This document shows positions 1-64,000 of a DNA stretch of 64,000 nt, piece after piece. The DNA comes from Natrinema amylolyticum (GTDB taxonomy: Archaea; Halobacteriota; Halobacteria; Halobacteriales; Natrialbaceae): contig NZ_JAIWPJ010000004.1 in NCBI RefSeq assembly GCF_020515625.1, positions 124,001 to 188,000 on the forward strand. The letters run 5' to 3'. The first letter of the stretch is position 1. Each line of letters starts with the position of its first letter. The notes under the pieces are model-generated. The model searched no databases, had not been told where the DNA came from, and saw nothing but the letters and a program-made list of their open reading frames with translations. A program made the position numbers and the translations under genes.

Positions 1-822
1 ACGGAACGCGTCAACGACGTTTCGATACATTACGTGACCGCTGGATCGGGGCCGCCGCTGGTCTTGCTCCACGGCTGGCCACAGACCTGGTACGAGTGGC
101 GAGATGTTATCCCGTCGTTCGCTGCCGATTACACCGTTATCGCGCCTGATCTGCGGGGAATGGGCGATTCGGGGACGCCCCAGTCGGGGTACGACAAGGA
201 CACCGTCGCGACGGATATCCGGCAACTCGTTCACGCGCTCGGGTACGGCGACGAACGTATCGCGCTCGTCGGTCACGACTGGGGGATGCCGACGGCCTAC
301 GCCTACGCGGCCCAGTATCGAGAGGAGGTCGCCGCGCTCTGCGTCCTCGAGGCAGGACTCCCGGGCGTCCGCGAAGACGAAAAACGTCACTTCTGGCACA
401 CCCGGTTTCACGGCGTTCAGGACCTGCCGGAGCGACTCGTCGCCGGTCGGGAACGACTGTACCTCGAGTGGTTCTACAAGGAGGGCGCGTACGATCCCTC
501 CGCGATCGATTCGGACGCCCGAGGCGAGTACGTTCGCTGTTACTCCCAGCCCGGCGGACTTCGCGGGGGCTTCGAGTACTACCGCGCATACGACGACGAC
601 GCCGAGAACAACGCGGCCCACGCCGAAACGCCCCTCGAGATACCGGTACTCGCACTCGGCGGTGCGGCGTCGTTCCGCAGCCTCCCGATCGAGGATATGA
701 ACGCGGTCGCCATCGACGTCGAGGGAGAGGTCTTCGAGAACGCCGGTCACTGGATCCCCGAGGAGCGCCCTGAGTACTTCGTCGAACGGGTCGGTTCGTT
801 TCTCGAAACCGCGATGGAGTAA
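1..822 (+). CDS. alpha/beta hydrolase, epoxide hydrolase-like (5' end outside window)
   Basis: The reading frame is open from base 1 (T-E-R-V-N-D-V-S-I-H-Y before the first internal GTG at 34), so the true start lies upstream of the window. The order is that of an alpha/beta hydrolase: an oxyanion-loop HGW near base 73, a nucleophile elbow GHDWG near 271-285 with Asp rather than Ser as nucleophile, and a C-terminal AGHW with the general-base His near 748. Asp in the elbow is typical of epoxide hydrolases and haloalkane dehalogenases, which act through an ester intermediate. The substrate cannot be read from the sequence. It converges on the thiolase operon that follows. Confidence 0.85.
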   Translation, partial: TERVNDVSIHYVTAGSGPPLVLLHGWPQTWYEWRDVIPSFAADYTVIAPDLRGMGDSGTPQSGYDKDTVATDIRQLVHALGYGDERIALVGHDWGMPTAYAYAAQYREEVAALCVLEAGLPGVREDEKRHFWHTRFHGVQDLPERLVAGRERLYLEWFYKEGAYDPSAIDSDARGEYVRCYSQPGGLRGGFEYYRAYDDDAENNAAHAETPLEIPVLALGGAASFRSLPIEDMNAVAIDVEGEVFENAGHWIPEERPEYFVERVGSFLETAME

Positions 823-853
823 GTCTCGGTCCGAAAAAGGAGAGTTGTACCGA

Positions 854-2011
854 CTACCGTTCCAGAATGTTCACGCAGGAGACCGCTCCGGTCGCGTTGC
901 GGCCGATACCGATGTTGTGTTGCATCCCGACTTCTGCGTCGGGAACCTGTACGTCGCCGGCTTCGCCTCGTAGCTGTTCGAAGATTTCGGCGATCTGTGC
1001 GACGCCGGTGGCCCCGATCGGGTGCCCCTTCGAAAGGAGACCTCCGGAGGGGTTGACCGGCTTCTCACCGTCCAAGTGGGGGATGCCGTCGTCGATAAAG
1101 GCACCGCCCTCGCCCTGTTCACAGAAGCCGAGGTCCTCGTACGTGATCAGCTCGGTAATGGAGAAGCAGTCGTGGACCTCGGCGACGTCGATGTCGTCGG
1201 GACCGTAGCCCGATCGCTCATAGGCCATGCTCGAGGCCTGTCTCGAGGCCGGGAAGTTCGTCAGCGCCAGATCGTCGCCGCGCATGAACGAGTCGGTCGA
1301 GAGCCCGTAGCCGGCGACTCGAACCGGCGCGTCGGTGAACTCGCGGGCGCGCTCGTCGTTGGTCACGAGCACCGCACACGCGCCGTCGGTCACGGGACAG
1401 CAGTCGTAGAGGTTCAGCGGGTACGAGACCGTCGCCGAGTCCTTGACGTCGTCGACCGAACACTCGAACTGCTGGTGGGCGTGGGGATACTTCGTCCCGT
1501 TCTCGTGGTTCTTGACGGAGACCTCCGCGATCTGTTCGCGGGTAGTCTCGTACTGGTCCATGTGGCGCGTCGCTCGCATCCCGAAGAACGCGGGCATCGT
1601 CACACCGCGCCCGCGCCAGACGCGCTCGAGGGCGGCACTGCCGATGAGTCCCTCCGTCGAGTCGAGCATTTTCTCCGCGCCGATGACGAGCGCGACTTCG
1701 ACATCGCCGGCCTTGACGGCCTGAACGGCGTTTCGGAAGGCGTCACTACCGGTGGCACAGGCGTTGACGATCTGGGTCGCCGGCTTCTCGAAGAGACCCG
1801 TGGCGTGTGCGACGGAAGCGCCCGAGGATCCCTCGTTCGCGATGTCGAGCGTCCCGTACCAGATCGCGTCGATGTCAGCGGTCGGGTTGATGCCGTGATC
1901 GACGCTCTCGACGAGATCGAGGTACGCCCCCTCGAGGAGGTCGTCGAACGACCACTCGTACTTCTCGCCGAAGTCGATGATGCCCGAGCCGACGACGTGT
2001 GCGTCGGTCAT
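854..2011 (-). CDS. thiolase family protein (SCP2/acetyl-CoA acetyltransferase type)
   Basis: A 385-residue thiolase-fold protein of the SCP2/archaeal type. The nucleophilic Cys is present at about residue 85 (VNACATG). A His-containing EVHDCF motif and a C-terminal SKGHPIGATG motif complete the usual active site, so thiolysis or Claisen condensation of acyl-CoA is plausible. It is the last gene of a tight operon: its start overlaps the stop of the DUF35 gene by 4 bp, and that gene overlaps the HMGCS-like gene. Known archaeal complexes combine thiolase, DUF35 and HMG-CoA synthase to channel acetoacetyl-CoA. Here the synthase-like partner looks catalytically altered, so catabolic use is equally possible. 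Confidence 0.88.
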   Translation of the reverse strand: MTDAHVVGSGIIDFGEKYEWSFDDLLEGAYLDLVESVDHGINPTADIDAIWYGTLDIANEGSSGASVAHATGLFEKPATQIVNACATGSDAFRNAVQAVKAGDVEVALVIGAEKMLDSTEGLIGSAALERVWRGRGVTMPAFFGMRATRHMDQYETTREQIAEVSVKNHENGTKYPHAHQQFECSVDDVKDSATVSYPLNLYDCCPVTDGACAVLVTNDERAREFTDAPVRVAGYGLSTDSFMRGDDLALTNFPASRQASSMAYERSGYGPDDIDVAEVHDCFSITELITYEDLGFCEQGEGGAFIDDGIPHLDGEKPVNPSGGLLSKGHPIGATGVAQIAEIFEQLRGEAGDVQVPDAEVGMQHNIGIGRNATGAVSCVNILER

Positions 2012-2427
2012 CGTTTCACCTCCCGGGGAACCGAGAACTTGAAGGAGTTGATCGGCCGCTCACCGTCGTCGAACAGTTCGCGGAACCGGGCGACGACCTC
2101 GGTCCCGACCGACAGCTCGTCGAGGTCCGTCTCGGTCAGCAGGCCGTAGACGCGAGCGGATTCGCCGGAGCCGTCTTCCTGTGGCAAGTCGACGATCGCT
2201 AGTGGCTGTGGCACCTCGATATCGTCGGGAAGGTACTCTTGGACGACGAAGGTCTTGATCTCGCCCCGCTCGGCGAGTTGCACCTCTTCGAACGTCGCCG
2301 GTGCGTCGCCACAGCGTTTGCACGTCCGCTTTTCGTCCGGAAACGACACGTAGCCACACGACTGGCACTCGAATGCCAGCAGGCGTTGATCTTGTTCTCT
2401 GGTTCGGTGATATCGTGGTCCACTCAT
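2008..2427 (-). CDS. DUF35 zinc-ribbon/OB-fold protein, thiolase partner
   Basis: This 139-residue protein has an N-terminal zinc ribbon with two Cys pairs (CQSCG and CKRCG, about residues 21-40), then an OB-fold region with the IVDLPQEDG strand typical of DUF35. Such proteins bridge thiolase-fold enzymes with HMGCS-like or hydratase partners and help bind CoA esters. It overlaps both neighbours by 4 bp (ATGA-type junctions), which suggests translational coupling and a stable three-protein complex. It has no obvious catalytic residues of its own. Confidence 0.9.
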   Translation of the reverse strand: MSGPRYHRTREQDQRLLAFECQSCGYVSFPDEKRTCKRCGDAPATFEEVQLAERGEIKTFVVQEYLPDDIEVPQPLAIVDLPQEDGSGESARVYGLLTETDLDELSVGTEVVARFRELFDDGERPINSFKFSVPREVKR

Positions 2428-3419
2428 GCGTTTGGCACCCCCTGGTAATCGTATCGCTCGCGGTACTCGAGGTGCTTGGTGTACGGAACGTACTCCTTGG
2501 CCTCGAGTTGCTCCGAGACGGTCAACCCGTCGGGGTCGTTCGCTCCGTCGGCAACCGAGACGACGAAAGCGTCGGCACCACCCTGGCCGTAGGCGACGGC
2601 ACCGATCGTCGAGCCCGGGTCGACGGATTCGATCGCGTGCGCCAGATCGAGCAGCAGCGTCGCCGTTCCCGCGTAGCCGACCTCATTGAACGTCGACACG
2701 CGTTCGGCGTCGATCGGCTCGAGCGCCGTTCGGGCGAGCCGGAACCCGGGAGCGCTGGCGACGCCGTACTCGGGATCGGAGTCGGCCTCGGCTCGGTCGA
2801 AAGCCGTCGACACCGCCGGTGCGACGCCCTGACGCCGTTCGAACCGGGCGTCGCCAGCGGTAGCTGATTCGCCGTGTTCGCGGTGACGTTCGAGGAACCC
2901 CGTGGTCGCCTGGCCGATCGCGTCGATGGTCGCCATCGGATCGTCGCGTTCCGGTCGGAGAACGAGAGCGCCGGCACCGGCACCCATCGTCGACTCGTCA
3001 TCGCCGCCGGATTCGACGGGCATGATGTCGACTGACGCGACGACGACAGGCTCGTCGGTCGCGCGAACGTACTCACAGGCCGTCGCCAGCGCGTCGGCCG
3101 CCGCACGGCCGCTGGCCTGGAAATCACCGGTTCGGACGTCGGTCGACATATCGGCTCTGTACGCGATTTGAGCCGCGATGCCGTGTTCGGCGAATTGGTC
3201 GCTAATACTCGCCGTAAATACCGCTGCAACGTCCGCAACAGACGTTTTCGATCGCTCAAGGGCTGTCGTCGTCGCCTCGCTCGCCATCGTTACGTGGTTT
3301 TCGTCGCGAGCGGGAACCGCACTCTCACCCTGTCCGCGGCCGCCGTGTTGGGCAGCGATGTCGCTGCGATCAATTCGATACAGCGGAACGTAGCCGCCAG
3401 CACCGTCAATTACAACCAT
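2424..3419 (-). CDS. HMG-CoA synthase-like protein lacking the catalytic Cys
   Basis: A 331-residue thiolase-superfamily protein of the HMG-CoA synthase-like group. The N-terminal DENHVTMASEA stretch matches the region holding the synthase Glu. The segment expected to carry the nucleophilic Cys reads TGDFQASGRAA (about residues 98-107), with no Cys, and no clear His-x-Pro motif is seen later. The C-terminal tail (EYVPYTKHLEYRERY) resembles tails of archaeal HMGCS homologues. As first gene of the operon it probably serves as a scaffold or non-canonical enzyme with the DUF35 and thiolase proteins. True HMG-CoA synthase activity for isoprenoid synthesis looks unlikely. Confidence 0.75.
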   Translation of the reverse strand: MVVIDGAGGYVPLYRIDRSDIAAQHGGRGQGESAVPARDENHVTMASEATTTALERSKTSVADVAAVFTASISDQFAEHGIAAQIAYRADMSTDVRTGDFQASGRAAADALATACEYVRATDEPVVVASVDIMPVESGGDDESTMGAGAGALVLRPERDDPMATIDAIGQATTGFLERHREHGESATAGDARFERRQGVAPAVSTAFDRAEADSDPEYGVASAPGFRLARTALEPIDAERVSTFNEVGYAGTATLLLDLAHAIESVDPGSTIGAVAYGQGGADAFVVSVADGANDPDGLTVSEQLEAKEYVPYTKHLEYRERYDYQGVPNA

Positions 3420-3943
3420 CGGGTCGACACCTCCGTTGGTACATCATGATGGAATCAACGTGTGGTGTGACGACAACTGACATAATAAGTGTACGGGTCT
3501 CTGGAGAGACGGTTGCGTTAGCATCTCGAAGACGGGTCATCCGCATGGTGAGAACCCATACTGTGGCGTCGTAGACGAAACTGTTCGATTGATTACCTAT
3601 AGGAAAGTGTCGATGGATTCGGAGAATTCGATGCCGGATTATTGTAGTGGGACCGTTTACTCGAGTCTGATGGCACGCTGATAATGAGTCGAGTTCACGT
3701 GTCACACTAAAATTCGGCCAACTATAATTAACACCCTTAGGGTGTTATTCAGATATTGGTCCACGTATTCGCTCCCTCGATAAAAAAGGGATGAATTGGC
3801 CATATTGTATAAGGTATACAAAGAAGCTCTAGTTGGTTGGTTTCAGTCACCTAACGATTGAGTTAGAGGTCCGAATTCGGCGAACTGGAGAGACACGCGA
3901 GGGGAAAGGTATTAGCATCTGACCGACGATGTGAAGGACACAC
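3420..3943. other. Divergent intergenic region, AT-rich
   Basis: This 524-bp region separates the HMGCS-like operon (leftward) from a thiolase gene (rightward). It is clearly richer in A and T than its surroundings and shows no convincing reading frame. It carries a 19-nt palindrome at 3729-3747, listed separately, and TATA-like stretches around 3780-3830. It probably holds the promoters of both units. Confidence 0.6.
3729..3747. promoter_or_regulatory. 19-nt palindrome, candidate operator
   Basis: The sequence TAACACCCTTAGGGTGTTA is a perfect inverted repeat with 9-nt arms around one central base. A copy with a single arm mismatch occurs at 32606-32624, upstream of the dihydrolipoyl dehydrogenase gene. 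Two occurrences in intergenic DNA suggest the operator of a shared dimeric regulator. The regulator is not identified. Confidence 0.55.
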
Positions 3944-5092
3944 ATGAAAGACGCAGTTATCGTCGACGCAGTACGAACACCGTTCGGCAAACGAGACGGA
4001 TCCTTCCGGGACACCCATCCACAGGATCTCGCTGCAGAACCCCTGACGGCGCTCCGCGAGCGCAACGGTTTCGAGCCCGAAACGATTGAAGACGTCATCT
4101 ACGGCTGTGTTTCGCCGGTCGACGAGCAGGGACTCAACATCGCTCGACTTGCTCCGATGGTCGCCGGCTGGGGTGACGTGGTTCCGGGCGTCCAGCTCAA
4201 CCGGATGTGCGGATCGGGCCAGCAGGCAACGAACTTCGCGGCAGCCAATATCATGGCCGATCAGCACGACGTTCTCATCGCGGGCGGAGTCGAACACATG
4301 ACGCGGGTCCCGATGGGCTCCGACGGCGACGGCGTTACCGACACGTACTTCGAACACTTCGACGAACTCACGACCCAAGGTGAAGGAGCCGAACGAATCG
4401 CCGAGGAGTACGACCTCTCACGGGAGGCCGTCGACGAAATCGCCGTCGACTCCCAACGCCGCTGGGGCGAAGCCTGGGAGGAGGGCCGATACGACGACCA
4501 AGTCGTGCCCGTCGAGACCGAACTCGACGGCGAGGAGATCGTCGTCGACAAAGACGAGCATCCCCGACCCAACACCGATCTCGAGACGCTCTCGAACCTA
4601 CCGCTCTCATTCCGCGAGGAGGGCGACGGCGTCCACCATCCAGGCAACGCCTCGGGGATCGTCGACGGTTCGAGCGCGCTGTTGCTTGCGAGCCAAGAGG
4701 CCGCCGAAGAACACGGCTGGGAGCCGATGGCTCGCGTTGTCCAGACGGAAGTCGTCGGCGTCGATCCCCTGACGATGCTGAAGGGACCGATTCCCGCGAC
4801 CGAGCAAGTGCTCGAGAAAGCCGACATGGATATCGGCGACATCGATCTGTTCGAGGTCAACGAGGCGTTCGCCTCCGTCGTCGGGGCCTGGCTCGAGGAG
4901 ACCGGTGCGTCGTGGGAGGATACAAACGTGAACGGAGGGGCGATCGCCCACGGGCACCCGCTGGGTGCGACCGGGGCGATGTTGCTGACCAAACTCGCTC
5001 ACGAACTCGAGCGCACCGGCCAGGACACTGCGCTATCGACGATGTGTATCGGCTTCGGTCAGGGCGTCGCGACCATCCTCGAGCGCGTCTGA
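3944..5092 (+). CDS. acetyl-CoA C-acyltransferase (thiolase)
   Basis: A 382-residue canonical degradative/biosynthetic thiolase. It begins with AVRTPFGKRDG, has the acyl-accepting Cys in NRMCGSGQQ (residue 89), the His in AIAHGHPLGATG, and the second active-site Cys in MCIGFGQG near the C-terminus. It would cleave 3-oxoacyl-CoA to acetyl-CoA and a shortened acyl-CoA, or run in reverse. The gene stands alone, facing away from the HMGCS-like operon. A decayed dihydrolipoyl dehydrogenase fragment abuts its stop codon on the other strand. Confidence 0.93.
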   Translation: MKDAVIVDAVRTPFGKRDGSFRDTHPQDLAAEPLTALRERNGFEPETIEDVIYGCVSPVDEQGLNIARLAPMVAGWGDVVPGVQLNRMCGSGQQATNFAAANIMADQHDVLIAGGVEHMTRVPMGSDGDGVTDTYFEHFDELTTQGEGAERIAEEYDLSREAVDEIAVDSQRRWGEAWEEGRYDDQVVPVETELDGEEIVVDKDEHPRPNTDLETLSNLPLSFREEGDGVHHPGNASGIVDGSSALLLASQEAAEEHGWEPMARVVQTEVVGVDPLTMLKGPIPATEQVLEKADMDIGDIDLFEVNEAFASVVGAWLEETGASWEDTNVNGGAIAHGHPLGATGAMLLTKLAHELERTGQDTALSTMCIGFGQGVATILERV

Positions 5093-5301
5093 AACGCCGA
5101 TAGCCGGTACGGACTCGATTTCGGTAACGAGATTCGACGCGGTCACCAGTGCCTTCGAGGGGACACAGCCGTAATTGAGACACGTTCCGCCGATGCCGTC
5201 TCGTTCGCCGAGCGTGACGTTTCGATCGCGTTGTGTAGCCGAATCGAACTGGTGCACCCGCCCGGCCTACCGCCGATTACGAAAACGTCGGTTGCTGCAT
5301 G
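5093..5301 (-). pseudogene. dihydrolipoyl dehydrogenase fragment (N-terminal remnant)
   Basis: Read leftward, two frames together give the start of a dihydrolipoyl dehydrogenase. One frame encodes ATDVFVIGGRPGG (5295 downwards), the FAD-binding loop with one Gly changed. A shifted frame then encodes GIGGTCLNYGCVPSKAL with the redox Cys pair, ending at ESVPAIGV beside the thiolase stop. The DNA closely follows the start of the intact gene at 31030-32433. The break in frame and loss of everything after about 70 codons mark it as a dead partial copy. Confidence 0.8.
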
Positions 5302-5548
5302 CACAGACCGTCGTCCGACTACCGAATCGTGATACCGTAGACCGTCCCCTGTCACGGTCAGTGTTCGACGCTGTTCTCCGTTTAGTTCGTTCCCCCTCCT
5401 GGTCTTTCGACTAATGCAGGTATCACCCGACGGTGATTTTCAATGACGGGGCGAGTCGACGAACAGGGGACCCCAATCTACTTAACCAAATTGTCCGTAT
5501 CTTCGGTAGTCATGTGGTCGCAACCTCCGACTGAAAACGGTGATCAGC

Positions 5549-6616
5549 GTGTCAGATAACGATCGGTATCTGGACAGGCTCGTCGACGAAGGTGCGTTAC
5601 GACGGTATCTCGAGGACGTGCTCGGCGAAGCCGAGTCCGTCTCGGTCCTCCGCCACGACGAAGGCCATTCGAACGAGACGTTGTTCGTCGAGTGGGACGA
5701 CCGGGAGTTCGTGGTGCGTCGGCCACCCGCCGGAGAAACCGCAGACACGGCTCACGAGGTTCTCCGGGAGTATCGAACGATCGACGCCCTACAGGAGACG
5801 GCAGTACCGGTTCCGGAGACCGTTATCGCGTGCGAGGACGAGTCGATAATCGGCAGCGAGTTCTACGTCATGGTTCGAGAAGCGGGAGACGTCCTCAGAG
5901 ACGCGGAACCCGAACGGTTCGCGACGCCCGAGTATCGGTCCCGGATCGGCGAGGAATTAGTCGATGCGCTCGCGAGCATCCACTCAGTTGACTATGAAGC
6001 GGTCGGACTGGGCGACTTCGGTCGACCGGCCGGATTCACCGAACGGCAGGTCGACCGATGGCGACAACAACTCGAGTGGGCGTTCGAGGTAACAGAAAAC
6101 GAGCGCGAAGTACCCGAACTCGAGGCGATCGGTGACTGGCTTCAGGAACACGTTCCGTCGAGCCACGCCCACACGCTGGTTCACGGGGATTACAAACTCG
6201 ACAATGTGCTGTTCGAACCGGGCGTCCCGCCGCAGCTGGGTGCCATTTTCGACTGGGAACTCTCTACGCTCGGCGACCCCCTCACCGATCTGGGGTGGAT
6301 GCTACTCTTCTGGCATGATCCGTCGGACCCGGAACCCGCGATGCCGGAACTGATGGGGACGTTCATGGCTCGAGAAGGGTATCCCACTCGAGACGAACTC
6401 GTCGAGCGATACGAGCGACAGACCGGCGTCGAATTCGAAAATCGTCGCTTCTATCAGGTTCTCGCAGCGTACAAGATGGCCGGACTCGGCGAGATGTTCT
6501 TCCGGCGGTATCTCGAGGGGAACTCGGCAGATCCCTTGTATCCGAAGATGGAAGACGGCGTGCCGCTTCTCGCTGAACAGACGCTTGCACTCATCGAGGG
6601 CGAGAATCGCCTCTGA
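5549..6616 (+). CDS. phosphotransferase family protein (ACAD10/11-like APH fold)
   Basis: About 355 residues with the aminoglycoside-phosphotransferase kinase fold. The catalytic-loop motif HGDYKLDNVLF lies near residue 211 and the metal-binding IFDWE near 233, followed by STLGDPLTDLGW, which is characteristic of the ACAD10/ACAD11-associated group. These kinases are linked to acyl-CoA metabolism, and in the mammalian homologues to phosphorylation of 4-hydroxyacyl-CoAs. A GTG at 5549 gives MSDNDRYLDRL; a GTG three codons upstream (5540) is also possible. An acyl-CoA dehydrogenase gene follows on the same strand, supporting a joint role. Confidence 0.85.
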   Translation: MSDNDRYLDRLVDEGALRRYLEDVLGEAESVSVLRHDEGHSNETLFVEWDDREFVVRRPPAGETADTAHEVLREYRTIDALQETAVPVPETVIACEDESIIGSEFYVMVREAGDVLRDAEPERFATPEYRSRIGEELVDALASIHSVDYEAVGLGDFGRPAGFTERQVDRWRQQLEWAFEVTENEREVPELEAIGDWLQEHVPSSHAHTLVHGDYKLDNVLFEPGVPPQLGAIFDWELSTLGDPLTDLGWMLLFWHDPSDPEPAMPELMGTFMAREGYPTRDELVERYERQTGVEFENRRFYQVLAAYKMAGLGEMFFRRYLEGNSADPLYPKMEDGVPLLAEQTLALIEGENRL

Positions 6617-6808
6617 TGGCCACCGAGGCAGGAAATATGGGGGAAAGTAGGGAGACGAACGCCATCGGTGAGCGGGTGTAAATCGCGTCGACATCCGGAT
6701 CGAAATGTGACGATTAAAATAAATAAAATATGATCTATCGGCGTCATTCTCCGAGTGTCGCCTGACTAACCAGAACCCTTTACTTGGGACCGGGTGACAC
6801 ATACGGTA

Positions 6809-7951
6809 ATGCTATCCCTCTCAGCGGAACAGGAGTTGGTCGTATCGTCACTCGAGGATCTCGCCGCGTCGGAGTTTGCCGACGCCGCGTTCTCGTGGAA
6901 CGGGGACCTCCCGATAGAGAACATCGAACTGCTCGCCGACCGCGGTTTTCTCGGATTGAATATCGCAGAGGAGTACGGCGGCGGCGGGATGGGTGAATTC
7001 GAAGCGATGCTCAGCATCGAAGCGGTCGGACGGGTCTGCCCCGACACGGCCGAGTACCTCTACAACCAACAGATGGTCGCACCCCGAGCGATCGAAATGT
7101 TCGGCTCCGAAGCCGTCAAAGACCGATACCTCCCGGGCGTCACCGCTGGTGACGAAAGTATCGCGGTCGCGATTTCCGAGCCGCAAGCCGGATCGGATGT
7201 CGGGGCGATGACCACCCGCGTCGAAGCTGCGGACGGCGACCTCGTGTTGAACGGGGAAAAGGTATGGGTGAGCAACATTCCGCACGCATCGGCCGTCGTC
7301 GTCTGGGCGAAGTTCCCGGACGGACACGGTTCGGTGGTCGTTGACCTCGAGGACAACGAGGATCGGGTCGAGATCGAACAACACTACACGAACATGGCGG
7401 GCCACACGCAGACGCAGTTCCGCATGCACGACATCGTCGTCCCTGAGGAACACGTGCTGACTCGAGGGAAGGGAGGGTTCAAACAACAGCTCCAAGCATT
7501 AAACTGGGAGCGTCTCGGGAGCGCAACGCTCGCGAATACGATTGCGCGATGTGCACTCGACAGGGCGTTGGAGTACGGCCAGCAGCGCGAGCAGTTCGAT
7601 CAGCCGATCGCGGACTTTCAGGGGATCGAGTGGAAGCTCGCGGATATGGTCAAAGAGCTCGAAGCGTCACGGTCGCTGACGTACCGAGCAGCGATGAACG
7701 CGGAAGAACAGGGTCGAATCCCGGACCGTTTGGACGCCTCGTTGGCGAAACTCTACTCCGGCGAGATGGTCGAGACAGTGGTCAGCGAGGCGCTGCAGAT
7801 CCACGGTGCAAACGGCTACCAGCAGGGACACGCACTCGAGTACCTCTACAGACTCGCCCGCGGCCGTCGGCTCGCGGCGGGAACCGACGAGATTCAGAAG
7901 AACCAGATCGCGGCGGCGCTCAAACGTGACGGGCTTCCGTCGCTGACCTAA
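6809..7951 (+). CDS. acyl-CoA dehydrogenase
   Basis: A flavin-dependent acyl-CoA dehydrogenase of about 380 residues, with N-terminal helices (LSLSAEQELVVSSLEDL), a middle FAD-contact stretch (SEPQAGSD) and a C-terminal IHGANGYQQG segment. The position of the catalytic Glu in medium-chain enzymes (EGT-x-EIQ) reads AAGTDEIQ here, so the base must come from another place, as in isovaleryl-CoA-type enzymes. ATG at 6809 is preferred; a GTG at 6794 in the same frame would add five residues. It probably works with the upstream phosphotransferase, as the two domains are fused in eukaryotic ACAD10/11. Confidence 0.9.
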   Translation: MLSLSAEQELVVSSLEDLAASEFADAAFSWNGDLPIENIELLADRGFLGLNIAEEYGGGGMGEFEAMLSIEAVGRVCPDTAEYLYNQQMVAPRAIEMFGSEAVKDRYLPGVTAGDESIAVAISEPQAGSDVGAMTTRVEAADGDLVLNGEKVWVSNIPHASAVVVWAKFPDGHGSVVVDLEDNEDRVEIEQHYTNMAGHTQTQFRMHDIVVPEEHVLTRGKGGFKQQLQALNWERLGSATLANTIARCALDRALEYGQQREQFDQPIADFQGIEWKLADMVKELEASRSLTYRAAMNAEEQGRIPDRLDASLAKLYSGEMVETVVSEALQIHGANGYQQGHALEYLYRLARGRRLAAGTDEIQKNQIAAALKRDGLPSLT

Positions 7952-7972
7952 ACCGAATCCCCTCTCATCGAG

Positions 7973-8752
7973 TCAGGAGGTGTACTCCCGGTCGTACTCG
8001 GGCTCCCGTCCGTCGCTGAACGCTCGAACCGCCTCGACGTGTTCCTCGTCATTGACACAGTTCCACTGGTACTCGATCGCGCGTTCGCAGTGTGTCTCGA
8101 AGTCCTGTTGTGGGTCGACAAGTTGTTTCGTCTGCTGGACCGCTGTGGCGGGAAGGTCGCGGACCGTTTCGGCGAACTCCCGCGCGGAAGCCAACGGGTT
8201 GCTCGAGACGCCCGCGGCGAGTCCGAGTTCCTCGGCGGCGTCGGGCGTGATGTCCTTTCCGGTCAGCAGGTACTCGCGGGCTTTCGCCTCCCCGATGAGT
8301 CGCGGCAGTAGCCACGCACCACCGTCGCCCGGAACGAGACCGATCCGAACGAACCCCTCTCGGAGGACGGCGTCTTCCCCGACGTATCGAATGTCGCAGG
8401 CGAGCGCAAAGTCACATCCGGCGCCGATCGCGGGCCCGTTGACGGCTGCGACGGTCGGCTTCCGCATACTCCGGAGCTGACGAACGACGTTCTGGACGCT
8501 CCACAGGTACGCGCCGTACTCCTCTTTCGACAGCGAACTCCAGTCCGGCATGCTCTCGACATCGGCTCCGGAACAGAAGCCGTCTCCGGCCCCGGTGAGG
8601 ACGACAGCGTACGCCTCGTCGTCGTCTCGAGCCCGTCGCAGCGTCTCGTTCAACTCGAGGATCATCTCCCGGTGGAACGCGTTGTAGACCGCCGGCCTGT
8701 CGAGCGTGATCAGTGCGTATCCGTCTTCGCACTCGTATTCTACGTCGGACAT
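7973..8752 (-). CDS. enoyl-CoA hydratase/isomerase family protein
   Basis: A 259-residue crotonase-fold protein with the oxyanion-hole segments FCSGADVESM and AIGAGCDFALACD. The two Glu residues used by classical hydratases are not kept: the first position is Asp (GAGCD) and the second aligns with Phe in the REGFVRIG stretch. It may therefore be an isomerase, hydrolase or C-C lyase rather than a hydratase. It converges with the acyl-CoA dehydrogenase gene and lies downstream of the MmgE/PrpD gene on the same strand. Confidence 0.87.
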   Translation of the reverse strand: MSDVEYECEDGYALITLDRPAVYNAFHREMILELNETLRRARDDDEAYAVVLTGAGDGFCSGADVESMPDWSSLSKEEYGAYLWSVQNVVRQLRSMRKPTVAAVNGPAIGAGCDFALACDIRYVGEDAVLREGFVRIGLVPGDGGAWLLPRLIGEAKAREYLLTGKDITPDAAEELGLAAGVSSNPLASAREFAETVRDLPATAVQQTKQLVDPQQDFETHCERAIEYQWNCVNDEEHVEAVRAFSDGREPEYDREYTS

Positions 8753-8882
8753 GGTAGTGAGTTACTCACACACTACCTATCAGGCCGCCGTGGCTTCAGT
8801 CCATCGCTCCATCTTCCGGCCGTAGCGTGATCCTCGAGAGAATCAGCGATCGGGTCGATCCTCGCGGCCGGACAACCAGCGG

Positions 8883-10238
8883 CTAGAACCGTGCTAGAAG
8901 ATCTGCAGTGTCGGAGACGTCGCGCAGCGTCGTGAGCGACTCGAGCGTCGGTTCGACCGCGTCGAAGCCACTGGCGTAGTCGCCGCACATTCGATACTTC
9001 TCTCGAAGTTCCTCGAGGGAGAGCGGTTCGGCGTTCGTTCCCGGGGGTCGCTCTTGTGTGCGTTCGTACTCCGTCCCGGACGCCGTCGAGAGGGTAACCG
9101 TCGCGGCGTTCGAATCGTACTCGAGACTCGAGTCGACACTGAAGGACGTGCATTCGCGGACGCGCTGGACGTCGGGGTCGTTGATCCGCTCGTCGTCGAA
9201 CGCTGTCAATCCGACGTGACCGTCGACGAGCGCGCAAGCGACGACGTACTCCATCGAGAACTTGGCCTCGAGTCCCGTCGACGGATCCGCGTGGTGGAGT
9301 GCGTCCTCGGCGCCCTGAGACGCCGTGACGTGAACGTCATCGATGGTCTCGGGGTCGATATCGTGTTCCTTCGCGAGTTCGGCCGCACCGTAGATCGCAG
9401 CGTGCGTGTAGTAGCAGCAGGGATACTTCTTGACGTCGATGCCGTCGGACAGCAATGCCCACTCCGACCCGGGGGTCGGGAACCGCTCGAGGTCCGGGTC
9501 CTCGCTACTGTAGAGATCGAGAAACCCGCGGTCGCCGGTAATTGCAGCCGAATCGGCGGTGACGCCCTCGGCGGCGAGCAACGCTGCGGTCGTCCCCGAC
9601 CGCGCGGCCTGGCCCACGTGAACCGGTTTCGTCATCGAACCGAAGTTGCGTTTGAGACCGGCTGGCATCGAAGCGGCGATATTCAACGCGTGGGCGACCT
9701 CTTCGGCCGAGAGTTCAAGGAGACGGGAGACGGCCGCTGCGGTGCCGAAGGTGCCGACCGTGGAGGTCGCGTGCCATCCGTCCTCATAGTGTGTCGGACT
9801 GATCGGTCGTGCGACGTAGTGCTGTGTCTCGAATCCGGCCGCGTAGGCGGTGATGAGTTCCGCCCCCGTGGCGTTTCGCCGTTCGCCGACGGCGAGGAGT
9901 GGGGCGACCATCGGCACGCTCGGATGGCCGTCCATCACCGACAGTGCGACGTCGTCGAAATCGAGGCAGTGTCCGGCTGTGGCGTTGACGAACACTGCAT
10001 CGGACAGTGGCAGCGAGTCGTCGGTGCCGAGAACGGTCGTTTCACCGCTGTCGGATCCGACTGCTGAGATGATCCGTCGTGCGGTGTCAGTCGCGGAACC
10101 GGCGAGCGTGACGCCGACGGTATCGAGAACGGCGCGTTCGATCAGCGAAACGGCTTCGTCCGGAACCCCGTCGAACGACACCGACGCGACGAACGTTGCA
10201 AGGTCCGAACACGGATCAGTATCGGCTTCCGTCGTCAT
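8883..10238 (-). CDS. MmgE/PrpD family protein
   Basis: About 451 residues of the MmgE/PrpD family, which includes 2-methylcitrate dehydratase and cis-aconitate decarboxylase-like proteins. Recognisable parts are ERAVLDTVGVTLAG near the start, GHCLDFDD in the first third, and KKYPCCYYTHAAI in the middle. The reaction could be dehydration of a tricarboxylate or related hydroxy acid, for example after propionyl-CoA release, but no methylcitrate synthase is nearby. ATG at 10238 (MTTEADTD) is preferred over one nine codons upstream. It lies between a crotonase and the DUF35/thiolase-like pair, all leftward. Confidence 0.85.
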   Translation of the reverse strand: MTTEADTDPCSDLATFVASVSFDGVPDEAVSLIERAVLDTVGVTLAGSATDTARRIISAVGSDSGETTVLGTDDSLPLSDAVFVNATAGHCLDFDDVALSVMDGHPSVPMVAPLLAVGERRNATGAELITAYAAGFETQHYVARPISPTHYEDGWHATSTVGTFGTAAAVSRLLELSAEEVAHALNIAASMPAGLKRNFGSMTKPVHVGQAARSGTTAALLAAEGVTADSAAITGDRGFLDLYSSEDPDLERFPTPGSEWALLSDGIDVKKYPCCYYTHAAIYGAAELAKEHDIDPETIDDVHVTASQGAEDALHHADPSTGLEAKFSMEYVVACALVDGHVGLTAFDDERINDPDVQRVRECTSFSVDSSLEYDSNAATVTLSTASGTEYERTQERPPGTNAEPLSLEELREKYRMCGDYASGFDAVEPTLESLTTLRDVSDTADLLARF

Positions 10239-10436
10239 AGTTTCACAGGTGTGAGTGCCGTGCATATAGTTTCTCCTCTCGAGACGGCAGTCCGTTCGAA
10301 TAGATTAATTAATACAGCTATCGGACTCAAGTAGCGATCCCGATCGGAGACGACTGGCAACGGGTACCTGTTCGGCCACCGGCAGCGTGTTCGTATGGCG
10401 GAATAGTATGCATATCAAGTCGTACCTACGACCGGT

Positions 10437-10847
10437 TTACTCCTCGAGCGGGACGAACACCGGGACGGCAGCGTCCGCCGACTCGAGCGGAACGAATCGG
10501 ACCTCAACGCGGGTTCCGATGTCGACCGCACCGGGTTCGCAATCGAGGTTTGTCAGCAGTCGAGGACCCTCATCGAGTTCGACGTACGCGACGATCAGCG
10601 GCAGATCCTCCTCTGGCCAGCCACTCATCGTTCGGGTCACCGAATAGGAGTAGACGGTTCCGGTGCCGGCCGCCTCTCGCCAGTCGACATCGTCGCCGAA
10701 GCAATCGGGGCAGTACTCGCGAGGATAATGATAGACGAGGCCACAGTCGCCGCATTCTCGAACGAGTAACGTCTCGTCAGCGGCGGCCGACCAGTATCGC
10801 TCCGTTTCAGGGTTGATCTCGGGAGCGGGGCGTGGCTCCCAACTCAT
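10437..10847 (-). CDS. DUF35 zinc-ribbon/OB-fold protein
   Basis: A 136-residue DUF35 protein with the usual rubredoxin-like knuckles (CGDCG and CPDC, about residues 36-54), followed by an OB-fold containing SYSVTRTMSGWP and IVAYVELDEG. Its start overlaps the stop of the thiolase-like gene by 4 bp. In actinobacterial steroid degradation, pairs of a DUF35-bearing protein and a thiolase-fold protein (ChsH2-Ltp2 type) act as a retro-aldolase. The unusual active site of the partner here makes that comparison relevant. Confidence 0.9.
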   Translation of the reverse strand: MSWEPRPAPEINPETERYWSAAADETLLVRECGDCGLVYHYPREYCPDCFGDDVDWREAAGTGTVYSYSVTRTMSGWPEEDLPLIVAYVELDEGPRLLTNLDCEPGAVDIGTRVEVRFVPLESADAAVPVFVPLEE

Positions 10848-12019
10848 CGGTCTTCACCTCCCAGAACGACCGTCGCAGCGCCGTGACGGGTCCCGATACT
10901 GCCGCCGGTGCCGTGGGCGAGCGCGATATCGGCATTGACCTGCACTTCGTCGTTGGCGTCGCCGCGAAGCTGTCGAACCGCTTCGATAACCTTCGTCATC
11001 CCGCCGCGATTTGCCGGGTGATTCGAGCACAATCCACCGCCGTCCGTATTGAACGGCAACGCGCCGTTCGGAGCTTTGAGCGTCCCCCCTTCGACGAACG
11101 ATCCGCCCTCGCCCTTCTCGCAGAACCCGAGGTCCTCGATCGCCTCGAGAACGGTGATCGTAAACGAATCGTAGATCGACGCGTAGTCGACGTCCGTCGG
11201 TTCCAGCCCCGCCTCGTCGAACGCTCGGCTACCGGATTCCTCGGCGGCGGTCCGCGTGAGATCGATTCGCCCGGCCCGGTGGTGGCCGACCGACTCGCCG
11301 TGACCGAGCACTTCGACGCACTCGCGCTCGAGTCGGGATCGGACGTCCTCGGAGACGACGAGCAGTGCACCGCCGCCGTCGGAGATGACACAGCAATCGA
11401 GCAGGTGTAACGGGTCGGCGACCACGCGCGAGGAGACGACATCCTCGACGGTCACGGGGTCCTGATACATCGCGTGTTCGTTGAACTGTGCGTGGTGTGA
11501 CGCGGCAACCCGGATTTCAGCGAGTTGTTCGGCCGTCGTTCTGTATTCGTGCATGTGTCGCTGTGCGGCCATGCCGTACATGCCGATGTTCGTCGCGCCG
11601 TAAATACGCTCGAAACTGTCCTGTGCCGTACGAATCGCTCGAGCCCCGGATCCGGTCGCCTGTCCTCGCGACCGCGGTCTCCCGGCGAGCGTGATGAGCG
11701 CCACATCGCAGGTTCCATTTCGAATCGCGGCGACTGCGTGGCCGACGTGACTGATATACGAGGAACCCCCGAAGTCGGTCGTGTCGGCGTAGGACACGTC
11801 GAGGCCGAGATAATCGGCCATGATGAGCGGCGGCAGCCCGCTCTCGTACTCCGGCATCCCTGCCGTAAAGTACGCGTCGATCGCGTCCTTCTCGAGGCCG
11901 GCGTCCTCAAGTGCGCCGCGTGCCACCTCCGCATGTAATTGCATCGTCGATTTGTCCGGTGCCTCTCGCGTCGGGTGTTCGTACGCGCCAGCGACATAGA
12001 CTGGTGACTGTGTTGCCAT
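10844..12019 (-). CDS. thiolase-fold protein without nucleophilic Cys (Ltp2-like, candidate retro-aldolase)
   Basis: A 391-residue lipid-transfer/SCP2-type thiolase homologue. Where a thiolase has its acyl-accepting Cys, this protein reads TTDFGGSSYISHVGHAV. The usual HDCF motif reads IYDSFTI, with Tyr for His, and the GHPIGATG loop is replaced by SNHPANRGG. These changes argue against thiolysis and fit the Ltp2 group, in which tyrosines rather than Cys support retro-aldol cleavage of side-chain acyl-CoAs. It is translationally coupled to a DUF35 gene. The family assignment is firm; the reaction is inferred. Confidence 0.82.
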   Translation of the reverse strand: MATQSPVYVAGAYEHPTREAPDKSTMQLHAEVARGALEDAGLEKDAIDAYFTAGMPEYESGLPPLIMADYLGLDVSYADTTDFGGSSYISHVGHAVAAIRNGTCDVALITLAGRPRSRGQATGSGARAIRTAQDSFERIYGATNIGMYGMAAQRHMHEYRTTAEQLAEIRVAASHHAQFNEHAMYQDPVTVEDVVSSRVVADPLHLLDCCVISDGGGALLVVSEDVRSRLERECVEVLGHGESVGHHRAGRIDLTRTAAEESGSRAFDEAGLEPTDVDYASIYDSFTITVLEAIEDLGFCEKGEGGSFVEGGTLKAPNGALPFNTDGGGLCSNHPANRGGMTKVIEAVRQLRGDANDEVQVNADIALAHGTGGSIGTRHGAATVVLGGEDR

Positions 12020-12453
12020 CGGTTGACGATTAGCACATACCTACCTAAGTTTTTACGTGCCGCCGCATCCGTACTGCGTCCGCACTGCACCACCCACCGT
12101 GGTATTCGAACATGCAGAACAGAAGAACGATGAAGGAATGCGCCTGTCAGGTGTCGCTACCGGGTACTGATCGAACAACTAGCGATAACCTATCGTCACA
12201 CGCCCTCATACACCTATTGAGGTGGGTTTCAGTAATAGATTTTTGTTCGAGTAATTCGAACCCCATCAGTCTCTCTGCAGGGAAGTACAAACCTATCCTT
12301 TACTAAGATATGCTTGTAAGTGAATTCGGGGCAGTAGTCTACCTACGATCATCGATGGCCGTGCCCAGTGTGGCCACTGGATACGCTGGTGTCCGTCGAA
12401 GACGTAGAGAGAAAAGACCGAGTACAGTCGACAAATAGGATGATCTCGAGCAG
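12020..12453. other. Intergenic region between thiolase-like gene and IclR gene
   Basis: These 434 bp hold the upstream region of the leftward thiolase-like/DUF35 pair and the end of the IclR gene. A TATTCGAA stretch near 12103 faintly resembles the repeated motif beside the IclR gene. I see no convincing gene; a short frame at 12112-12306 has no haloarchaeal protein character. Confidence 0.5.
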
Positions 12454-13221
12454 CTACGAATACTGAATGTTGAGTTCGAGTTCGTTGGCTGTCCCCAGCA
12501 GAAGGTTCGGGAGCGTCTCCTCGAACAGGGTGCCCTGAAAACGATGGGTCGGTCCCGAGACGCTCAACGCGCCGAGCGGTTCGCCGTCGGCGTACTCGAC
12601 GGGGACACCGATCGCTCGAAGTCCATTAGTGTTCTCTTGATCGTTGATACTATATCCCTGTTCGCGAATCTCTGCTACCTCTGCCCAGAGTTGATCGTCG
12701 CTGGTAATCGTTTCATCAGTCAGCGATCCGAGCCCACGGTGATCGATGATCTCTTCGATGCGTTCGTCCGATAGGCTCGCGAGGATCGCTTTCCCGGCTG
12801 CGGTCGCGTGAATCGGGATTCGCTTTCCGATTTCGGAGTCCGTTCTGACGGCTCGTTCGCCGACTTCCCTGAATACGTACACGCCTCTGCCGTACTCCTC
12901 GACGATAAACTGCGATCGTTCTTCGGTCTCTGCAGCGAGATCAGCGACTTTCTCTTGGGCCAGTTGATACGCGTCCGAACGGGTTCGCGTCTGTTCGCCA
13001 AGTTCGAGGAATCGCAGGCCGGTCCGATAGACACCGTCTTCCTTGGTAACGTACTCGAGGTCCTCGAGCGTTGATAGATGACGGTGGATGGTACTCTTCG
13101 CGAGGTCCAGTTCGTCGGCGATTTCGGAGAGGGTAGCGCCATCCCACTCCTTGAGCAACTCGATGAGCTCGAAGGCAGTTTCGGTCGTTTTGACGCGTCC
13201 ACGGTCGTTATTTCCGCCCAT
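12454..13221 (-). CDS. IclR family transcriptional regulator
   Basis: About 255 residues with an N-terminal winged helix-turn-helix (KTTETAFELIELL, then LSEIADELDLAKSTIHRHL) and a C-terminal IclR effector domain containing GKAILASLSDE and GYSINDQEN. ATG at 13221 gives MGGNNDRGRVK and fits the family; the frame stays open upstream without family similarity. IclR proteins commonly control degradation of aromatic or carboxylic acids and bind a small organic acid. Lying amid acyl-CoA genes and divergent from an acyl-CoA dehydrogenase gene, it likely controls at least that gene. Confidence 0.92.
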   Translation of the reverse strand: MGGNNDRGRVKTTETAFELIELLKEWDGATLSEIADELDLAKSTIHRHLSTLEDLEYVTKEDGVYRTGLRFLELGEQTRTRSDAYQLAQEKVADLAAETEERSQFIVEEYGRGVYVFREVGERAVRTDSEIGKRIPIHATAAGKAILASLSDERIEEIIDHRGLGSLTDETITSDDQLWAEVAEIREQGYSINDQENTNGLRAIGVPVEYADGEPLGALSVSGPTHRFQGTLFEETLPNLLLGTANELELNIQYS

Positions 13222-13251
13222 ACTCGTTCTTCTCGTTGGGACCTCATTAAG

Positions 13252-13273
13252 CGTTCCGGATATTCGAATAGCC
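13252..13273. promoter_or_regulatory. Repeated motif copy 1, candidate IclR operator
   Basis: This segment and a second one at 13368-13389 share the core CGTTCCGNATATTCGNAT, matching at 17 of 22 positions. This copy lies 30-50 bp upstream of the IclR gene start. It is probably a binding site of the adjacent IclR protein; that link is inferred from position only. Confidence 0.5.
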
Positions 13274-13367
13274 TGGTCATGACGCATCTTTCGAGACGAC
13301 GCTATACTCCCGGTATCGGGCCCAGCAACGGACACACGCGATACGAGTCAAAAACACACAGTGTAAC

Positions 13368-13389
13368 GTTCCGCATATTCGTATGCCGA
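13368..13389. promoter_or_regulatory. Repeated motif copy 2, candidate IclR operator
   Basis: The second copy of the CGTTCCGNATATTCGNAT motif lies about 95-115 bp upstream of the acyl-CoA dehydrogenase start at 13484. The two copies are 116 bp apart in the divergent intergenic region, one near each promoter. Confidence 0.5.
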
Positions 13390-13483
13390 TGCGGTGAGGC
13401 CGCTCTACGACGTGACGAGTCGAGTCGCGCCCAATCGTCGATCCGTCCATATGTTTTATGTACAATCTCGTCCGTGTGTCGGT

Positions 13484-14689
13484 ATGGTTCATTCGTGGCG
13501 GGACAGCGTTCCGCTGTCAGACGAACAGACGCTCGTCCGGGATAGTATCCGGGATATCTGTGAGGAGTTCGATGCGGAGTACTGGCGTGAGAGAGATATC
13601 AACGAAGAGTACCCACAGGAGTTCGTCGACACGCTCAGCGAGTACGGCTGGATGGGGATTCTCATCCCAGAGGAGTACGGCGGAGCAGGCATGGGAACGC
13701 CAGAGGTTGCCGTCATGATGGAAGAGATCGCCGCGAACGGCGGCGGGTTCAGCGCTGCACAGGCGATTCACGGCGGCATCTACAACAGCACGCCCATCGT
13801 AAAGTACGCTGACGAAGAACTCAAAGAAGACCTGCTGCCCAAGGTCGCCGACGGCGATGTTGCCATTCAGTCCTTCGGACTCACGGAGCCAAACGCGGGA
13901 TCCGATTCGACGTCGATCGAAACGAGTGCGGAACGAGACGGAGACGAATACGTCATCAACGGCCAGAAGATTTGGATCTCACGAGTCGACGCGACAGACT
14001 ATCTCGTGTTAATGGCCCGAACGACCCCGCGCGACGAGGTCGAGAAACGAACCCAAGGTATCTCGATGTTCCTCGTCGACATCGAGGAAGCCTACGCCCA
14101 GGACGCCCTCGAGATTCAGCAGATCCCGAAGACCGCAAGCGGCTTCGTCCACTCCTACGAGATGTGGTTCTCTGACCTCCGACTGCCGGCGGACCGACTC
14201 ATCGGCGACGAAGGGCGCGGCTTCTATCAAGTCTTGGACGGACTCAACGAGGAGCGACTGGCTATCGCGGCCGAATGCGTCGGTCTCGCGGAGGTCGCGC
14301 TCGAGCGCGGTGTCGAGTACGCGAACGAACGGGAGGTGTTCGGCTCCGCGATCGGCTCGAATCAGAGCGTTCAGCACCCGCTCGCGGAGGCCTACACCGA
14401 GACTCTGGCGGCGAAGCAACTCCTGTACGGTGCCGCCGAGACGATCGAGACTGCTAGCCAGAAGGAAACCGGCGCGATGGCAAACGCTGCGAAGTATCGG
14501 GCGGCCGAGGCCGCCTTCGCCGCCGCGGACGCCGCGGTCCAGACCCACGGCGGGTTCGGCGTCGCTCGCGAGTACGACGTCGAACGCTACTTCAGGGAAG
14601 CTCGACTCACGAGGATCGTCCCGATCACCCAGCAGCTGGTCCTCAACTATATCAGCGAGAACGTGCTGGGACTGCCCCGCTCGTACTGA
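13484..14689 (+). CDS. acyl-CoA dehydrogenase
   Basis: About 401 residues of acyl-CoA dehydrogenase fold: SDEQTLVRDSIRDIC at the N-terminus, LTEPNAGSDSTS for flavin and substrate contact, and a C-terminal THGGFGVAREYDVERYFREA. The usual catalytic EGT-x-EIQ segment reads IVPITQQL, so the base is not at the medium-chain position. ATG at 13484 (MVHSWRDSVPLSD) gives the normal family length; the frame extends upstream without similarity. It is divergent from the IclR gene and probably co-transcribed with the MaoC gene that follows after 27 bp. Confidence 0.9.
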   Translation: MVHSWRDSVPLSDEQTLVRDSIRDICEEFDAEYWRERDINEEYPQEFVDTLSEYGWMGILIPEEYGGAGMGTPEVAVMMEEIAANGGGFSAAQAIHGGIYNSTPIVKYADEELKEDLLPKVADGDVAIQSFGLTEPNAGSDSTSIETSAERDGDEYVINGQKIWISRVDATDYLVLMARTTPRDEVEKRTQGISMFLVDIEEAYAQDALEIQQIPKTASGFVHSYEMWFSDLRLPADRLIGDEGRGFYQVLDGLNEERLAIAAECVGLAEVALERGVEYANEREVFGSAIGSNQSVQHPLAEAYTETLAAKQLLYGAAETIETASQKETGAMANAAKYRAAEAAFAAADAAVQTHGGFGVAREYDVERYFREARLTRIVPITQQLVLNYISENVLGLPRSY

Positions 14690-14716
14690 TCGACGGCTAC
14701 TCCGGAACCCATACCC

Positions 14717-15322
14717 ATGACAAACGACACTGCCGAAACCGACGAAACCGAGGCATCGACAGCGAAACGGCTCGTAGAGGGATGGCACGGTCGCTATTAC
14801 GAGGACTTCGAGGTCGGCGACGTGTACAAACACCCCTTCGGCCGCACCGTCACCGAGACGGACAACGTCTGGATGACCAACGTGACGATGAACCTCAATC
14901 CGATGCACTTCAACGAGGCCTACGCCGCGGAGACGGAGTTCGGCGAGCGCCTCGTCGACGGCACCTTCGTCATCGCCCTGGCCGTCGGCATGAGCGTCAT
15001 CGACGTCTCGGTCAACGCGACGGCGAACCTCGGCTACGACGACATCCGCCACCACAGTCCGGTCTTCCACGGAGACACCATCTTCGCCGAAAGCGAAGTG
15101 CTCTCGAAGCGCGAACTCGAGTCCCGCGACCATGTCGGTATCGTCGAGACCGAATTGCGGGCGTACAACCAACACGGCGACCTCGTGCTCAGTCTCGAGC
15201 GCACGCCGATGGTGCTGAAACGCGAACACGCCGACCCCTCCGCTGCGGAGCCGCCGGGCTGGCCTGAGGGGATCGGTACGCAACCCGACGAGACGACTGA
15301 CGGCACCGGCTCTGACGACTAG
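14717..15322 (+). CDS. MaoC family (R)-hydratase
   Basis: A 201-residue hot-dog-fold protein. The MaoC hydratase signature is seen in YYEDFEVGDVY, then NPMHFNEAYAAETEFGERLVDGTF, carrying the Asn/His pair that hydrates 2-enoyl-CoA. The C-terminal 30 residues are acidic and probably disordered. It follows the acyl-CoA dehydrogenase by 27 bp, so the two likely perform successive dehydrogenation and hydration of one acyl-CoA. Confidence 0.88.
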   Translation: MTNDTAETDETEASTAKRLVEGWHGRYYEDFEVGDVYKHPFGRTVTETDNVWMTNVTMNLNPMHFNEAYAAETEFGERLVDGTFVIALAVGMSVIDVSVNATANLGYDDIRHHSPVFHGDTIFAESEVLSKRELESRDHVGIVETELRAYNQHGDLVLSLERTPMVLKREHADPSAAEPPGWPEGIGTQPDETTDGTGSDD

Positions 15323-15639
15323 CGGCCGCTGCTTTTCGGCGGGTACGGACGCGTTTGACGGCGAACCGGTGCCGCGAGCCATTGCTCGACGATATTGCGT
15401 GCCGAGAACCTGTGCGTCGACCGTCATTCGTCGTCCTCCACCTCGGTGTCGCCTCTGTACTTCGCGGGCATCGTCGCGGTCAGCAGACCGGTACCTTCGC
15501 TTGGAACTACTCAGGTTTCACGCGACGAGTTGACTGAAAACATTACTCGCGACTCGGAATCGAAGGGGACTGAAATGGTTCGTCGAGGTTCGAAAAACAC
15601 GTTGAACTTCGGTGTTACCGAACGTCATCGCTCCCTCGA
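15323..15639. other. Intergenic region between MaoC and 3-hydroxyacyl-CoA dehydrogenase genes
   Basis: These 317 bp separate two convergent genes. On the minus strand, 26 codons reading PSEGTGLLTATMPAKYRGD end at a stop near 15426 and look like the C-terminal scrap of a lost haloarchaeal gene. Nothing else is recognisable. Confidence 0.35.
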
Positions 15640-16836
15640 TCAATAGAACGTTTCGTCGTTCTTCGCCTTCTCGACGAGCAGCTCGCACGGCAACGTTTCG
15701 GCGAGCTTGTTCGTGTCCTCGTGACGACTGGCGACCTCGGTCAGTTTCTCGAGGATGACATCGGCACCGACTTCGTCGGCTTTCTCGAGGGGGCCGACCG
15801 GCCAGTTGCCGCCGAGCCGTGCACCGGTGTCGACGTCTTCGACACTGGCGACGTCGTTCTGGACCATCTTGGCGGCTTCGTTGACGATCGGAGCCCAGAC
15901 GAGCAGCGTATCGAATCCCTGTCCTTCGCCAACCGAAATCTGTGGCTCATCGCGCTCGTCGTAGTCGTAGTAGCCGGCGTCCGCCTTGCGCCCGTACCGA
16001 CCCTTATCGTACAACTGGTGGAGAATGGGACACACTTCCGTATCGTAGGACATCGGTCGGTCGTCCTCGAGGTGATCCTGCTCTCCCTCGACACGAATCT
16101 GGATGCCGCCGGTGAAGTCGGCGAGTTCGAACGGTCCCATCGGGAATCCTTCCTTGTACTTCATCGCGGAGTCGATCTCTTCGATCGAGTGTTCGCCCCG
16201 ATAGACCATCCAGGCCGGGCCCTCGCCATAGGGGCGCATCAGCCGGTTGACAATGAACGAAGGGATGTCCATCTTGCAGCGAATCGGCGTCTTGTCGAAC
16301 GACTCGATAAGGGCCTCGGTGGTGTCGCCGACGCTCTCAGGTGCGTGTTCGGTCATGATAACTTCGACCAGATCCATCAGCATCGGCGGATTGAACCAGT
16401 GAGTCCCGACGACCTGTGACGGCCGATCGGTCACTTCGGCGAGTTGGGTGATATTGAGTCCCGACGTGTTCGTCGAGAGGATCGCGTCCTCCGGTGCGAC
16501 GTCGTCGAGGTCCTGAAAGATGTCCTCCTTGACCGCCTGCTGTTCGACAGCCGCTTCGGTCACGAAGTCCGTGTTCCCGGCCGCTTCCTCGAAGTCGCTC
16601 GTGAACGTAAGTCGGTCCATCGCTTCGTCGATCTCCGTCTCCGTCGCGGCCCCGTTCTCGACTGACTTCTCGTACGACCACTCGATCTGCTCCTCGGCTT
16701 CCTCGAGTTGCGACTCGTCGATGTCGTTCACGTAGGTCTCGTACCCTGCCAATGCGGCGACGGCGGCGATCCCACGGCCCATCTGTCCGCCTCCGACGAC
16801 AGTAATGGTATCGATAGTATCGATAGTGACTACCAT
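15640..16836 (-). CDS. 3-hydroxyacyl-CoA dehydrogenase
   Basis: A 398-residue NAD-dependent 3-hydroxyacyl-CoA dehydrogenase. The N-terminal Rossmann motif is VVGGGQMGRGIAAVAA. The catalytic His sits in VGTHWFNPPMLMDLVEV, followed by the conserved FIVNRLMRPY. At about 400 residues it has more than one C-terminal dimerisation domain, longer than the short human-type enzyme of about 300. It oxidises 3-hydroxyacyl-CoA to 3-oxoacyl-CoA, between the MaoC/crotonase and thiolase steps encoded nearby. Confidence 0.92.
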   Translation of the reverse strand: MVVTIDTIDTITVVGGGQMGRGIAAVAALAGYETYVNDIDESQLEEAEEQIEWSYEKSVENGAATETEIDEAMDRLTFTSDFEEAAGNTDFVTEAAVEQQAVKEDIFQDLDDVAPEDAILSTNTSGLNITQLAEVTDRPSQVVGTHWFNPPMLMDLVEVIMTEHAPESVGDTTEALIESFDKTPIRCKMDIPSFIVNRLMRPYGEGPAWMVYRGEHSIEEIDSAMKYKEGFPMGPFELADFTGGIQIRVEGEQDHLEDDRPMSYDTEVCPILHQLYDKGRYGRKADAGYYDYDERDEPQISVGEGQGFDTLLVWAPIVNEAAKMVQNDVASVEDVDTGARLGGNWPVGPLEKADEVGADVILEKLTEVASRHEDTNKLAETLPCELLVEKAKNDETFY

Positions 16837-17076
16837 ACGTCAGTGATATCGAACCCGCATGAAAAACGTATCGCTCGATTCTCGTGACTACCGTCGACAG
16901 GAACACGGCGCGGTCGGTCGGAGCGGACGGAAGTTCGCTATCCGGTACAAATATGTGATACGGGGAGGAAGCATTCCTATGGTAGTTCGCATCAAGCAAC
17001 GCATACGTACTGCGTTATCGAGGATAACTCGCGGTCACAGGGCAAGCAGCAGTCGAACCCGAGAATTCGTCCACGT

Positions 17077-18255
17077 ATGCTCGCACTAGACGATATTACC
17101 GTCCTCAGCCTCGAGAGCGGCGTGAGTGCACCGCTGTGTACTCGCATGCTCGGCGACTTCGGCGCCGAAGTGATCAAGGTCGAACGGCCTAACGTCGGCG
17201 ACGTCAACCGTCACTGGGACTCGGCCGTCTACGGCGATTCCTCCGCCCACGTCTGGGTCGACCGGAACAAACTGAGTATCGAGCTCGACTTGAAGTCCGA
17301 CGAGGGATCGGAAATTTTCGCCGAGCTCGCCGCGGAAGCAGATATCGTCGTCCAGAACTACGCGCCGGGCGTCGTCGAACGGCTCGGCGTCGGCTACGAG
17401 ACGGTTTCGGCGTACAACGACGACGTCATCTACCTGAACATCTCGGGTTACGGCCGTAGCGGTCCGTACAGCGACCGAAAGGCGTACGACCTCGTCATGC
17501 AAGGTGAAACCGGATCGATCCTGATGAACGGCTCGCCGGACGAGCCGGCAAAAATCCCGATCAGCATCTGTGATATCAACGCTGCAACCTACGGGACCAT
17601 CGCGACGTTACTTTCGCTGTTCCACCGCGAACGTACCGGGAAGGGCGAAGAGATTGACGTGACGATGTTCGGCGGGATGCTCTCTTGGATGGGCTACTTC
17701 CCGCACAAGTACTGGCACAACGACGAACTCCCCGAGCGGGTCGGCATGCGCCACCACTTGATCACGCCCTACGGTCCGTACGAAACCGTCGACGAGCAGT
17801 ATATTAACTTCGCCATCCTCAGCGAGGCCCACTGGAAGGCGTTCTGCGTCGACGTCATCGACCGACCCACCCTCCTCACCGACGAGCGGTTCGAGACGAA
17901 CGAAGATCGGATCGCCCACCGGGAGACACTCGAGTCCGAGATCGAATCGATTCTGCGGAGCGAACCCCGCGATTACTGGGCGGACCGACTCGCCGAGTCG
18001 GGCATTCCGTGGGGCGACGTCAACGAACTCGACGAGGTGTTGGACCACCCCCAGACCGAGCACCTCGATCTCGTGAAGGAACTCGAGACCGAAGACGGTC
18101 CGATCCCGTACGTCGACAACCCCATCTCGTTCGGCGATCTCGAAACGACCGGCGAACCGATGCCGGACCTCGGCGAACACACCGAGGAGATTCTCGAGGC
18201 GATCGGCTACAGCGACGAGGATATCGACGAGCTCCGATCGAAAGATGTCGTATAG
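17077..18255 (+). CDS. CaiB/BaiF family CoA transferase
   Basis: A 392-residue class III CoA transferase. It opens with LDDITVLSLESGVSAPLCTRMLGDFGAEVIKVE, the family's CoA-binding start, and has NKLSIELDLKS and a YDLVMQGETG stretch whose Asp (about residue 138) is the likely acyl carrier. It would move CoA between a donor such as succinyl-CoA and a free acid, activating the substrate without ATP, or act as a racemase-like relative. It stands alone between two leftward genes. Confidence 0.88.
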   Translation: MLALDDITVLSLESGVSAPLCTRMLGDFGAEVIKVERPNVGDVNRHWDSAVYGDSSAHVWVDRNKLSIELDLKSDEGSEIFAELAAEADIVVQNYAPGVVERLGVGYETVSAYNDDVIYLNISGYGRSGPYSDRKAYDLVMQGETGSILMNGSPDEPAKIPISICDINAATYGTIATLLSLFHRERTGKGEEIDVTMFGGMLSWMGYFPHKYWHNDELPERVGMRHHLITPYGPYETVDEQYINFAILSEAHWKAFCVDVIDRPTLLTDERFETNEDRIAHRETLESEIESILRSEPRDYWADRLAESGIPWGDVNELDEVLDHPQTEHLDLVKELETEDGPIPYVDNPISFGDLETTGEPMPDLGEHTEEILEAIGYSDEDIDELRSKDVV

Positions 18256-18308
18256 GTTCCGGCAGCGTTCTCGCGGTCGTCTGCCGATCAACACGAGGCC
18301 AGTTGCAG

Positions 18309-19085
18309 CTATCCGCGGATATAGCCGCCGTTGACGCTCACCACTTCAGCGGTAATCCAATCTGCGGCGTCGCTCGCCAGGAAAGCGACGGTGTTGGCGA
18401 TATCCTCGGGCTGGCCGAGCCGGTCGAGTGCGTACGATTCAAGCACTTTGTCGCGGTACTCGTCGAGCCAATCTGCAGTGGCAGGGGTCTCGGTCGTCCC
18501 GGGTGAGACGACGTTCATCCGGATCCCGTGTTCGCCAACTTCCTTGGCGACGTTCATTGTGAACGCGACGTTGCCGGCTTTTGCGCCACCGTAGACGGCG
18601 AGAGACGGATCGTTTCCTTTGTAAGAGTCGCTGGCGTAATTGATGATACAGCCGCTCTCTTGGTCGATCATGTGTGAGAGCGCGGCGTGGGTACAGTTCA
18701 TCGTTCCGAAGTAGGTGACTCCGACCGACCGCTCCCAGTCCTCGGGCGTCGACTCGAGAAACGACGACGTTCGCGTACTCAGTCCAGCATTGTTGACGAG
18801 GATATCGATCGAACCGAACTCGTCGACGGTGGTGTCAATCATTTCGACGGCGTCATCGTACGACGAGACATCCGTTTCGATCGCAATGGCTCGCGTCTCG
18901 TACTCGTCTTCGATAGCGTCCGCCGTTTCTTCGGCACCCTCAATGTCTACATCGGCAATGGTAATGTTCGCACCCATGGCAGCGAAGGTCTCACAGACTG
19001 CTTGGCCGATTCCGCTCGCACCACCAGTGACAGCGACACCCTCATCTGTAAAGTCGAACTTATCCGCAAGTGAATTTTTGGGCAT
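18309..19085 (-). CDS. SDR family NAD(P)-dependent oxidoreductase
   Basis: A classical short-chain dehydrogenase of about 258 residues, with the cofactor motif TGGASGIG, the NNAG motif, and the YGGAK active-site pair (YxxxK) preceded by a Ser in INYASDSYKG. An acidic residue ends the second strand (ADVD), which favours NAD over NADP. The ATG at 19085 (MPKNSLADKF) is preferred to one eight codons upstream. It could oxidise a hydroxyacyl-CoA or an alcohol intermediate; the substrate is unknown. Confidence 0.88.
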   Translation of the reverse strand: MPKNSLADKFDFTDEGVAVTGGASGIGQAVCETFAAMGANITIADVDIEGAEETADAIEDEYETRAIAIETDVSSYDDAVEMIDTTVDEFGSIDILVNNAGLSTRTSSFLESTPEDWERSVGVTYFGTMNCTHAALSHMIDQESGCIINYASDSYKGNDPSLAVYGGAKAGNVAFTMNVAKEVGEHGIRMNVVSPGTTETPATADWLDEYRDKVLESYALDRLGQPEDIANTVAFLASDAADWITAEVVSVNGGYIRG

Positions 19086-19509
19086 GTTTGCTCTGTTCCG
19101 TCGCATCACACATAAGCGTACGGGCGCCTACCTGTTGGAATCGAAAGATTTCAGTCCGGATTAGCAACGGCGACCGACTGCATCCGCTGGACGTCGTATC
19201 ATCTGATGAGTAGTTTCTCCAAGTCAGTTGGGCGTGAAGGAATGGAAGAATGGTACCGAACGGCATCGATGTAAAACAGCGGCGTCGATACCCGATATTG
19301 TTCGAGAGACAGGAGCTACATTTCGGAAGAGGGATCAAACGTACTGACCTGTTTTACAGACTTGAAAGATATATTTTTGTACCAATATAGAAAAATAACT
19401 GGAAAGTGGTGTAACGTCCACAGTGACCTTCTGCAGTAGCAATGTTTCAGCGGTTGCTGGATCGGTTCCTGGAATAGTATGGGAAATTATGATTATGGCA
19501 TATTATTTC
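19086..19509. other. Intergenic region, AT-rich
   Basis: Between the SDR gene and a transposase remnant lie about 420 bp of AT-rich DNA with no convincing gene. It probably contains the SDR promoter and debris from past insertion events. Confidence 0.4.
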
Positions 19510-19818
19510 CTAAAATAGATTTTCAGCCGCGTTCCGAGTTCCATGTTCTTCGTATCGAAATCGGAGTCCGTGATCGTGAAGTGCAGTTTTGAGCCACGGT
19601 GCTGAATCGACGAAAAACACGGCGTCATCAATGTCGTGTTTCTGCCGAAGTTCAGTGAGAAACATCGAGATTAGTGCTATCTTTCCCGTTGAATAGAGCC
19701 TTATGTGAAGAAATTCGCTGGTTTCCGGATCGAGATCAGTGTACAGCCAGTAGCGCTGATTATCGAGTTGGATCCCCAGTTTCGTCGATCGCAATATGAT
19801 CCGACCGGTCTCATCTAC
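19510..19818 (-). pseudogene. IS6/ISH-type transposase fragment, frameshifted
   Basis: Read leftward, one frame gives DHIAIDETG and a second frame then gives QLDNQRYWLYTDLDPETSEF, FVDSAPWLKTALHDHGLRF and RNAAENLF before a stop. These match the DDE catalytic core of IS6-type transposases of haloarchaea, including the first Asp (IDET) and second Asp (VDSAPW). The frameshift, lack of an N-terminal DNA-binding region and lack of the last catalytic Glu region show it is inactive. Confidence 0.75.
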
Positions 19819-19828
19819 CGGCTATAGA

Positions 19829-20068
19829 TCAACCTTTTATAATTATTATGAACTGTTGAGAAACTCGTTCGGTACAGAATATTTCCATTATAGAAACAAT
19901 ATCTGAAAGTGATAACATAGAGGCAGACGATTTCTGGCACGAACTACCAGCAAATCGCACCGCCATACCCTTCATTCTAATCTGAGGTACTGGGTCGTCG
20001 AACGATTCGACCGTTACGTACTCCGGACTACCGAATCCGGTGAACGCTGCAGTTCGCTCGGACGCCAT
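19829..20068 (-). pseudogene. Possible zinc-type alcohol dehydrogenase/quinone reductase N-terminal scrap
   Basis: The first 30 codons read MASERTAAFTGFGSPEYVTV, then ESFDDPVPQ, which resembles the N-terminus of MDR-type dehydrogenases (substrate strand, then a short acidic DDP loop). Similarity then stops and the rest is low-complexity, AT-rich sequence. It is best seen as a gene truncated when neighbouring mobile DNA rearranged. The family call rests on a short stretch and is uncertain. Confidence 0.4.
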
Positions 20069-20200
20069 CGGTATATAGGTCCCGTCCAGCGGAGACGGAA
20101 CAGACGCAGCGGGCCGATGGGGTGCGGCGCGCCATCATCGCGGGACGCAGTCTCGACAGTTGCGGAAAGCGTTTTATCGCCGGGTGAGAGTCAGTACCAC

Positions 20201-21040
20201 ATGCCATCGACCGTCGACTATACCGTCGATTCGCATCGAGCGGCCGCGCTCGTCACACTCGACCGTCCCGACTCGCTGAATACGCTGAACGACCGCCTGA
20301 TCGAGGACCTGTGCGACGCGATCGCTCGAGCGGAGGCCGACGACGAGGTGAGAGCGATCGTCCTTCGCGGCGCGGGTGACGAGGCGTTTTCGGCCGGCTA
20401 CGACATCACCCCAGCGGAGGAAGATGGGGAGGAGGAAGACTCCGTTCCGTCGGTCGACGACCTCCTCGACGAGTTCGACGCCGCGACCGATCACGTCCAC
20501 GCCGTCTGGGAGTGTGACACGCCGGTGATCGCCGCTGTCGACGGCTACTGTCTCGCCGGCGGGAGCGACCTGGCGATGGCGTGTGACCTCGTGATCGCGA
20601 CCGAGGAGTCGGAGTTCGGCTATCCAGGGCTGCGGATGGCCGGCGTCCCGCCGACGCTCGTCTACCCGTTCGTGATGAACCTCCACGAGGCGAAGGAACT
20701 GCTCCTCTCGGGCAAGATCGTCGACGCGCAGCGAGCGTCGGAGTTAGGGATGGTCAATCGCGTCGTTCCGCGGGATCGACTCATGGCGACGGTCTTCGCG
20801 GAGGTCGAGGAGATCCGGAAGATGCCGGGCACCAACGTTCGCATCCTCAAACAGGTACTCAACGGTGCCGCGGAGATGCAGGGCGCAAAGCCGATGTTCA
20901 GGTTCAGCGAACTGTTCGACGCGCTCGGCCACCACACGGAGTACGGCAAGGAGTACTACCGCATCGCGGCGACCGAGGGGTTCGATGCGGCGCTCGAGTA
21001 CATGAACGAACGAAACAAGGGAACGAGGCCACCCGAGTAA
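20201..21040 (+). CDS. enoyl-CoA hydratase/isomerase family protein
   Basis: About 279 residues of crotonase fold with FSAGYDITPAEED and CLAGGSDLAMACD oxyanion segments. At the two classical Glu positions it has Asp (GGSD) and Gly (GYPG), so simple enoyl-CoA hydration is doubtful. ATG at 20201 (MPSTVDYTVD) is chosen; upstream in-frame sequence has no similarity. A short acidic insert (EEDGEEEDS) lies in the lid region. It converges on the acyl-CoA ligase gene. Confidence 0.86.
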   Translation: MPSTVDYTVDSHRAAALVTLDRPDSLNTLNDRLIEDLCDAIARAEADDEVRAIVLRGAGDEAFSAGYDITPAEEDGEEEDSVPSVDDLLDEFDAATDHVHAVWECDTPVIAAVDGYCLAGGSDLAMACDLVIATEESEFGYPGLRMAGVPPTLVYPFVMNLHEAKELLLSGKIVDAQRASELGMVNRVVPRDRLMATVFAEVEEIRKMPGTNVRILKQVLNGAAEMQGAKPMFRFSELFDALGHHTEYGKEYYRIAATEGFDAALEYMNERNKGTRPPE

Positions 21041-21131
21041 CCGGAACAAGGCCGCCCGAGTGACCGGAGCGAGGGAACGAGGCCGAGCGAACGACCGGAC
21101 GCGGGTGCTCGTATCGCACTGCCGACCGCAC

Positions 21132-22706
21132 TCAGTCCTCGTCGCGGAGCTTGTACTTCTGGATCTTTCCGCTCGGGTTCTTGGGGAGGGCGTCGCGGAA
21201 CTCGTACCGTCGCGGCCGCTTGAACTCGGCGAGGTCGTCGCTCGATCGGCAGAAGTCGTCGAGGTCGTCCGCGGTCAGGTCGCCGTCCGGAACGACGTGC
21301 GCAACGACGCGTTCGCCCCACTGGTCGTCTTCCTCGCCGATCACCGCGACTTCGGCGACGCCGTCGTGCTGGTAGAGGACGTTCTCGACTTCGGTCGGGT
21401 AGATGTTCTCGCCGCCGCTGATGATCATGTCGTCGATCCTGTCGACCAGGAAGAGGTAGCCGTCCTCGTTGAGATAGCCCGCGTCGCCCGTGAAGAACCA
21501 GCCGTCGCGGATCGCGTCCGCCGTCTTCTCCGGCAGGTTCCAGTACTCGTCCATCATCGGCGGCCCCTGCAGGATGATCTCGCCGGTCTCCCCGGTCTCG
21601 ACGGTGTCCATCGGCGTGACGGGATCGTTCGGGTCCTCGTTCTCGGTGGGCTCGACGATCCGGACCTCGTGATTCGGCGCGGCCCGCCCGACGCTCTCGA
21701 GATGCTCCCGAACCTCGAAGGGGAGGATGAACGTCGCGCACGGCCCCATCTCCGTCATCCCGTAGGCCGTGGCGTAGTCCTCGGTGAACGTCTCGATACA
21801 CTCCTCGAGCAGCGACGGCGGCATCGGGGCGGCACCGTAGACGCCGAGTTCGAGCGACGAGCCGTCGAACGACGCCATCTCGTTCGACTCCTCGAGCAGT
21901 TGCCCCCAGATCCGCGAAGCGACGAAGAGGTGGGTCGCGCGCTCCTCGTCGACGACTTCGAGGGCGCGTCGCGCGTCGAAGTCGTGGAGGATCACGGACT
22001 TCGCGCCGAGGTTGATCCGCGTGAGCAGTCCGCAGTTGAGTTCGGCGTTGTGGTACAGCGGCATCGCCGAGATTCCGACGTCCGTGAAGTTCAGCCCCAT
22101 CTGCCCGGCGTAGAGCATGTTGTGGTACGTCGCGTCTCGATGGGAGTGGACGACCCCCTTCGGTCGGCCGGTGGTCCCGCTCGTGTACATGATCGCGTAC
22201 TGGTCCGTCGAATCGACCGAGACCGGCGGCGTCGACGCGTCGGCGCGCTCGAGCAGGTCGTGGAACCCGGCGGCGTAGTCGGGCGTGCGTTCGACGTCGT
22301 CGTCGACGTACACGTACTCCTCGACCGTTCCGAACTCGTCACGGCCGCTCTCGACCGTTTCTCGCGTCGCTTCCTCGAAAACGAGGACTGTCGACTCGGA
22401 GTCGTCGAGGATGTAGCCGACCTCGCTGGGCGCGAGGCGGTAGTTTATCGGATTGAAAACCGCACCGGCCCGAAGGAGACCGAACAGTGCGATAGCGAAC
22501 TCCGCGGAGTTGTGGAGCAACAGCGAGACGCGGTCGCCGCGTTCGACGCCGCGCTCTCGGAGCGCGTTCGCGAACCGATCCACTCGGTCATCGAATTCGG
22601 CGTAGGTCAGGCGGACGTCCTTTCGAGGGTAGACGATCGCCTCCCGATCGGGATACTTCCGCGTCGTCCGCGACAGCGTCTCCGGTAGCGTGGGAAGGTA
22701 ACCCAT
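21132..22706 (-). CDS. AMP-dependent acyl-CoA synthetase/ligase
   Basis: A 524-residue adenylate-forming ligase. The P-loop is YTSGTTGRPKGVVHSH, followed by AYGMTEMGP, the hinge region FTGDAGYLNEDGY and the C-terminal PKNPSGKIQKYKLRDE with the catalytic Lys. It makes acyl-AMP and then acyl-CoA from a free acid, ATP and CoA. The size and FADD-like layout fit medium/long-chain or cyclic acids. It diverges from a crotonase/acyl-CoA dehydrogenase pair and is a likely entry step for the local pathway. Confidence 0.92.
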   Translation of the reverse strand: MGYLPTLPETLSRTTRKYPDREAIVYPRKDVRLTYAEFDDRVDRFANALRERGVERGDRVSLLLHNSAEFAIALFGLLRAGAVFNPINYRLAPSEVGYILDDSESTVLVFEEATRETVESGRDEFGTVEEYVYVDDDVERTPDYAAGFHDLLERADASTPPVSVDSTDQYAIMYTSGTTGRPKGVVHSHRDATYHNMLYAGQMGLNFTDVGISAMPLYHNAELNCGLLTRINLGAKSVILHDFDARRALEVVDEERATHLFVASRIWGQLLEESNEMASFDGSSLELGVYGAAPMPPSLLEECIETFTEDYATAYGMTEMGPCATFILPFEVREHLESVGRAAPNHEVRIVEPTENEDPNDPVTPMDTVETGETGEIILQGPPMMDEYWNLPEKTADAIRDGWFFTGDAGYLNEDGYLFLVDRIDDMIISGGENIYPTEVENVLYQHDGVAEVAVIGEEDDQWGERVVAHVVPDGDLTADDLDDFCRSSDDLAEFKRPRRYEFRDALPKNPSGKIQKYKLRDED

Positions 22707-22805
22707 ACCCGTCCGTTTCCGTGATCAGCGTGTTAGCTCTTTCGTCCGCAACGCGCCGACCGCCACGGGGTTTTATAGGGGGAACCGACATCTATTCGGG
22801 CGGAC

Positions 22806-23603
22806 ATGCAGGAGTACGAAAACCTAGCGGTGACGCTCGACGACGACGTCCTCCGGATCGCGATCGACCGACCGGACGCACTCAATGCGGTGAACGCCCC
22901 GCTCCACACCGAACTCGCCGAGGTGTTCGACGACGCCTACGACGCCGACGCGAGGGTGGTCGTGCTCACCGGGAACGGCGACGCGTTCTCCGCCGGCGGC
23001 GACGTGAACTGGATGAAAGAGAGCGTCGAGGAGCCCGGGAAGTTCCTCGAGACGGCCCGTGAGGGCGAGGAGATCATCGAAAGCATCGTCAACCTCGAGA
23101 AGCCGGTGATCGCGAAGGTAAACGGCGACGCGACGGGACTGGGTGCGACGCTCGCGCTCTTCTGTGACATCGTCATGATGAGCGAGGACGCGCGGATCGG
23201 GGACCCGCACGTGAACGTCGCGCTCGTCGCCGGCGACGGCGGGGCGGTCATCTGGCCGCTCCTGACGAGTCTGAACAAGGCGAAGGAACTGCTGATGACC
23301 GGCGAGTTGCTCTCCGCAGAGGAGGCCGAGGACCTCGGACTCGTCAATCACGTCGTCCCCGCTGACGAACTGGACGACGCTACCGACGAGATGGTCGAGA
23401 AACTGGCGACGGGGCCCCAGACTGCGATCAGATACACGAAGAAGACCCTGAACAGCTGGCTCGAACTCGGAAACGACCTCGCGCTGACGAAAGGCATCGC
23501 GCTCGAGGCGGCGGCCCAACAGCATCCCGATCACGAGGAAGCCGTCGAGGCGTTTCTCGACGGGCGACGGCCCGAGTTCCCGAGCGGCCGCGACCGCGAG
23601 TGA
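22806..23603 (+). CDS. enoyl-CoA hydratase/isomerase family protein
   Basis: A 265-residue crotonase-fold protein with FSAGGDVNWMKE and GDATGLGATLALFCD. The two classical hydratase Glu positions are Thr (LGAT) and His (GDPH), so the reaction is probably not standard hydration. The C-terminal region (NSWLELGNDLALTKG) matches the family. An acyl-CoA dehydrogenase gene follows after 74 bp on the same strand, and the acyl-CoA ligase gene is divergent across a 99-bp promoter region. Confidence 0.87.
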   Translation: MQEYENLAVTLDDDVLRIAIDRPDALNAVNAPLHTELAEVFDDAYDADARVVVLTGNGDAFSAGGDVNWMKESVEEPGKFLETAREGEEIIESIVNLEKPVIAKVNGDATGLGATLALFCDIVMMSEDARIGDPHVNVALVAGDGGAVIWPLLTSLNKAKELLMTGELLSAEEAEDLGLVNHVVPADELDDATDEMVEKLATGPQTAIRYTKKTLNSWLELGNDLALTKGIALEAAAQQHPDHEEAVEAFLDGRRPEFPSGRDRE

Positions 23604-23677
23604 CGCCGATCCGACGGACGAGGAACAGAGACGAGACCGAACGGCGATAGACGACACCTGACCGACGATACCAGCCA

Positions 23678-24814
23678 ATGACGACAGCACTGACAGCGGA
23701 ACACGAGGCGATTCGCGACGCGGTTCGCGAATTCGCGGAGACGGAGATCGAACCGGTCGCCAGAGAGTACGACGAGCCCGGCGCGGTACAGTTCCCCCGA
23801 GAGGTCTTTCGGGACGCCGCCGATCTGGACTTTCTGGCACCGCACTATCCCGAGGAGTACGGCGGTGCGGGGATGGACTTTCTCTCATCGGTCATCGTCC
23901 ACGAGGAGTTCAACCGCGCGGATCCCGGGATCGGGACCGCCGTCCTGACCGGCAAGTTCGGCACCGAAATGCTCCTCGAGTACGGCGACGACTGGCAGAA
24001 AGAGGAGTTCGTCCGGCCGGTCCTCGAGGGCGAGGCCGTCTGCGGCACCTCGATCAGCGAACCGGACGCGGGGAGCGACGTCGCCGGGATGCGGACGACC
24101 GCCGAGAGGGACGGCGACGAGTGGGTCCTCAACGGGAGCAAAACGTGGGCGAGCAACAGCCCAGTCGCGGAGTTCATGATCGTCATGGCGAAGACCACCC
24201 CCGATGCGGGCCACGGCGGGATCAGCGCCTTCATCGTCCCGACCGAGACGGACGGGTTCGAGATCGGCAACGATATCGAGAAGATGGGGCTTCGGGCGAG
24301 CCCGACCGCCGAGATCGACATCACGGACGCGCGGATTCCCGAGGACCACCTCGTCGGCGAGGAGGACCGCGGCTTCGCGCAGTTGATGGAGTTCTTCAAC
24401 GAGAATCGGATCCTCGTGGCGGCGAACGCGCTCGGTGCCGCCGCCGGGGCGTTCCGCCACGCGTTCGAGTACGCCCACGAGCGCGAAGCCTTCGGGCAGC
24501 CGATCGGGGACTTTCAGGGCCTCCAGTGGAAGCTCGCGGATATGATAACCGGGATCGAAACCGCCCGCTCGACCACCTATCGGGCGGCGGCCGAACTGAT
24601 GGCCGGCAACGATCCGCGGCGACTGGCCTCCATCGCCAAGTACTACACGAGCGAAATCTGCGAGGACGTCTGCTCCGAGGCCGTCCAGATTCACGGCGGC
24701 TACGGTTACACGCGGGAGTTCCCCGTTGAGAAGTTCTATCGGGACTCTCGAGTACAGAAGATCGTCGAGGGGACGAGCGAGATCCAGAAGAACATCATCT
24801 ACGATAGTCTCTAA
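23678..24814 (+). CDS. acyl-CoA dehydrogenase
   Basis: A 378-residue acyl-CoA dehydrogenase with the full canonical set: ISEPDAGSDVAGM, then IHGGYGYTREFPVEKFYRDS, and KIVEGTSEIQKN with the catalytic Glu at the short/medium-chain position. It introduces the alpha-beta double bond and passes electrons to electron-transfer flavoprotein. It is the only one of the three dehydrogenases here with the standard catalytic Glu. Co-transcription with the upstream crotonase gene is likely. Confidence 0.93.
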   Translation: MTTALTAEHEAIRDAVREFAETEIEPVAREYDEPGAVQFPREVFRDAADLDFLAPHYPEEYGGAGMDFLSSVIVHEEFNRADPGIGTAVLTGKFGTEMLLEYGDDWQKEEFVRPVLEGEAVCGTSISEPDAGSDVAGMRTTAERDGDEWVLNGSKTWASNSPVAEFMIVMAKTTPDAGHGGISAFIVPTETDGFEIGNDIEKMGLRASPTAEIDITDARIPEDHLVGEEDRGFAQLMEFFNENRILVAANALGAAAGAFRHAFEYAHEREAFGQPIGDFQGLQWKLADMITGIETARSTTYRAAAELMAGNDPRRLASIAKYYTSEICEDVCSEAVQIHGGYGYTREFPVEKFYRDSRVQKIVEGTSEIQKNIIYDSL

Positions 24815-25074
24815 CGGCCGCAGTACGTCCGCGAAGGACGGAATACCGGTCCACAGTGGCCCGGCCGCTCGCCACTGTGACCGAGCGCGTCGGAGCAGAC
24901 GGGATCGATCCGCTACCGGCGAACCGAGCGATCGGAAGAGCGAGAAGTATCGACTGATCGATATAACCGATCGGTGGTGTCAGCGGCGTCATACCACGTC
25001 TACCGCGATTTCATAACTATTATTATAGAAAGAGATATAAGGGAACCTCCGGGATTTACTGGTGGTCGATACCA

Positions 25075-26430
25075 ATGAGCAATGAGTCCAACGAGCAGAC
25101 TCGCTACGGCAGTGGCATCTTCGATCGAACGGATCGCCGAACCGTCCTACGGACGATCGGAGCGGGGGCAGCGGCCACGTCGGTCGCGGGGTGTCTAGGC
25201 GGCGGTGGTAGCGGAGATACGATAAAGATCGGGCACATCATGGCCGTCGAAACGGACAACGGTCTCGGATCGGAGCGGTCGGCGCAGTTAGCCGTCGATC
25301 AGCTGAACGAGAACGGCGGCATCCTCGACCAAGACGTCGAACTCGTGACGGCCGACTCTGCCGGGCAGCCCTCCGAGGCGCACTCCGCAGTGACGGAGAT
25401 GATCAGTCGGGAGAACATCCAGATGCTGGTCGGGACCATCGTGAGCGAAGTCGCGCTGTCACTGGTTGACTTGGCGTCCGAGAACGACTTGCCCTTCATG
25501 ATCACCGGTGCGGCGTCGCCGCGTATCTTCGCCGAAAACCACGCACAGAACTACGATCAGTACAAGAGCATCTTCCGGCCCGGACCGGTCAACTCGATCA
25601 AACAGGCCGAATACCTCGCGGAGTACGGCCAGTTCCTTAGCGAGGAACACGGATGGGACACGATGGCCGTCGTCTCCGAGGACGCCGCTTGGACGCAGGA
25701 CATCACGGACATTACCGCGGGACTCCTCGAGGATAACGGAATAGACGTTTCAGTCAACGAGCGGGTCGCGCTGGATACGAACGACTGGACGCCGATCCTG
25801 GATCAGGTCGAAAGCTCCGGCGCACAGGCTATGATCGGGGCGCTCTCACACATCCCGATCACCGGCATGACCGCGTCCTGGTCGCGAAACGAGTACCCGT
25901 TCTCCGTCGACGGCGTCATGATCGCCGCGCAGTCGCCGCAGTTCTGGTCCGACACCGACGGCACCGCGGAGTATCTGTCCACGGCGACGGCCGCCGCGGA
26001 CGGGTTCGCGGACATCACGCCGAAGACGAGCGAGGTCATGGACGCCTACCAGGCCGAGTACGATTCGCGGCCGACGACACCGACGTTCGTCGGATTCATC
26101 ACCCACGACGCGATCAATCTCTACGCGGAGGCCGTCGAGCGCGCGGGCACTGCGAATCACCAGGAGGACATCGACGCGATCGTCGAAGAGTTGCAAGCGA
26201 CCGACTTCCAGGGATCGTTCGGACAGATTCAGTTCCAGGGCGAGGACGACGAGTACCCGAACGACGTCTATCCGGGCGAAAGCGCGGGCGACGAGTACGC
26301 GCCGTTTACCGTCACGCAGTGGCAAACGGCGGAAGAGGGCGACGGAATCGGCGGGACGGACGGTACGAAACGCTGCGTCTGGCCCGAGACCTACCAGAAC
26401 GGTGACCATCAGCCGCCGTCCTGGATGTAA
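25075..26430 (+). CDS. branched-chain amino acid/amide-type ABC transporter substrate-binding lipoprotein
   Basis: A 451-residue type I periplasmic-binding protein. The N-terminus has a Tat signal with lipobox (RRTVLRTIGAGAAATSVAGC, about residues 21-40), so it would be exported folded and lipid-anchored on the outer face of the membrane. The body shows the Leu/Ile/Val-binding pattern (KIGHIMAVETDNG, then ENGGILDQDVELV). It opens a five-gene operon with permeases and ATPases. An AT-rich block with TATA-like sequence lies at 25016-25041. LivJ-like proteins also take up amides, aromatic and dicarboxylic acids, so the ligand may be the acid degraded by nearby CoA genes. Confidence 0.92.
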   Translation: MSNESNEQTRYGSGIFDRTDRRTVLRTIGAGAAATSVAGCLGGGGSGDTIKIGHIMAVETDNGLGSERSAQLAVDQLNENGGILDQDVELVTADSAGQPSEAHSAVTEMISRENIQMLVGTIVSEVALSLVDLASENDLPFMITGAASPRIFAENHAQNYDQYKSIFRPGPVNSIKQAEYLAEYGQFLSEEHGWDTMAVVSEDAAWTQDITDITAGLLEDNGIDVSVNERVALDTNDWTPILDQVESSGAQAMIGALSHIPITGMTASWSRNEYPFSVDGVMIAAQSPQFWSDTDGTAEYLSTATAAADGFADITPKTSEVMDAYQAEYDSRPTTPTFVGFITHDAINLYAEAVERAGTANHQEDIDAIVEELQATDFQGSFGQIQFQGEDDEYPNDVYPGESAGDEYAPFTVTQWQTAEEGDGIGGTDGTKRCVWPETYQNGDHQPPSWM

Positions 26431-26441
26431 TCACTGATAGC

Positions 26442-27302
26442 ATGCTCTCAGAGATACTCACGATCGTGATCGTCGGGGCGATGATCAGCGCGATCTACGC
26501 CCTGATCGCGATCGGATTCACGATGATCTTCGGCGTCGGTGGGATACTCAATCTCACCCACGGCGCGTTGCTCATGCTCAGCGCCTACGCGTACCTCGTG
26601 GCCCAGCCGTACATCGGCCGACTCGGGGGCGTAATCACCGGTGTCCTCGTCGCCGCACTCGCGTCGTACGGCGTCTACATGGGCCTCGTCAGGTACATCG
26701 AAGAGCACGTCGTCATCACGTTTATGGCGACGATCATGGCCGCACTCGCTATCCAGGAGGCGATAACGATGGGATTCTCGCAGCAGGCGCGCGTTCTCGA
26801 GCCCATGGTCCCGGGCTCCATCGCGGTCGCCGGCACCCGGATGCAGTACGACCAGCTCCTGGCGTTCGTCGTCTCTTGGGTGCTGATCGGTCTGCTGTGG
26901 TACTACGTCACAAATACGAAGAACGGACGCGCGATCCTCGCGACGTCGATGAGCGAACGGGGTGCGATATTCACCGGCGTCGATCTCCCGCAAGTCCGGC
27001 GGCAGACGTGGCTCATCGCGGGCGCGTTCGCCGGCGTCGGCGGGCTCTTCATCGGACGCCTGCAACAGACCAGCCCCGAGATGTGGCTCGAGCCGCTGAC
27101 GCTCGCGTTCATCATCGTCATCATCGGCGGCGTCGGTTCGATCAAGGGGTCGATCATCGCGGCGTACCTGATCGGCTACATCGAGACGCTCACGGTCGAA
27201 CTCATCGGCGCCCCGTACCGCGTCGTGGTAGCGCTACTGATAATCATCGCAGTGATCATGTACCGGCCGGAAGGCCTCTACGGGAGGGAGTACCTTGAGT
27301 AA
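26442..27302 (+). CDS. livH: branched-chain amino acid-type ABC transporter permease LivH
   Basis: A 286-residue inner-membrane permease, nearly all hydrophobic helices (ISAIYALIAIGFTMIFGVGG near the start). The C-terminal half contains GAFAGVGGLFIGRLQQ and a cytoplasmic coupling region IIGGVGSIKGSIIAAYLIG, typical of LivH. It begins 12 bp after the binding-protein gene and overlaps the livM start by 8 bp, so the genes are clearly one transcript. Confidence 0.93.
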   Translation: MLSEILTIVIVGAMISAIYALIAIGFTMIFGVGGILNLTHGALLMLSAYAYLVAQPYIGRLGGVITGVLVAALASYGVYMGLVRYIEEHVVITFMATIMAALAIQEAITMGFSQQARVLEPMVPGSIAVAGTRMQYDQLLAFVVSWVLIGLLWYYVTNTKNGRAILATSMSERGAIFTGVDLPQVRRQTWLIAGAFAGVGGLFIGRLQQTSPEMWLEPLTLAFIIVIIGGVGSIKGSIIAAYLIGYIETLTVELIGAPYRVVVALLIIIAVIMYRPEGLYGREYLE

Positions 27303-28305
27303 CGAATACGACCGCTCCGGCGAGCCAGTATTGCAGCGGTTCACGAGGGAGTTCCTCGGCGAACCGAACCGATACCAGATCACGGCAGTCGGGGTCGCGC
27401 TCCTCGCGCTCTTCACCCTGCCGTTCTGGGCCGCCCAGTACCTGTACGTGTTCGCGTTAGCGAGCATCTGGGCCATCTTCGCCATGGGCTGGGACATCAT
27501 CAGCGGCCACACCAACTATATCAGCTTCGGTCACTCCGCGCTGTCCGGCGGCGCCGCCTACATGACCGGGATCCTCGTCCACAACGTCAACCCCGATATG
27601 GCGATGTACATCACGTTCCCGCTGTCGATTCTGGCGGCGGTCGCCATCGGGCTCCTGTTCGCAGTGCCGACGCTGCGACTCGAGGGGCCGTACTTCTCGC
27701 TGATCACGCTCTTGGGCGTGCTGGTGCTGACCCAACTCGTCTACATTTACGGGGAGTACACCGGCGGCGAGCTGGGAATCACCGCGGTGTCGACGTTCAC
27801 GTACGATCTCACGAGCCTGTACTACTACACGCTGATCCCGATGCTGCTCATCGGTGCCGTACTGGTCGTAGTCAGTCAATCGAACGTCGGGCGGATCCTG
27901 CGCGCGATCGGTGAAAACGAGGCCGCGATCGAGTCCTCGGGGATCGACACGACGAAGTTCAAACTGTGGTCGTTCCTGCTGAGTGCGATCACGATGGGGA
28001 TCGGCGGTGCGATGCTCGCCCACTTCTACGGGAACGTCACCCCGTCGACGGTCCTCGTGATCGACCGCAGCCTCGAGATGGTCGCGATCGCAGTCATCGG
28101 CGGTATGGGAACGATTGCCGGCCCGATCGGCGGCGCGTTCGTCTTCATCTTCCTCCGCGACGAGGTGCTGACGGTGTTCGGATCGACCGGTCGGTGGCTC
28201 GCGCTGTGGCTCATCGTGCTGTTCTTCCTCGTGTTCCTCCGGGACGGGATCTTCCCGTTCATCTGGTCTCGAATCGGGTCCATCGGAGGTGGTCGCGATG
28301 AGTAG
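27295..28305 (+). CDS. livM: branched-chain amino acid-type ABC transporter permease LivM
   Basis: A 336-residue permease of the LivM group with about eight to ten hydrophobic helices. The markers are [12 protein letters not shown] in the first third and the coupling motif [17 protein letters not shown] near the C-terminus. The proposed start is an unusual TTG at 27295, within the end of livH and just after GGGAGGGAG, a good ribosome-binding site. It pairs with LivH to form the channel. Confidence 0.92.
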
Positions 28306-29041
28306 CGATACCGTGTTCCAGATCGACGACTTGCGAAAGGAGTTCGGCGGTCTCGTCGCCGTCGACGACCTCTCGTTCGACCTCCGGGACGACGAGATCC
28401 TGGGACTAATCGGTCCGAACGGGTCCGGGAAGAGTACCGTCTTCAACTGCATCATGGGAATCTACGACGTGACCGGCGGCTCCGTCCAGTTCAGGGGCAC
28501 CGATATCACGGACATGGATACCCACGAGATCGTTAACCGCGGGATCGCACGCGTTTCCCAGGAGTCGAACCCGATTCCGTCCTCGACGGTCGGGGAAAAC
28601 ATCGAGCTGTTCACGTATCCGAACGATATCTTCTCGCTCACCGGCGGTGCGAGTCAAGCGGAAGTCCTCGACATCGCCCGGCGGTTCGACCTCGACGAAA
28701 AGTTGGATACGCTCCCCGGATCGCTCCCCCACGCTGACGTCCGGCGGCTGGAAATCGCGAAAGCGCTGGCGACCGAACCCGACATGCTCCTCCTCGACGA
28801 ACCGTTCGCGGGGATGAATCAGGCGGAGATTCGCGAGCTGTCCGAACAGATTCGCGATATCCACGCGGAAGGGACACCGATCATCATCGTCGACCACAAT
28901 ATGAAAGGACTCATGCCGATCGTCGACCGCGTCGTCGTCATCAACAGCGGACAGAAGATCGCCGAGGGATCGCCCGAGGAGATAGCGAACGACGAGACGG
29001 TACAGAAAGCGTACCTCGCCGGTGCGGAGGTGGGCGACTGA
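28298..29041 (+). CDS. livG: branched-chain amino acid-type ABC transporter ATPase LivG
   Basis: About 247 residues of ABC ATPase: Walker [10 protein letters not shown], Walker [12 protein letters not shown] and switch His in VDHNMKGL. The ABC signature, normally LSYGQQ or similar before RRLEIA, reads [16 protein letters not shown], so the conserved Gly and Gln are replaced by Ala and Asp. ATG at 28298 is preceded by GGAGGTGG, which decides the start over a GTG at 28289; it overlaps the end of livM. It energises transport together with LivF. Confidence 0.92.
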
Positions 29042-29757
29042 TGGCCGATCCCGTCCTCGAGATCGAGGGTCTGGACGTGACCTACGGCAAGACACAGGCG
29101 CTCGACGACGTCTCCTTACACGTCGAGGAAGGCGAAACGGTCGGCGTCATCGGGCCGAACGGCGCCGGGAAGACGACGCTGTTCGACACCCTCTCCGGAA
29201 TCAAGGAGTACGAGGGCAGCATCAAGCTGTTCGGCGAAGAACTGTCCGACCTCTCCAAGCGCGAAATCGTCGACCGAGGGCTCGTCCACTGCAGCGAAGA
29301 GCACGACCTCTTCCCGTTTTTCTCCGTCCACGAGAACCTCCTGATGGGGGCCTATCCCCGAGACGATCAGGCGGCCGCTCAGGAGACGATCGACTGGGTC
29401 TACGAGCTGTTCCCGCGACTGGACGAGCGCCGCGATCAGGACGCGGAGACGCTGAGCGGCGGTGAACAGCAGATGCTTGCCATCGGTCGCGCGCTGGTCA
29501 GCGATCCGAAGCTCCTCATCTTGGACGAGCCGACGCTCGGACTCGCGCCGATCATCATCAACGACCTCGACGACACCTTCGAACAGCTCAAGCGGGAGGG
29601 CATCACGATCCTGATCGCCGAGCAGAACACTACCTTCGCGATGCGCCACGCCGAGCGGCTCTATCTGCTCGAGACCGGAGCGATCACGCTCGAGGGCCCC
29701 GCGTCGGAACTACAGGAGGACGAGTACGTCCGCGACGCCTACATCGGCGTCACGTGA
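29041..29757 (+). CDS. livF: branched-chain amino acid-type ABC transporter ATPase LivF
   Basis: A 238-residue ABC ATPase with Walker A GPNGAGKTT, a fully canonical signature LSGGEQQMLAIGRAL, Walker B LLILDEPTLGLAP and AEQNTTFAM switch region, matching LivF. Its ATG shares a base with the livG stop codon, so the two are translationally coupled. Because LivG has a degenerate signature, one of the two composite ATP sites may be weakened. Confidence 0.93.
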   Translation: MADPVLEIEGLDVTYGKTQALDDVSLHVEEGETVGVIGPNGAGKTTLFDTLSGIKEYEGSIKLFGEELSDLSKREIVDRGLVHCSEEHDLFPFFSVHENLLMGAYPRDDQAAAQETIDWVYELFPRLDERRDQDAETLSGGEQQMLAIGRALVSDPKLLILDEPTLGLAPIIINDLDDTFEQLKREGITILIAEQNTTFAMRHAERLYLLETGAITLEGPASELQEDEYVRDAYIGVT

Positions 29758-29927
29758 CGTCGCTGCGTCACCGTTTCCTGTCGCCGTAGTTCGGACGATA
29801 GGGTCGCCGTTCCCTGCCGTTGTAGTTCGACGAGTCGGGTCGCCATTTTCCGCCGCGAGTACCGGCAGACGGCATTCTACGGACACGTAGCTTTACCTTC
29901 GCGGACGTGGTATGGGTAGACAGGACA

Positions 29928-31004
29928 ATGGATGCAGTATACCTGCACGGGCCCGGAGACCTCCGTGTCGACGACGTCGATCAGCACGCCGTCTCGGCGG
30001 ACGCGGTCGCGGTCGATATCGAGTACACGGGGATCTGTGGCTCCGATCTGCACGAGTACGAGGTCGGACCCGTTCCGATCCGAGCCGAAGCGACTGACCA
30101 CTCGATTCCGGAGTCGGACTGGGACGAGTACCTGCCGAAGCCGATGGGTCACGAGATCGCCGGCACCGTTTCGGACGTCGGTGAGGCCGTCGACGACGTT
30201 CGCGTCGGCGATCGAGTCACGCTGAACATGGTCACTGCCTGCCACGACTGCCGCTACTGTGCGGCCGGGAAGTACCACCTCTGTGAGCGAGGGGACGGCG
30301 GCGTCGTCGCCAGTCGCGGCTTCGCGGATCGAATCGTCGTCCCGTCCTCGATGGCCGTCCCCGTCCCGGACGAGGTGTCGCTTCGCCACGCCGCGCTCGC
30401 GGAACCCCTCGGCGTCTCGCTTCGGGGTGTTCGGCGATCGGACCTCGAGCCCACCGATCGCGTTGCGGTGTTCGGTGCCGGGCCGATCGGCCTCGGCGTC
30501 GTCGCAGGCGCTGCCGCGGCCGGTGCGCGCGAGATCTACGTCAGCGAACCGCGAGCGGCCCGTCGAGCGGCCGCGGAGGCACTCGGTGCCGACGTCGTCA
30601 TCGATCCGACCGCCGTCGACGCCGTCGAGGAGATCCAGCGGGAGACCGACCGAGTCGACGTCTCCTTCGAGTGCGCCGGAACGGCCGCGACGCTGACGGA
30701 CGCCCTCCGGAGTACCGCGTACGGCGAACGGGTCGTCGTGCTCAGCGTGTTCGAGGAGGAGGTTCCGATTCATCCGAACGATGTCATGCAGGCGGAACGG
30801 GAGCTCGTCGGGTCCTTCGGCTTCCAGGGCGGGCCGCTCGCCTCGCGGTCGGAATTCGCGACCGCGTTGGACCTAATCGACGACGGTCGCATCGATCCCG
30901 AGCCGATGATCACCGAGACGGTGTCGCTGAACGACGTCGAGTCGGCGTTCGAGGGACTTCGCGATCCCGAGAGCGATCAGATCAAGGTACTCGTCGAGCC
31001 CTGA
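29928..31004 (+). CDS. zinc-dependent alcohol dehydrogenase (butanediol dehydrogenase-like)
   Basis: About 358 residues of the medium-chain dehydrogenase family. The catalytic zinc site is seen in GICGSDLHEYE and MGHEIAGTV, the structural zinc in a four-Cys lobe (CHDCRYCAAGKYHLC), and the NAD-binding loop in VFGAGPIGLGVVAGA. The two-part insert before MGHE resembles 2,3-butanediol and sorbitol dehydrogenases. ATG at 29928 gives MDAVYLHGPGD, the normal family start. Its role with the transporter or CoA genes is unclear. Confidence 0.9.
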   Translation: MDAVYLHGPGDLRVDDVDQHAVSADAVAVDIEYTGICGSDLHEYEVGPVPIRAEATDHSIPESDWDEYLPKPMGHEIAGTVSDVGEAVDDVRVGDRVTLNMVTACHDCRYCAAGKYHLCERGDGGVVASRGFADRIVVPSSMAVPVPDEVSLRHAALAEPLGVSLRGVRRSDLEPTDRVAVFGAGPIGLGVVAGAAAAGAREIYVSEPRAARRAAAEALGADVVIDPTAVDAVEEIQRETDRVDVSFECAGTAATLTDALRSTAYGERVVVLSVFEEEVPIHPNDVMQAERELVGSFGFQGGPLASRSEFATALDLIDDGRIDPEPMITETVSLNDVESAFEGLRDPESDQIKVLVEP

Positions 31005-31029
31005 CGCGTCGAACGAGCCGTCCGGCCGC

Positions 31030-32433
31030 TCACCGATTCAGCGTGTGTACCGCCTGCCCGAGCGCGTTCTCGCAGGCCTCCATGACTGCCTCCGAGAGCG
31101 TCGGGTGCATGTGAACGGTGCCGGCGACGTCCTCGAGCGTCAGTCCCGTCTCGACCGCCACTCCGAGTTCGCCGATCAGTTCGGACGCCTCGGGACCGAC
31201 GATCTGTGCACCGAGGAGTCGGCCGGTGTCTTCCCCGGCGACGACGCGGACGAACCCCTCCGTCTCCGCGAGCGTGAGCGCTCGGCCGCTCGCGTTGAAC
31301 GGGAACTCGCCGACGACCGGTGAGTGGCCGGCGTCGCGCGCCTCGGCTTCGGTCAAGCCGACGGTAGCGATCTCCGGGTCGACGAATACCGCCGTCGGGA
31401 TCGCAGCGTCACGAAGCGCGGCGTCACCGCCCGACGCGACTTCGGCGGTGACGAGCCCCTCCGCGACCGCTTTGTGTGCGAGCATCGGTTCGCCGGCGAC
31501 ATCGCCGACCGCGAAGACGTGATTGCGAGCCGTCCGAGTTCGATCGTCGGTCTCGAGGAATCCGCCGTCGGTCGGCTCCAGTCCGATCGCCTCGAGACCG
31601 AGCGTGTCGGAGACGGGTTCCCGACCGATCGCGACGAGTATCCGCTCCGCGGTCGTCTCGTGCTCGGTCCCGTCCGTCCCTTCCGTGTGGAGGGTAACCT
31701 CCCCGTCGTCTTCTCGCTCCCACTCGACCGCGACCTGTCCGAACTCGAAGTCGACGCCGACGGATTCGGCTCGCTTCTTGACCGGGCGGGTGAGGTCCGA
31801 TTCGTACCCCGGGAGCACGTCGTCTTCCATCTCGACGACCGTGACGTCCGTCCCGAGCTTCGCGAACACCGTCGAGAGTTCCATGCCGATGTATCCCGCG
31901 CCGACGACGGCCAGCGACCGCGGCGCGGCCTCGAGCGCCAGCGCCTGCCGAGAGTTCAGAATCGGGTCGTCGTCGAAGGAAAACCCCGGAACGCTCATCG
32001 GGCGGCTCCCGGTCGCAATGACGGCGCTTTCGAACTCGAGCTCGTCGACAGTGCCGTCCGTCGCAGCGATTTCGACTGTGTGGTCGGCCGCGAACCGCGC
32101 CGTTCCCTCTCTCACGCTGACGCCGTTCGCCTTGCAGAGTTTTTCGACGCCGCCCGTGAGCCGGTCGACCACGTCGTCCTTCCAGTCGATCATCTCCCCG
32201 ACGTCGACGAACGGCTCCGCGTAGATACCCATCTGAGACGCCGACTCGAGTTCGGTAACGAGATTCGACGCGGTCAACAGCGCCTTCGAGGGGATACAGC
32301 CGTGATTGAGACAGGTTCCGCCGACGCCGTCCCGGTCGACGAGCGTGACGTCGCAGTCGCGCTGTGCGGCACGAATCGCGGCGCTGTAACCGCCGGGTCC
32401 ACCGCCGATCACGAGAATGTCAGTTGCTACCAT
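31030..32433 (-). CDS. lpdA: dihydrolipoyl dehydrogenase
   Basis: About 467 residues. It starts MVATDILVIGGGPGGYSAA, has the redox disulfide in GGTCLNHGCIPSKALL, a second dinucleotide motif VVGAGYIGMELS, and the C-terminal HMHPTLSEAVMEA with the His-Glu dyad. It reoxidises dihydrolipoyl groups of 2-oxoacid dehydrogenase or glycine cleavage complexes with NAD. None of those partner genes is nearby. ATG at 32433 is supported by homology; the open frame upstream has none. A partial copy at 5093-5301 shows it was duplicated. Confidence 0.93.
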   Translation of the reverse strand: MVATDILVIGGGPGGYSAAIRAAQRDCDVTLVDRDGVGGTCLNHGCIPSKALLTASNLVTELESASQMGIYAEPFVDVGEMIDWKDDVVDRLTGGVEKLCKANGVSVREGTARFAADHTVEIAATDGTVDELEFESAVIATGSRPMSVPGFSFDDDPILNSRQALALEAAPRSLAVVGAGYIGMELSTVFAKLGTDVTVVEMEDDVLPGYESDLTRPVKKRAESVGVDFEFGQVAVEWEREDDGEVTLHTEGTDGTEHETTAERILVAIGREPVSDTLGLEAIGLEPTDGGFLETDDRTRTARNHVFAVGDVAGEPMLAHKAVAEGLVTAEVASGGDAALRDAAIPTAVFVDPEIATVGLTEAEARDAGHSPVVGEFPFNASGRALTLAETEGFVRVVAGEDTGRLLGAQIVGPEASELIGELGVAVETGLTLEDVAGTVHMHPTLSEAVMEACENALGQAVHTLNR

Positions 32434-32539
32434 GCGGAAGCAATCGTCCGGGTCGCTTATAGTGGTTTGGTGACCGGTTCTCGTCTCGAACGAAGTCGGG
32501 CGACGGCTGAGAAAGACGCCTCCGGCGCGACACCGTTTC

Positions 32540-32582
32540 GTCAAATAAACCCTCGTGAGTATCACTCGCGGTTTGTTTTGAC
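32540..32582. repeat. Inverted repeat upstream of lpdA
   Basis: The left arm GTCAAATAAACC (32540-32551) and right arm GGTTTGTTTTGAC (32570-32582) are complementary apart from one mismatch and one extra base, around an 18-nt loop. It may act as an operator, terminator or small mobile-element end. Confidence 0.5.
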
Positions 32583-32605
32583 ACGCCATCTCACATCAGT
32601 GTACA

Positions 32606-32624
32606 TAACACCCTTAGTGTGTTA
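32606..32624. promoter_or_regulatory. 19-nt near-palindrome, second copy of the 3729-3747 site
   Basis: TAACACCCTTAGTGTGTTA differs at one base from the perfect palindrome at 3729-3747. It lies about 170 bp upstream of the lpdA start. Shared sequence and intergenic placement point to a common regulator. Confidence 0.55.
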
Positions 32625-32836
32625 TCGTCTCGAGTCAGCTGCGGTCCACTGCGGTCTCAAACGGGAGCACTAACAGCGGCAGTCTGTCTGACACAGGCTC
32701 AAGGAGAGTCCCTCCGAACCGGTTCTCCAGTTCGAGTACTATCGTGCCGAATCTCACCGAAATTGCTGAGCGGGTCGGATACAGTGACAGTCCGACCCGA
32801 CCGTCGGTTCGGAAGTCTCGTCCGTGCGGCCTCTCC

Positions 32837-32962
32837 TCACGTGTCCTTGTCGCGTTTCCAGTGGTGGTTGCACTGGTTGCAACTGTACTGAATGTGATGC
32901 GCTCGTTCTTCGAGCCACACGTCGTCTCCCTCGCAGTTCGGGCATTGGTCGTTCACTGCCAT
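32837..32962 (-). CDS. Small CxxC zinc-ribbon protein
   Basis: A 41-residue protein beginning MAVNDQCPNCEGDDVWLEER and ending in CNQCNHHWKRDKDT. The paired CPNC and CNQC knuckles, with spacing of about 20 residues, form a one-zinc ribbon. Tiny two-knuckle zinc proteins are common and conserved in haloarchaea and are often missed in annotation. Function is unknown. ATG at 32962 is chosen because similarity to the family style begins there; the frame is open upstream without sense. Confidence 0.7.
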   Translation of the reverse strand: MAVNDQCPNCEGDDVWLEERAHHIQYSCNQCNHHWKRDKDT

Positions 32963-34324
32963 ACCGGAGCTACATCGTCGACCGTCTTTATGCCTACGCA
33001 GGACAGCAGCCGTTGCGAGGTGGTCTCCCCGACGGCACAACGCTCGAGACGAGAGTTGCAGTATCGCTGTCGACTCGAGGGGAGAGGCCGTCCGTGAGGG
33101 TATGGGGCCGTGGCCCGATATGCGGGACGGCGACAACGTGTCCCGTCGGTCGCGGTTCGTTCACGCTCGGCCACTGCTATGCCTCTTCGCACGACGATCG
33201 ATCCGGGAGAAACGGACTCCGCCGAAAACAGTCGTCTACTCCATTGAATGCGGTTCGGTCGGCTCCGATCTCGACGGGCGAAGAACGGAGGGAAAGCGGT
33301 GGATTTCGCAGTGTACCATCACAGGTACGTGGCTGGATCGGTTGAGAATCGGGTGTCGGGGTTGTCCGTGATGTTTCGTCTATCCCACCTCCGTGACACT
33401 TGTTACCACCAACCACTAAATAAACGTTGGTGTTGCGGAAGGACTGCCCCGGTTTTTCGACGATGTCCACAGGGAAAACACGTAATTACCGGACTCGCTG
33501 CGGTCATCGATTCGGAGAACCAGCCGTTGGCCGAGATTCCGAGAACTCGCGGACGTGAGAGTGAGAACGGCAGTGAGGAGACGGTCCGTGGTCTACGGCG
33601 AGCCGGCCTCCGGTTTCTCTCTCGAGGACGACCTCGAATTCCGGAACCCGGTCCGGCAGCTGCCGAGTCGACGATCGGGGCGACAGACACCGGCGGAACG
33701 CCGTTCGGTCGTTCGGAACGGAGTCACAGGAGAGACGGCAACGATTGTGGGGATCCCGTTGCCGTCTCGAAGCGTGGCAAACGACTGACCCTATTGGCTG
33801 TGCTGCAGCCGTGGTATAGTATGACAAACACCGCCTTGAATCCAGCGGCGTTTCGCAGTGCGTGACGTCGCCGAGCGGTCGGATCCCCCATTTCACGAAT
33901 TTCGGGTGCGACTCCTCGCACGTCCGGACCATTTTTCGCGTCGGCGTAGACGCGGTATACACCGCTTCGTCGTCTCGAGTGATTTCGGATGGCCAGGTCG
34001 TGCGGATCGGTGATCGAGTCGACGGACGCGACACCGGGCCGATCGGGCAGCAGCGACCGTATACATTGGCCTGCGTGGGGTGAACCGCCTCGAGGTCACG
34101 CGGTTCGAGACGCCTTCGGCGCCTCGCCATCGAGCGAAACCGACGGTTCGCGGACGGGGCGATTCCGGAGGAATCGCTTACAGTCGGCGCAACGTTCCGA
34201 CGACCTCACCGAGTCCGGTGGGACGTACGTCCCGCTTGTTTCGCTCCTCTCGTCACGAAAATGTTTGAGTTACAGAGCGTCCGAAACGAGAGAGGTCATA
34301 AACTGTATTTCGATATATCAATAG
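32963..34324. other. Long region without recognised genes
   Basis: About 1.36 kb. Open frames occur on both strands, but their composition (Arg- and Ser-rich, few acidic residues) is that of non-coding GC-rich DNA. A minus-strand stretch around 33790-34060 in two frames (including REMGDPTARRRHALRNAAGF) could be a decayed gene I do not recognise. The block 34132-34262 is a diverged copy of sequence at 41063-41280. Confidence 0.45.
34132..34262. repeat. Dispersed non-coding repeat, copy 1
   Basis: Two blocks of this segment (GAGCGAAACCGACGGTTCGC and about 20 further bases, and the stretch around GGACGTACGTCCCGCT to 34262) reappear in the same order at 41063-41280. It is a diverged dispersed repeat, lying outside clear genes both times. 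Confidence 0.5.
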
Positions 34325-34568
34325 CTATAGCTCCCCCTCGAGGACGACTTCCGTCGCGAAGACTATATGCTCACGGTCGGCGTCCGTACTGTCGATTTCC
34401 GTGCCGGCGTATTCCTCGTTCCCGTACACCTGAGCGGCATCGGCGTGCCGATAGCGATCTCGAGGGCCACGAACGCCGCCTCCATCGGTAGCGATCGGGA
34501 TCCGAGCAAATCTCGAACCCGACACCATGGGTTGTGCCACGATGGACGACGAATCTCGAGGGTGTGAA
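34325..34568 (-). pseudogene. aldo/keto reductase N-terminal remnant
   Basis: Read leftward, one frame gives EAAFVALEI and, after loss of one base, the next gives YRHADAAQVYGNEEYAGTEI and DADREHIVFATEV before an early stop at 34325. This is the N-terminal part of an aldo/keto reductase: the Asp/Tyr active-site region (normally D-T-A-x-x-Y-G-N) is kept as DAAQVYGNE, but the catalytic Lys and the rest of the barrel are missing. The gene is frameshifted and truncated. Confidence 0.72.
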
Positions 34569-34663
34569 AGATATATTAAGCGAGATACGAATTGGACAGG
34601 TACGTGTCCGGTGCTTGCGGATCGTCTGCCGGCCCCGGGTTCTCGCTACCGAGCGTGGTTCAC

Positions 34664-35761
34664 ATGACATACAGGGCAGGTATTATCGGAACCGGCGGCA
34701 TCGCGGGGATGGGAATCCTCGGAATGCACGACGAGGAGGTTATCGGGACGGAGAAAATCGAGGCCAGCCACGCCGGCGGGTACGACGCGACGGACGAGAT
34801 CGAACTCGTCGCCGTCGCGGACGTCGACGAAGAGACCCTCGAGCAGTTCGGCGAGGCCTGGGGGATCCCGTCCGACCGACGGTACGTCGGCCACGAGGCG
34901 ATGCTCGACGCGGAGGATCTCGACGTCGTCTCGATCTGTACCCCCTCGTATCTCCATCACGAACACACGATCGACGCCGCTCGGTCGGCCGCCGACCCCG
35001 ACGCCATCTGGTGTGAGAAGCCAATCGCTTCACAGGTCAGCGCCGCCGAAGAGATGATCCGCGTCTGCGAGGAGACCGATACCGAGCTGATCGTCAATCA
35101 CTCGTTCCGGTTTACGACCAAACTCCAGCGGCTTCGCGAGCTCGTCCGAGAGGAGAACATCCTCGGTGACGTCGTCTCGGTCAGCACGCAGTACCGCATG
35201 GAACTCATGCGTAACTCGACGCACGTGCTCGACACGTTGGTCTATCTGCTCGACGCGCGTGCAGAGCAGATCAGCGGCTACGTCACTGGTGAGAACGAAG
35301 CGGTCGAGTCGCTCGACGTGTCACAGGCGGTCGACGATGCCGGCGGCGGCGGACACATCGTTATGGACGACGGAACGTTCGTCACCGTTGACTGTACGAT
35401 TCCCCGCGATATCTCGTCGATGACGCTCCAGTTCATCGGAACGGAGGGGAAATTGTACATGAACAACGACGACGGCGAATGGCGGTACTGGACGCTCGAG
35501 GACGGCGATCACGTCGAGACCGACCTCCCGGGAATCGACGGCTCTTGGACGTGGGACGACGACTACGAGCGCTCCTTCGCGAACGCTGCGCGCCACGTCG
35601 AAGACGTGCTGAACGGCGACGCAGAGAACATCTCGCCCGGTGTCGAGGCCGCGCGATCGCTCGAAATTATCGTCTCGTTCTACCTGTCGCATTACACCGG
35701 CGGGTCCATTGACGTCCCGCTCGCGGAGCCGCTGCGCGAGGTCACGATCACGTCCTGGTAG
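34664..35761 (+). CDS. Gfo/Idh/MocA family oxidoreductase
   Basis: About 365 residues. The N-terminal Rossmann motif GIIGTGGIAGMGIL binds NAD(P), and the CEKPIA motif (WCEKPIASQVS) carries the Lys typical of sugar dehydrogenases of this family. The C-terminal part is the usual alpha/beta substrate domain. Likely substrates are sugars, inositols or their derivatives. ATG at 34664 gives MTYRAGIIG. It stands alone between a reductase remnant and a broken membrane gene. Confidence 0.88.
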   Translation: MTYRAGIIGTGGIAGMGILGMHDEEVIGTEKIEASHAGGYDATDEIELVAVADVDEETLEQFGEAWGIPSDRRYVGHEAMLDAEDLDVVSICTPSYLHHEHTIDAARSAADPDAIWCEKPIASQVSAAEEMIRVCEETDTELIVNHSFRFTTKLQRLRELVREENILGDVVSVSTQYRMELMRNSTHVLDTLVYLLDARAEQISGYVTGENEAVESLDVSQAVDDAGGGGHIVMDDGTFVTVDCTIPRDISSMTLQFIGTEGKLYMNNDDGEWRYWTLEDGDHVETDLPGIDGSWTWDDDYERSFANAARHVEDVLNGDAENISPGVEAARSLEIIVSFYLSHYTGGSIDVPLAEPLREVTITSW

Positions 35762-36168
35762 CGATTCCTTGCTCGCTCACATCTCGTTCGTACAGAGACA
35801 TCAACACCACAGTTCAGACTGTTACGTCGAGGTTTCCGGTCGGTTAGGGAACCAGTACCGACGCGCTATCCAGAGACCGACGGCGAGGATGCCCGAGACG
35901 ACCGCGGGCCATCGATCAGTACTGAGATAGAGGTCCAGGGAAGGTGGCCGATACGTACTAAACGGAAACGAGACGGCATACGCCCTCCCGGTGGCCGAGA
36001 GCAACGCGACGTCGAGGGCGTGATACAGACCGATAGCGCATACCTCCGTCTTCAGGCGGAGGTCAAGCGATAGGCATAGTGTGCCAATCCACGAGTCCCG
36101 CCATTACTGGATTTCCCACGCTTCATCGAAGGTGTTAATACACTAATAAATAATAGTGTGCAACACGG

Positions 36169-36558
36169 ATGAAGACCACACGGCACGCGACCTACAACCT
36201 CAACTACCAGATAGTCTGGTTGCCGGAGTACCGCCAGTCGGTACTCGTCAACGAGGTCGCCGACCGTGTGCGAAACATCCTCTACGAAATCGCCGACGAC
36301 AAGGGCGTAGAGATAATCGACCTGACCGTTCAACCCGACCACATCCACCTGTTCGTCAGTAGCCCACCGAAACACGCCCCCTCGCTTCTCGCCAACTGGG
36401 TCAAGGGGATTTCCTCGCGGAAATACAACCATCGCTACGCCGACAACGAGGGCGAGAAGGTTCGATGGGCGCGGGGCTACTACGCAGGAACGGCGGGACA
36501 CGTCTCCAGTGAGACGGTGCAGGACTACATCCAGCGTCACGAGGAAGACGACCAATGA
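36169..36558 (+). CDS. tnpA: IS200/IS605 transposase TnpA (Y1 HUH)
   Basis: A 129-residue single-tyrosine HUH transposase. The metal-binding HUH motif is DHIHLFVS, preceded by the typical IVWLPEYR start, and the nucleophilic Tyr is in VQDYIQRHEE. It cuts and rejoins single-stranded element ends folded as hairpins. An AATAAATAAT box about 20 bp upstream (36144-36153) would drive a leaderless transcript. No damage is seen. Confidence 0.93.
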   Translation: MKTTRHATYNLNYQIVWLPEYRQSVLVNEVADRVRNILYEIADDKGVEIIDLTVQPDHIHLFVSSPPKHAPSLLANWVKGISSRKYNHRYADNEGEKVRWARGYYAGTAGHVSSETVQDYIQRHEEDDQ

Positions 36559-37793
36559 CCGAACTTACGAAGACGCTAGAACTGAAACTGGTAGACCCGA
36601 ACGCGCACAAACGGCGGAAACTCCGCGAGACGCAGGACGCCTACCAGCAGGCCCTTCAGGATGCGTTCGACGCTGGTTGTACCACCCAAACCGAAGCGAA
36701 CGGCGTGGTGGTCACCTATGACCTGTCGGGGTACGCAAAAAACGCCCTCAAGAAGTACGTCCCGCAGTTGACGACGACGTACAACGCGGGCGACCTACAC
36801 GACGATCACCCTGTTCGATTCACGAACGAGGGACTACGCCTCGACCACAAACCCGAGAACGCTATCGAGTGGTATGTCAAAATCCCACACCACGAGGACT
36901 ACCATCTCTGGATGCCAGCACAGCCGAATCCCGAACAGCGGGACTGGTTGGAAGCGGTGAACGCTGGAGACGCGGAGATGGGTGAGAGTCGGCTGTTTCA
37001 GCGGGACGAGACGTGGTATCTGCACGTCACCGCGACCCGCGACGTGGAGGACTGTTCCGAGGCGTCCACCGATGAACGAACGCCTATCGGAGTGGACATC
37101 GGAGAAGCGTCACTCGTCACGGTGTGTCACCGCGACGGCCACGGTTCTCCGACCCGTCCCGAACTGTGGGCCGACGAGGGCAAAACCGTTCGTCGGCTAC
37201 GCAAGACCTGCTTCACCGCTACGCGACGGCTTCAAAAACGCGGAAGCGACCGTATCGACGAGTCGTTCGGCGACGACCTGTGGAATCAGATAGACGACGT
37301 ATTCCACCGTGTCACCAGCGAAGTCGTGGAATACGCTGAATCCGTCGAGAATCCCGTACTAGTTCTGGAAGACTTGACGTACATTCGGGAGTCGATGGAC
37401 TACGGGGAATACATGAACCGCCGTCTTCACGGATGGGGGTTCGCCAAACTCCACGCGCAGATACGCTACAAGGCCGTCGAGAAGGGGATTCCCGTCGAGA
37501 CGGTGAACCCGCGCAACACGTCGAAGGTGTGCCATGCGTGCGGTGACGTCGGGTATCGCTCGAAGCAGGCGACGTTCAAATGCACGAACGACGACTGCTG
37601 GATGAGCGGGTACCAAGCCGACGTAAACGGGGCGATAAACATCGCAGACCGCTACCTCAGTGGAGAGAGTCGTTCCAGAGAACACCCGAACGACGATGAC
37701 TCGGCTGAGGATGGGGCGCGTTTGACCGCGCCACAAGACAGCCAAGCCAATGCTGAAACTCAGCAGTTGACGCTTGGAACGTATGCGTCTTGA
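36555..37793 (+). CDS. tnpB: TnpB RNA-guided nuclease (IS1341/IS605 type)
   Basis: A 412-residue TnpB with an intact RuvC core: first Asp in IGVDIGEASLV, Glu in LVLEDLTYIRES, a four-Cys zinc finger (CHACG and CTNDDC) and last Asp in QADVNGAINIA. TnpB proteins cut DNA next to the insertion target motif, guided by an RNA from the element's right end, and help retain the element. It overlaps tnpA by 4 bp. The C-terminal tail of about 40 residues after the RuvC domain overlaps the probable guide-RNA scaffold. Confidence 0.92.
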   Translation: MTELTKTLELKLVDPNAHKRRKLRETQDAYQQALQDAFDAGCTTQTEANGVVVTYDLSGYAKNALKKYVPQLTTTYNAGDLHDDHPVRFTNEGLRLDHKPENAIEWYVKIPHHEDYHLWMPAQPNPEQRDWLEAVNAGDAEMGESRLFQRDETWYLHVTATRDVEDCSEASTDERTPIGVDIGEASLVTVCHRDGHGSPTRPELWADEGKTVRRLRKTCFTATRRLQKRGSDRIDESFGDDLWNQIDDVFHRVTSEVVEYAESVENPVLVLEDLTYIRESMDYGEYMNRRLHGWGFAKLHAQIRYKAVEKGIPVETVNPRNTSKVCHACGDVGYRSKQATFKCTNDDCWMSGYQADVNGAINIADRYLSGESRSREHPNDDDSAEDGARLTAPQDSQANAETQQLTLGTYAS

Positions 37794-37889
37794 AACCACA
37801 GGGCCGTTGCACTCGGCCTGAAATCCCGTGGTGGGATTCCCGCGTCTTCAGCCGCGGGAGGAGGTCAAGGGACACTGCGCCGAGAGCGA
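37700..37889 (+). ncRNA. Probable TnpB guide RNA (omega/reRNA) region
   Basis: By analogy with studied IS605 elements, the scaffold RNA spans the end of tnpB and the right-end hairpin (to 37869), with the guide being the next 16-20 nt of host DNA (37870 onwards, GGACACTGCGCCGAGAGCGA). The right end has the expected hairpins. Transcript ends are not determinable from sequence alone. Confidence 0.4.
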
Positions 37890-38174
37890 GGAGTGCGATC
37901 GCCTGCCGTCGATAGTCAGGCGCGACCGAGAGCGACCCGAAGAGGACGACGAGCAGGGTCCCGCCGAGAGTGTGTAACGGTGCCCACGAGAACGGAACAC
38001 CGACCAGTCGCGCAACGAAGGCGTCCGGGATCAGCAGTCCGATCTTTCTGAGGTCCGGCGAGAGCGCACCGACCATGACGAGCGTTACCTGCGCCGGCCG
38101 AATCCGCTCGTCCCTGAACGAGAGGAGCGTCCCGATGCTGTAACCGACCAGTACGTGTGTGAGGAGGTCGGGCA

Positions 38175-38806
38175 TCACCGATGACCGCCATCGTGGTGAT
38201 GACCGGTATCCGGTCGCTTCCGGTGCTCCTCGCTCGAGCCGTCGACCGATTCGCCTCCCGGTGACGCGCTCCGAGCGGTCCCGCGGTGGCCGTCACCGGT
38301 CAGTGACTCGGTTCGGGGAACGAGCGCGAGCCGATCGCGATCGACGCGCCAGCCGCGAACGAGACGGGCGAGAACCCAGCAGCCGCCGATGAGCGAGACG
38401 ATACCCATGTACAGGGAGCCCCACAGATCGTCGGTGACGGTCCGATCCGCGTCGAGGGTAGACTCGTCCTCGAGTGTACCGAAGGCGGTCACGCGGTCAT
38501 CAGTCTCGAGGGAGGCTGTCGACTGCTGGAGGGTGTCGGCCGCGTTCGCCACGGTAAATCGACCGTCGCCACCGGTTCGTGTCGCGATCACGATGGGGTC
38601 GGTTTCGACGACCGTGCCGCTGAGAACGACGCGGTCGCCGATGTAGCCCTCGCGGTTCGCCGTCACGTCGTCTTCGGCCGGATACCCGCTCTCCAGCGGC
38701 TCGACGGCACGGCTCCCGTCCAGCACATGAGGCCGAGCAGGGCGACGCCGAGGATAGCCGCGCCGAAAAACCGGCCGGAGTGCCCGAATGAGTCGCAGAG
38801 AAACAT
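38175..38806 (-). pseudogene. OB-fold membrane protein, frameshifted
   Basis: An ATG at 38806 starts MFLCDSFGHSGRFFGAAILG, then VALLGLMCWTGAVP, a clear transmembrane helix, but that frame soon stops. A one-base shift near 38706 leads into VEPLESGYPAEDD, VVLSGTVVETDPIVIATR and a final helix MGIVSLIGGCWVLARLV, which together form an OB-fold domain between two membrane helices. In the second frame the first helix region reads as Arg-rich nonsense. The gene is therefore probably broken by a one-base deletion, unless this is a sequencing error. Function is unknown; it abuts the split hydrolase gene. Confidence 0.62.
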
Positions 38807-39002
38807 CTATCTCGACTAAGAGACGCGTGAGACAATAGAGATTGGGCAGGTCGGAAGACGGACATCTATCGACACCATAGCGACCCGTGCGTCTCACCCT
38901 GTGACGAGCGACTGCAGGGGTACGGACACAGCGCGAGCGCGACGCTCGGCTATCCCGATCGATCCGCTATTCTTTTCTCTCCCTTGGACGTCCTCACGAT
39001 CG

Positions 39003-39452
39003 ATGCGTTACTTCGAGGACATCGAGATCGGCGCGACCGAGGAATTCGGCGAATATCACGTCACCAAGGAAGAAATAACCGAGTTCGCCGAGCAGTACGA
39101 TCCGCAGCCGTTCCACACTGACGAGGCGGCGGCCGAAGAATCGGCGTTCGGCGAGCTCGTCGCGTCGGGGTGGCATACCGCCGCGATGTCGATGCGAATG
39201 CTCGTCGAGAACTACTTGGGGGAACAGGCGGGCATGGGCGGGCGCAGCGCGGACGAGCTGCGGTGGGAGCGGCCGGTCACGCCGGGCGATACGCTCTCTC
39301 TTCGCCTCGAGGTGACGGACAAGCACCGCTCCGAGAGCGACCCGCACCGAGGGTACGTGGATAACTACATCGAGGTTCTGAATCAGGACGACGATGTCGT
39401 GCTCTCGTATACCGTCACGGGGATGGTCGAGCGACGAAGTGCAAGCGAGTAG
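39003..39452 (+). CDS. MaoC family dehydratase
   Basis: A 149-residue hot-dog protein: MRYFEDIEIGATEEFGEYHV, then EQYDPQPFHTDEAAAEES with the Asp/His hydratase motif and GLVASGWHT-like turn (GELVASGWHTAAM). It probably hydrates a short enoyl-CoA in the (R) configuration. ATG at 39003 fits family starts; the open frame upstream has no similarity. It stands between the OB-fold gene and the partition operon with no obvious pathway partner nearby. Confidence 0.88.
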   Translation: MRYFEDIEIGATEEFGEYHVTKEEITEFAEQYDPQPFHTDEAAAEESAFGELVASGWHTAAMSMRMLVENYLGEQAGMGGRSADELRWERPVTPGDTLSLRLEVTDKHRSESDPHRGYVDNYIEVLNQDDDVVLSYTVTGMVERRSASE

Positions 39453-39501
39453 TCGGACGGTCGTCCGCTAATCGCCCGAAGACTGGATCGAAATCGAGCA
39501 G

Positions 39502-39963
39502 TTAGGACTCCGATTCGAAGCCCCAGGCCTCCAGCCGATCGACGACCTCGTCGACGTTGTGCATCGCCGCCTCGTAGGCCGCTTCCCGAACGTCGGTCTT
39601 CGAAACGTCGGTTCCGAGTTCGTCGCTGACTGCACCGACGAACTCGTCCTCCGCCTCGACCACGTAATCGCGGAGATAGAACTGGACCATTCCACGGTCC
39701 TGTTTGACGTTATCGCGCACATAGACCCAGGGAACGCCGTCGTCGCCAGCGCCGGCCTGTGGCGGGTCCTGAATCACTGCATCGTCCGCGTCGGACTCGC
39801 TGTCCTCGTCTCGATCGCTCCCGTCAGTGCCCTCCGCTCGAGCCGACGCCTCGTCCGGTACGGAGCCGTCCGGTTCGGAGTCGGACTCGTCATCGACGGG
39901 CGACGCCGCGGCGTCCTCGTCTCCCGAGTCCGCAAACGGATCGCTCCCGGATCCCTTCTTCAT
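39502..39963 (-). CDS. Acidic partner protein of ParA (candidate centromere-binding protein)
   Basis: A 153-residue protein in two parts. Residues 1-75 are very acidic, rich in Asp, Glu and Ser, and likely disordered. Residues 76-153 form a folded alpha-rich domain (VPWVYVRDNVKQDRGMVQFY, then ELGTDVSKTDVREAAYEAAM). The start overlaps the parA stop by 4 bp. The layout (ParA followed by a small coupled protein) is that of a partition operon, in which the second gene encodes the DNA-binding adaptor. I do not recognise the family; the DNA-binding role is inferred from position. Confidence 0.7.
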   Translation of the reverse strand: MKKGSGSDPFADSGDEDAAASPVDDESDSEPDGSVPDEASARAEGTDGSDRDEDSESDADDAVIQDPPQAGAGDDGVPWVYVRDNVKQDRGMVQFYLRDYVVEAEDEFVGAVSDELGTDVSKTDVREAAYEAAMHNVDEVVDRLEAWGFESES

Positions 39964-40802
39964 CGGTCGCTCACCTCCTCGATCTCCGCCGCCAGCCGAT
40001 CGATCTTCTCGAGGGTTTCCATCTCGTGATCGCGTTGTCGGTCGCGGTACACCTCGACGTAGTGTCGCGGCGGACACTGTTGGTCCCAACAGCCTTCGAA
40101 GAGCGACGATCGCTCGCGGATCGCGACCGGTGCGGGATAGCCTCGATCGCGAATCTCCGTGAGGTATCGCTCCTGATCGGACGTTCGACCGACCCCGTTC
40201 GGAACGGCCGAGAGGACGCCGATTTCGGCCTCGAGTCGATCCTCGAGGCCGTCGACGAGTTCTTCCAAGCCGAGGACGCTTTGCATTCCCTTCCCCGTCG
40301 GCTCGACGGGAATTACCAGACTTCGCGTCGCCGAAACGGCGTTGTAGAGGTGGGGACCCGCAGTCGCCGGCGGATCCACGACGATCACGTCGTACTCGGC
40401 CGGAATACCGGATTCCAAGAGCACCCGTCGGAGCCGATCGTACGGATCGAAGTCGTCACCTTCGCCGAGATCGTCGGCCATCTGCTGTGCTCTGTTCAGA
40501 AGATCCTCGAGGTTCTCGAGCATGTTGTGGCTTGGGATGAGATCGAAGCCGTGCTCCGTTTCCCGGATGAGGTCCTCGAAGGATCCCTTCGGTCGATCGA
40601 TCAGGTGGCGAACGATGTTGTCCGCCTGGCTGTCGTCTCGAGGCGCGTCGACGTCGAGGAGGTAGGTGAGCGAGCCGTTCTGTTGATCCATGTCGATCGC
40701 GAGCACGTCGAGTCCGTGATTGGCGTGAGCTTCGAGCAGCGCCGCACCGATCGTCGATTTCCCGACGCCGCCAGCCTCCGAGTAGGTCGTATATGTGAGC
40801 AT
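39960..40802 (-). CDS. parA: ParA family partition ATPase
   Basis: A 280-residue ParA/MinD-type ATPase. The P-loop reads SEAGGVGKST (residues 8-17), where the signature Lys of the deviant Walker A (KGGVGKT) is Ala. Other features are standard: LDVLAIDMDQQNGSLTYLLD (Walker A-prime) and YDVIVVDPPATAGPHLYNAV (Walker B). It would move plasmid or chromosome DNA over the nucleoid by ATP-driven dimerisation, with an adaptor bound at a centromere. The adaptor candidate is the coupled gene downstream; the iteron region lies directly upstream. Confidence 0.9.
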   Translation of the reverse strand: MLTYTTYSEAGGVGKSTIGAALLEAHANHGLDVLAIDMDQQNGSLTYLLDVDAPRDDSQADNIVRHLIDRPKGSFEDLIRETEHGFDLIPSHNMLENLEDLLNRAQQMADDLGEGDDFDPYDRLRRVLLESGIPAEYDVIVVDPPATAGPHLYNAVSATRSLVIPVEPTGKGMQSVLGLEELVDGLEDRLEAEIGVLSAVPNGVGRTSDQERYLTEIRDRGYPAPVAIRERSSLFEGCWDQQCPPRHYVEVYRDRQRDHEMETLEKIDRLAAEIEEVSDR

Positions 40803-40809
40803 ACGAGTT

Positions 40810-40836
40810 GGTTAGTCTTTCCGAATATAATACTTT
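40810..40836 (-). promoter_or_regulatory. parA promoter with overlapping iteron half-site
   Basis: On the minus strand a TATA-like AGTATTATATTC lies at about 40824-40835, 22-33 bp before the ATG at 40802, fitting a leaderless transcript. An AGACTAACC element (40810-40818), an inverted-orientation relative of the iteron core, sits between box and start. Binding there would block transcription, so the operon probably represses itself. Confidence 0.55.
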
Positions 40837-40861
40837 GGTATACGTACTCGAGAAGACAACT

Positions 40862-42055
40862 GGTTAGGCTAATCGGATAAGCCAATAGAATATCGGCTTA
40901 GGACCCAGTCTGCGACGGTCTCGTAAGGTTCGCCCGGCATCACCAATTGGATAGTCTAATCGGTTAGCCCAAATAGACTGCCGATTCAGTCTTGCGTTCC
41001 GGTGATCGCAGTAAACCGACTGGAGGGCGAGTGGCTCGAGGCACCGAAGGTGTCCCGTCATTGAGCGAAACCGACGGTTTCGCGGACAGGACGATTCCGG
41101 AGGTCGCTTGAGTCGGCACGAAATCGTTCGAAACGACGGAGCCGTTTCGTAATGTCGTAAATCTTCGATTTGTGAGCACGACGACGACCTCGCGGAGCCT
41201 GGCGGGACGTCCGTCCCGCTGACCTCGTGGAAACTTCGTTCCCGCGTCGCTTCGTTCCGTTCAGTCACGAAGATGTTCGATCTTCGATCGACCTTGAGGC
41301 ACTCGGGCCCCCTCCGCCAACAGACATTCTGGATAGATGAGCTGAATAACCTAACCGATTAGCCTAATCATACTGGAGATCCAGTACCATTATACGGCCA
41401 CAGTAGACGGACCGAAACGACCAATCGAATAGGCTAACCAGTTAGCCTAAATATACTGCTAGTTCAGTCCGCACCCCACGACGACCCCGGTAGACATACT
41501 GGAACAGCCAATCGTTCAGTCTAACTAAAGAGCCTATCCAAAGAGCCTAACTAGCATGCCGAGACAATAGGTCCTACTACAGCAGCCCAGACACCGATAC
41601 CCGAGATATCGAACCGAATAGGGTCATCAACCACCCTAGCCGACTACAACGCAGAGTCGGCTGCAACTCGACCGGTCGAGATGGATAATCGATCATCCTA
41701 ATCAAATAGCCTAGCTGATTAGATCAGCGATCGAGACTCGCTCGGGGGAGTACAGAGGTGACTACTGATTAGCCGAAGCAAATAGGTTATTCGGTTAGGC
41801 CAACCAGAAGGTCAAAATAGACGACCCAACGTGACGGGATACTCGTTCTACCCCGAAACTGAGTCGATTCAGATAATAGATCCAATCTAATGGAATAGGC
41901 TAACTCAATAGCATATTTATTTGACCTAATCAGACATATTACTGAGACACTCTCTGTTGAGCGAGACGGCTCACCGCAACGGATATACGACTGCCAAACC
42001 CCAAGTATAACGGAAGAGAATACCAGTATAGTCTAACCGAATAGGCTAACAGTAT
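40862..42055. repeat. Clusters of 13-bp iterons, candidate partition centromere
   Basis: About 1.2 kb of AT-richer non-coding DNA upstream of parA with at least nine clusters of a 13-nt unit, approximate consensus AGNCTAAYCRRWT. Back-to-back units with an exact 13-nt step are at 41518-41556 (three), 41695-41720 (two), 41771-41809 (three), 41884-41922 (three) and 42030-42055 (two). Further clusters, some with an inverted unit, are at 40862-40902, 40952-40978, 41346-41370 and 41428-41451. The repeat 41063-41280 interrupts the array. Iterons beside a parA operon are typical of centromeres; a replication-origin role is also possible. Confidence 0.75.
41063..41280. repeat. Dispersed non-coding repeat, copy 2
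   Basis: Diverged second copy of the 34132-34262 segment, containing the same blocks (GAGCGAAACCGACGG, then GGCGGGACGTCCGTCCCGCT to the end). It has no iterons and splits the iteron array into two parts, so it may have been inserted there. Confidence 0.5.
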
Positions 42056-42437
42056 CCAGGAGACCGTGACCGGTTTCGGAGCAGCGATATCGGTCAGCCG
42101 ACCGGGTCGAAGTCGATCGGCGGCCGGACGACGACGTCTCGTACCCGTTGGCCACCGGTCAGCGCGACCGGTCACTGCCGTCGGTCGTCTGACCCGAGTT
42201 CTCCACATCCGTGATAAACGATAGCGTTTTACTCACAGCGTCGGTAGCGATGACCATGTCGATATGCAGTAGCGGTACGGGCGGATTCGAGACATCTATT
42301 CGGAGCGTGATTGCGCGGCGGAAGTCACAACTGATCGCTCAGTCCGACCGCAACGATGTCCACGGAGACACCGAGACCGGACGAAAGCGTCGCCCGTCTG
42401 GAACCGACGAGGGAACCGAAACCGGGTCGAGTACCCA
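42056..42437. other. Intergenic region before the uronate/pectin locus
   Basis: About 380 bp from the last iteron to the enolase-superfamily gene. It is GC-rich at first, and I see no gene in it. It marks the border between the partition region and the carbohydrate locus. Confidence 0.4.
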
Positions 42438-43661
42438 ATGAGGGACTTCTCGAATCACTCGAGCACTCGACCCGCGGGACAGGACGTCGAAATCACCGGG
42501 ATCGAATCGGCGGTCGTCGAGGGGAACTTCGAGTGGAACCTCGTGAAAGTCCACACCGACGCGGGCGTGACGGGGATCGGCGAGGCGTACCGCGGCGGCG
42601 GGATCCCGGAACTCGTCGAGTACACGAACCGATTTCTCGTCGGGGAGAACCCGCTGGATGTCGAACGACTGTTCCGGTATATCGTCCAGGAGATGTCGGG
42701 TCACGGGGGGACGACGGGGAAGGTCGTCACCGCCGCGTCGGGAATCGAAATCGCACTGTGGGACGCCGCCGGCAAGATTCTGGATCTACCGGTCTACCAG
42801 TTGCTCGGCTCCCGCTACCGCGACCGGGTCCGGATCTACTGTGATTGCCACGCCGGCGAAGCGTATTCGGTCGACGAAGGCGGGTTTACCGAGTACGCCG
42901 ACGCCGAAGCGTACACGCCCGAGGCCTACGCTGCGGAGGCCGAACGCGTCGTCGACATGGGGTTCGACGCGATCAAGTTCGACCTCGACATGGAGGGAGA
43001 CAACGACCCCGATCCGTACAACGGCCGGCTGACCAACGCCGCGTTAAATCGAAAAGTCGAGGTCGTCGACGCCGTCCGCGAGGCGGTCGGCGACGAGATC
43101 GATCTCGCCTTCGACTGCCACTGGGACTACACGGTCGAGAGCGCGGCCCGTCTCGCGAGCAAACTCGAGCCCTACGATCTCATGTGGCTCGAAGACGTCG
43201 TCCCGCCGGAGGAGACGGACGCGCAACGGGAAGTCGCCCGGCGGACCGAGACGCCGCTGGCCACGGGCGAAAACCGGTTCCGGATCCACGAACTGAGCGA
43301 ACTGATCGACGAGTACGCGGTCGACGTGATCACGCCCGATCCGACGACCTGTGGCGGCCTCGCGGAGTCGAAGCGGATCGCTCAACGCGCCGAAGAGCGG
43401 TACGTTCCCTTCTCACCGCACAACGTCTGTAGCCCCGTCGGGACGATGGCCTGTGTCCACCTCTGTGCGGCCGTCCCCAACGCCGACGTGCTCGAATACC
43501 ACGCCCTCGAGGTCGACTGGTGGGACGAGCTGCTCGAACGCGACGAGCCGCTGATCGAAGACGGCTACATCGACGTCCCGACCGAGCCGGGACTGGGCAT
43601 CGAACTGGACGAAGCAGTCGTCGAGAATCGGTCGCTTCCCGGTACGGACGGGTTCGACTGA
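42438..43661 (+). CDS. Enolase-superfamily (mandelate racemase/muconate lactonizing) sugar acid dehydratase
   Basis: A 407-residue enolase-superfamily enzyme. Metal ligands are seen in LAFDCHWDY, LMWLEDVVPP and ATGENRF, and the base His in FSPHNVCSPVG; the His after the first ligand (DCH) is typical of sugar-acid dehydratases such as galactonate/rhamnonate-type enzymes. With the uronate dehydrogenase and DHDPS-family genes nearby, it likely dehydrates galactarate or a related aldarate/aldonate to a 2-keto-3-deoxy acid. The exact substrate is not readable. Confidence 0.85.
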   Translation: MRDFSNHSSTRPAGQDVEITGIESAVVEGNFEWNLVKVHTDAGVTGIGEAYRGGGIPELVEYTNRFLVGENPLDVERLFRYIVQEMSGHGGTTGKVVTAASGIEIALWDAAGKILDLPVYQLLGSRYRDRVRIYCDCHAGEAYSVDEGGFTEYADAEAYTPEAYAAEAERVVDMGFDAIKFDLDMEGDNDPDPYNGRLTNAALNRKVEVVDAVREAVGDEIDLAFDCHWDYTVESAARLASKLEPYDLMWLEDVVPPEETDAQREVARRTETPLATGENRFRIHELSELIDEYAVDVITPDPTTCGGLAESKRIAQRAEERYVPFSPHNVCSPVGTMACVHLCAAVPNADVLEYHALEVDWWDELLERDEPLIEDGYIDVPTEPGLGIELDEAVVENRSLPGTDGFD

Positions 43662-43886
43662 CGACGCGATCGATACCCTCCGAACGGAACACGCTCGGAT
43701 CGATGCGGACAGCGACTCTCGAGGAACGGCGGCACCGTACTCGAACATCGACCGATAGCAACTCGAGACCTCGATCTCACGGATCGCACAGTGGACAGTC
43801 GGAACCGCATCGATCGGTAGCTCGAGGCGATCGGCTTTCGGTCGGTTACTCCCGAAGACGGTCGCTGGGAGCGCCGACTCGAGTCG

Positions 43887-44309
43887 TCATTCGGAGGGAT
43901 CGAAGGCTTCGACGCCCGCACTGGCGATCGCGACGTCTTCCGAAACGTCACCGCCGCTGGCACCGACCGCACCGACGACCTCACCGTCTCGCTCGATCGG
44001 AACGCCGCCACCGAACGTGACGACGCGATTGTCGTCCGTCGACTGGAGTCCGTATACGTCTCCGCCCGGTTCGGATCCTTCCTTCAGGTCCTCCGTCGGC
44101 TTCTTGACGGCAGCCGCAGTGTAGGCCTTGTCGCGTGCGATGCTCGCTGCGACGAGTTTCGCGCCGTCCATGCGACGGAACGCGAGGAGGTTCCCCTCGT
44201 TGTTCGTTACCGCGAGGTTCATCGGAACGCCGAGTTCGTTCGCTTTCGCTTCGGCAGCGTCGAGTAGTTCTTTCGATTCGTCTAACGAAACCGAATGCTG
44301 GGTCTGCAT
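43887..44309 (-). CDS. GlcG/HbpS (DUF336) family protein
   Basis: A 140-residue DUF336 protein: SLDESKELLDAAEAKANELG, LLAFRRMDGAKLVAASIARDKAYTA and GGVPIERDGEVVGAVGASGG are the family's hallmark segments. Members bind heme or small ligands and often sit in catabolic operons for glycolate, propanediol or sugar acids. A TATA-like GATTTATAGTT lies 24-33 bp upstream (44333-44343 on the minus strand), suggesting a leaderless mRNA. It may protect or assist an enzyme of the uronate route. Confidence 0.85.
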   Translation of the reverse strand: MQTQHSVSLDESKELLDAAEAKANELGVPMNLAVTNNEGNLLAFRRMDGAKLVAASIARDKAYTAAAVKKPTEDLKEGSEPGGDVYGLQSTDDNRVVTFGGGVPIERDGEVVGAVGASGGDVSEDVAIASAGVEAFDPSE

Positions 44310-44527
44310 TTCGAGTAAAGAGTGTTCCGTCCAACTATAAATCAGCTTCGGATCGGTAGAGTTCGCGCGTTCGGACCGGAATAAATACCCGCGGGGTAGC
44401 GAACGCGTTAGTGACCTCGATCAGCGCAATCCTCGGGAAGTGGCTACCGATCTCACGAGCGGTTAGCGGACCAGCGAAATGCCCGTCTCGGCACCGAGTG
44501 ACGTGATATCCGTCGACCCGCGCTGTA

Positions 44528-45370
44528 TCACTCCGGCGGGGAGTCCCACGTTTCGCCGTTGTCCTGGGGGTCGTAGTCGATCGTCTCCCGGGCGTTTTCG
44601 ATGCTGTACCAGCGGCGATCGTTATCGCTGACCCCGCTGTAGATGTCGAAGCCGGGATCGTCGGTCTGGAGACACCGGTCGATCATGTGTGCGAAGTCTC
44701 GGCGAGACTGCCACATGGCCTTCATCCGCGCGACCTGCTGTTCGTACTCGACGCTCCCGCGCTCGTAGTCGCCGGCCTCGACGCCGCTCTCGGCGTCACC
44801 GTAGGGGTGGTCGTACTCGGGCATCCGGACGCTACAGATCCGGATCGCGTGGGCTCGTTTCGGGTACTCGTAGTTCTCGACGTAGTATCGACAGAGGTCC
44901 TCGCCGAAGCTCTTCGAGACGCCGTAGTACGAGTCGGGTCGAACCGGATCCTCGTGGGAGAGTTGGAAGGGGGCCTCACTTCCGAGGTAGAGGTCGGGCG
45001 CGTTCTCGGACTCGTACATTCCCATCACGTGGTTCGTGGAGGCGAACACGACCGTCTCGAGTTCCTGGGTGCGGGCGGCCTCGAGAGCGTTCAGCGTCCC
45101 GATGATGTTGGGTTGATGAACGTCGTCCCACGTGCCGTCGGTGAAGGGGTAGCCGGCGAGGTGAATCATCGCGTCCTGGTCGGTGGCCGCGTTCTGAACG
45201 GCAGCCGCGTCCGCGACGTCGGCGACGACGGTATCGTAGGAGCCGTACTCCGCACCGTCGTCCGGATCCTCCAGATCGAGATAGGTGAAGTCGTAGTCGG
45301 GCTCGTCGTGAAGGTGATCGATAATGGCGGTACCACACCGTCCGTACGCACCGGTCAGTAGGACGTTCAC
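44528..45370 (-). CDS. udh: NAD-dependent epimerase/dehydratase family protein, probable uronate dehydrogenase
   Basis: A 280-residue extended-SDR protein starting with GTG. The cofactor loop is LLTGAYGRCGTAI, the catalytic pair is in SYYGVSK (YxxxK), and the STNHVMGMYE stretch matches the SSNHVIG-type motif of bacterial uronate dehydrogenases. It would oxidise galacturonate or glucuronate to the aldarolactone using NAD. A TATA-like CAATTATAGT lies 23-32 bp upstream of the start. It diverges from the DHDPS-family gene, its expected pathway partner. Confidence 0.8.
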   Translation of the reverse strand: MNVLLTGAYGRCGTAIIDHLHDEPDYDFTYLDLEDPDDGAEYGSYDTVVADVADAAAVQNAATDQDAMIHLAGYPFTDGTWDDVHQPNIIGTLNALEAARTQELETVVFASTNHVMGMYESENAPDLYLGSEAPFQLSHEDPVRPDSYYGVSKSFGEDLCRYYVENYEYPKRAHAIRICSVRMPEYDHPYGDAESGVEAGDYERGSVEYEQQVARMKAMWQSRRDFAHMIDRCLQTDDPGFDIYSGVSDNDRRWYSIENARETIDYDPQDNGETWDSPPE

Positions 45371-45618
45371 ACCTGTTCCGTCTGTCGTATGTGACTATAA
45401 TTGTTCGGATGACGGACGGGGTTCGGAGCCGGGTTTCGACGCGGCGAATACGGGGTCCCCCACCGGACGATATCGGCGTCGGCGTCCGCGGCTCGGTGGG
45501 CCGCCGATCCGACGAACGGCAGTATCCGAGAGCGAGATCGACGGTCGTCTCGCCCTCCCATACCGAATCGGGAACGGGATGACGATACGTTTATCAGGTG
45601 GCTCTCCGATTTCGAATC
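45371..45618. promoter_or_regulatory. Divergent promoter region, uronate dehydrogenase / DHDPS-family gene
   Basis: The 248-bp region has TATA-like boxes close to both starts: ACTATAATTG at 45393-45402 for the leftward gene and CGTTTATCA near 45587-45595 for the rightward gene. Both spacings fit leaderless transcripts. Shared control of the two genes from this region is likely. Confidence 0.45.
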
Positions 45619-46548
45619 ATGGCGTCCGAGAAGCTACAGGACGGACTGCGGAGCGTCGCAGCCGGGCTGTTGACACCGTTCGACGACGACGGAGAGATCG
45701 ACCACGAGAAACTCGCCGCAAACGCCGAGGCGCTCTCGAGCGACGGCCTCGGGACGTTCCTCGCGTGTGCGAACATCAGCGAGTATCACTCGCTGTCTCA
45801 GCAGGAACGTATCGATATCACCGAGACGAGCGTTTCGGCGCTGTCCGACGACGCGTGCGTACTCGCCGGCGTCGGAGGGAGCACGAAGTCCGCACGGGAG
45901 CTCATCGCCGCGTACGACCGAATCGGCGTCGACGCGATGATGATCATGCCGCCGGACCACACTTACGTTCACGAACAGGGGCTCCTCAAGTACTACGAGG
46001 CGCTCGCGGACGCGGCGGAGGCCGGAATCGTCCCGTACGTCCGCGGGTTCGAACCGTCCGTACCGTTCCTCGTATCGCTGACCGAGATCGAGGGCGTGGC
46101 CGGGATCAAGTACGCCATCCCAGACGCAGTGAAACTCGGCCAAGCGATCCCGGCCGGTGACGACGACGTCGTCTGGGTCGACGGAATGGCCGAACCGCAC
46201 GCGCTGTCGTTCTGGATCCAGGGGGTCGAGGGGTTCACTGCCGGCGTGACGAACTTCGAACCGCGGCTCGGACTGGAACTGTTGACGGCACTGCGCGACG
46301 AAGACTGGGAGCGCGCTCGCGCACTGCAGAACGCGGCCGTCCCGTACCAGCAGTTCCGGAGCGAAACCGGCGAGGACAACACGCTCGCGGACGCGATTAG
46401 CGTCCCTGCGGTCAAATACGGACTCGAGCTCGCGGGCTACAACGGCGGTGCCGTCCGCGAACCGATCGTCGGTCTCTCGGAGGGCGACAAGCGACGGGCC
46501 GAAACGCTCTACGAGGAGCTCCAGTCCGATCTCGATCGGCTGCTCTGA
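45619..46548 (+). CDS. Dihydrodipicolinate synthase family protein, probable keto-deoxy sugar acid dehydratase/aldolase
   Basis: About 309 residues of DHDPS/NAL fold. The Schiff-base Lys is in VAGIKYAIPD, and the region that holds the YN-x-P tyrosine motif in DHDPS reads IVPYVRGF, closer to 5-dehydro-4-deoxyglucarate dehydratase. The start LRSVAAGLLTPFDDDGEI also resembles that group. It could convert keto-deoxyglucarate to 2-oxoglutarate semialdehyde, following the uronate dehydrogenase and enolase-superfamily steps. ATG at 45619 is preferred. No semialdehyde dehydrogenase is in the window. Confidence 0.83.
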   Translation: MASEKLQDGLRSVAAGLLTPFDDDGEIDHEKLAANAEALSSDGLGTFLACANISEYHSLSQQERIDITETSVSALSDDACVLAGVGGSTKSARELIAAYDRIGVDAMMIMPPDHTYVHEQGLLKYYEALADAAEAGIVPYVRGFEPSVPFLVSLTEIEGVAGIKYAIPDAVKLGQAIPAGDDDVVWVDGMAEPHALSFWIQGVEGFTAGVTNFEPRLGLELLTALRDEDWERARALQNAAVPYQQFRSETGEDNTLADAISVPAVKYGLELAGYNGGAVREPIVGLSEGDKRRAETLYEELQSDLDRLL

Positions 46549-47082
46549 AGCCCCACTACCGAGTATATCCTTTTTTCCGAAGTCGTGTCACCGACCCGCT
46601 CGCGTCTCGTACGTACGATCGGGAACGGGTTCGTCACGGGCAGTTTCGGTACGTCCGTTATGATCGGACGGATAGCCTGAACGGACGGAACTGGCGATAA
46701 CCGCCGCTCGAAAGCCATCTCCGACACATTTCGGCGTGGAGCCGCGAGACACCGTCCGGGAGCACCGGAACCGTGTTCGGATAGAGGGGTTCGTCCGTCG
46801 TGGGAGTTACATTCATATGTTTGTAAACAGTAGCCGCTATTTCGGTAGCGGCTCGTTCGAGAAATCGAATTCTCCGATTTCAGGGGCAGCAGATGAGATT
46901 CTCGATTCGTCCGGTGCTGCCGGACCCATCGTGAGTGGTATTATCACGATAGCGGCTACCAAAGGAAGAGGGAACGCTGTCGCACAGCCGACAGTACCGA
47001 TCATCGGGACGGCGCTCTAAGCCGTCGATAGCGGACGGCAGACGGCGCAACTACTTTGTATCCCGCTCGCCGTACGGTTCGT
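46549..47082. other. Intergenic region before the GH4 gene
   Basis: This 534-bp region shows no convincing gene. It has a perfect 8-bp hairpin (AGCCGCTA 46832-46839, TAGCGGCT 46846-46853), and a third copy of the arm appears near 46962. Presumably it holds the GH4 promoter and the end of the preceding transcript. Confidence 0.45.
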
Positions 47083-48510
47083 ATGCATCAACTCGGTGAC
47101 CGGTCTTCGTCACGGCCACGTTCGTCGGTGAAGATCGGCTATATCGGTGGCGGCAGCCACGGGTGGGCACACACGCTCATCAACGACCTGCTCCAGTGTG
47201 ACGATCTCGCGGGGACGGTATCGCTCTACGACGTCAACTACGAAGCGGCCGAGAAGAACGCGAGGCTGGCGAACGGCCTCGCAGACCGGCCGGACGCCAA
47301 CGGAGCGTGGACGTTCGAGGCGCGCCGGGACGTCGACGACGCGCTCGCGAACGCCGATTTCGTCATCTGCTCGATTCAGGACCCGGTCGAAGACACGTTC
47401 GTCCACGACATCGACGTCCCACAGGAGTACGGGATTTACCAGACCGTCGCGGACACGGTGGGTCCCGGCGGCGCCCTGCGCTCGCTGCGAGCGATCCCGC
47501 AGTACCGCGAGATCGCGGCGACGGTCCGCGAGCAGTGTCCCGACGCGTGGGTGATCAACTACACGAACCCGATGACGGTCTGTACGCGGGCGCTCTACGA
47601 GGAGTATCCCGATATCAACGCCATCGGGCTCTGTCACGAGGTGTTTGGAACCCAGCGGCTGCTGGCCGACATCGCCGAACGATATGTCGACGACGCCGAC
47701 GACGTCACGGCCGACGAGATCGACGTGAACGTAAAGGGGATTAACCACTTCACGTGGGTCGACGAGGCGTACTGGCACGGCCACGACCTCTTCCAGTACC
47801 TCGATCGCGAACTCGAGGAGCGCAAACCGATTCCGGGGTTCGAACCCGGCGAACTGGACGACGAGTCCTACTGGACGAACCACCACCAGATCGCCTTCGA
47901 TATCTACGATCGGTTCGGGCTGCTCGGCGCGGCGGGCGACCGTCACCTCGCCGAGTTCGTTCCCTGGTACCTCGACATCGACGAACCCGAGGAGATCCAG
48001 CGCTGGGGAATCCGGCTGACGCCCAGTTCCGCCCGCACCGGCGACAGCGAGGGGCCGGCGAAGATGGAGCGGTACCTGTCCGGCGACGAGGAGTTCGAGT
48101 TCACCGAGTCCGGCGAGGAGGTCGTCGATATCATGCGCGCGCTCTCGGGACTCGAGCCGATCAAGACCCACGTCAACCACCCGAATCGGGGGCAGACGCC
48201 CGACCTGCCGACGGGCGCCGTCGTCGAGACCAACGCCGTCATCACCGGCGGCGGCGTCGCGCCGATCACCGCCGGCGAACTCCCCCGCGAAGTGCGGTCG
48301 ATGGTCCTGACGGCCGTGCACAACCAGGAGACGCTCGTCGAGGCAGGCTTCGCCGGCGATCTGGACCTCGCCTTCCAGGCGTTCCTCAACGAACCGCTGG
48401 TCACCGTCCAGCGCGACGCGGCCCGCGACCTGTTCGCCGACCTCGTCGATCTCGAGCGCGACTACCTCCAGGACTACGATCTCGAGAACGCCGACGTCCT
48501 CGAGGACTGA
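47083..48510 (+). CDS. Glycoside hydrolase family 4 protein (alpha-galacturonidase/alpha-galactosidase-like)
   Basis: About 475 residues of GH4, which uses NAD and a divalent metal in a redox-elimination mechanism. Seen are the NAD loop IGYIGGGSHGWAHTL, NYTNPMTVCT, the metal-binding Cys-His in IGLCHEVFG and His in GINHFTWVDEAY. It has no signal peptide and should act in the cytoplasm on imported oligosaccharides. In this locus an alpha-galacturonidase or unsaturated-digalacturonate hydrolase role fits best, but GH4 covers many sugars. ATG at 47083 is preferred; an in-frame start nine codons upstream exists. Confidence 0.87.
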   Translation: MHQLGDRSSSRPRSSVKIGYIGGGSHGWAHTLINDLLQCDDLAGTVSLYDVNYEAAEKNARLANGLADRPDANGAWTFEARRDVDDALANADFVICSIQDPVEDTFVHDIDVPQEYGIYQTVADTVGPGGALRSLRAIPQYREIAATVREQCPDAWVINYTNPMTVCTRALYEEYPDINAIGLCHEVFGTQRLLADIAERYVDDADDVTADEIDVNVKGINHFTWVDEAYWHGHDLFQYLDRELEERKPIPGFEPGELDDESYWTNHHQIAFDIYDRFGLLGAAGDRHLAEFVPWYLDIDEPEEIQRWGIRLTPSSARTGDSEGPAKMERYLSGDEEFEFTESGEEVVDIMRALSGLEPIKTHVNHPNRGQTPDLPTGAVVETNAVITGGGVAPITAGELPREVRSMVLTAVHNQETLVEAGFAGDLDLAFQAFLNEPLVTVQRDAARDLFADLVDLERDYLQDYDLENADVLED

Positions 48511-48645
48511 CGACGGAACGGTCGCGGAGGGTCGAAGGCGGAGCCGAACGCCGCTTTGCGTTCGTCGCTCGAGCGGCGTTCACCGCTGCGATCGTCGGAG
48601 AGGGACTCGAGCGGACTCGAGAGAGTGGTACCCGTCGGACGGCCG

Positions 48646-51465
48646 TCAGTCGTGTTCGACCCACGCGCCGGCGTCGTCCCCGTAGTCACGCTCGTCGTCC
48701 CGTCCGGCGTTGAGGAGGCTGTCGAGGACGCCGGTAGAGAGTGCGGTATCCGGATCGAACGCCTCGGACGTGAGGTAGGACTCGAGACTGCGGCGGAACT
48801 GACGGACTGCGGGATCGTCCCCGGAGAGATCGAGCGTACAGACGGCGAGCGTTCCGTCGCCGACGGCGGTTTCGAAGTAGACGCCGAGTTTGTGGTTTCG
48901 GTAGATCGTGTCGATCATCTGTACAGTGGGTTCGAAGTCGGCGGGCGCGTCGTCGAGAACCATCGGCCGAGAGTGGCGTAGGAGCGGCCACCACTGCCAG
49001 TCGGCGTGGTCTTCGGTGGGAAAGGCGTCGAACAGCGGATGATCGGGGTTCGTCGTCATTCCGAGGGTCCCCGGCTTTCCGTTTTGCTTGAAGATTTCGT
49101 AGTTCCAAAAGTCCGGTTGGAACGAGCCCTTGAGACCGTATCGGAGTGCGCTCGGCTCCGGAAGGAGGAGGACCGTCTCACCGTTCTCCAGTCGCGTGCG
49201 GGTTCGCTCGTCGAAGCGTCGAGAAACGGTGATTTCACCACTTTCGGCGGCTATTTCGGGAGTCTCGGAATAGACCCAGATCGGGTAGGTCGTCCGCAGA
49301 TCGACAGCGGAGCCGTCCTCGAGTTCCGCCCCCTCGATCGTGAGCGTCACCTCGACCCGTGCGGGCGCATCGACGGCATCGAGCGAGGCGTCGATCGTCC
49401 CGAGAGACGTCAGCTCCCCCTGCTCGAGGACGTCTCGCTCGAGGGTGCCGGAAGCGATTTCCGTGCCGTCGAGGTCGGCGATCGACCAGGTCGCGGTCGC
49501 GTCCGCGATCGGTCCGGGGCCGTAATTGGCGAGCAGCGACTCGGCTGTAAACGCGTCGTCGGTCGTGAAGGTGTACCGGTCGAACGACAGGAGCGGGACG
49601 CGTGCGCTACAGAAGCGACGCCACTCGTGGGGCTCGATCAGTCCCTTCGACTCCATGAAGGAGTCGAGGATTCCGACCATCGCGGTGCCCTGGCCGGGAA
49701 AGTCGTCGAGGCCGAGCAACTGAAAGCCGCCGAAGCCCGCCGTTCGGAACGCGGCCTCGATGTCTTCGCGGTAACAGGTGATCGCGAGCGCGCCGGACGC
49801 GGCCTGAAAGTCCGCGTCCGAGCCGTCCAGATAGTGATCGGCGAGCGAGCGCTCGAACCGCTCGAGGTTGCGAGCGCGGAGGACGCCGCGATACTTGCGC
49901 GTCTCGTCGTAGTCGGGGTGGATCTGGTACTGGCCGATCTCGTGACCGATGACGGGGAGATCGTAGGGTTCGAGTTCGTCCTCGTAGTCGACGGCCGTCG
50001 ACGGCGGAGAATCGTTGACGTGTCCGGTCCCGCGGATGGGCGTGCGATCGACGTCCCAGTAACTGGCCGCGGCGTCTTCGGGAACGTTGGCGGTGATAAA
50101 GAAGTCGTCAGCGTCTCCCGGGTGCGGCGAGGTGGCCCCGTAGGCGTACAGCCGTCGGTCGTCGAGCGCTCGACAGTGGCGGACGAGTTCGGTCATTCGC
50201 TCCTCATCGCCTCGATTTTCGTTACCGAGGGTAAAGCAGACGAACGAGGGGTGGTTTCCGTAGGCGTCGAGAATTCGCTCGGCCTCCCGCTCGTAGTACT
50301 CGTAGTCGGCGACGTCGGCAAGCGAGGTGCCGTTGTTCCACTGCGAACACTCCGGTTGCAGGTATATCCCGACGCGGTCTGCCGCCTCGAAGGCCGCCTC
50401 CGGGGGACACCAGCTGTGGAACCGATAGTGGTTGATGCCGTACGCTTTGGCGGTCTCCATGTGATCGACCCATTCGGCGACCGTCGTCGGCGGGTACGCG
50501 GTGTCGGGGAAGACACAGCAGTCCGTCCGACCGCGCAGGAAGATCGTCGTCCCGTTGATCGAGAACTGCGTGCCGTCGGCTTCGAACTCGCGGAGGCCGA
50601 ACGTGGTCTCGAACTCGTGGCCGGCGGCGTTCTCGTCCGCCGTCTCGAGCGAGAGGGTCAACTCGTAGACCGCAGGGGAGAACTCGTCCCAGGTGAGCGC
50701 GTCGGGTCCGAGATCGTACGTGAACTCGAAGGTCGTCCGACTCGGCGCCGATCCATCATCACCACCGACCGAGACGGAGCAGTCGGTGGTGTCCGCGACG
50801 TGGACCTCACCGGTGTTCACGCTTCGGGCAGCGACTGAGAGGGTCCCCCGAAAGTCGGCCTCCGTGGCGTTCTCGAGGATTATCTCGAGGTCGACCGCGT
50901 TATCGCTCGGGTCCGGGAACGGGTCGACGCTCTCGATCCGGACTCGCGGTGTCGCTTCCAACCGGAGGTCCCCGATGATGCCGTTCCAGTTGGTCTGCGT
51001 GTGTTCGGTGCTCGCGTGCGATCGGCTGACTCCCGATCGATCCATCGAGTCGTCGGCGTTATCGACTCGAACGGCGATTTCGTGCTCACCGGGACTGATC
51101 GCCTCGGTGAGGTCGTATACGTGCGGGGTGCTCAGGCACACTCGCGAGCCGACGCGCTCCCCGTCGACCCAAACCTCGGTCGGTCTGGTCCGCTCGAGCG
51201 TCAGCGTCACGCGTTTGTCCGCCCAGGACTCGGGGACGGAGACGGTGCGCTGGTACCACGCTGGCCCCTCGTACCGATGCGTCCGTTGGAGGTGGTCCCG
51301 CGGTCGATCGTCGACGGTCGTCCCGTAGCCGTATTCGTCGGTCGATCCGGGAAGGAAAATCGTCCCGTCGATGGTGTCGGCAGGCGGATCCACGACGTGT
51401 CGGTCGCGGTCGGGATCGAGCCGAAGGTCCCACGGTCCCGATACTGAGAGCGATTGCACGAGCAT
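48646..51465 (-). CDS. Glycoside hydrolase family 2 protein (beta-galactosidase/beta-glucuronidase type)
   Basis: About 939 residues. The N-terminal jelly-roll sugar-binding domain (LPGSTDEYGYGTT, then YQRTVSVPESW) is followed by an immunoglobulin-like domain and a TIM barrel. The acid/base Glu is in FTLGNENRG and the nucleophile Glu in VIGHEIGQYQI. No signal peptide is seen, so it acts inside the cell. It would remove beta-linked galactose or glucuronate from rhamnogalacturonan side chains. ATG at 51465 follows GGAG by about nine bases, which favours it over an ATG 11 codons upstream. It converges with the GH4 gene. Confidence 0.88.
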   Translation of the reverse strand: MLVQSLSVSGPWDLRLDPDRDRHVVDPPADTIDGTIFLPGSTDEYGYGTTVDDRPRDHLQRTHRYEGPAWYQRTVSVPESWADKRVTLTLERTRPTEVWVDGERVGSRVCLSTPHVYDLTEAISPGEHEIAVRVDNADDSMDRSGVSRSHASTEHTQTNWNGIIGDLRLEATPRVRIESVDPFPDPSDNAVDLEIILENATEADFRGTLSVAARSVNTGEVHVADTTDCSVSVGGDDGSAPSRTTFEFTYDLGPDALTWDEFSPAVYELTLSLETADENAAGHEFETTFGLREFEADGTQFSINGTTIFLRGRTDCCVFPDTAYPPTTVAEWVDHMETAKAYGINHYRFHSWCPPEAAFEAADRVGIYLQPECSQWNNGTSLADVADYEYYEREAERILDAYGNHPSFVCFTLGNENRGDEERMTELVRHCRALDDRRLYAYGATSPHPGDADDFFITANVPEDAAASYWDVDRTPIRGTGHVNDSPPSTAVDYEDELEPYDLPVIGHEIGQYQIHPDYDETRKYRGVLRARNLERFERSLADHYLDGSDADFQAASGALAITCYREDIEAAFRTAGFGGFQLLGLDDFPGQGTAMVGILDSFMESKGLIEPHEWRRFCSARVPLLSFDRYTFTTDDAFTAESLLANYGPGPIADATATWSIADLDGTEIASGTLERDVLEQGELTSLGTIDASLDAVDAPARVEVTLTIEGAELEDGSAVDLRTTYPIWVYSETPEIAAESGEITVSRRFDERTRTRLENGETVLLLPEPSALRYGLKGSFQPDFWNYEIFKQNGKPGTLGMTTNPDHPLFDAFPTEDHADWQWWPLLRHSRPMVLDDAPADFEPTVQMIDTIYRNHKLGVYFETAVGDGTLAVCTLDLSGDDPAVRQFRRSLESYLTSEAFDPDTALSTGVLDSLLNAGRDDERDYGDDAGAWVEHD

Positions 51466-51719
51466 TCCTTTCTCCGGAGGACACATAGTATTGTTCACCG
51501 GTTCCGACAGTCCTCACTCGCTCGATCGAACGGAAACACGTCCTCTCCTGAAAGGGCGTTGTTCACGATTCGAGCCGATCGAGGGGGGCTACCAGCGCTG
51601 GACCGTCGAGTCGATCCGAGAACCGTACGCGTCGCTCGTATCGCACGAGCGTGAGTACGGACACGACCGCGACTCGAGCCACCAAATAGTTGATATGGGA
51701 GCGAGATAACGTGTCCGCT

Positions 51720-52766
51720 ATGCACTACGACGGCATTCAGTTTCACAACGTCGGCGACGTGCGATCGATCGAGGGTCGAGACGGAGAGTTGCTGCAACGG
51801 GTGCCCGAGGCGGTCAGAACCGAACTCAACGACGGCGCGCAGTCGCGGATGCGCCACCCCGCGGGGGTCGAACTCCGGTTCGTCCCCGACGGCCCCGTAC
51901 GAGTGACGCTCTCGACGGTTCCTGGCGGAAGTTCCGAGGAAGGGACCGTCCGGGTCTTCTGGGGGCCGATTCAGGGCTCGACCGAGGTCGTTATCGGCGA
52001 CGAGCCGACGACGATCGAAGTCTCGACCCCGGAGAAGCTGACCGACCTCGAGCCGTCGGCCCGAGAGGACCTCGCGTTCGATCCGCGAGTCTGTCGGATC
52101 CAGTTGCCGGGAGAACACCGCGGCGGGCCGATGGCCTATCACGGCCTCGAGGGCGACGTCCGTCCGCCACGCGAGGACGAACTGCCCGACCGGCGCTACC
52201 TCGCCTACGGCACCTCGATCACCGAAGGCGAAGCGCCGCTGGGCGAGCACCTGACCTACGTCAGCCAGACGGCCCGTCGGCTCGACGCCGACCCGATCAA
52301 CCTCGGTTCCTGTGGCACCGCCTACTGCGACGCCGCGATGGCCGACCACATCGCTGAGCGAGACGACTGGGACGTCGCGACGCTGTCGATCTCGGTGAAC
52401 ATGGTCGGGACCTTCTCCCCCGAGGAGTTCCGGGACCGCGCCGAACGGCTGATCGACCGGGTCGCGAGCGCTCACCCGGACGAACCGGTCGTCGCCATCA
52501 CTATCTTCCGCAACTCCCGGGACGTCTGCCGGAGCGCCGATCCGGAGGGACTGTGCGAACGGTTTCGCGAGGAACTCCGCGAAGTCGTCGCCGAGACGCC
52601 CCACGAGAACGTCTCACTCCTCGAGGGGCCCGAACTACTGCCGACCATCGGTGGGCTCACCACCGATCTGGTCCACCCCGGCGACGACGCCATGATTACG
52701 ATGGGCGAGAATCTCGCCGCTGAACTCGAGGCGCTGCTCGAGGACCGAGACCGGACCCAGCGGTAG
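51720..52766 (+). CDS. SGNH/GDSL hydrolase, candidate pectin/rhamnogalacturonan deacetylase
   Basis: About 348 residues. The N-terminal third is a beta-rich domain (VRVTLSTVPGGSSEEG), followed by an SGNH hydrolase domain: nucleophile Ser in LAYGTSITEG, block III-like ISVNMVG, and the Asp-His pair in TTDLVHPGDDA. Such two-domain esterases deacetylate plant polysaccharide fragments. No signal peptide is present, so it acts on imported oligosaccharides. It diverges from the GH2 gene and ends before a terminator-like hairpin. Confidence 0.8.
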   Translation: MHYDGIQFHNVGDVRSIEGRDGELLQRVPEAVRTELNDGAQSRMRHPAGVELRFVPDGPVRVTLSTVPGGSSEEGTVRVFWGPIQGSTEVVIGDEPTTIEVSTPEKLTDLEPSAREDLAFDPRVCRIQLPGEHRGGPMAYHGLEGDVRPPREDELPDRRYLAYGTSITEGEAPLGEHLTYVSQTARRLDADPINLGSCGTAYCDAAMADHIAERDDWDVATLSISVNMVGTFSPEEFRDRAERLIDRVASAHPDEPVVAITIFRNSRDVCRSADPEGLCERFREELREVVAETPHENVSLLEGPELLPTIGGLTTDLVHPGDDAMITMGENLAAELEALLEDRDRTQR

Positions 52767-52911
52767 TGGCCCCGGGTTCGATTCCGGCGGCCGCTGGGGT
52801 CGATACTGACGGTCCGACGGCGACTCGTTCGAACCGAATCCGACCGAAGTACACCGGCGAGGCGTCGTCTCGAGCCGGGTCCGTCCCGTCTACAGGCGGA
52901 ACAGGCCGAGT

Positions 52912-52934
52912 GCCTCGGGGCTTGACCCCGAGGC
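52912..52934. terminator. Perfect GC-rich hairpin between convergent genes
   Basis: GCCTCGGGG and CCCCGAGGC pair perfectly around a CTTGA loop in the 195-bp space between two convergent genes (SGNH hydrolase and GH78). It could end transcription from both sides. There is no strong T-run. Similar hairpins occur at ends of IS200-like elements, so a mobile-element remnant is an alternative. Confidence 0.45.
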
Positions 52935-52961
52935 TGTTCACTGCGTCGTCTCCACTGTGCG

Positions 52962-55724
52962 TCATTCGAGAGCGAACCGATAGGTCCCGGATTCGACGTC
53001 GATCTCGAGCCGTTCGCCGTCCCGAACGGCCGAGACGCCGTCGGGAAGCGCCGCCGGTTTCTCGCTGTTCCCGCCGTCCCCGTCGTCCCGGATCGGGTCG
53101 CCATCGACGGTCGCGACGGCGTCTCGATCGCCCGTCGGGAGCGCGACCGTCGCCGACGCGTTCCACGGGATCGTCGCCTCGAGTCGGAACGTCTCACTGG
53201 CGTCGTCCGTCCGAGTCCCCGCACGTTCGCCACCCCGCGTCCACGAGAGTTCGACGGTACCCCGTTCGGTCGGCACCCGCCCCGACGCCGACTCGAGCCC
53301 CGCTTCTGGCGGGCGAATCTCGACGTGCTCGCCCGCGACGCCGTCGGGGCGAACGCCCAGGAGCGTCCGGAGAATGTACACCAGCACCGTCGCGCCCATG
53401 GCGTGGGACTCGCTTCGATTCCGCCGGTGATCGTCCGGGAGGGACGGATCGCGACAGTGCCAGGTCTCCCAGATGAACGTGCCGCCCCGCTCGAGGATGT
53501 TCGCCCAGCCATCGTCCTCGGCGTTCGTCACCAGATCGACGATCGCGTCGGGACGGTCCGCGGTCTCGAGGGCCTCGAGCAGCCACGGGACCATCATCGG
53601 CCCCATCGACATCCCCTGCTCGGCCACGCGCTCGGCGACGGCGTCGGCGTGCGCGTCGGGGACGAGGTCGAACGCCAACGGGAGGGCGTTGGCGTGCTGA
53701 GAGGCAGACTCGCTCGCGTCCCTCGCGTCGCAGCCGTCGACGTAGCGATCCCCCCGCCGAAGGTGTTCGTCGATCGCCGTCTCGAGCGCGCGCTGGGCGT
53801 CGCGGTAGTGCGCTCGCTCGTGGTCGGGCCGGTCGAGCGCGGCCGCGATGTCGGCCGCCCGCGCGAGCGCGCTCGCACAGAGGACGTTGACCGTCGTCCT
53901 GACGGGCCAGTCCCGGTCGTAACCGTAGCGCATCTCGGGGGGCCAGTCGACGATCCCCTCCTCGTAGGGACCGCCCTCGCCGCCCGAGAGGTTCGTGATG
54001 AGTCCAGTATCGCTATCGACGTGGCGCTCGACGTACGCCGCGATTGCCGTGATGACAGGATAGGCGCACTCGAGCGTCGCCCGGTCGCCGGTCGTGCGGT
54101 AGTACCGCCAGACCCACTCGGGAAAGGAGACCGTGAAATCGGGGATATCACGCTTGCCGTCGCTGTTCGGGTAGACGGCGTTCAACCGGCCCTCGCCCGC
54201 CCAGTACCGGTAGTGTGAACGGAGGAACTCCGCGATCGCCTGTCGACTCAGGGCTCGTTCCCCGAATGCCCACGTCGTCGTCCGCGAGACGTTGAAGCCG
54301 TCCATCAGGAACTGGCCCTTCTCGCGGGTCGGCGTGTCGACGAACTGCCCCTGACAGCCGTACAGCGCCGAGTGGCGCGCGAGGTCGAAGACCGCGTCGA
54401 CCGTCCCGTCGTCGGACTCGAACGCCGCCGCCCGCTCGTCGGGGACGGCGTTGCGCGTCGCCAGTAGCCGCACCTGTTCGGGCTCGAGTTCCTCGCCCGG
54501 ATCGTCGACCTGCAGGTAGCGGACGCCGAGGTAGTTGAACGGCCGGAACCGTCCCTCGCCGTCGGGCTGGACGTACTCGTAGCGCATGTCGGTCCATTGG
54601 GTCCCCTCGGTGGCCGAAACCGTCCCGTCGTCCTCGAGCAGATAGCCCGCCCTGAGTTCGACTCGGTGCCCGTCGGTTCCGTCCGCGAAACGAACCTCGG
54701 GAAGCCCGGCGTAGACGCGCCCGAAGTCGACCACGTACGTCCCGTCCTCGAGTCGGTCCATCGAGACGGGTTCGATCGGCGATCGAACGACTTCGGAGCG
54801 CTGGGCGACGAGCCGTTCCCACGGCTCCGTCGGGTGGGTGCCGACGACGGCCGCGGGGTCCCACGCCACTGCGTCGAATCCCGGCTCGGCCCAGCCGAGC
54901 GGGGCCCGACGACCGTCGATGCGTTCGACCGGCTCCGCGATCTCGTCGTTTCGCAGCGGTGCGTCCGCCCGCCACTCGGCCTCGCGGACGCGCCACGACC
55001 CGTCAGTGACGACGGTGCGTTCGGTCCCGTCGGCGAACGTCACCTCGAGCTGGCAGACGAAGCCGGGTTCGGCGGCGGGTCGTCCCTGGCCGGCGCCGTT
55101 CCAGTTGCACAGCGCGCCGATCGCGTTCTCGCCCGTCGCGAGGTCGTCCGTGAGGTCGACGGTCTCGTAGTACTGGTAGTCCGGATAGGAAAACGACCCG
55201 TCGCAGTCGACGACGCGACCGTTGACCGAGAGTTCGTACTGGTGACTGGCGGAGACGTACGCGCGGGCGCGTTCGATCTCTCCCTCGAGGGAGAAATCGC
55301 GGCGCAGGTAGGTGAATCGACCACGCTCGAACGCACCCTCCTCCGGGCGGCGGATCCAGGACGCCGCCCAGTCATCGGGATCGAGGAGCCCCGTCTCCCA
55401 TCGGGCCGGGTCGCTCCACGCGCTCGGCTCGTCGGACTCGTCCCACACTCGAACCGCCCAGTAGTATTCGCACCCGGACTCGAGAGCGGGGCCATCGTAC
55501 GTTACTGCCGGCCGGGCCGACGCCCGCTTTCCGGTGTCCCAACGGTCGGCCTCGCCTGGCGAGAGCCGGTCCGGCGTCGACGCGACGAGCACTCTGAACG
55601 CGGTTTGCCGGGCTCCGCGGCGGTCGGCGTCGACCCGCCAGCGCAGGTCGGGCATCGGTTCGTCGATTCCGATCGGGTTCGAGGCGAACTCGGTTCGCAG
55701 ATCTACCGGCTGGTTCCGTAGCAT
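52962..55724 (-). CDS. Alpha-L-rhamnosidase (GH78)
   Basis: A 920-residue GH78 protein with the complete domain set: an N-terminal fibronectin/Ig-like domain (FRVLVASTPDRLSPGEADRW), a carbohydrate-binding beta domain (AYVSASHQYELSVNGRVVD), a concanavalin-like domain, the (alpha/alpha)6 barrel (VDTPTREKGQFLMDGF, with an acidic residue expected at the active site; later WETWHCRD) and a C-terminal beta domain. It releases alpha-L-rhamnose from rhamnogalacturonan oligosaccharides. No signal peptide is seen, so it is cytoplasmic. It diverges from the PL11 lyase gene over 305 bp. Confidence 0.92.
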   Translation of the reverse strand: MLRNQPVDLRTEFASNPIGIDEPMPDLRWRVDADRRGARQTAFRVLVASTPDRLSPGEADRWDTGKRASARPAVTYDGPALESGCEYYWAVRVWDESDEPSAWSDPARWETGLLDPDDWAASWIRRPEEGAFERGRFTYLRRDFSLEGEIERARAYVSASHQYELSVNGRVVDCDGSFSYPDYQYYETVDLTDDLATGENAIGALCNWNGAGQGRPAAEPGFVCQLEVTFADGTERTVVTDGSWRVREAEWRADAPLRNDEIAEPVERIDGRRAPLGWAEPGFDAVAWDPAAVVGTHPTEPWERLVAQRSEVVRSPIEPVSMDRLEDGTYVVDFGRVYAGLPEVRFADGTDGHRVELRAGYLLEDDGTVSATEGTQWTDMRYEYVQPDGEGRFRPFNYLGVRYLQVDDPGEELEPEQVRLLATRNAVPDERAAAFESDDGTVDAVFDLARHSALYGCQGQFVDTPTREKGQFLMDGFNVSRTTTWAFGERALSRQAIAEFLRSHYRYWAGEGRLNAVYPNSDGKRDIPDFTVSFPEWVWRYYRTTGDRATLECAYPVITAIAAYVERHVDSDTGLITNLSGGEGGPYEEGIVDWPPEMRYGYDRDWPVRTTVNVLCASALARAADIAAALDRPDHERAHYRDAQRALETAIDEHLRRGDRYVDGCDARDASESASQHANALPLAFDLVPDAHADAVAERVAEQGMSMGPMMVPWLLEALETADRPDAIVDLVTNAEDDGWANILERGGTFIWETWHCRDPSLPDDHRRNRSESHAMGATVLVYILRTLLGVRPDGVAGEHVEIRPPEAGLESASGRVPTERGTVELSWTRGGERAGTRTDDASETFRLEATIPWNASATVALPTGDRDAVATVDGDPIRDDGDGGNSEKPAALPDGVSAVRDGERLEIDVESGTYRFALE

Positions 55725-56029
55725 CGTCGATTTCGTCTGTCATCCCTCTCGGAGACCGTAAAAGAATACCGGCGCGGCCGCGCCGACCGTCGGTGTCCGG
55801 TATCGGTCAGTCGACTCTCGGTAGGCGTTTTCATCGCGACATACGGAATCGGGGAGACACGAGTCAACGGTGGCCGACTCGCCGCCGAGTTCGACCCGAG
55901 CGATCCCGGAGTCGGCCACCGTCGAAATCGATCGTACAGATATTTCGGATGCCTCGAGACAATCATATTTCCGTTTACAAAGTTTTTATATGATACGATG
56001 TGGACGGAGAAAGTGTGGTATGAGAGACA
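55725..56029. promoter_or_regulatory. Divergent promoter region, GH78 / PL11
   Basis: This 305-bp space drives two pectin genes in opposite directions. A strong TATA box TTTTATATG lies at 55984-55992, about 38-46 bp before the lyase ATG. An AT-rich TATTCTTTTA (minus strand, about 55758-55767) lies 34-43 bp before the rhamnosidase start. No clear operator repeat was found. Confidence 0.5.
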
Positions 56030-58039
56030 ATGACTAATTCGAACATGAGTGACACACGACTTCGACGGTGCCGACGCGAGATTCTGAGCGGGATCGCAGC
56101 CGGAACGACGGCGGTCACAATGAGCGGCGCAGCGACCGCCGCGGGTCGGAACGGCCGATCCGGCGTCGGGAACGAAACCGGAACGGAAAAGAGCGGGTCG
56201 ACGCGTCAGATGGAATCGCTCGACCGGGGACTCGTGGCCGTTCCGGTAGAAAACGGGGTACTCGTCCGATGGCGACTGCTCGGGACGGATCCCGCCGATC
56301 TGGGATTCCACGTGTTCCGCGACGGCGAACGGGTGAACGACAAACCGATCACCGACAGCACGAATTACCTCGACCCCGAGGGAACGACGGACTCGACGTA
56401 CGCGGTTCGAGCAGTCGGAAACGGTCGAGCCAGCGGCAGGAAAGGCGACGGCCGGAAACCCGGTATGTCGGAGCCCGTCGAGGTGTGGGACGAGCAGTAC
56501 AAGGAGATTCCGCTGAACAAGCCCGATCCGGTCGACGGCGAGAACGGGGAGACGGTCACGTACCACGCCAACGACGCGAGCGTGGCCGACCTCACCGGCG
56601 ACGGCACGCTCGACATCGTACAGAAGTGGACGCCATCGAACGCGAAGGACAACGCCCAAGACGGTCACACGAGCGACGTCCTGCTCGACGGGTACACGAT
56701 GGAGGGCGAGCACCTCTGGCGAATCAATCTCGGGCAGAATATCCGGGCCGGCGCGCACTACACGCCGTTCGTCGTCTACGACTTCGACGGCGACGGGAAG
56801 GCGGAACTGGCCGTACGGACGTCCGACGGTGCCACGGACGGCACCGGAACGGTCATCGGCGACCCGGACGCCGACTACGCAAACGAAACGGGACGGATCC
56901 TCGAGGGGCCGGAGTACCTCACCGTCTTCGACGGCGAGACGGGCGAGGAACTCGCGACGAAGGACTTCAAGCCTGCGCGCGGCGACATCTGCGACTGGGG
57001 CGACTGCTATGGGAACCGCGGCGACCGGTTCCTCGCCGGCGTCGCCTACCTCGACGGCGAGCGACCGAGCATCGTCATGACGCGGGGCTACTACGCGAAG
57101 TCGATGCTGGCCGCGTTCGACTTCCGTGACGGCGACCTCGAGACCCGGTGGCTCTTCGACAGCGACGACGGCAACGAGGAGTACGAGGCCCAGGGTAACC
57201 ACCAGCTTGCCACCGCCGACGTCGACGGCGACGGCAAGGACGAGATCGTCTACGGCGCGTGCGTCATCGACCACGACGGCACCGGACTGTACTCGACCGG
57301 CTGGAACCACGGCGACGCCTTACACGTCGGCGACTTCGATCCCGGTCGGGACGGACTCGAGGTCTTCCAGCCCCACGAGTGGGGTCCGTACGGAATGACG
57401 TTCCGCGACGCCGAGACGGGCGAGTTACTGTGGGGCGAGGAAGGGGAAGGCGACATCGGTAGAGGGATGATCGCGGACATCGATCCCGACTACGACGGCG
57501 CGGAAGCGTGGGCGGGGATCCCGCTATCCGACGACGGGCTCGGCACGTGGACCGCAAGCGGCGAGCGGGTCAGCGAGGACACCGTCGACTCGATGAACTT
57601 CGGAATCTGGTGGACCGGCGATCTGCACCGGGAACTGCTGGACCACGATTTCCTCGGCTGGGATGCGGGGTACGGCGTCGGCTGGATCAAGAAGTGGAAC
57701 CCCGAGACCCAGGAGCTGGACCTGTTGCAGTCCTTCGAGGGAACGCGTTCGAACAACTCGTCGAAGGGGACGCCGTGTCTCTCGGGAGATATCCTCGGCG
57801 ATTGGCGCGAAGAAGTGATCTGGCGGACCGAAGACAGCGAGGCGCTGCGTCTGTACGCGACGCCGCACGAGACCGACCACCGGCTGTACACGCTGTTGCA
57901 CGATCCGCAATACCGGACCGCGATCGCGTGGCAGAACGTCGGCTACAACCAGCCGCCGTGGCCGAGTTACTTCCTCGGACACGGGATGGACGAACCGCCG
58001 AAACCCGACATCGAACTCGTCTCTCCAGAGAACGACTGA
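56030..58039 (+). CDS. Rhamnogalacturonan lyase (PL11), secreted
   Basis: A 669-residue polysaccharide lyase family 11 protein. A twin-arginine signal lies at the N-terminus (LRRCRREILSGIAAG, cleavage near ATAAG), so it is exported folded. A small beta domain follows (VENGVLVRWRLLGTD), then an eight-bladed propeller with calcium-binding DxDGDG loops (DLTGDGTLDIVQ, DFDGDGKAEL, DVDGDGKDEI) and the family's C-terminal NVGYNQPPWPSYFLG. It cuts rhamnogalacturonan-I between rhamnose and galacturonate by beta-elimination, outside the cell. A second ATG at 56045 is a possible start. Confidence 0.93.
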   Translation: MTNSNMSDTRLRRCRREILSGIAAGTTAVTMSGAATAAGRNGRSGVGNETGTEKSGSTRQMESLDRGLVAVPVENGVLVRWRLLGTDPADLGFHVFRDGERVNDKPITDSTNYLDPEGTTDSTYAVRAVGNGRASGRKGDGRKPGMSEPVEVWDEQYKEIPLNKPDPVDGENGETVTYHANDASVADLTGDGTLDIVQKWTPSNAKDNAQDGHTSDVLLDGYTMEGEHLWRINLGQNIRAGAHYTPFVVYDFDGDGKAELAVRTSDGATDGTGTVIGDPDADYANETGRILEGPEYLTVFDGETGEELATKDFKPARGDICDWGDCYGNRGDRFLAGVAYLDGERPSIVMTRGYYAKSMLAAFDFRDGDLETRWLFDSDDGNEEYEAQGNHQLATADVDGDGKDEIVYGACVIDHDGTGLYSTGWNHGDALHVGDFDPGRDGLEVFQPHEWGPYGMTFRDAETGELLWGEEGEGDIGRGMIADIDPDYDGAEAWAGIPLSDDGLGTWTASGERVSEDTVDSMNFGIWWTGDLHRELLDHDFLGWDAGYGVGWIKKWNPETQELDLLQSFEGTRSNNSSKGTPCLSGDILGDWREEVIWRTEDSEALRLYATPHETDHRLYTLLHDPQYRTAIAWQNVGYNQPPWPSYFLGHGMDEPPKPDIELVSPEND

Positions 58040-58043
58040 CGAG

Positions 58044-58127
58044 TATCGTAGCCACTGAAAGTCAGTGCACAGCTGATCGCACGATGACGTTGCGATCGGT
58101 ATGTGAATCGTTTCAGTGGCTACGATA
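58044..58127. repeat. 84-nt hairpin with perfect 17-bp arms
   Basis: TATCGTAGCCACTGAAA (58044-58060) and TTTCAGTGGCTACGATA (58111-58127) are perfect inverted repeats. Within them, CACA/TGTG and CTGATCGCA/TGCGATCGG pair further, so most of the 84 nt folds as one hairpin. It lies just after the PL11 stop. It may be a terminator, an RNA element or a small non-autonomous mobile repeat. Confidence 0.65.
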
Positions 58128-58338
58128 GGCGCAGACTCGTCACCGATTCGATGCAGGCCGCTGGGAGATATCGCACCCGATCGCGGTGTCTCCGTGATCG
58201 GACGTACTGGTACAGTTCGAGACCGTGATCGCCGACGTGGACGCGACGAGTATCGAGGCTTTCTCTCGATACGTAATCGGGCATGAATGTATTTCTACTC
58301 ACAATAAATACTTACGAGAGGAAATAGTCAATCACTTT

Positions 58339-60534
58339 GTGGTACGAGATACCGAACCACGAGGAAGTAGCAACGCGAGTACACACGAAGCCGGCCCGAC
58401 GTTCGATCGACGGACGATCCTCGGTCTGTTGGGCGCTGGCGGCCTCGCCGCGGCATACGGAAGCGGTACGGCGCGGGCCGACGGTGGTCAGCCTGCCGAG
58501 CAAAAGGGCAGTTCGGGACCGACACGCAAGTGGAATCAGGATATCGATGCACAGGGACACGACCTCTCGAATCTGGGTTCGATCGAGGTCGACCACGTCT
58601 ACACGGCGGCGCGGAACGCGGACGTGATCGTCTGGAAGGATGATGACGGCGTCTTTCACGCCGACGGGACGGACGGTCACGTCGCGAGCGGCGAGGACGT
58701 GATCGAGGTCACCCAGGCGGCGGTCGACAGCCTGACCGACGGTCGCGACTGGAAGGAGACGGTCGCGGTGGTCTCGCCGAGTACCGTCGGTCCGGTCGAG
58801 GGAAGCGGCGACGTGCCGACCTACGAGAACTCGGACGACATCACGGGGATCGAACTGCCCAGCTACACCGTGCTGGATATGCCCGCGACGATGCGCGTCG
58901 AAGACGAGGGCGATCAGGCGCTCGTCGTTCCGGTCGAGGCCTACGATGCCGAGCACATCGAAATTCCGAACTTACGGGTGGTCGGCAACCCCCGGTTCGG
59001 GCTGTTCCTCCGGAGCGTTCAGAACCTCCGGCTCGGCAACGTCAGCGTCGAGATGACCGGCGACAGTCCCCGCGGCGGCATCGGCGTCCGCATCGACGGC
59101 TTCGCCCACGGCCGCGGCGAGGACACCGTTCGCTGTACGGATATTCAGGTAGATTCGGTGTACATCGAAAATTCGGGCGGCCACGCCTTCGAAACGTACG
59201 CGGTCGACCGAATCCAGGTCGGCCAGGTTATCGCGAACGGGGTCGAATCGGGGTGTGGCGTCCTGCTCAACGAAACCACCGATGCGACGGTCGGTTCCGT
59301 CATCGGGCGGGAGATCGACCCCGGCGGCGGCTACGCCGGCTTCCGCGTCGCAAACGGCACGCACGATGTCACCTGCGATCAGGTAATCGTCCGCGGCGGT
59401 GCCCGCGGTATTTTCGGCGTTTCGGGGTCCCACAACATCACTATCGGCGAGGTGAACATCGCCGAGATGCTCGGCGGAATCTTCATCGAGGACAACCAGA
59501 ACTTCACCATCGAGGGCGGCGTCGTCAAGAACTGTGACTGGGAGGCCGTGCGCATCCACTCGCGGTCTGACTTCCAGCACGATCCAACGACCGGCGTCAC
59601 GATCACGAACCTCCGTACCTACGACGATCGACCGGAAGAAGAGCGCGAGCAGAGCTACGGCATCTACGTCTCCGGTGGCCAGACGTCCAACGTCCGCATC
59701 ATCGATTGTGACGTGCGGGGCGGTGGGACAGAACAGAACATCCGTGTCGACGCTGACGACACCGTTCTCCAGAACAACCACGGCGGCGGCCTCGCGAAGG
59801 GCACCGTCACGCTCGAGTCCGGGGCCGACCCCGCCGCGACCGTCGAGGGCGTCAGTCCGTTCGGCTACCAGCAGCCGTCGCTCCGGTCCGACCCCGTTGA
59901 GGCGTCGGGCGCGACGTTCGCCTACGATCAGTACTTCCTCTGGAACGCCGACAGCGAGGCGTGGGATCTCCACTTCGAGTGGAAGCACGATCCCGGCCAA
60001 AACGTGGACATCCAGTACATCGTGGACAATCCGCGAGCGAACCTCGGTACCCACGAGTCGATGGACGACGGGGGAGAGCTAACGGAACTCGAGGGGGGGA
60101 CCTACCGACTCACCGCGGCGCTCAACGGCGACGAGATCGTGATGAGCGTCGACGGCGACCTCGCCGACGGCGCGAACGTCTACAACGACACCTGGGGCGA
60201 GGCGAACGGCCAGGTCTGGGAGGTCACAGAACTCGAGGACGGCGTCTTCCGCATTAGCCCGGCCGACGCCGACGGGCTCGCGCTCGAGGCGTCCGACGGC
60301 GGGACCGACACCGGCACGAACCTCGAACTGGGCGCGTGGGAGGACGCCGACTACCAGAAGTTCGAGGCGAACCCGGTCGCGCCGGATAACTACACCCTCG
60401 AGCCGACCCACGCCGACGACCTCGCGGTCGACGTCTGGGAGGTCGACCCCGATCCGGGTGCCGACCTGCGCCACTGGAACGTGAGCAACGGGGAGAACCA
60501 GCTCTGGGCGTTCCAGGATCCCAACGACGGATAG
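58339..60534 (+). CDS. Secreted right-handed parallel beta-helix protein with C-terminal ricin-type domain
   Basis: About 731 residues from GTG at 58339. A Tat signal (FDRRTILGLLGAGGLAAAYG) is followed by a spacer and a long parallel beta-helix (for example LRLGNVSVEM, ITIGEVNIAEMLGGIFIED, VRIIDCDVRGGG), the fold of pectate lyases and polygalacturonases. The last 170 residues resemble ricin-type beta-trefoil repeats (NGQVWEVTELEDG, NQLWAF). It probably binds and cuts pectic polymer outside the cell, but catalytic residues could not be assigned. AATAAATA at 58303-58310 lies 29 bp upstream and supports this start over ATG 58225. Confidence 0.82.
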   Translation: MVRDTEPRGSSNASTHEAGPTFDRRTILGLLGAGGLAAAYGSGTARADGGQPAEQKGSSGPTRKWNQDIDAQGHDLSNLGSIEVDHVYTAARNADVIVWKDDDGVFHADGTDGHVASGEDVIEVTQAAVDSLTDGRDWKETVAVVSPSTVGPVEGSGDVPTYENSDDITGIELPSYTVLDMPATMRVEDEGDQALVVPVEAYDAEHIEIPNLRVVGNPRFGLFLRSVQNLRLGNVSVEMTGDSPRGGIGVRIDGFAHGRGEDTVRCTDIQVDSVYIENSGGHAFETYAVDRIQVGQVIANGVESGCGVLLNETTDATVGSVIGREIDPGGGYAGFRVANGTHDVTCDQVIVRGGARGIFGVSGSHNITIGEVNIAEMLGGIFIEDNQNFTIEGGVVKNCDWEAVRIHSRSDFQHDPTTGVTITNLRTYDDRPEEEREQSYGIYVSGGQTSNVRIIDCDVRGGGTEQNIRVDADDTVLQNNHGGGLAKGTVTLESGADPAATVEGVSPFGYQQPSLRSDPVEASGATFAYDQYFLWNADSEAWDLHFEWKHDPGQNVDIQYIVDNPRANLGTHESMDDGGELTELEGGTYRLTAALNGDEIVMSVDGDLADGANVYNDTWGEANGQVWEVTELEDGVFRISPADADGLALEASDGGTDTGTNLELGAWEDADYQKFEANPVAPDNYTLEPTHADDLAVDVWEVDPDPGADLRHWNVSNGENQLWAFQDPNDG

Positions 60535-60539
60535 CCGCG

Positions 60540-60848
60540 CTGATCTAGCCCGTCATAGAATCGTTCTCCTGTTTTCGTGTCGGTCGGGCAGTACCGTACA
60601 GCCGTTTCGACCGTATCGTGATCGTCCAGCCGGACTCGGTATCGACGGCGACGACGCCCGCTTCGGGGCGACCAGAGTCGATGCGTTCTCCGTCGACGAA
60701 GACGTCGTACTTCGCTCCGTTGCTACCGGTTCACACCTGGAAACGGTCTCCGGCCTCGGACTCGATTGTTGCCGCGTCGAGCGTCCCGGCACTCCACGTC
60801 GGATCGACCTCGTTCGTGGCGGCCGACCACTTTCGGACGAGACAGCTG
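60540..60848 (-). pseudogene. C-terminal remnant of an unidentified protein with internal stop
   Basis: One minus-strand frame reads WSAATNEVDPTWSAGTLDAA, then ESEAGDRFQV, an in-frame TGA, then YDVFVDGERIDSG and ESGWTITIRSKRLYG to a stop near 60546. Composition and codon use on both sides of the stop are haloarchaeal coding-like, so this is probably the dead end of a larger extracellular protein. The family is not recognised. It fills the gap between the beta-helix gene and the oligogalacturonide lyase gene. Confidence 0.4.
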
Positions 60849-62027
60849 TTACCTCTCTGTCCCGTCGAACGTCGGTAAACCGTCGAGATTGTCGGGTATA
60901 TCGACGATATAGACGTCGCTGCCGGAGCCACCCCGAGAGCTATCGAAGACGACGCGATCGCCGTTCGGACTCAGCCGCGAGTGAGGGTGGACGTCGTCGT
61001 CGCCGCTCCAGCCGTGGGCGGCCAGCTTTCGCGGTGAGCGGTACTCGTCGGCGTCGTCGTCCCACTCCCAGAGCAGGTCGACGGGCGCGCCGCGGTAGGT
61101 TCCGTCCCCGACGACCAGCTCTCGCGAATTGCTGTGAAAGTGCGTGTAGATATCCGGTGCCGGCCACTCGTTCCGTTTCGTCCCGTCGTATCTAACGTGG
61201 CCGAAGAACGGGTCCGGGTCGTCGCGGCCGCCCCGCCAGCCGTGGTAGCCGATCGTCTCGCCGTCGGCGAGCCAGTACTCGTGGCCGACGGCCTCGTCCG
61301 CGTCCGTCGGTCGGACCGCCCACGTCTCGTTCGTCTCGAGGTTCAGCGCCCAGATCCGATCGACCGCCTCCCACGGCCCCTCCTCGCAGTACGTGACGAG
61401 TTCGGGCCGAGTCGGCGACGCGTTGACGTGGTTGAGCCATCGGTCGTCCTCGACGTGGATCGTCGGATCGCCGCCCGAAAGCGGAACTGAGAGCACCTTG
61501 GAGTGCGGTCCAGCGTTCATCCGATCGGCGATCCACTGCTCGCGGTCGTTCGATCGCCCGTCGATATCGAGCCGTTCGGAAATCGCCGTGACGACCCGCG
61601 TGCCGTCGGCCGTCCCGGCAGCGACGCTCCCGTCGTACCCGTCCGGTATCTTATATAGGGTCTGTATCTCGAGTCCCTCGAGGTCGAGCGCGACGAGCCG
61701 GTCGTCACACCAGAATAGCGCCGTCGGTTCGGTCGCGATGCGGGTGACGCCGCTGATCGCCGCCGGGAGGTCGGTCAACTGCCGTATCTCGCCCGACTCG
61801 AGCGCGACCGAGTAGAGTTGCCGCGTTCCGTCGCGGTCCGAGCGAACGAGCAGCCGATCGTCCGCGTCGTCCCACCCCGGTTCGGTGAAGTACAGATGTC
61901 GACTGTCGGCGTCTGGATCGCTCGTCAACCGCGTAACGCGCGCGCCCGTCTCCGGGTCCTCGTATCGTTCGCGCTCGGGCGGTAGCGTTCGGCCCGCATT
62001 CGGCCCCTGTCGTAACTCGTCTCCCAT
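60849..62027 (-). CDS. ogl: Oligogalacturonide lyase (PL22)-like, cytoplasmic
   Basis: About 392 residues forming a seven-bladed propeller. The stretches SRHLYFTEPGW, LNHVNASPTRPELVTYCEEG, VGHEYWLAD, YTHFHSNSRELVV and DVHPHSRLSPNGDRVVFDSS match oligogalacturonate lyases, including the cluster of His residues that binds manganese. It splits unsaturated and saturated di- and trigalacturonate inside the cell. There is no signal peptide. ATG at 62027 (MGDELRQGPNAGRTL) is preferred; the frame is open to 62093. It lies 70 bp downstream of the DUF2264 gene and is probably in one operon with it. Confidence 0.88.
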   Translation of the reverse strand: MGDELRQGPNAGRTLPPERERYEDPETGARVTRLTSDPDADSRHLYFTEPGWDDADDRLLVRSDRDGTRQLYSVALESGEIRQLTDLPAAISGVTRIATEPTALFWCDDRLVALDLEGLEIQTLYKIPDGYDGSVAAGTADGTRVVTAISERLDIDGRSNDREQWIADRMNAGPHSKVLSVPLSGGDPTIHVEDDRWLNHVNASPTRPELVTYCEEGPWEAVDRIWALNLETNETWAVRPTDADEAVGHEYWLADGETIGYHGWRGGRDDPDPFFGHVRYDGTKRNEWPAPDIYTHFHSNSRELVVGDGTYRGAPVDLLWEWDDDADEYRSPRKLAAHGWSGDDDVHPHSRLSPNGDRVVFDSSRGGSGSDVYIVDIPDNLDGLPTFDGTER

Positions 62028-62097
62028 TCGATCCGTGAGACGGCCCCGCAGGACAAAAAGATACCCGATGGCGCGATCGGCACCGGCCGGCATACCG

Positions 62098-63957
62098 TCA
62101 CTCCGCGCGATTCGTGGTCGCGATCTCGCCCGCCCGGCACTCGAGGAGTCGGTCGCCGTCGGCCGTCTCGATCGCGACGCGGTCGTCGTCGGCAGTCACG
62201 AGTTCCGGCGTCCGGTCGAAATCGACCGGCCCCTCGGCCGTCGCTCGGACGGCAGTGGCCAGCCAGTGTTCACCGGCGTCGTACTGCTTTCGGAGCGTCG
62301 GGACGACCGTACGCGGGTGCATGAGGTTCGTGTTCGGTTCCTCGGGGACGATCTCCGGGTTTCGGTCGGCACGCAGATCGGTGACGACGCTCGTCCCGTT
62401 CGGATACGCGGCGCGGGCGGTCGCTCCCTCGGTCCCGTGGGTGAACTGCGTCGGATCGTCGTCGCCCGTCCGATCGAGCGCGAATCCGCCCTCCTCGCTG
62501 TGAAGCGGTCGCGACGTCTCGAGGCGGTGGACCCGGACGTGCCAGGGGAGCGCCGGCGCCAGCCAGGTTTCGACGCGGACGTCGTCCCACGGGGACCACA
62601 GCGATTTGAGGGTCGTCTCGTCGACTTCGGTCGCGGCGACCGACTCGGAGGCGGGGGTCTTGTACCGGTCGCCGTCCGGGCTGAGCGCGAGCGTGCTGTC
62701 GTGTCCCGCCTCCCCGAGGCCCACGTTCTGCCCGGCCATGGAGAACCCGAAGGTCGCGGAGTAGGCGAACTTCCCGTACTTCTCCGGCCCGTAGATGCTG
62801 TTCTGGGCGAGCGAGAGCGCGAACAGGTGGTCGTCGTCCCGACAGATGACTTTCCGAGGCTCGGACTGGACGACCGTCTCGGGTCGGTCGGGAAGCGGTT
62901 CCTCGTCGGCCTGCCAGAACGGATGCGTCGGCTCGAGCGCGAGCGGCAGGAACGCCTTCGTCGCCCAGTACGGCGAGTTCGGCGAGTTGTACACCTCAGA
63001 CGTCTTCAGCGTCGGATATCGGTAGCCGACCGACAGCAGGCCCCCGTCCGTGAAGATCGGCTGGTTCAGCCACCAGCGGACGTTCCGCGCCCAGAGCCCT
63101 CTGAGGACACCCCACGGGAGCGGGTTCAGGTCGGCGAACGCGAGCGCGCCCCAGAACCCGGCCTGCGCGAAGCGGTAGGTGAGGCTTCGACCGTAGGGGA
63201 GCGCGCGTCCCTCGTCGTCGAACCAGTGGACGTGCTCGGTCGCGAACTCGGCGGCCCGCTCGCGAAACCGGCTGGCCCGCTCCGGATCCTCGTCGCCGCA
63301 GACGGCTGCGTAGACGAGTCCGTAGAAGTGCATCGCCCACGGCAGGTAGTAGTCGATCGGACTTCCATCCCCCACCGGGCCGTCGGTGTACCAGCCCCCG
63401 CCCTGATAGAACGACTCGAGTCGATCCAGCGACGACTGCGTGCCCTCCCAGTCGTGGTCGGCCCCGACCGATCGGAGCCCCATGTTGACCATGACCCGGA
63501 AGAACAGCCAGTTACAGTCGTGGAGGTCGGCGTCGTTGATCTGGTTCAGCCAGCGGACGAGTCGCTCCCGCTCCGGTTCGGAGAGCGGGTCCCAGATTCG
63601 GTCGGGAGTCAACGCGAGTCCGAGCCCGATCGCGGCCATCTCGACGTGTTTCTGGGAGTAGTCGTCCGCCTCGCCCCAGTACTCGTCGTGGCTCGGGTCC
63701 GTGCCGTTGACGAGGCCGCGTCGAACGAGATCCCACTGCTCGGACGTCCCGTGGACGCTCAGCGGAACGAGCCCCCACAGCGGTCGCGCGAACCCCTCGA
63801 GTTCGGCGGCGACGGCGGGGAAGTGAGCGCCGGTCGCCATCGGTCGCACTCGCGCACCACTGGGGCTGGCGTGATCGTACAACGGGTCGACGAGGTCCTC
63901 GACGGCTCGTTCGAAATCGGCTCGCGTCCGGAGCGAATTCTCCGCGACTGGGTTCAT
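62098..63957 (-). CDS. DUF2264 domain protein
   Basis: A 619-residue DUF2264 protein. The N-terminal (alpha/alpha) barrel-like part contains WGLVPLSVHGTSEQW, DYSQKHVEMAAIGLGLAL and NWLFFRVMVNMGLRSVG; the C-terminal third is beta-rich. DUF2264 genes are frequent in plant-polysaccharide loci and resemble glycoside hydrolases acting on uronate-containing oligosaccharides, but I cannot assign a substrate. No signal peptide is visible. It would be the first gene of the lyase operon; TATA-like sequence lies just upstream near 63964-63975. Confidence 0.82.
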   Translation of the reverse strand: MNPVAENSLRTRADFERAVEDLVDPLYDHASPSGARVRPMATGAHFPAVAAELEGFARPLWGLVPLSVHGTSEQWDLVRRGLVNGTDPSHDEYWGEADDYSQKHVEMAAIGLGLALTPDRIWDPLSEPERERLVRWLNQINDADLHDCNWLFFRVMVNMGLRSVGADHDWEGTQSSLDRLESFYQGGGWYTDGPVGDGSPIDYYLPWAMHFYGLVYAAVCGDEDPERASRFRERAAEFATEHVHWFDDEGRALPYGRSLTYRFAQAGFWGALAFADLNPLPWGVLRGLWARNVRWWLNQPIFTDGGLLSVGYRYPTLKTSEVYNSPNSPYWATKAFLPLALEPTHPFWQADEEPLPDRPETVVQSEPRKVICRDDDHLFALSLAQNSIYGPEKYGKFAYSATFGFSMAGQNVGLGEAGHDSTLALSPDGDRYKTPASESVAATEVDETTLKSLWSPWDDVRVETWLAPALPWHVRVHRLETSRPLHSEEGGFALDRTGDDDPTQFTHGTEGATARAAYPNGTSVVTDLRADRNPEIVPEEPNTNLMHPRTVVPTLRKQYDAGEHWLATAVRATAEGPVDFDRTPELVTADDDRVAIETADGDRLLECRAGEIATTNRAE

Positions 63958-64000
63958 GGCTGAGTTATACTGACACGGGTCTAAAACGATTGCCCTACTG

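Follow-up and report, generated by a model that had tools for sequence, protein, structure and literature searches.

A thiolase-fold/DUF35 gene pair of Natrinema amylolyticum without the thiolase cysteine as a candidate DUF35-dependent retro-aldolase

In Natrinema amylolyticum, a gene for a thiolase-fold protein that lacks the thiolase nucleophile lies next to a gene for a DUF35 protein, which raises the question of what reaction such a pair might catalyze. The original prediction was a possible side-chain retro-aldolase with features of the Ltp2 group, which would suggest that sterol-like, terpenoid, or other branched acids are degraded. Both open reading frames were confirmed where they had been predicted within the window (the whole 64,000-nucleotide stretch analyzed), with an overlap of 4 bp, and a Gly (Gly85) was indeed found where thiolases have Cys. 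The pair and its key positions are as follows.

10844..12019, minus strand: thiolase-fold gene without Cys (P0001, 391 aa), putative retro-aldolase subunit; Pfam Thiolase_C_1/Thiolase_N, NCBIfam NF006010
10437..10847, minus strand: DUF35 partner gene (P0002, 136 aa), zinc ribbon and OB fold; Pfam zf-ChsH2 and OB_ChsH2_C
10701..10754, minus strand: zinc motif of P0002, Cys4 (C-x2-C-x10-C-x2-C, Cys32 to Cys49), read from the translation
11765..11767, minus strand: Gly85 codon of P0001, position of the thiolase nucleophilic Cys, from alignment with Cys thiolases and CtSal Gly89
11171..11173, minus strand: Tyr283 codon of P0001 (YDSF), corresponding to the catalytic Tyr residues 302 in CtSal and 294 in TcLtp2
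11165..11167, minus strand: Ser285 codon of P0001, aligned with Cys304 of CtSal, His296 of TcLtp2, and Ala of IpfD
11018..11020, minus strand: His334 codon of P0001; this GHP-loop His is kept, corresponds to Tyr344 in TcLtp2 and to Gln352 in CtSal, and is proposed, by inference, as the general acid

P0001 matched the NF006010 (PRK08142) profile over its full length with 574 bits, above the curated cut-off of 462, and its nearest solved structures were 4u4e, CtSal (9myr), and TcLtp2 (6ok1). The best PDB sequence match of P0002 was the DUF35 of TcChsH2 (6ok1_B, E 4.6e-19).

Solved structures and a 44-sequence alignment placed Gly85, Tyr283, Ser285, and His334 in the active site of P0001. Gly85 aligns with the thiolase Cys within the segment TTDFGGSSYISH, which begins at residue 80. 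The predicted exchange of the catalytic His for Tyr was borne out: the motif IYDSF is present, and Tyr283 occupies the His position of Cys thiolases. Both marks of a Cys thiolase, the nucleophilic Cys and the HDxF His, are thus absent. The GHP loop, likewise predicted to be altered, has changed from G-H-P to N-H-P (CSNHPANRGG), but its His (His334) is still there. Residues G84, G85, S87, Y88, Y283, D284, S285, F286, N333, H334, and P335 were invariant in 38 homologues (down to ∼60% identity), and dN/dS against haloarchaeal orthologues was 0.10 to 0.16 for P0001 and 0.09 to 0.25 for P0002 (NG86; rough values, as synonymous sites were near saturation). Given the invariant site and the low dN/dS, the missing Cys reflects neither chance nor decay.

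In a maximum-likelihood tree of 44 proteins, P0001 fell into a PRK08142 clade of 18 rows (support 100/100), nested in a clade of 25 rows that also holds 4u4e and PRK06158-like proteins (100/98). A 33-row Cys-less clade (100/99) united P0001 with CtSal, TcLtp2, and IpfD and left the Cys thiolases outside; in a tree of 110 rows, the Cys-less clade received SH-aLRT values of 97 to 99. Grouping of the P0001 branch with Cys thiolases was rejected by an AU test (p 3e-6), which assumes that the group was named beforehand and was applied with long branches present. The tree and the AU test therefore did not return a placement among active thiolases, the outcome named at the outset as speaking against the prediction. 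All members of the Cys-less clade for which we found a characterization are retro-aldolases, and P0001 has in common with this clade the Gly at the Cys site, the Tyr of YDxF, its ancestry, and an adjacent DUF35 gene. The more specific match to the Ltp2 group did not hold: Tyr344 and His296 (YDHF) of Ltp2 correspond to His334 and Ser285, and P0001 sits on a separate supported branch instead of branching with TcLtp2. Of the Sal features, Cys304 (YDCY) is replaced by Ser285 (YDSF), and a MaoC-fused C3H1 DUF35 is lacking. Since the defining acid residues of both groups are absent, P0001 belongs to neither, though its mode of action is most likely like that of Ltp2, Sal, and IpfD.

If P0001 is an aldolase, which residue serves as its acid? 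In the 110-row tree, the 98 rows of the Cys-less clade all had Gly85, Tyr283 was present in every one of them, and position 334 was occupied by His in 84 of these, by Tyr in 9 (Ltp2 and IpfD among them), and by Gln in 5 (Sal among them). Residue 285 was rejected as the general acid for 31 Gly85 relatives that have Ala285 and keep His334, so that His334 is the natural acid candidate there. By the same comparison, His334 is likely the general acid of P0001.

An AlphaFold2 model of P0001 had a mean pLDDT of 79.4 and a pTM of 0.86, with pLDDT below 50 at residues 114 to 142 and 328 to 337, the latter including the His334 loop. The first of these segments coincides with the β4-α4 loop, with a shallow alignment as an alternative cause of the low values; this loop is disordered in CtSal, TcLtp2, and BbsB (PMC12329534). 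The closest structures to the model were CtSal (Z 44.9), TcLtp2 (44.4), 7yvy (44.2), and 4u4e (43.8), the last two being of the DUF35-type thiolase kind, and classical thiolases scored ∼31 to 32. Because the four best matches were nearly tied, the fold was discarded as a means of separating an aldolase from a DUF35-type thiolase.

We consider it reasonably probable that P0001 and P0002 form a DUF35-dependent retro-aldolase, which would convert a β-hydroxyacyl-CoA into acetyl- or propionyl-CoA and a ketone or aldehyde. Judging from the neighboring genes, the β-hydroxyacyl-CoA would be produced by an acyl-CoA dehydrogenase and an enoyl-CoA hydratase. By homology, the CoA ester would bind in the thiolase-type cleft, completed by the DUF35 subunit. 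Tyr283, acting as the base, would remove the proton of the β-hydroxyl group, upon which the C-C bond would break; the oxyanions would be held with the help of the backbone NH groups of Gly85 and Gly373, and His334 would presumably protonate the enolate. A thiolytic acyl-enzyme cannot arise in P0001 because position 85 carries no Cys. The likely substrates would be β-branched, tertiary, or alicyclic β-hydroxyacyl-CoAs, which lie beyond ordinary β-oxidation.

The gene neighborhood of the pair in the window is listed below; neighbors in high-GC loci were called by tblastn labeling and codon scoring.

6794..7951, plus strand: acyl-CoA dehydrogenase, divergent neighbor; relatives (88 to 90%) near the pair in genome G005 and in Halomarina
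7973..8752, minus strand: crotonase-type enoyl-CoA hydratase, possible supplier of 3-hydroxyacyl-CoA; close relatives (74 to 81%) found near the pair in six further haloarchaeal loci
8883..10265, minus strand: MmgE/PrpD-family gene downstream of the pair; Pfam MmgE_PrpD_N/C, near the pair also in G005, L056, and L134
12454..13335, minus strand: IclR-family gene upstream, possible regulator; Pfam IclR_C/HTH_IclR
15640..16836, minus strand: 3-hydroxyacyl-CoA dehydrogenase family protein; relatives linked to the pair elsewhere

In genome G005, the whole order of the window from CaiB to the acyl-CoA dehydrogenase was kept (77 to 90%; DUF35, 76%). A DUF35 gene adjoined the thiolase-like gene in 72 of 73 loci, and DUF35 was the only neighbor cluster to recur in most loci (69 to 72), the next being found in 12; the substrate is therefore not fixed by conserved context. 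The other neighbors vary and include acyl-CoA dehydrogenases, hydratases, SDRs (frequent in bacterial loci), CoA transferases, and uptake systems. In Roseomonas and Variovorax, two acyl-CoA dehydrogenases and a MaoC-type hydratase lie beside the pair, a set that we take to resemble the mycobacterial igr layout. Four haloarchaeal genomes (G010, G032, G027, and G006) encode relatives of the 15640..16836 gene product (80 to 86% identical) immediately upstream of the thiolase-like gene.

The Cys4 motif was kept by 56 of 79 DUF35 partners (∼70%) and was absent from the other 23 (e.g., L067, L068, L075, L083, and L090), as well as from IpfE; to judge by these sequences, zinc can apparently be lost from the DUF35 ribbon. 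Elsewhere in the window, a gene for an APH-type phosphotransferase (5540 to 6616, plus strand) precedes the acyl-CoA dehydrogenase gene, an order also found in Variovorax (L135), and may possibly encode an acyl-CoA-pathway kinase. An HMG-CoA-synthase-like protein (2424 to 3419, minus strand) scored 70 bits with TIGR00748 (cut-off, 353); its gene adjoins those of a Cys thiolase (854 to 2011) and a second DUF35 protein (2008 to 2427). DFQASGRAA is read at the expected synthase Cys site, so that this protein, too, may lack the nucleophile.

Taken together, the shared clade with CtSal, TcLtp2, and IpfD, the AU test, the conservation of Tyr283 and His334, the adjacent DUF35 gene, the igr-like neighbors, the predicted fold (closest to CtSal and TcLtp2, though nearly tied with two DUF35-type thiolases), the ibuprofen-CoA cleavage by ipfDE (PMC9195938), and the aligned Tyr residues, whose catalytic role has been characterized in CtSal and TcLtp2 (PMC12329534), speak for an aldolase. 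Against it stand the Tyr283/Ser285/His334 set, which is without assayed precedent, the inactivity of the CtSal C304S variant (PMC12329534), the dehydrogenase and SDR neighbors, the low pLDDT of the loop that bears His334, and the variable neighborhood beyond DUF35. We weigh these points in favor of the aldolase, with some confidence. The main fact that it leaves unexplained is the linkage to 3-hydroxyacyl-CoA dehydrogenase. This linkage, along with the bacterial SDR neighbors, would fit a cleavage that follows oxidation to the β-keto ester, and a Cys-independent enzyme might use the same Tyr/His site to cleave a β-ketoacyl-CoA, by hydrolysis or another retro-Claisen route, or to decarboxylate a malonyl-type CoA. 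Like true thiolases, P0001 has kept the GHP His, and TbSLP, a Cys-less protein of the same fold, decarboxylates malonyl-CoA, if slowly (0.005 per s; PMC12329534). However, an acyl-enzyme is impossible without Cys, CtSal showed no malonyl-CoA decarboxylation (PMC12329534), and the clade's characterized members are all of the retro-aldolase type. We therefore regard activity on β-ketoacyl- or malonyl-type CoA esters as unlikely.

Another residue could in principle replace the missing nucleophile and make P0001 an active thiolase or acyltransferase. The candidate is Cys331, which lies three residues ahead of His334 and was present in at least 90% of the 38 homologues. Yet this residue is replaced by Ser in Natrarchaeobius and in the sister group and by Ala in L060, and it does not occupy the nucleophile position, where Gly85 is invariant among the same 38 sequences; such an activity thus appears very unlikely. 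Somewhat less probable still is a catalytically inert scaffold or CoA-binding partner: DUF35 proteins can serve as structural staples (PMC12329534), but the nearly complete conservation of the pocket and the low dN/dS fit an active enzyme better.

Which acids a retro-aldolase of this kind would attack was approached through the genome. KshA_C (PF19298), the one steroid marker searched, gave no hit at E 0.001 against the genome, which is 99.98% complete, in a search of limited sensitivity whose sole responding control stayed below the cut-off. No steroid degraders were reported among archaea in a survey of more than 8,000 genomes (PMC4810484). Sterol degradation, part of the original prediction, is disfavored by both results, and the substrate of P0001/P0002 is probably not a steroid. 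The least probable alternative, and a highly improbable one, is accordingly that P0001 is a genuine sterol or bile acid side-chain aldolase like Ltp2 or Sal, since it lies on another branch and has another acid residue, even though fold, DUF35 partner, and Tyr base are shared and CtSal and TcLtp2 are its closest structural matches. An ibuprofen-like aromatic substrate was also rejected, as the only match for a ring-hydroxylating dioxygenase alpha subunit in the genome lies on another contig and the window holds no Ipf-like cluster. In Polaromonas JS666, a relative from the sister branch neighbors a gene with the annotation cyclohexanecarboxylate-CoA ligase, which is suggestive at most. From context, branched or alicyclic acids are plausible substrates of the pair; the wider range of terpenoid, alicyclic, or other branched acids is possible.

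Close matches to P0001 were found in 26 of 391 haloarchaeal genomes, representing 15 of 86 genera, and at least 588 related stretches were found in bacterial genomes. Among the matches listed, bacterial relatives with 59 to 65% identity were mostly Alpha- and Betaproteobacteria. The family is thus chiefly proteobacterial and patchy in haloarchaea, which does not support an archaeal speciality. Two genomes of another genus carried copies 95% identical to the P0001 locus, and the best copy found in the same genus was 88% identical. As far as sequence comparison can tell, the distribution fits transfer from bacteria and among haloarchaea. On a plasmid of Natrinema caseinilyticum (L133), two PRK08142/DUF35 pairs lie ∼2 kb from each other in opposite orientation (10355 to 11934 and 14001 to 15583); their thiolase-like proteins are 66% and 82% identical to P0001. 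Another same-genus copy (L027; G003:C2:275486-276493) is truncated, contains an in-frame TGA, and is probably a pseudogene. The P0001 host genome also encodes further thiolase-fold paralogues that lack the Cys; its place is taken by Ser in L015 and L016, which have HDMF, and by Gly in L017, which has YAPF.

Cys-less, DUF35-dependent retro-aldolases are already known (Ltp2, Sal, and IpfD); what would be new here is the putative catalytic set Tyr283/Ser285/His334. We tentatively propose, at somewhat less than even confidence, that P0001 represents a third class of thiolase-fold retro-aldolases, the His type, in which the Tyr of YDxF would be the base and the GHP His the acid, with residue 285 dispensable. 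This class would be the most populous Cys-less branch (Proteobacteria, Actinobacteria, and haloarchaea), would finish the β-oxidation of branched or alicyclic acids, and would include the first such archaeal aldolase. In the records examined, proteins of the branch carry the annotation "thiolase domain-containing protein" or "acetyl-CoA acetyltransferase," despite having no thiolase nucleophile. If they are aldolases, a C-C cleavage step has been misread in many predicted β-oxidation pathways, and in haloarchaea their presence would suggest that branched or cyclic acids are broken down.

How does the pair compare with known systems? Bacterial members of NF006010/PRK08142 share the active-site motifs of P0001, and the model is named just "thiolase domain-containing protein"; our literature search, which included cyclohexylacetate and naphthenic acid degradation, found no function for this branch. 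The closest solved structure by sequence, the "putative thiolase" 4u4e of Sphaerobacter thermophilus (PRK06158-like; 43 to 46% identity), resembles P0001 in Gly85, YDSF, and HP, but belongs to a sister group and another family and has a different GHP loop (LSYTHPGMYG versus LCSNHPANRGG); its PDB description gives no function. Two further complexes also combine a thiolase fold with DUF35. The acetoacetyl-CoA thiolase/DUF35/HMG-CoA synthase complex (6esq), however, carries both the Cys (position 85) and the His (position 283), and benzoylsuccinyl-CoA thiolase BbsAB (7pxp), which was outside the tree sample, has HDAF at the Tyr site in the aligned part.

Among the characterized aldolases, CtSal-CtShy, the bile acid aldolase of Comamonas testosteroni (9myr), shares the Cys-less fold, the Gly at the Cys site, the catalytic Tyr, and a DUF35 partner, but has Cys304 as its acid in place of Ser285 and Gln352 in place of His334; the DUF35 of CtShy is fused to a MaoC hydratase and has a C3H1 finger (PMC12329534), whereas P0002 is a stand-alone Cys4 protein. 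The steroid aldolase TcLtp2-ChsH2 of Thermomonospora curvata (6ok1) has the same fold, base Tyr in YDxF, and Cys4 spacing in its DUF35. In contrast to P0001/P0002, it uses Tyr344 as the acid (His334 in P0001) and His296 at the oxyanion (Ser285), and its DUF35 forms the C-terminal domain of a hydratase. Atf1/ChsH4 of Mycolicibacterium neoaurum combines an aldolase with a stand-alone DUF35 protein (138 aa) in one operon (PMC10398937), but acts on sterol side chains, and Atf1 is 56% identical to Sal1, which assigns it to the Sal branch. IpfD/IpfE of Rhizorhabdus wittichii MPO218 (L141) resembles the pair in its separate DUF35 gene beside a Cys-less gene, the Gly at the Cys site, and the Tyr of YDxF; it differs in YDAF, a Tyr at position 334, an IpfE without Cys4, and adjacent ring-hydroxylating dioxygenase genes. 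Since ipfDE accounts for retro-aldol cleavage of ibuprofen-CoA (PMC9195938), the Cys-less clade also takes aromatic, non-steroid substrates.
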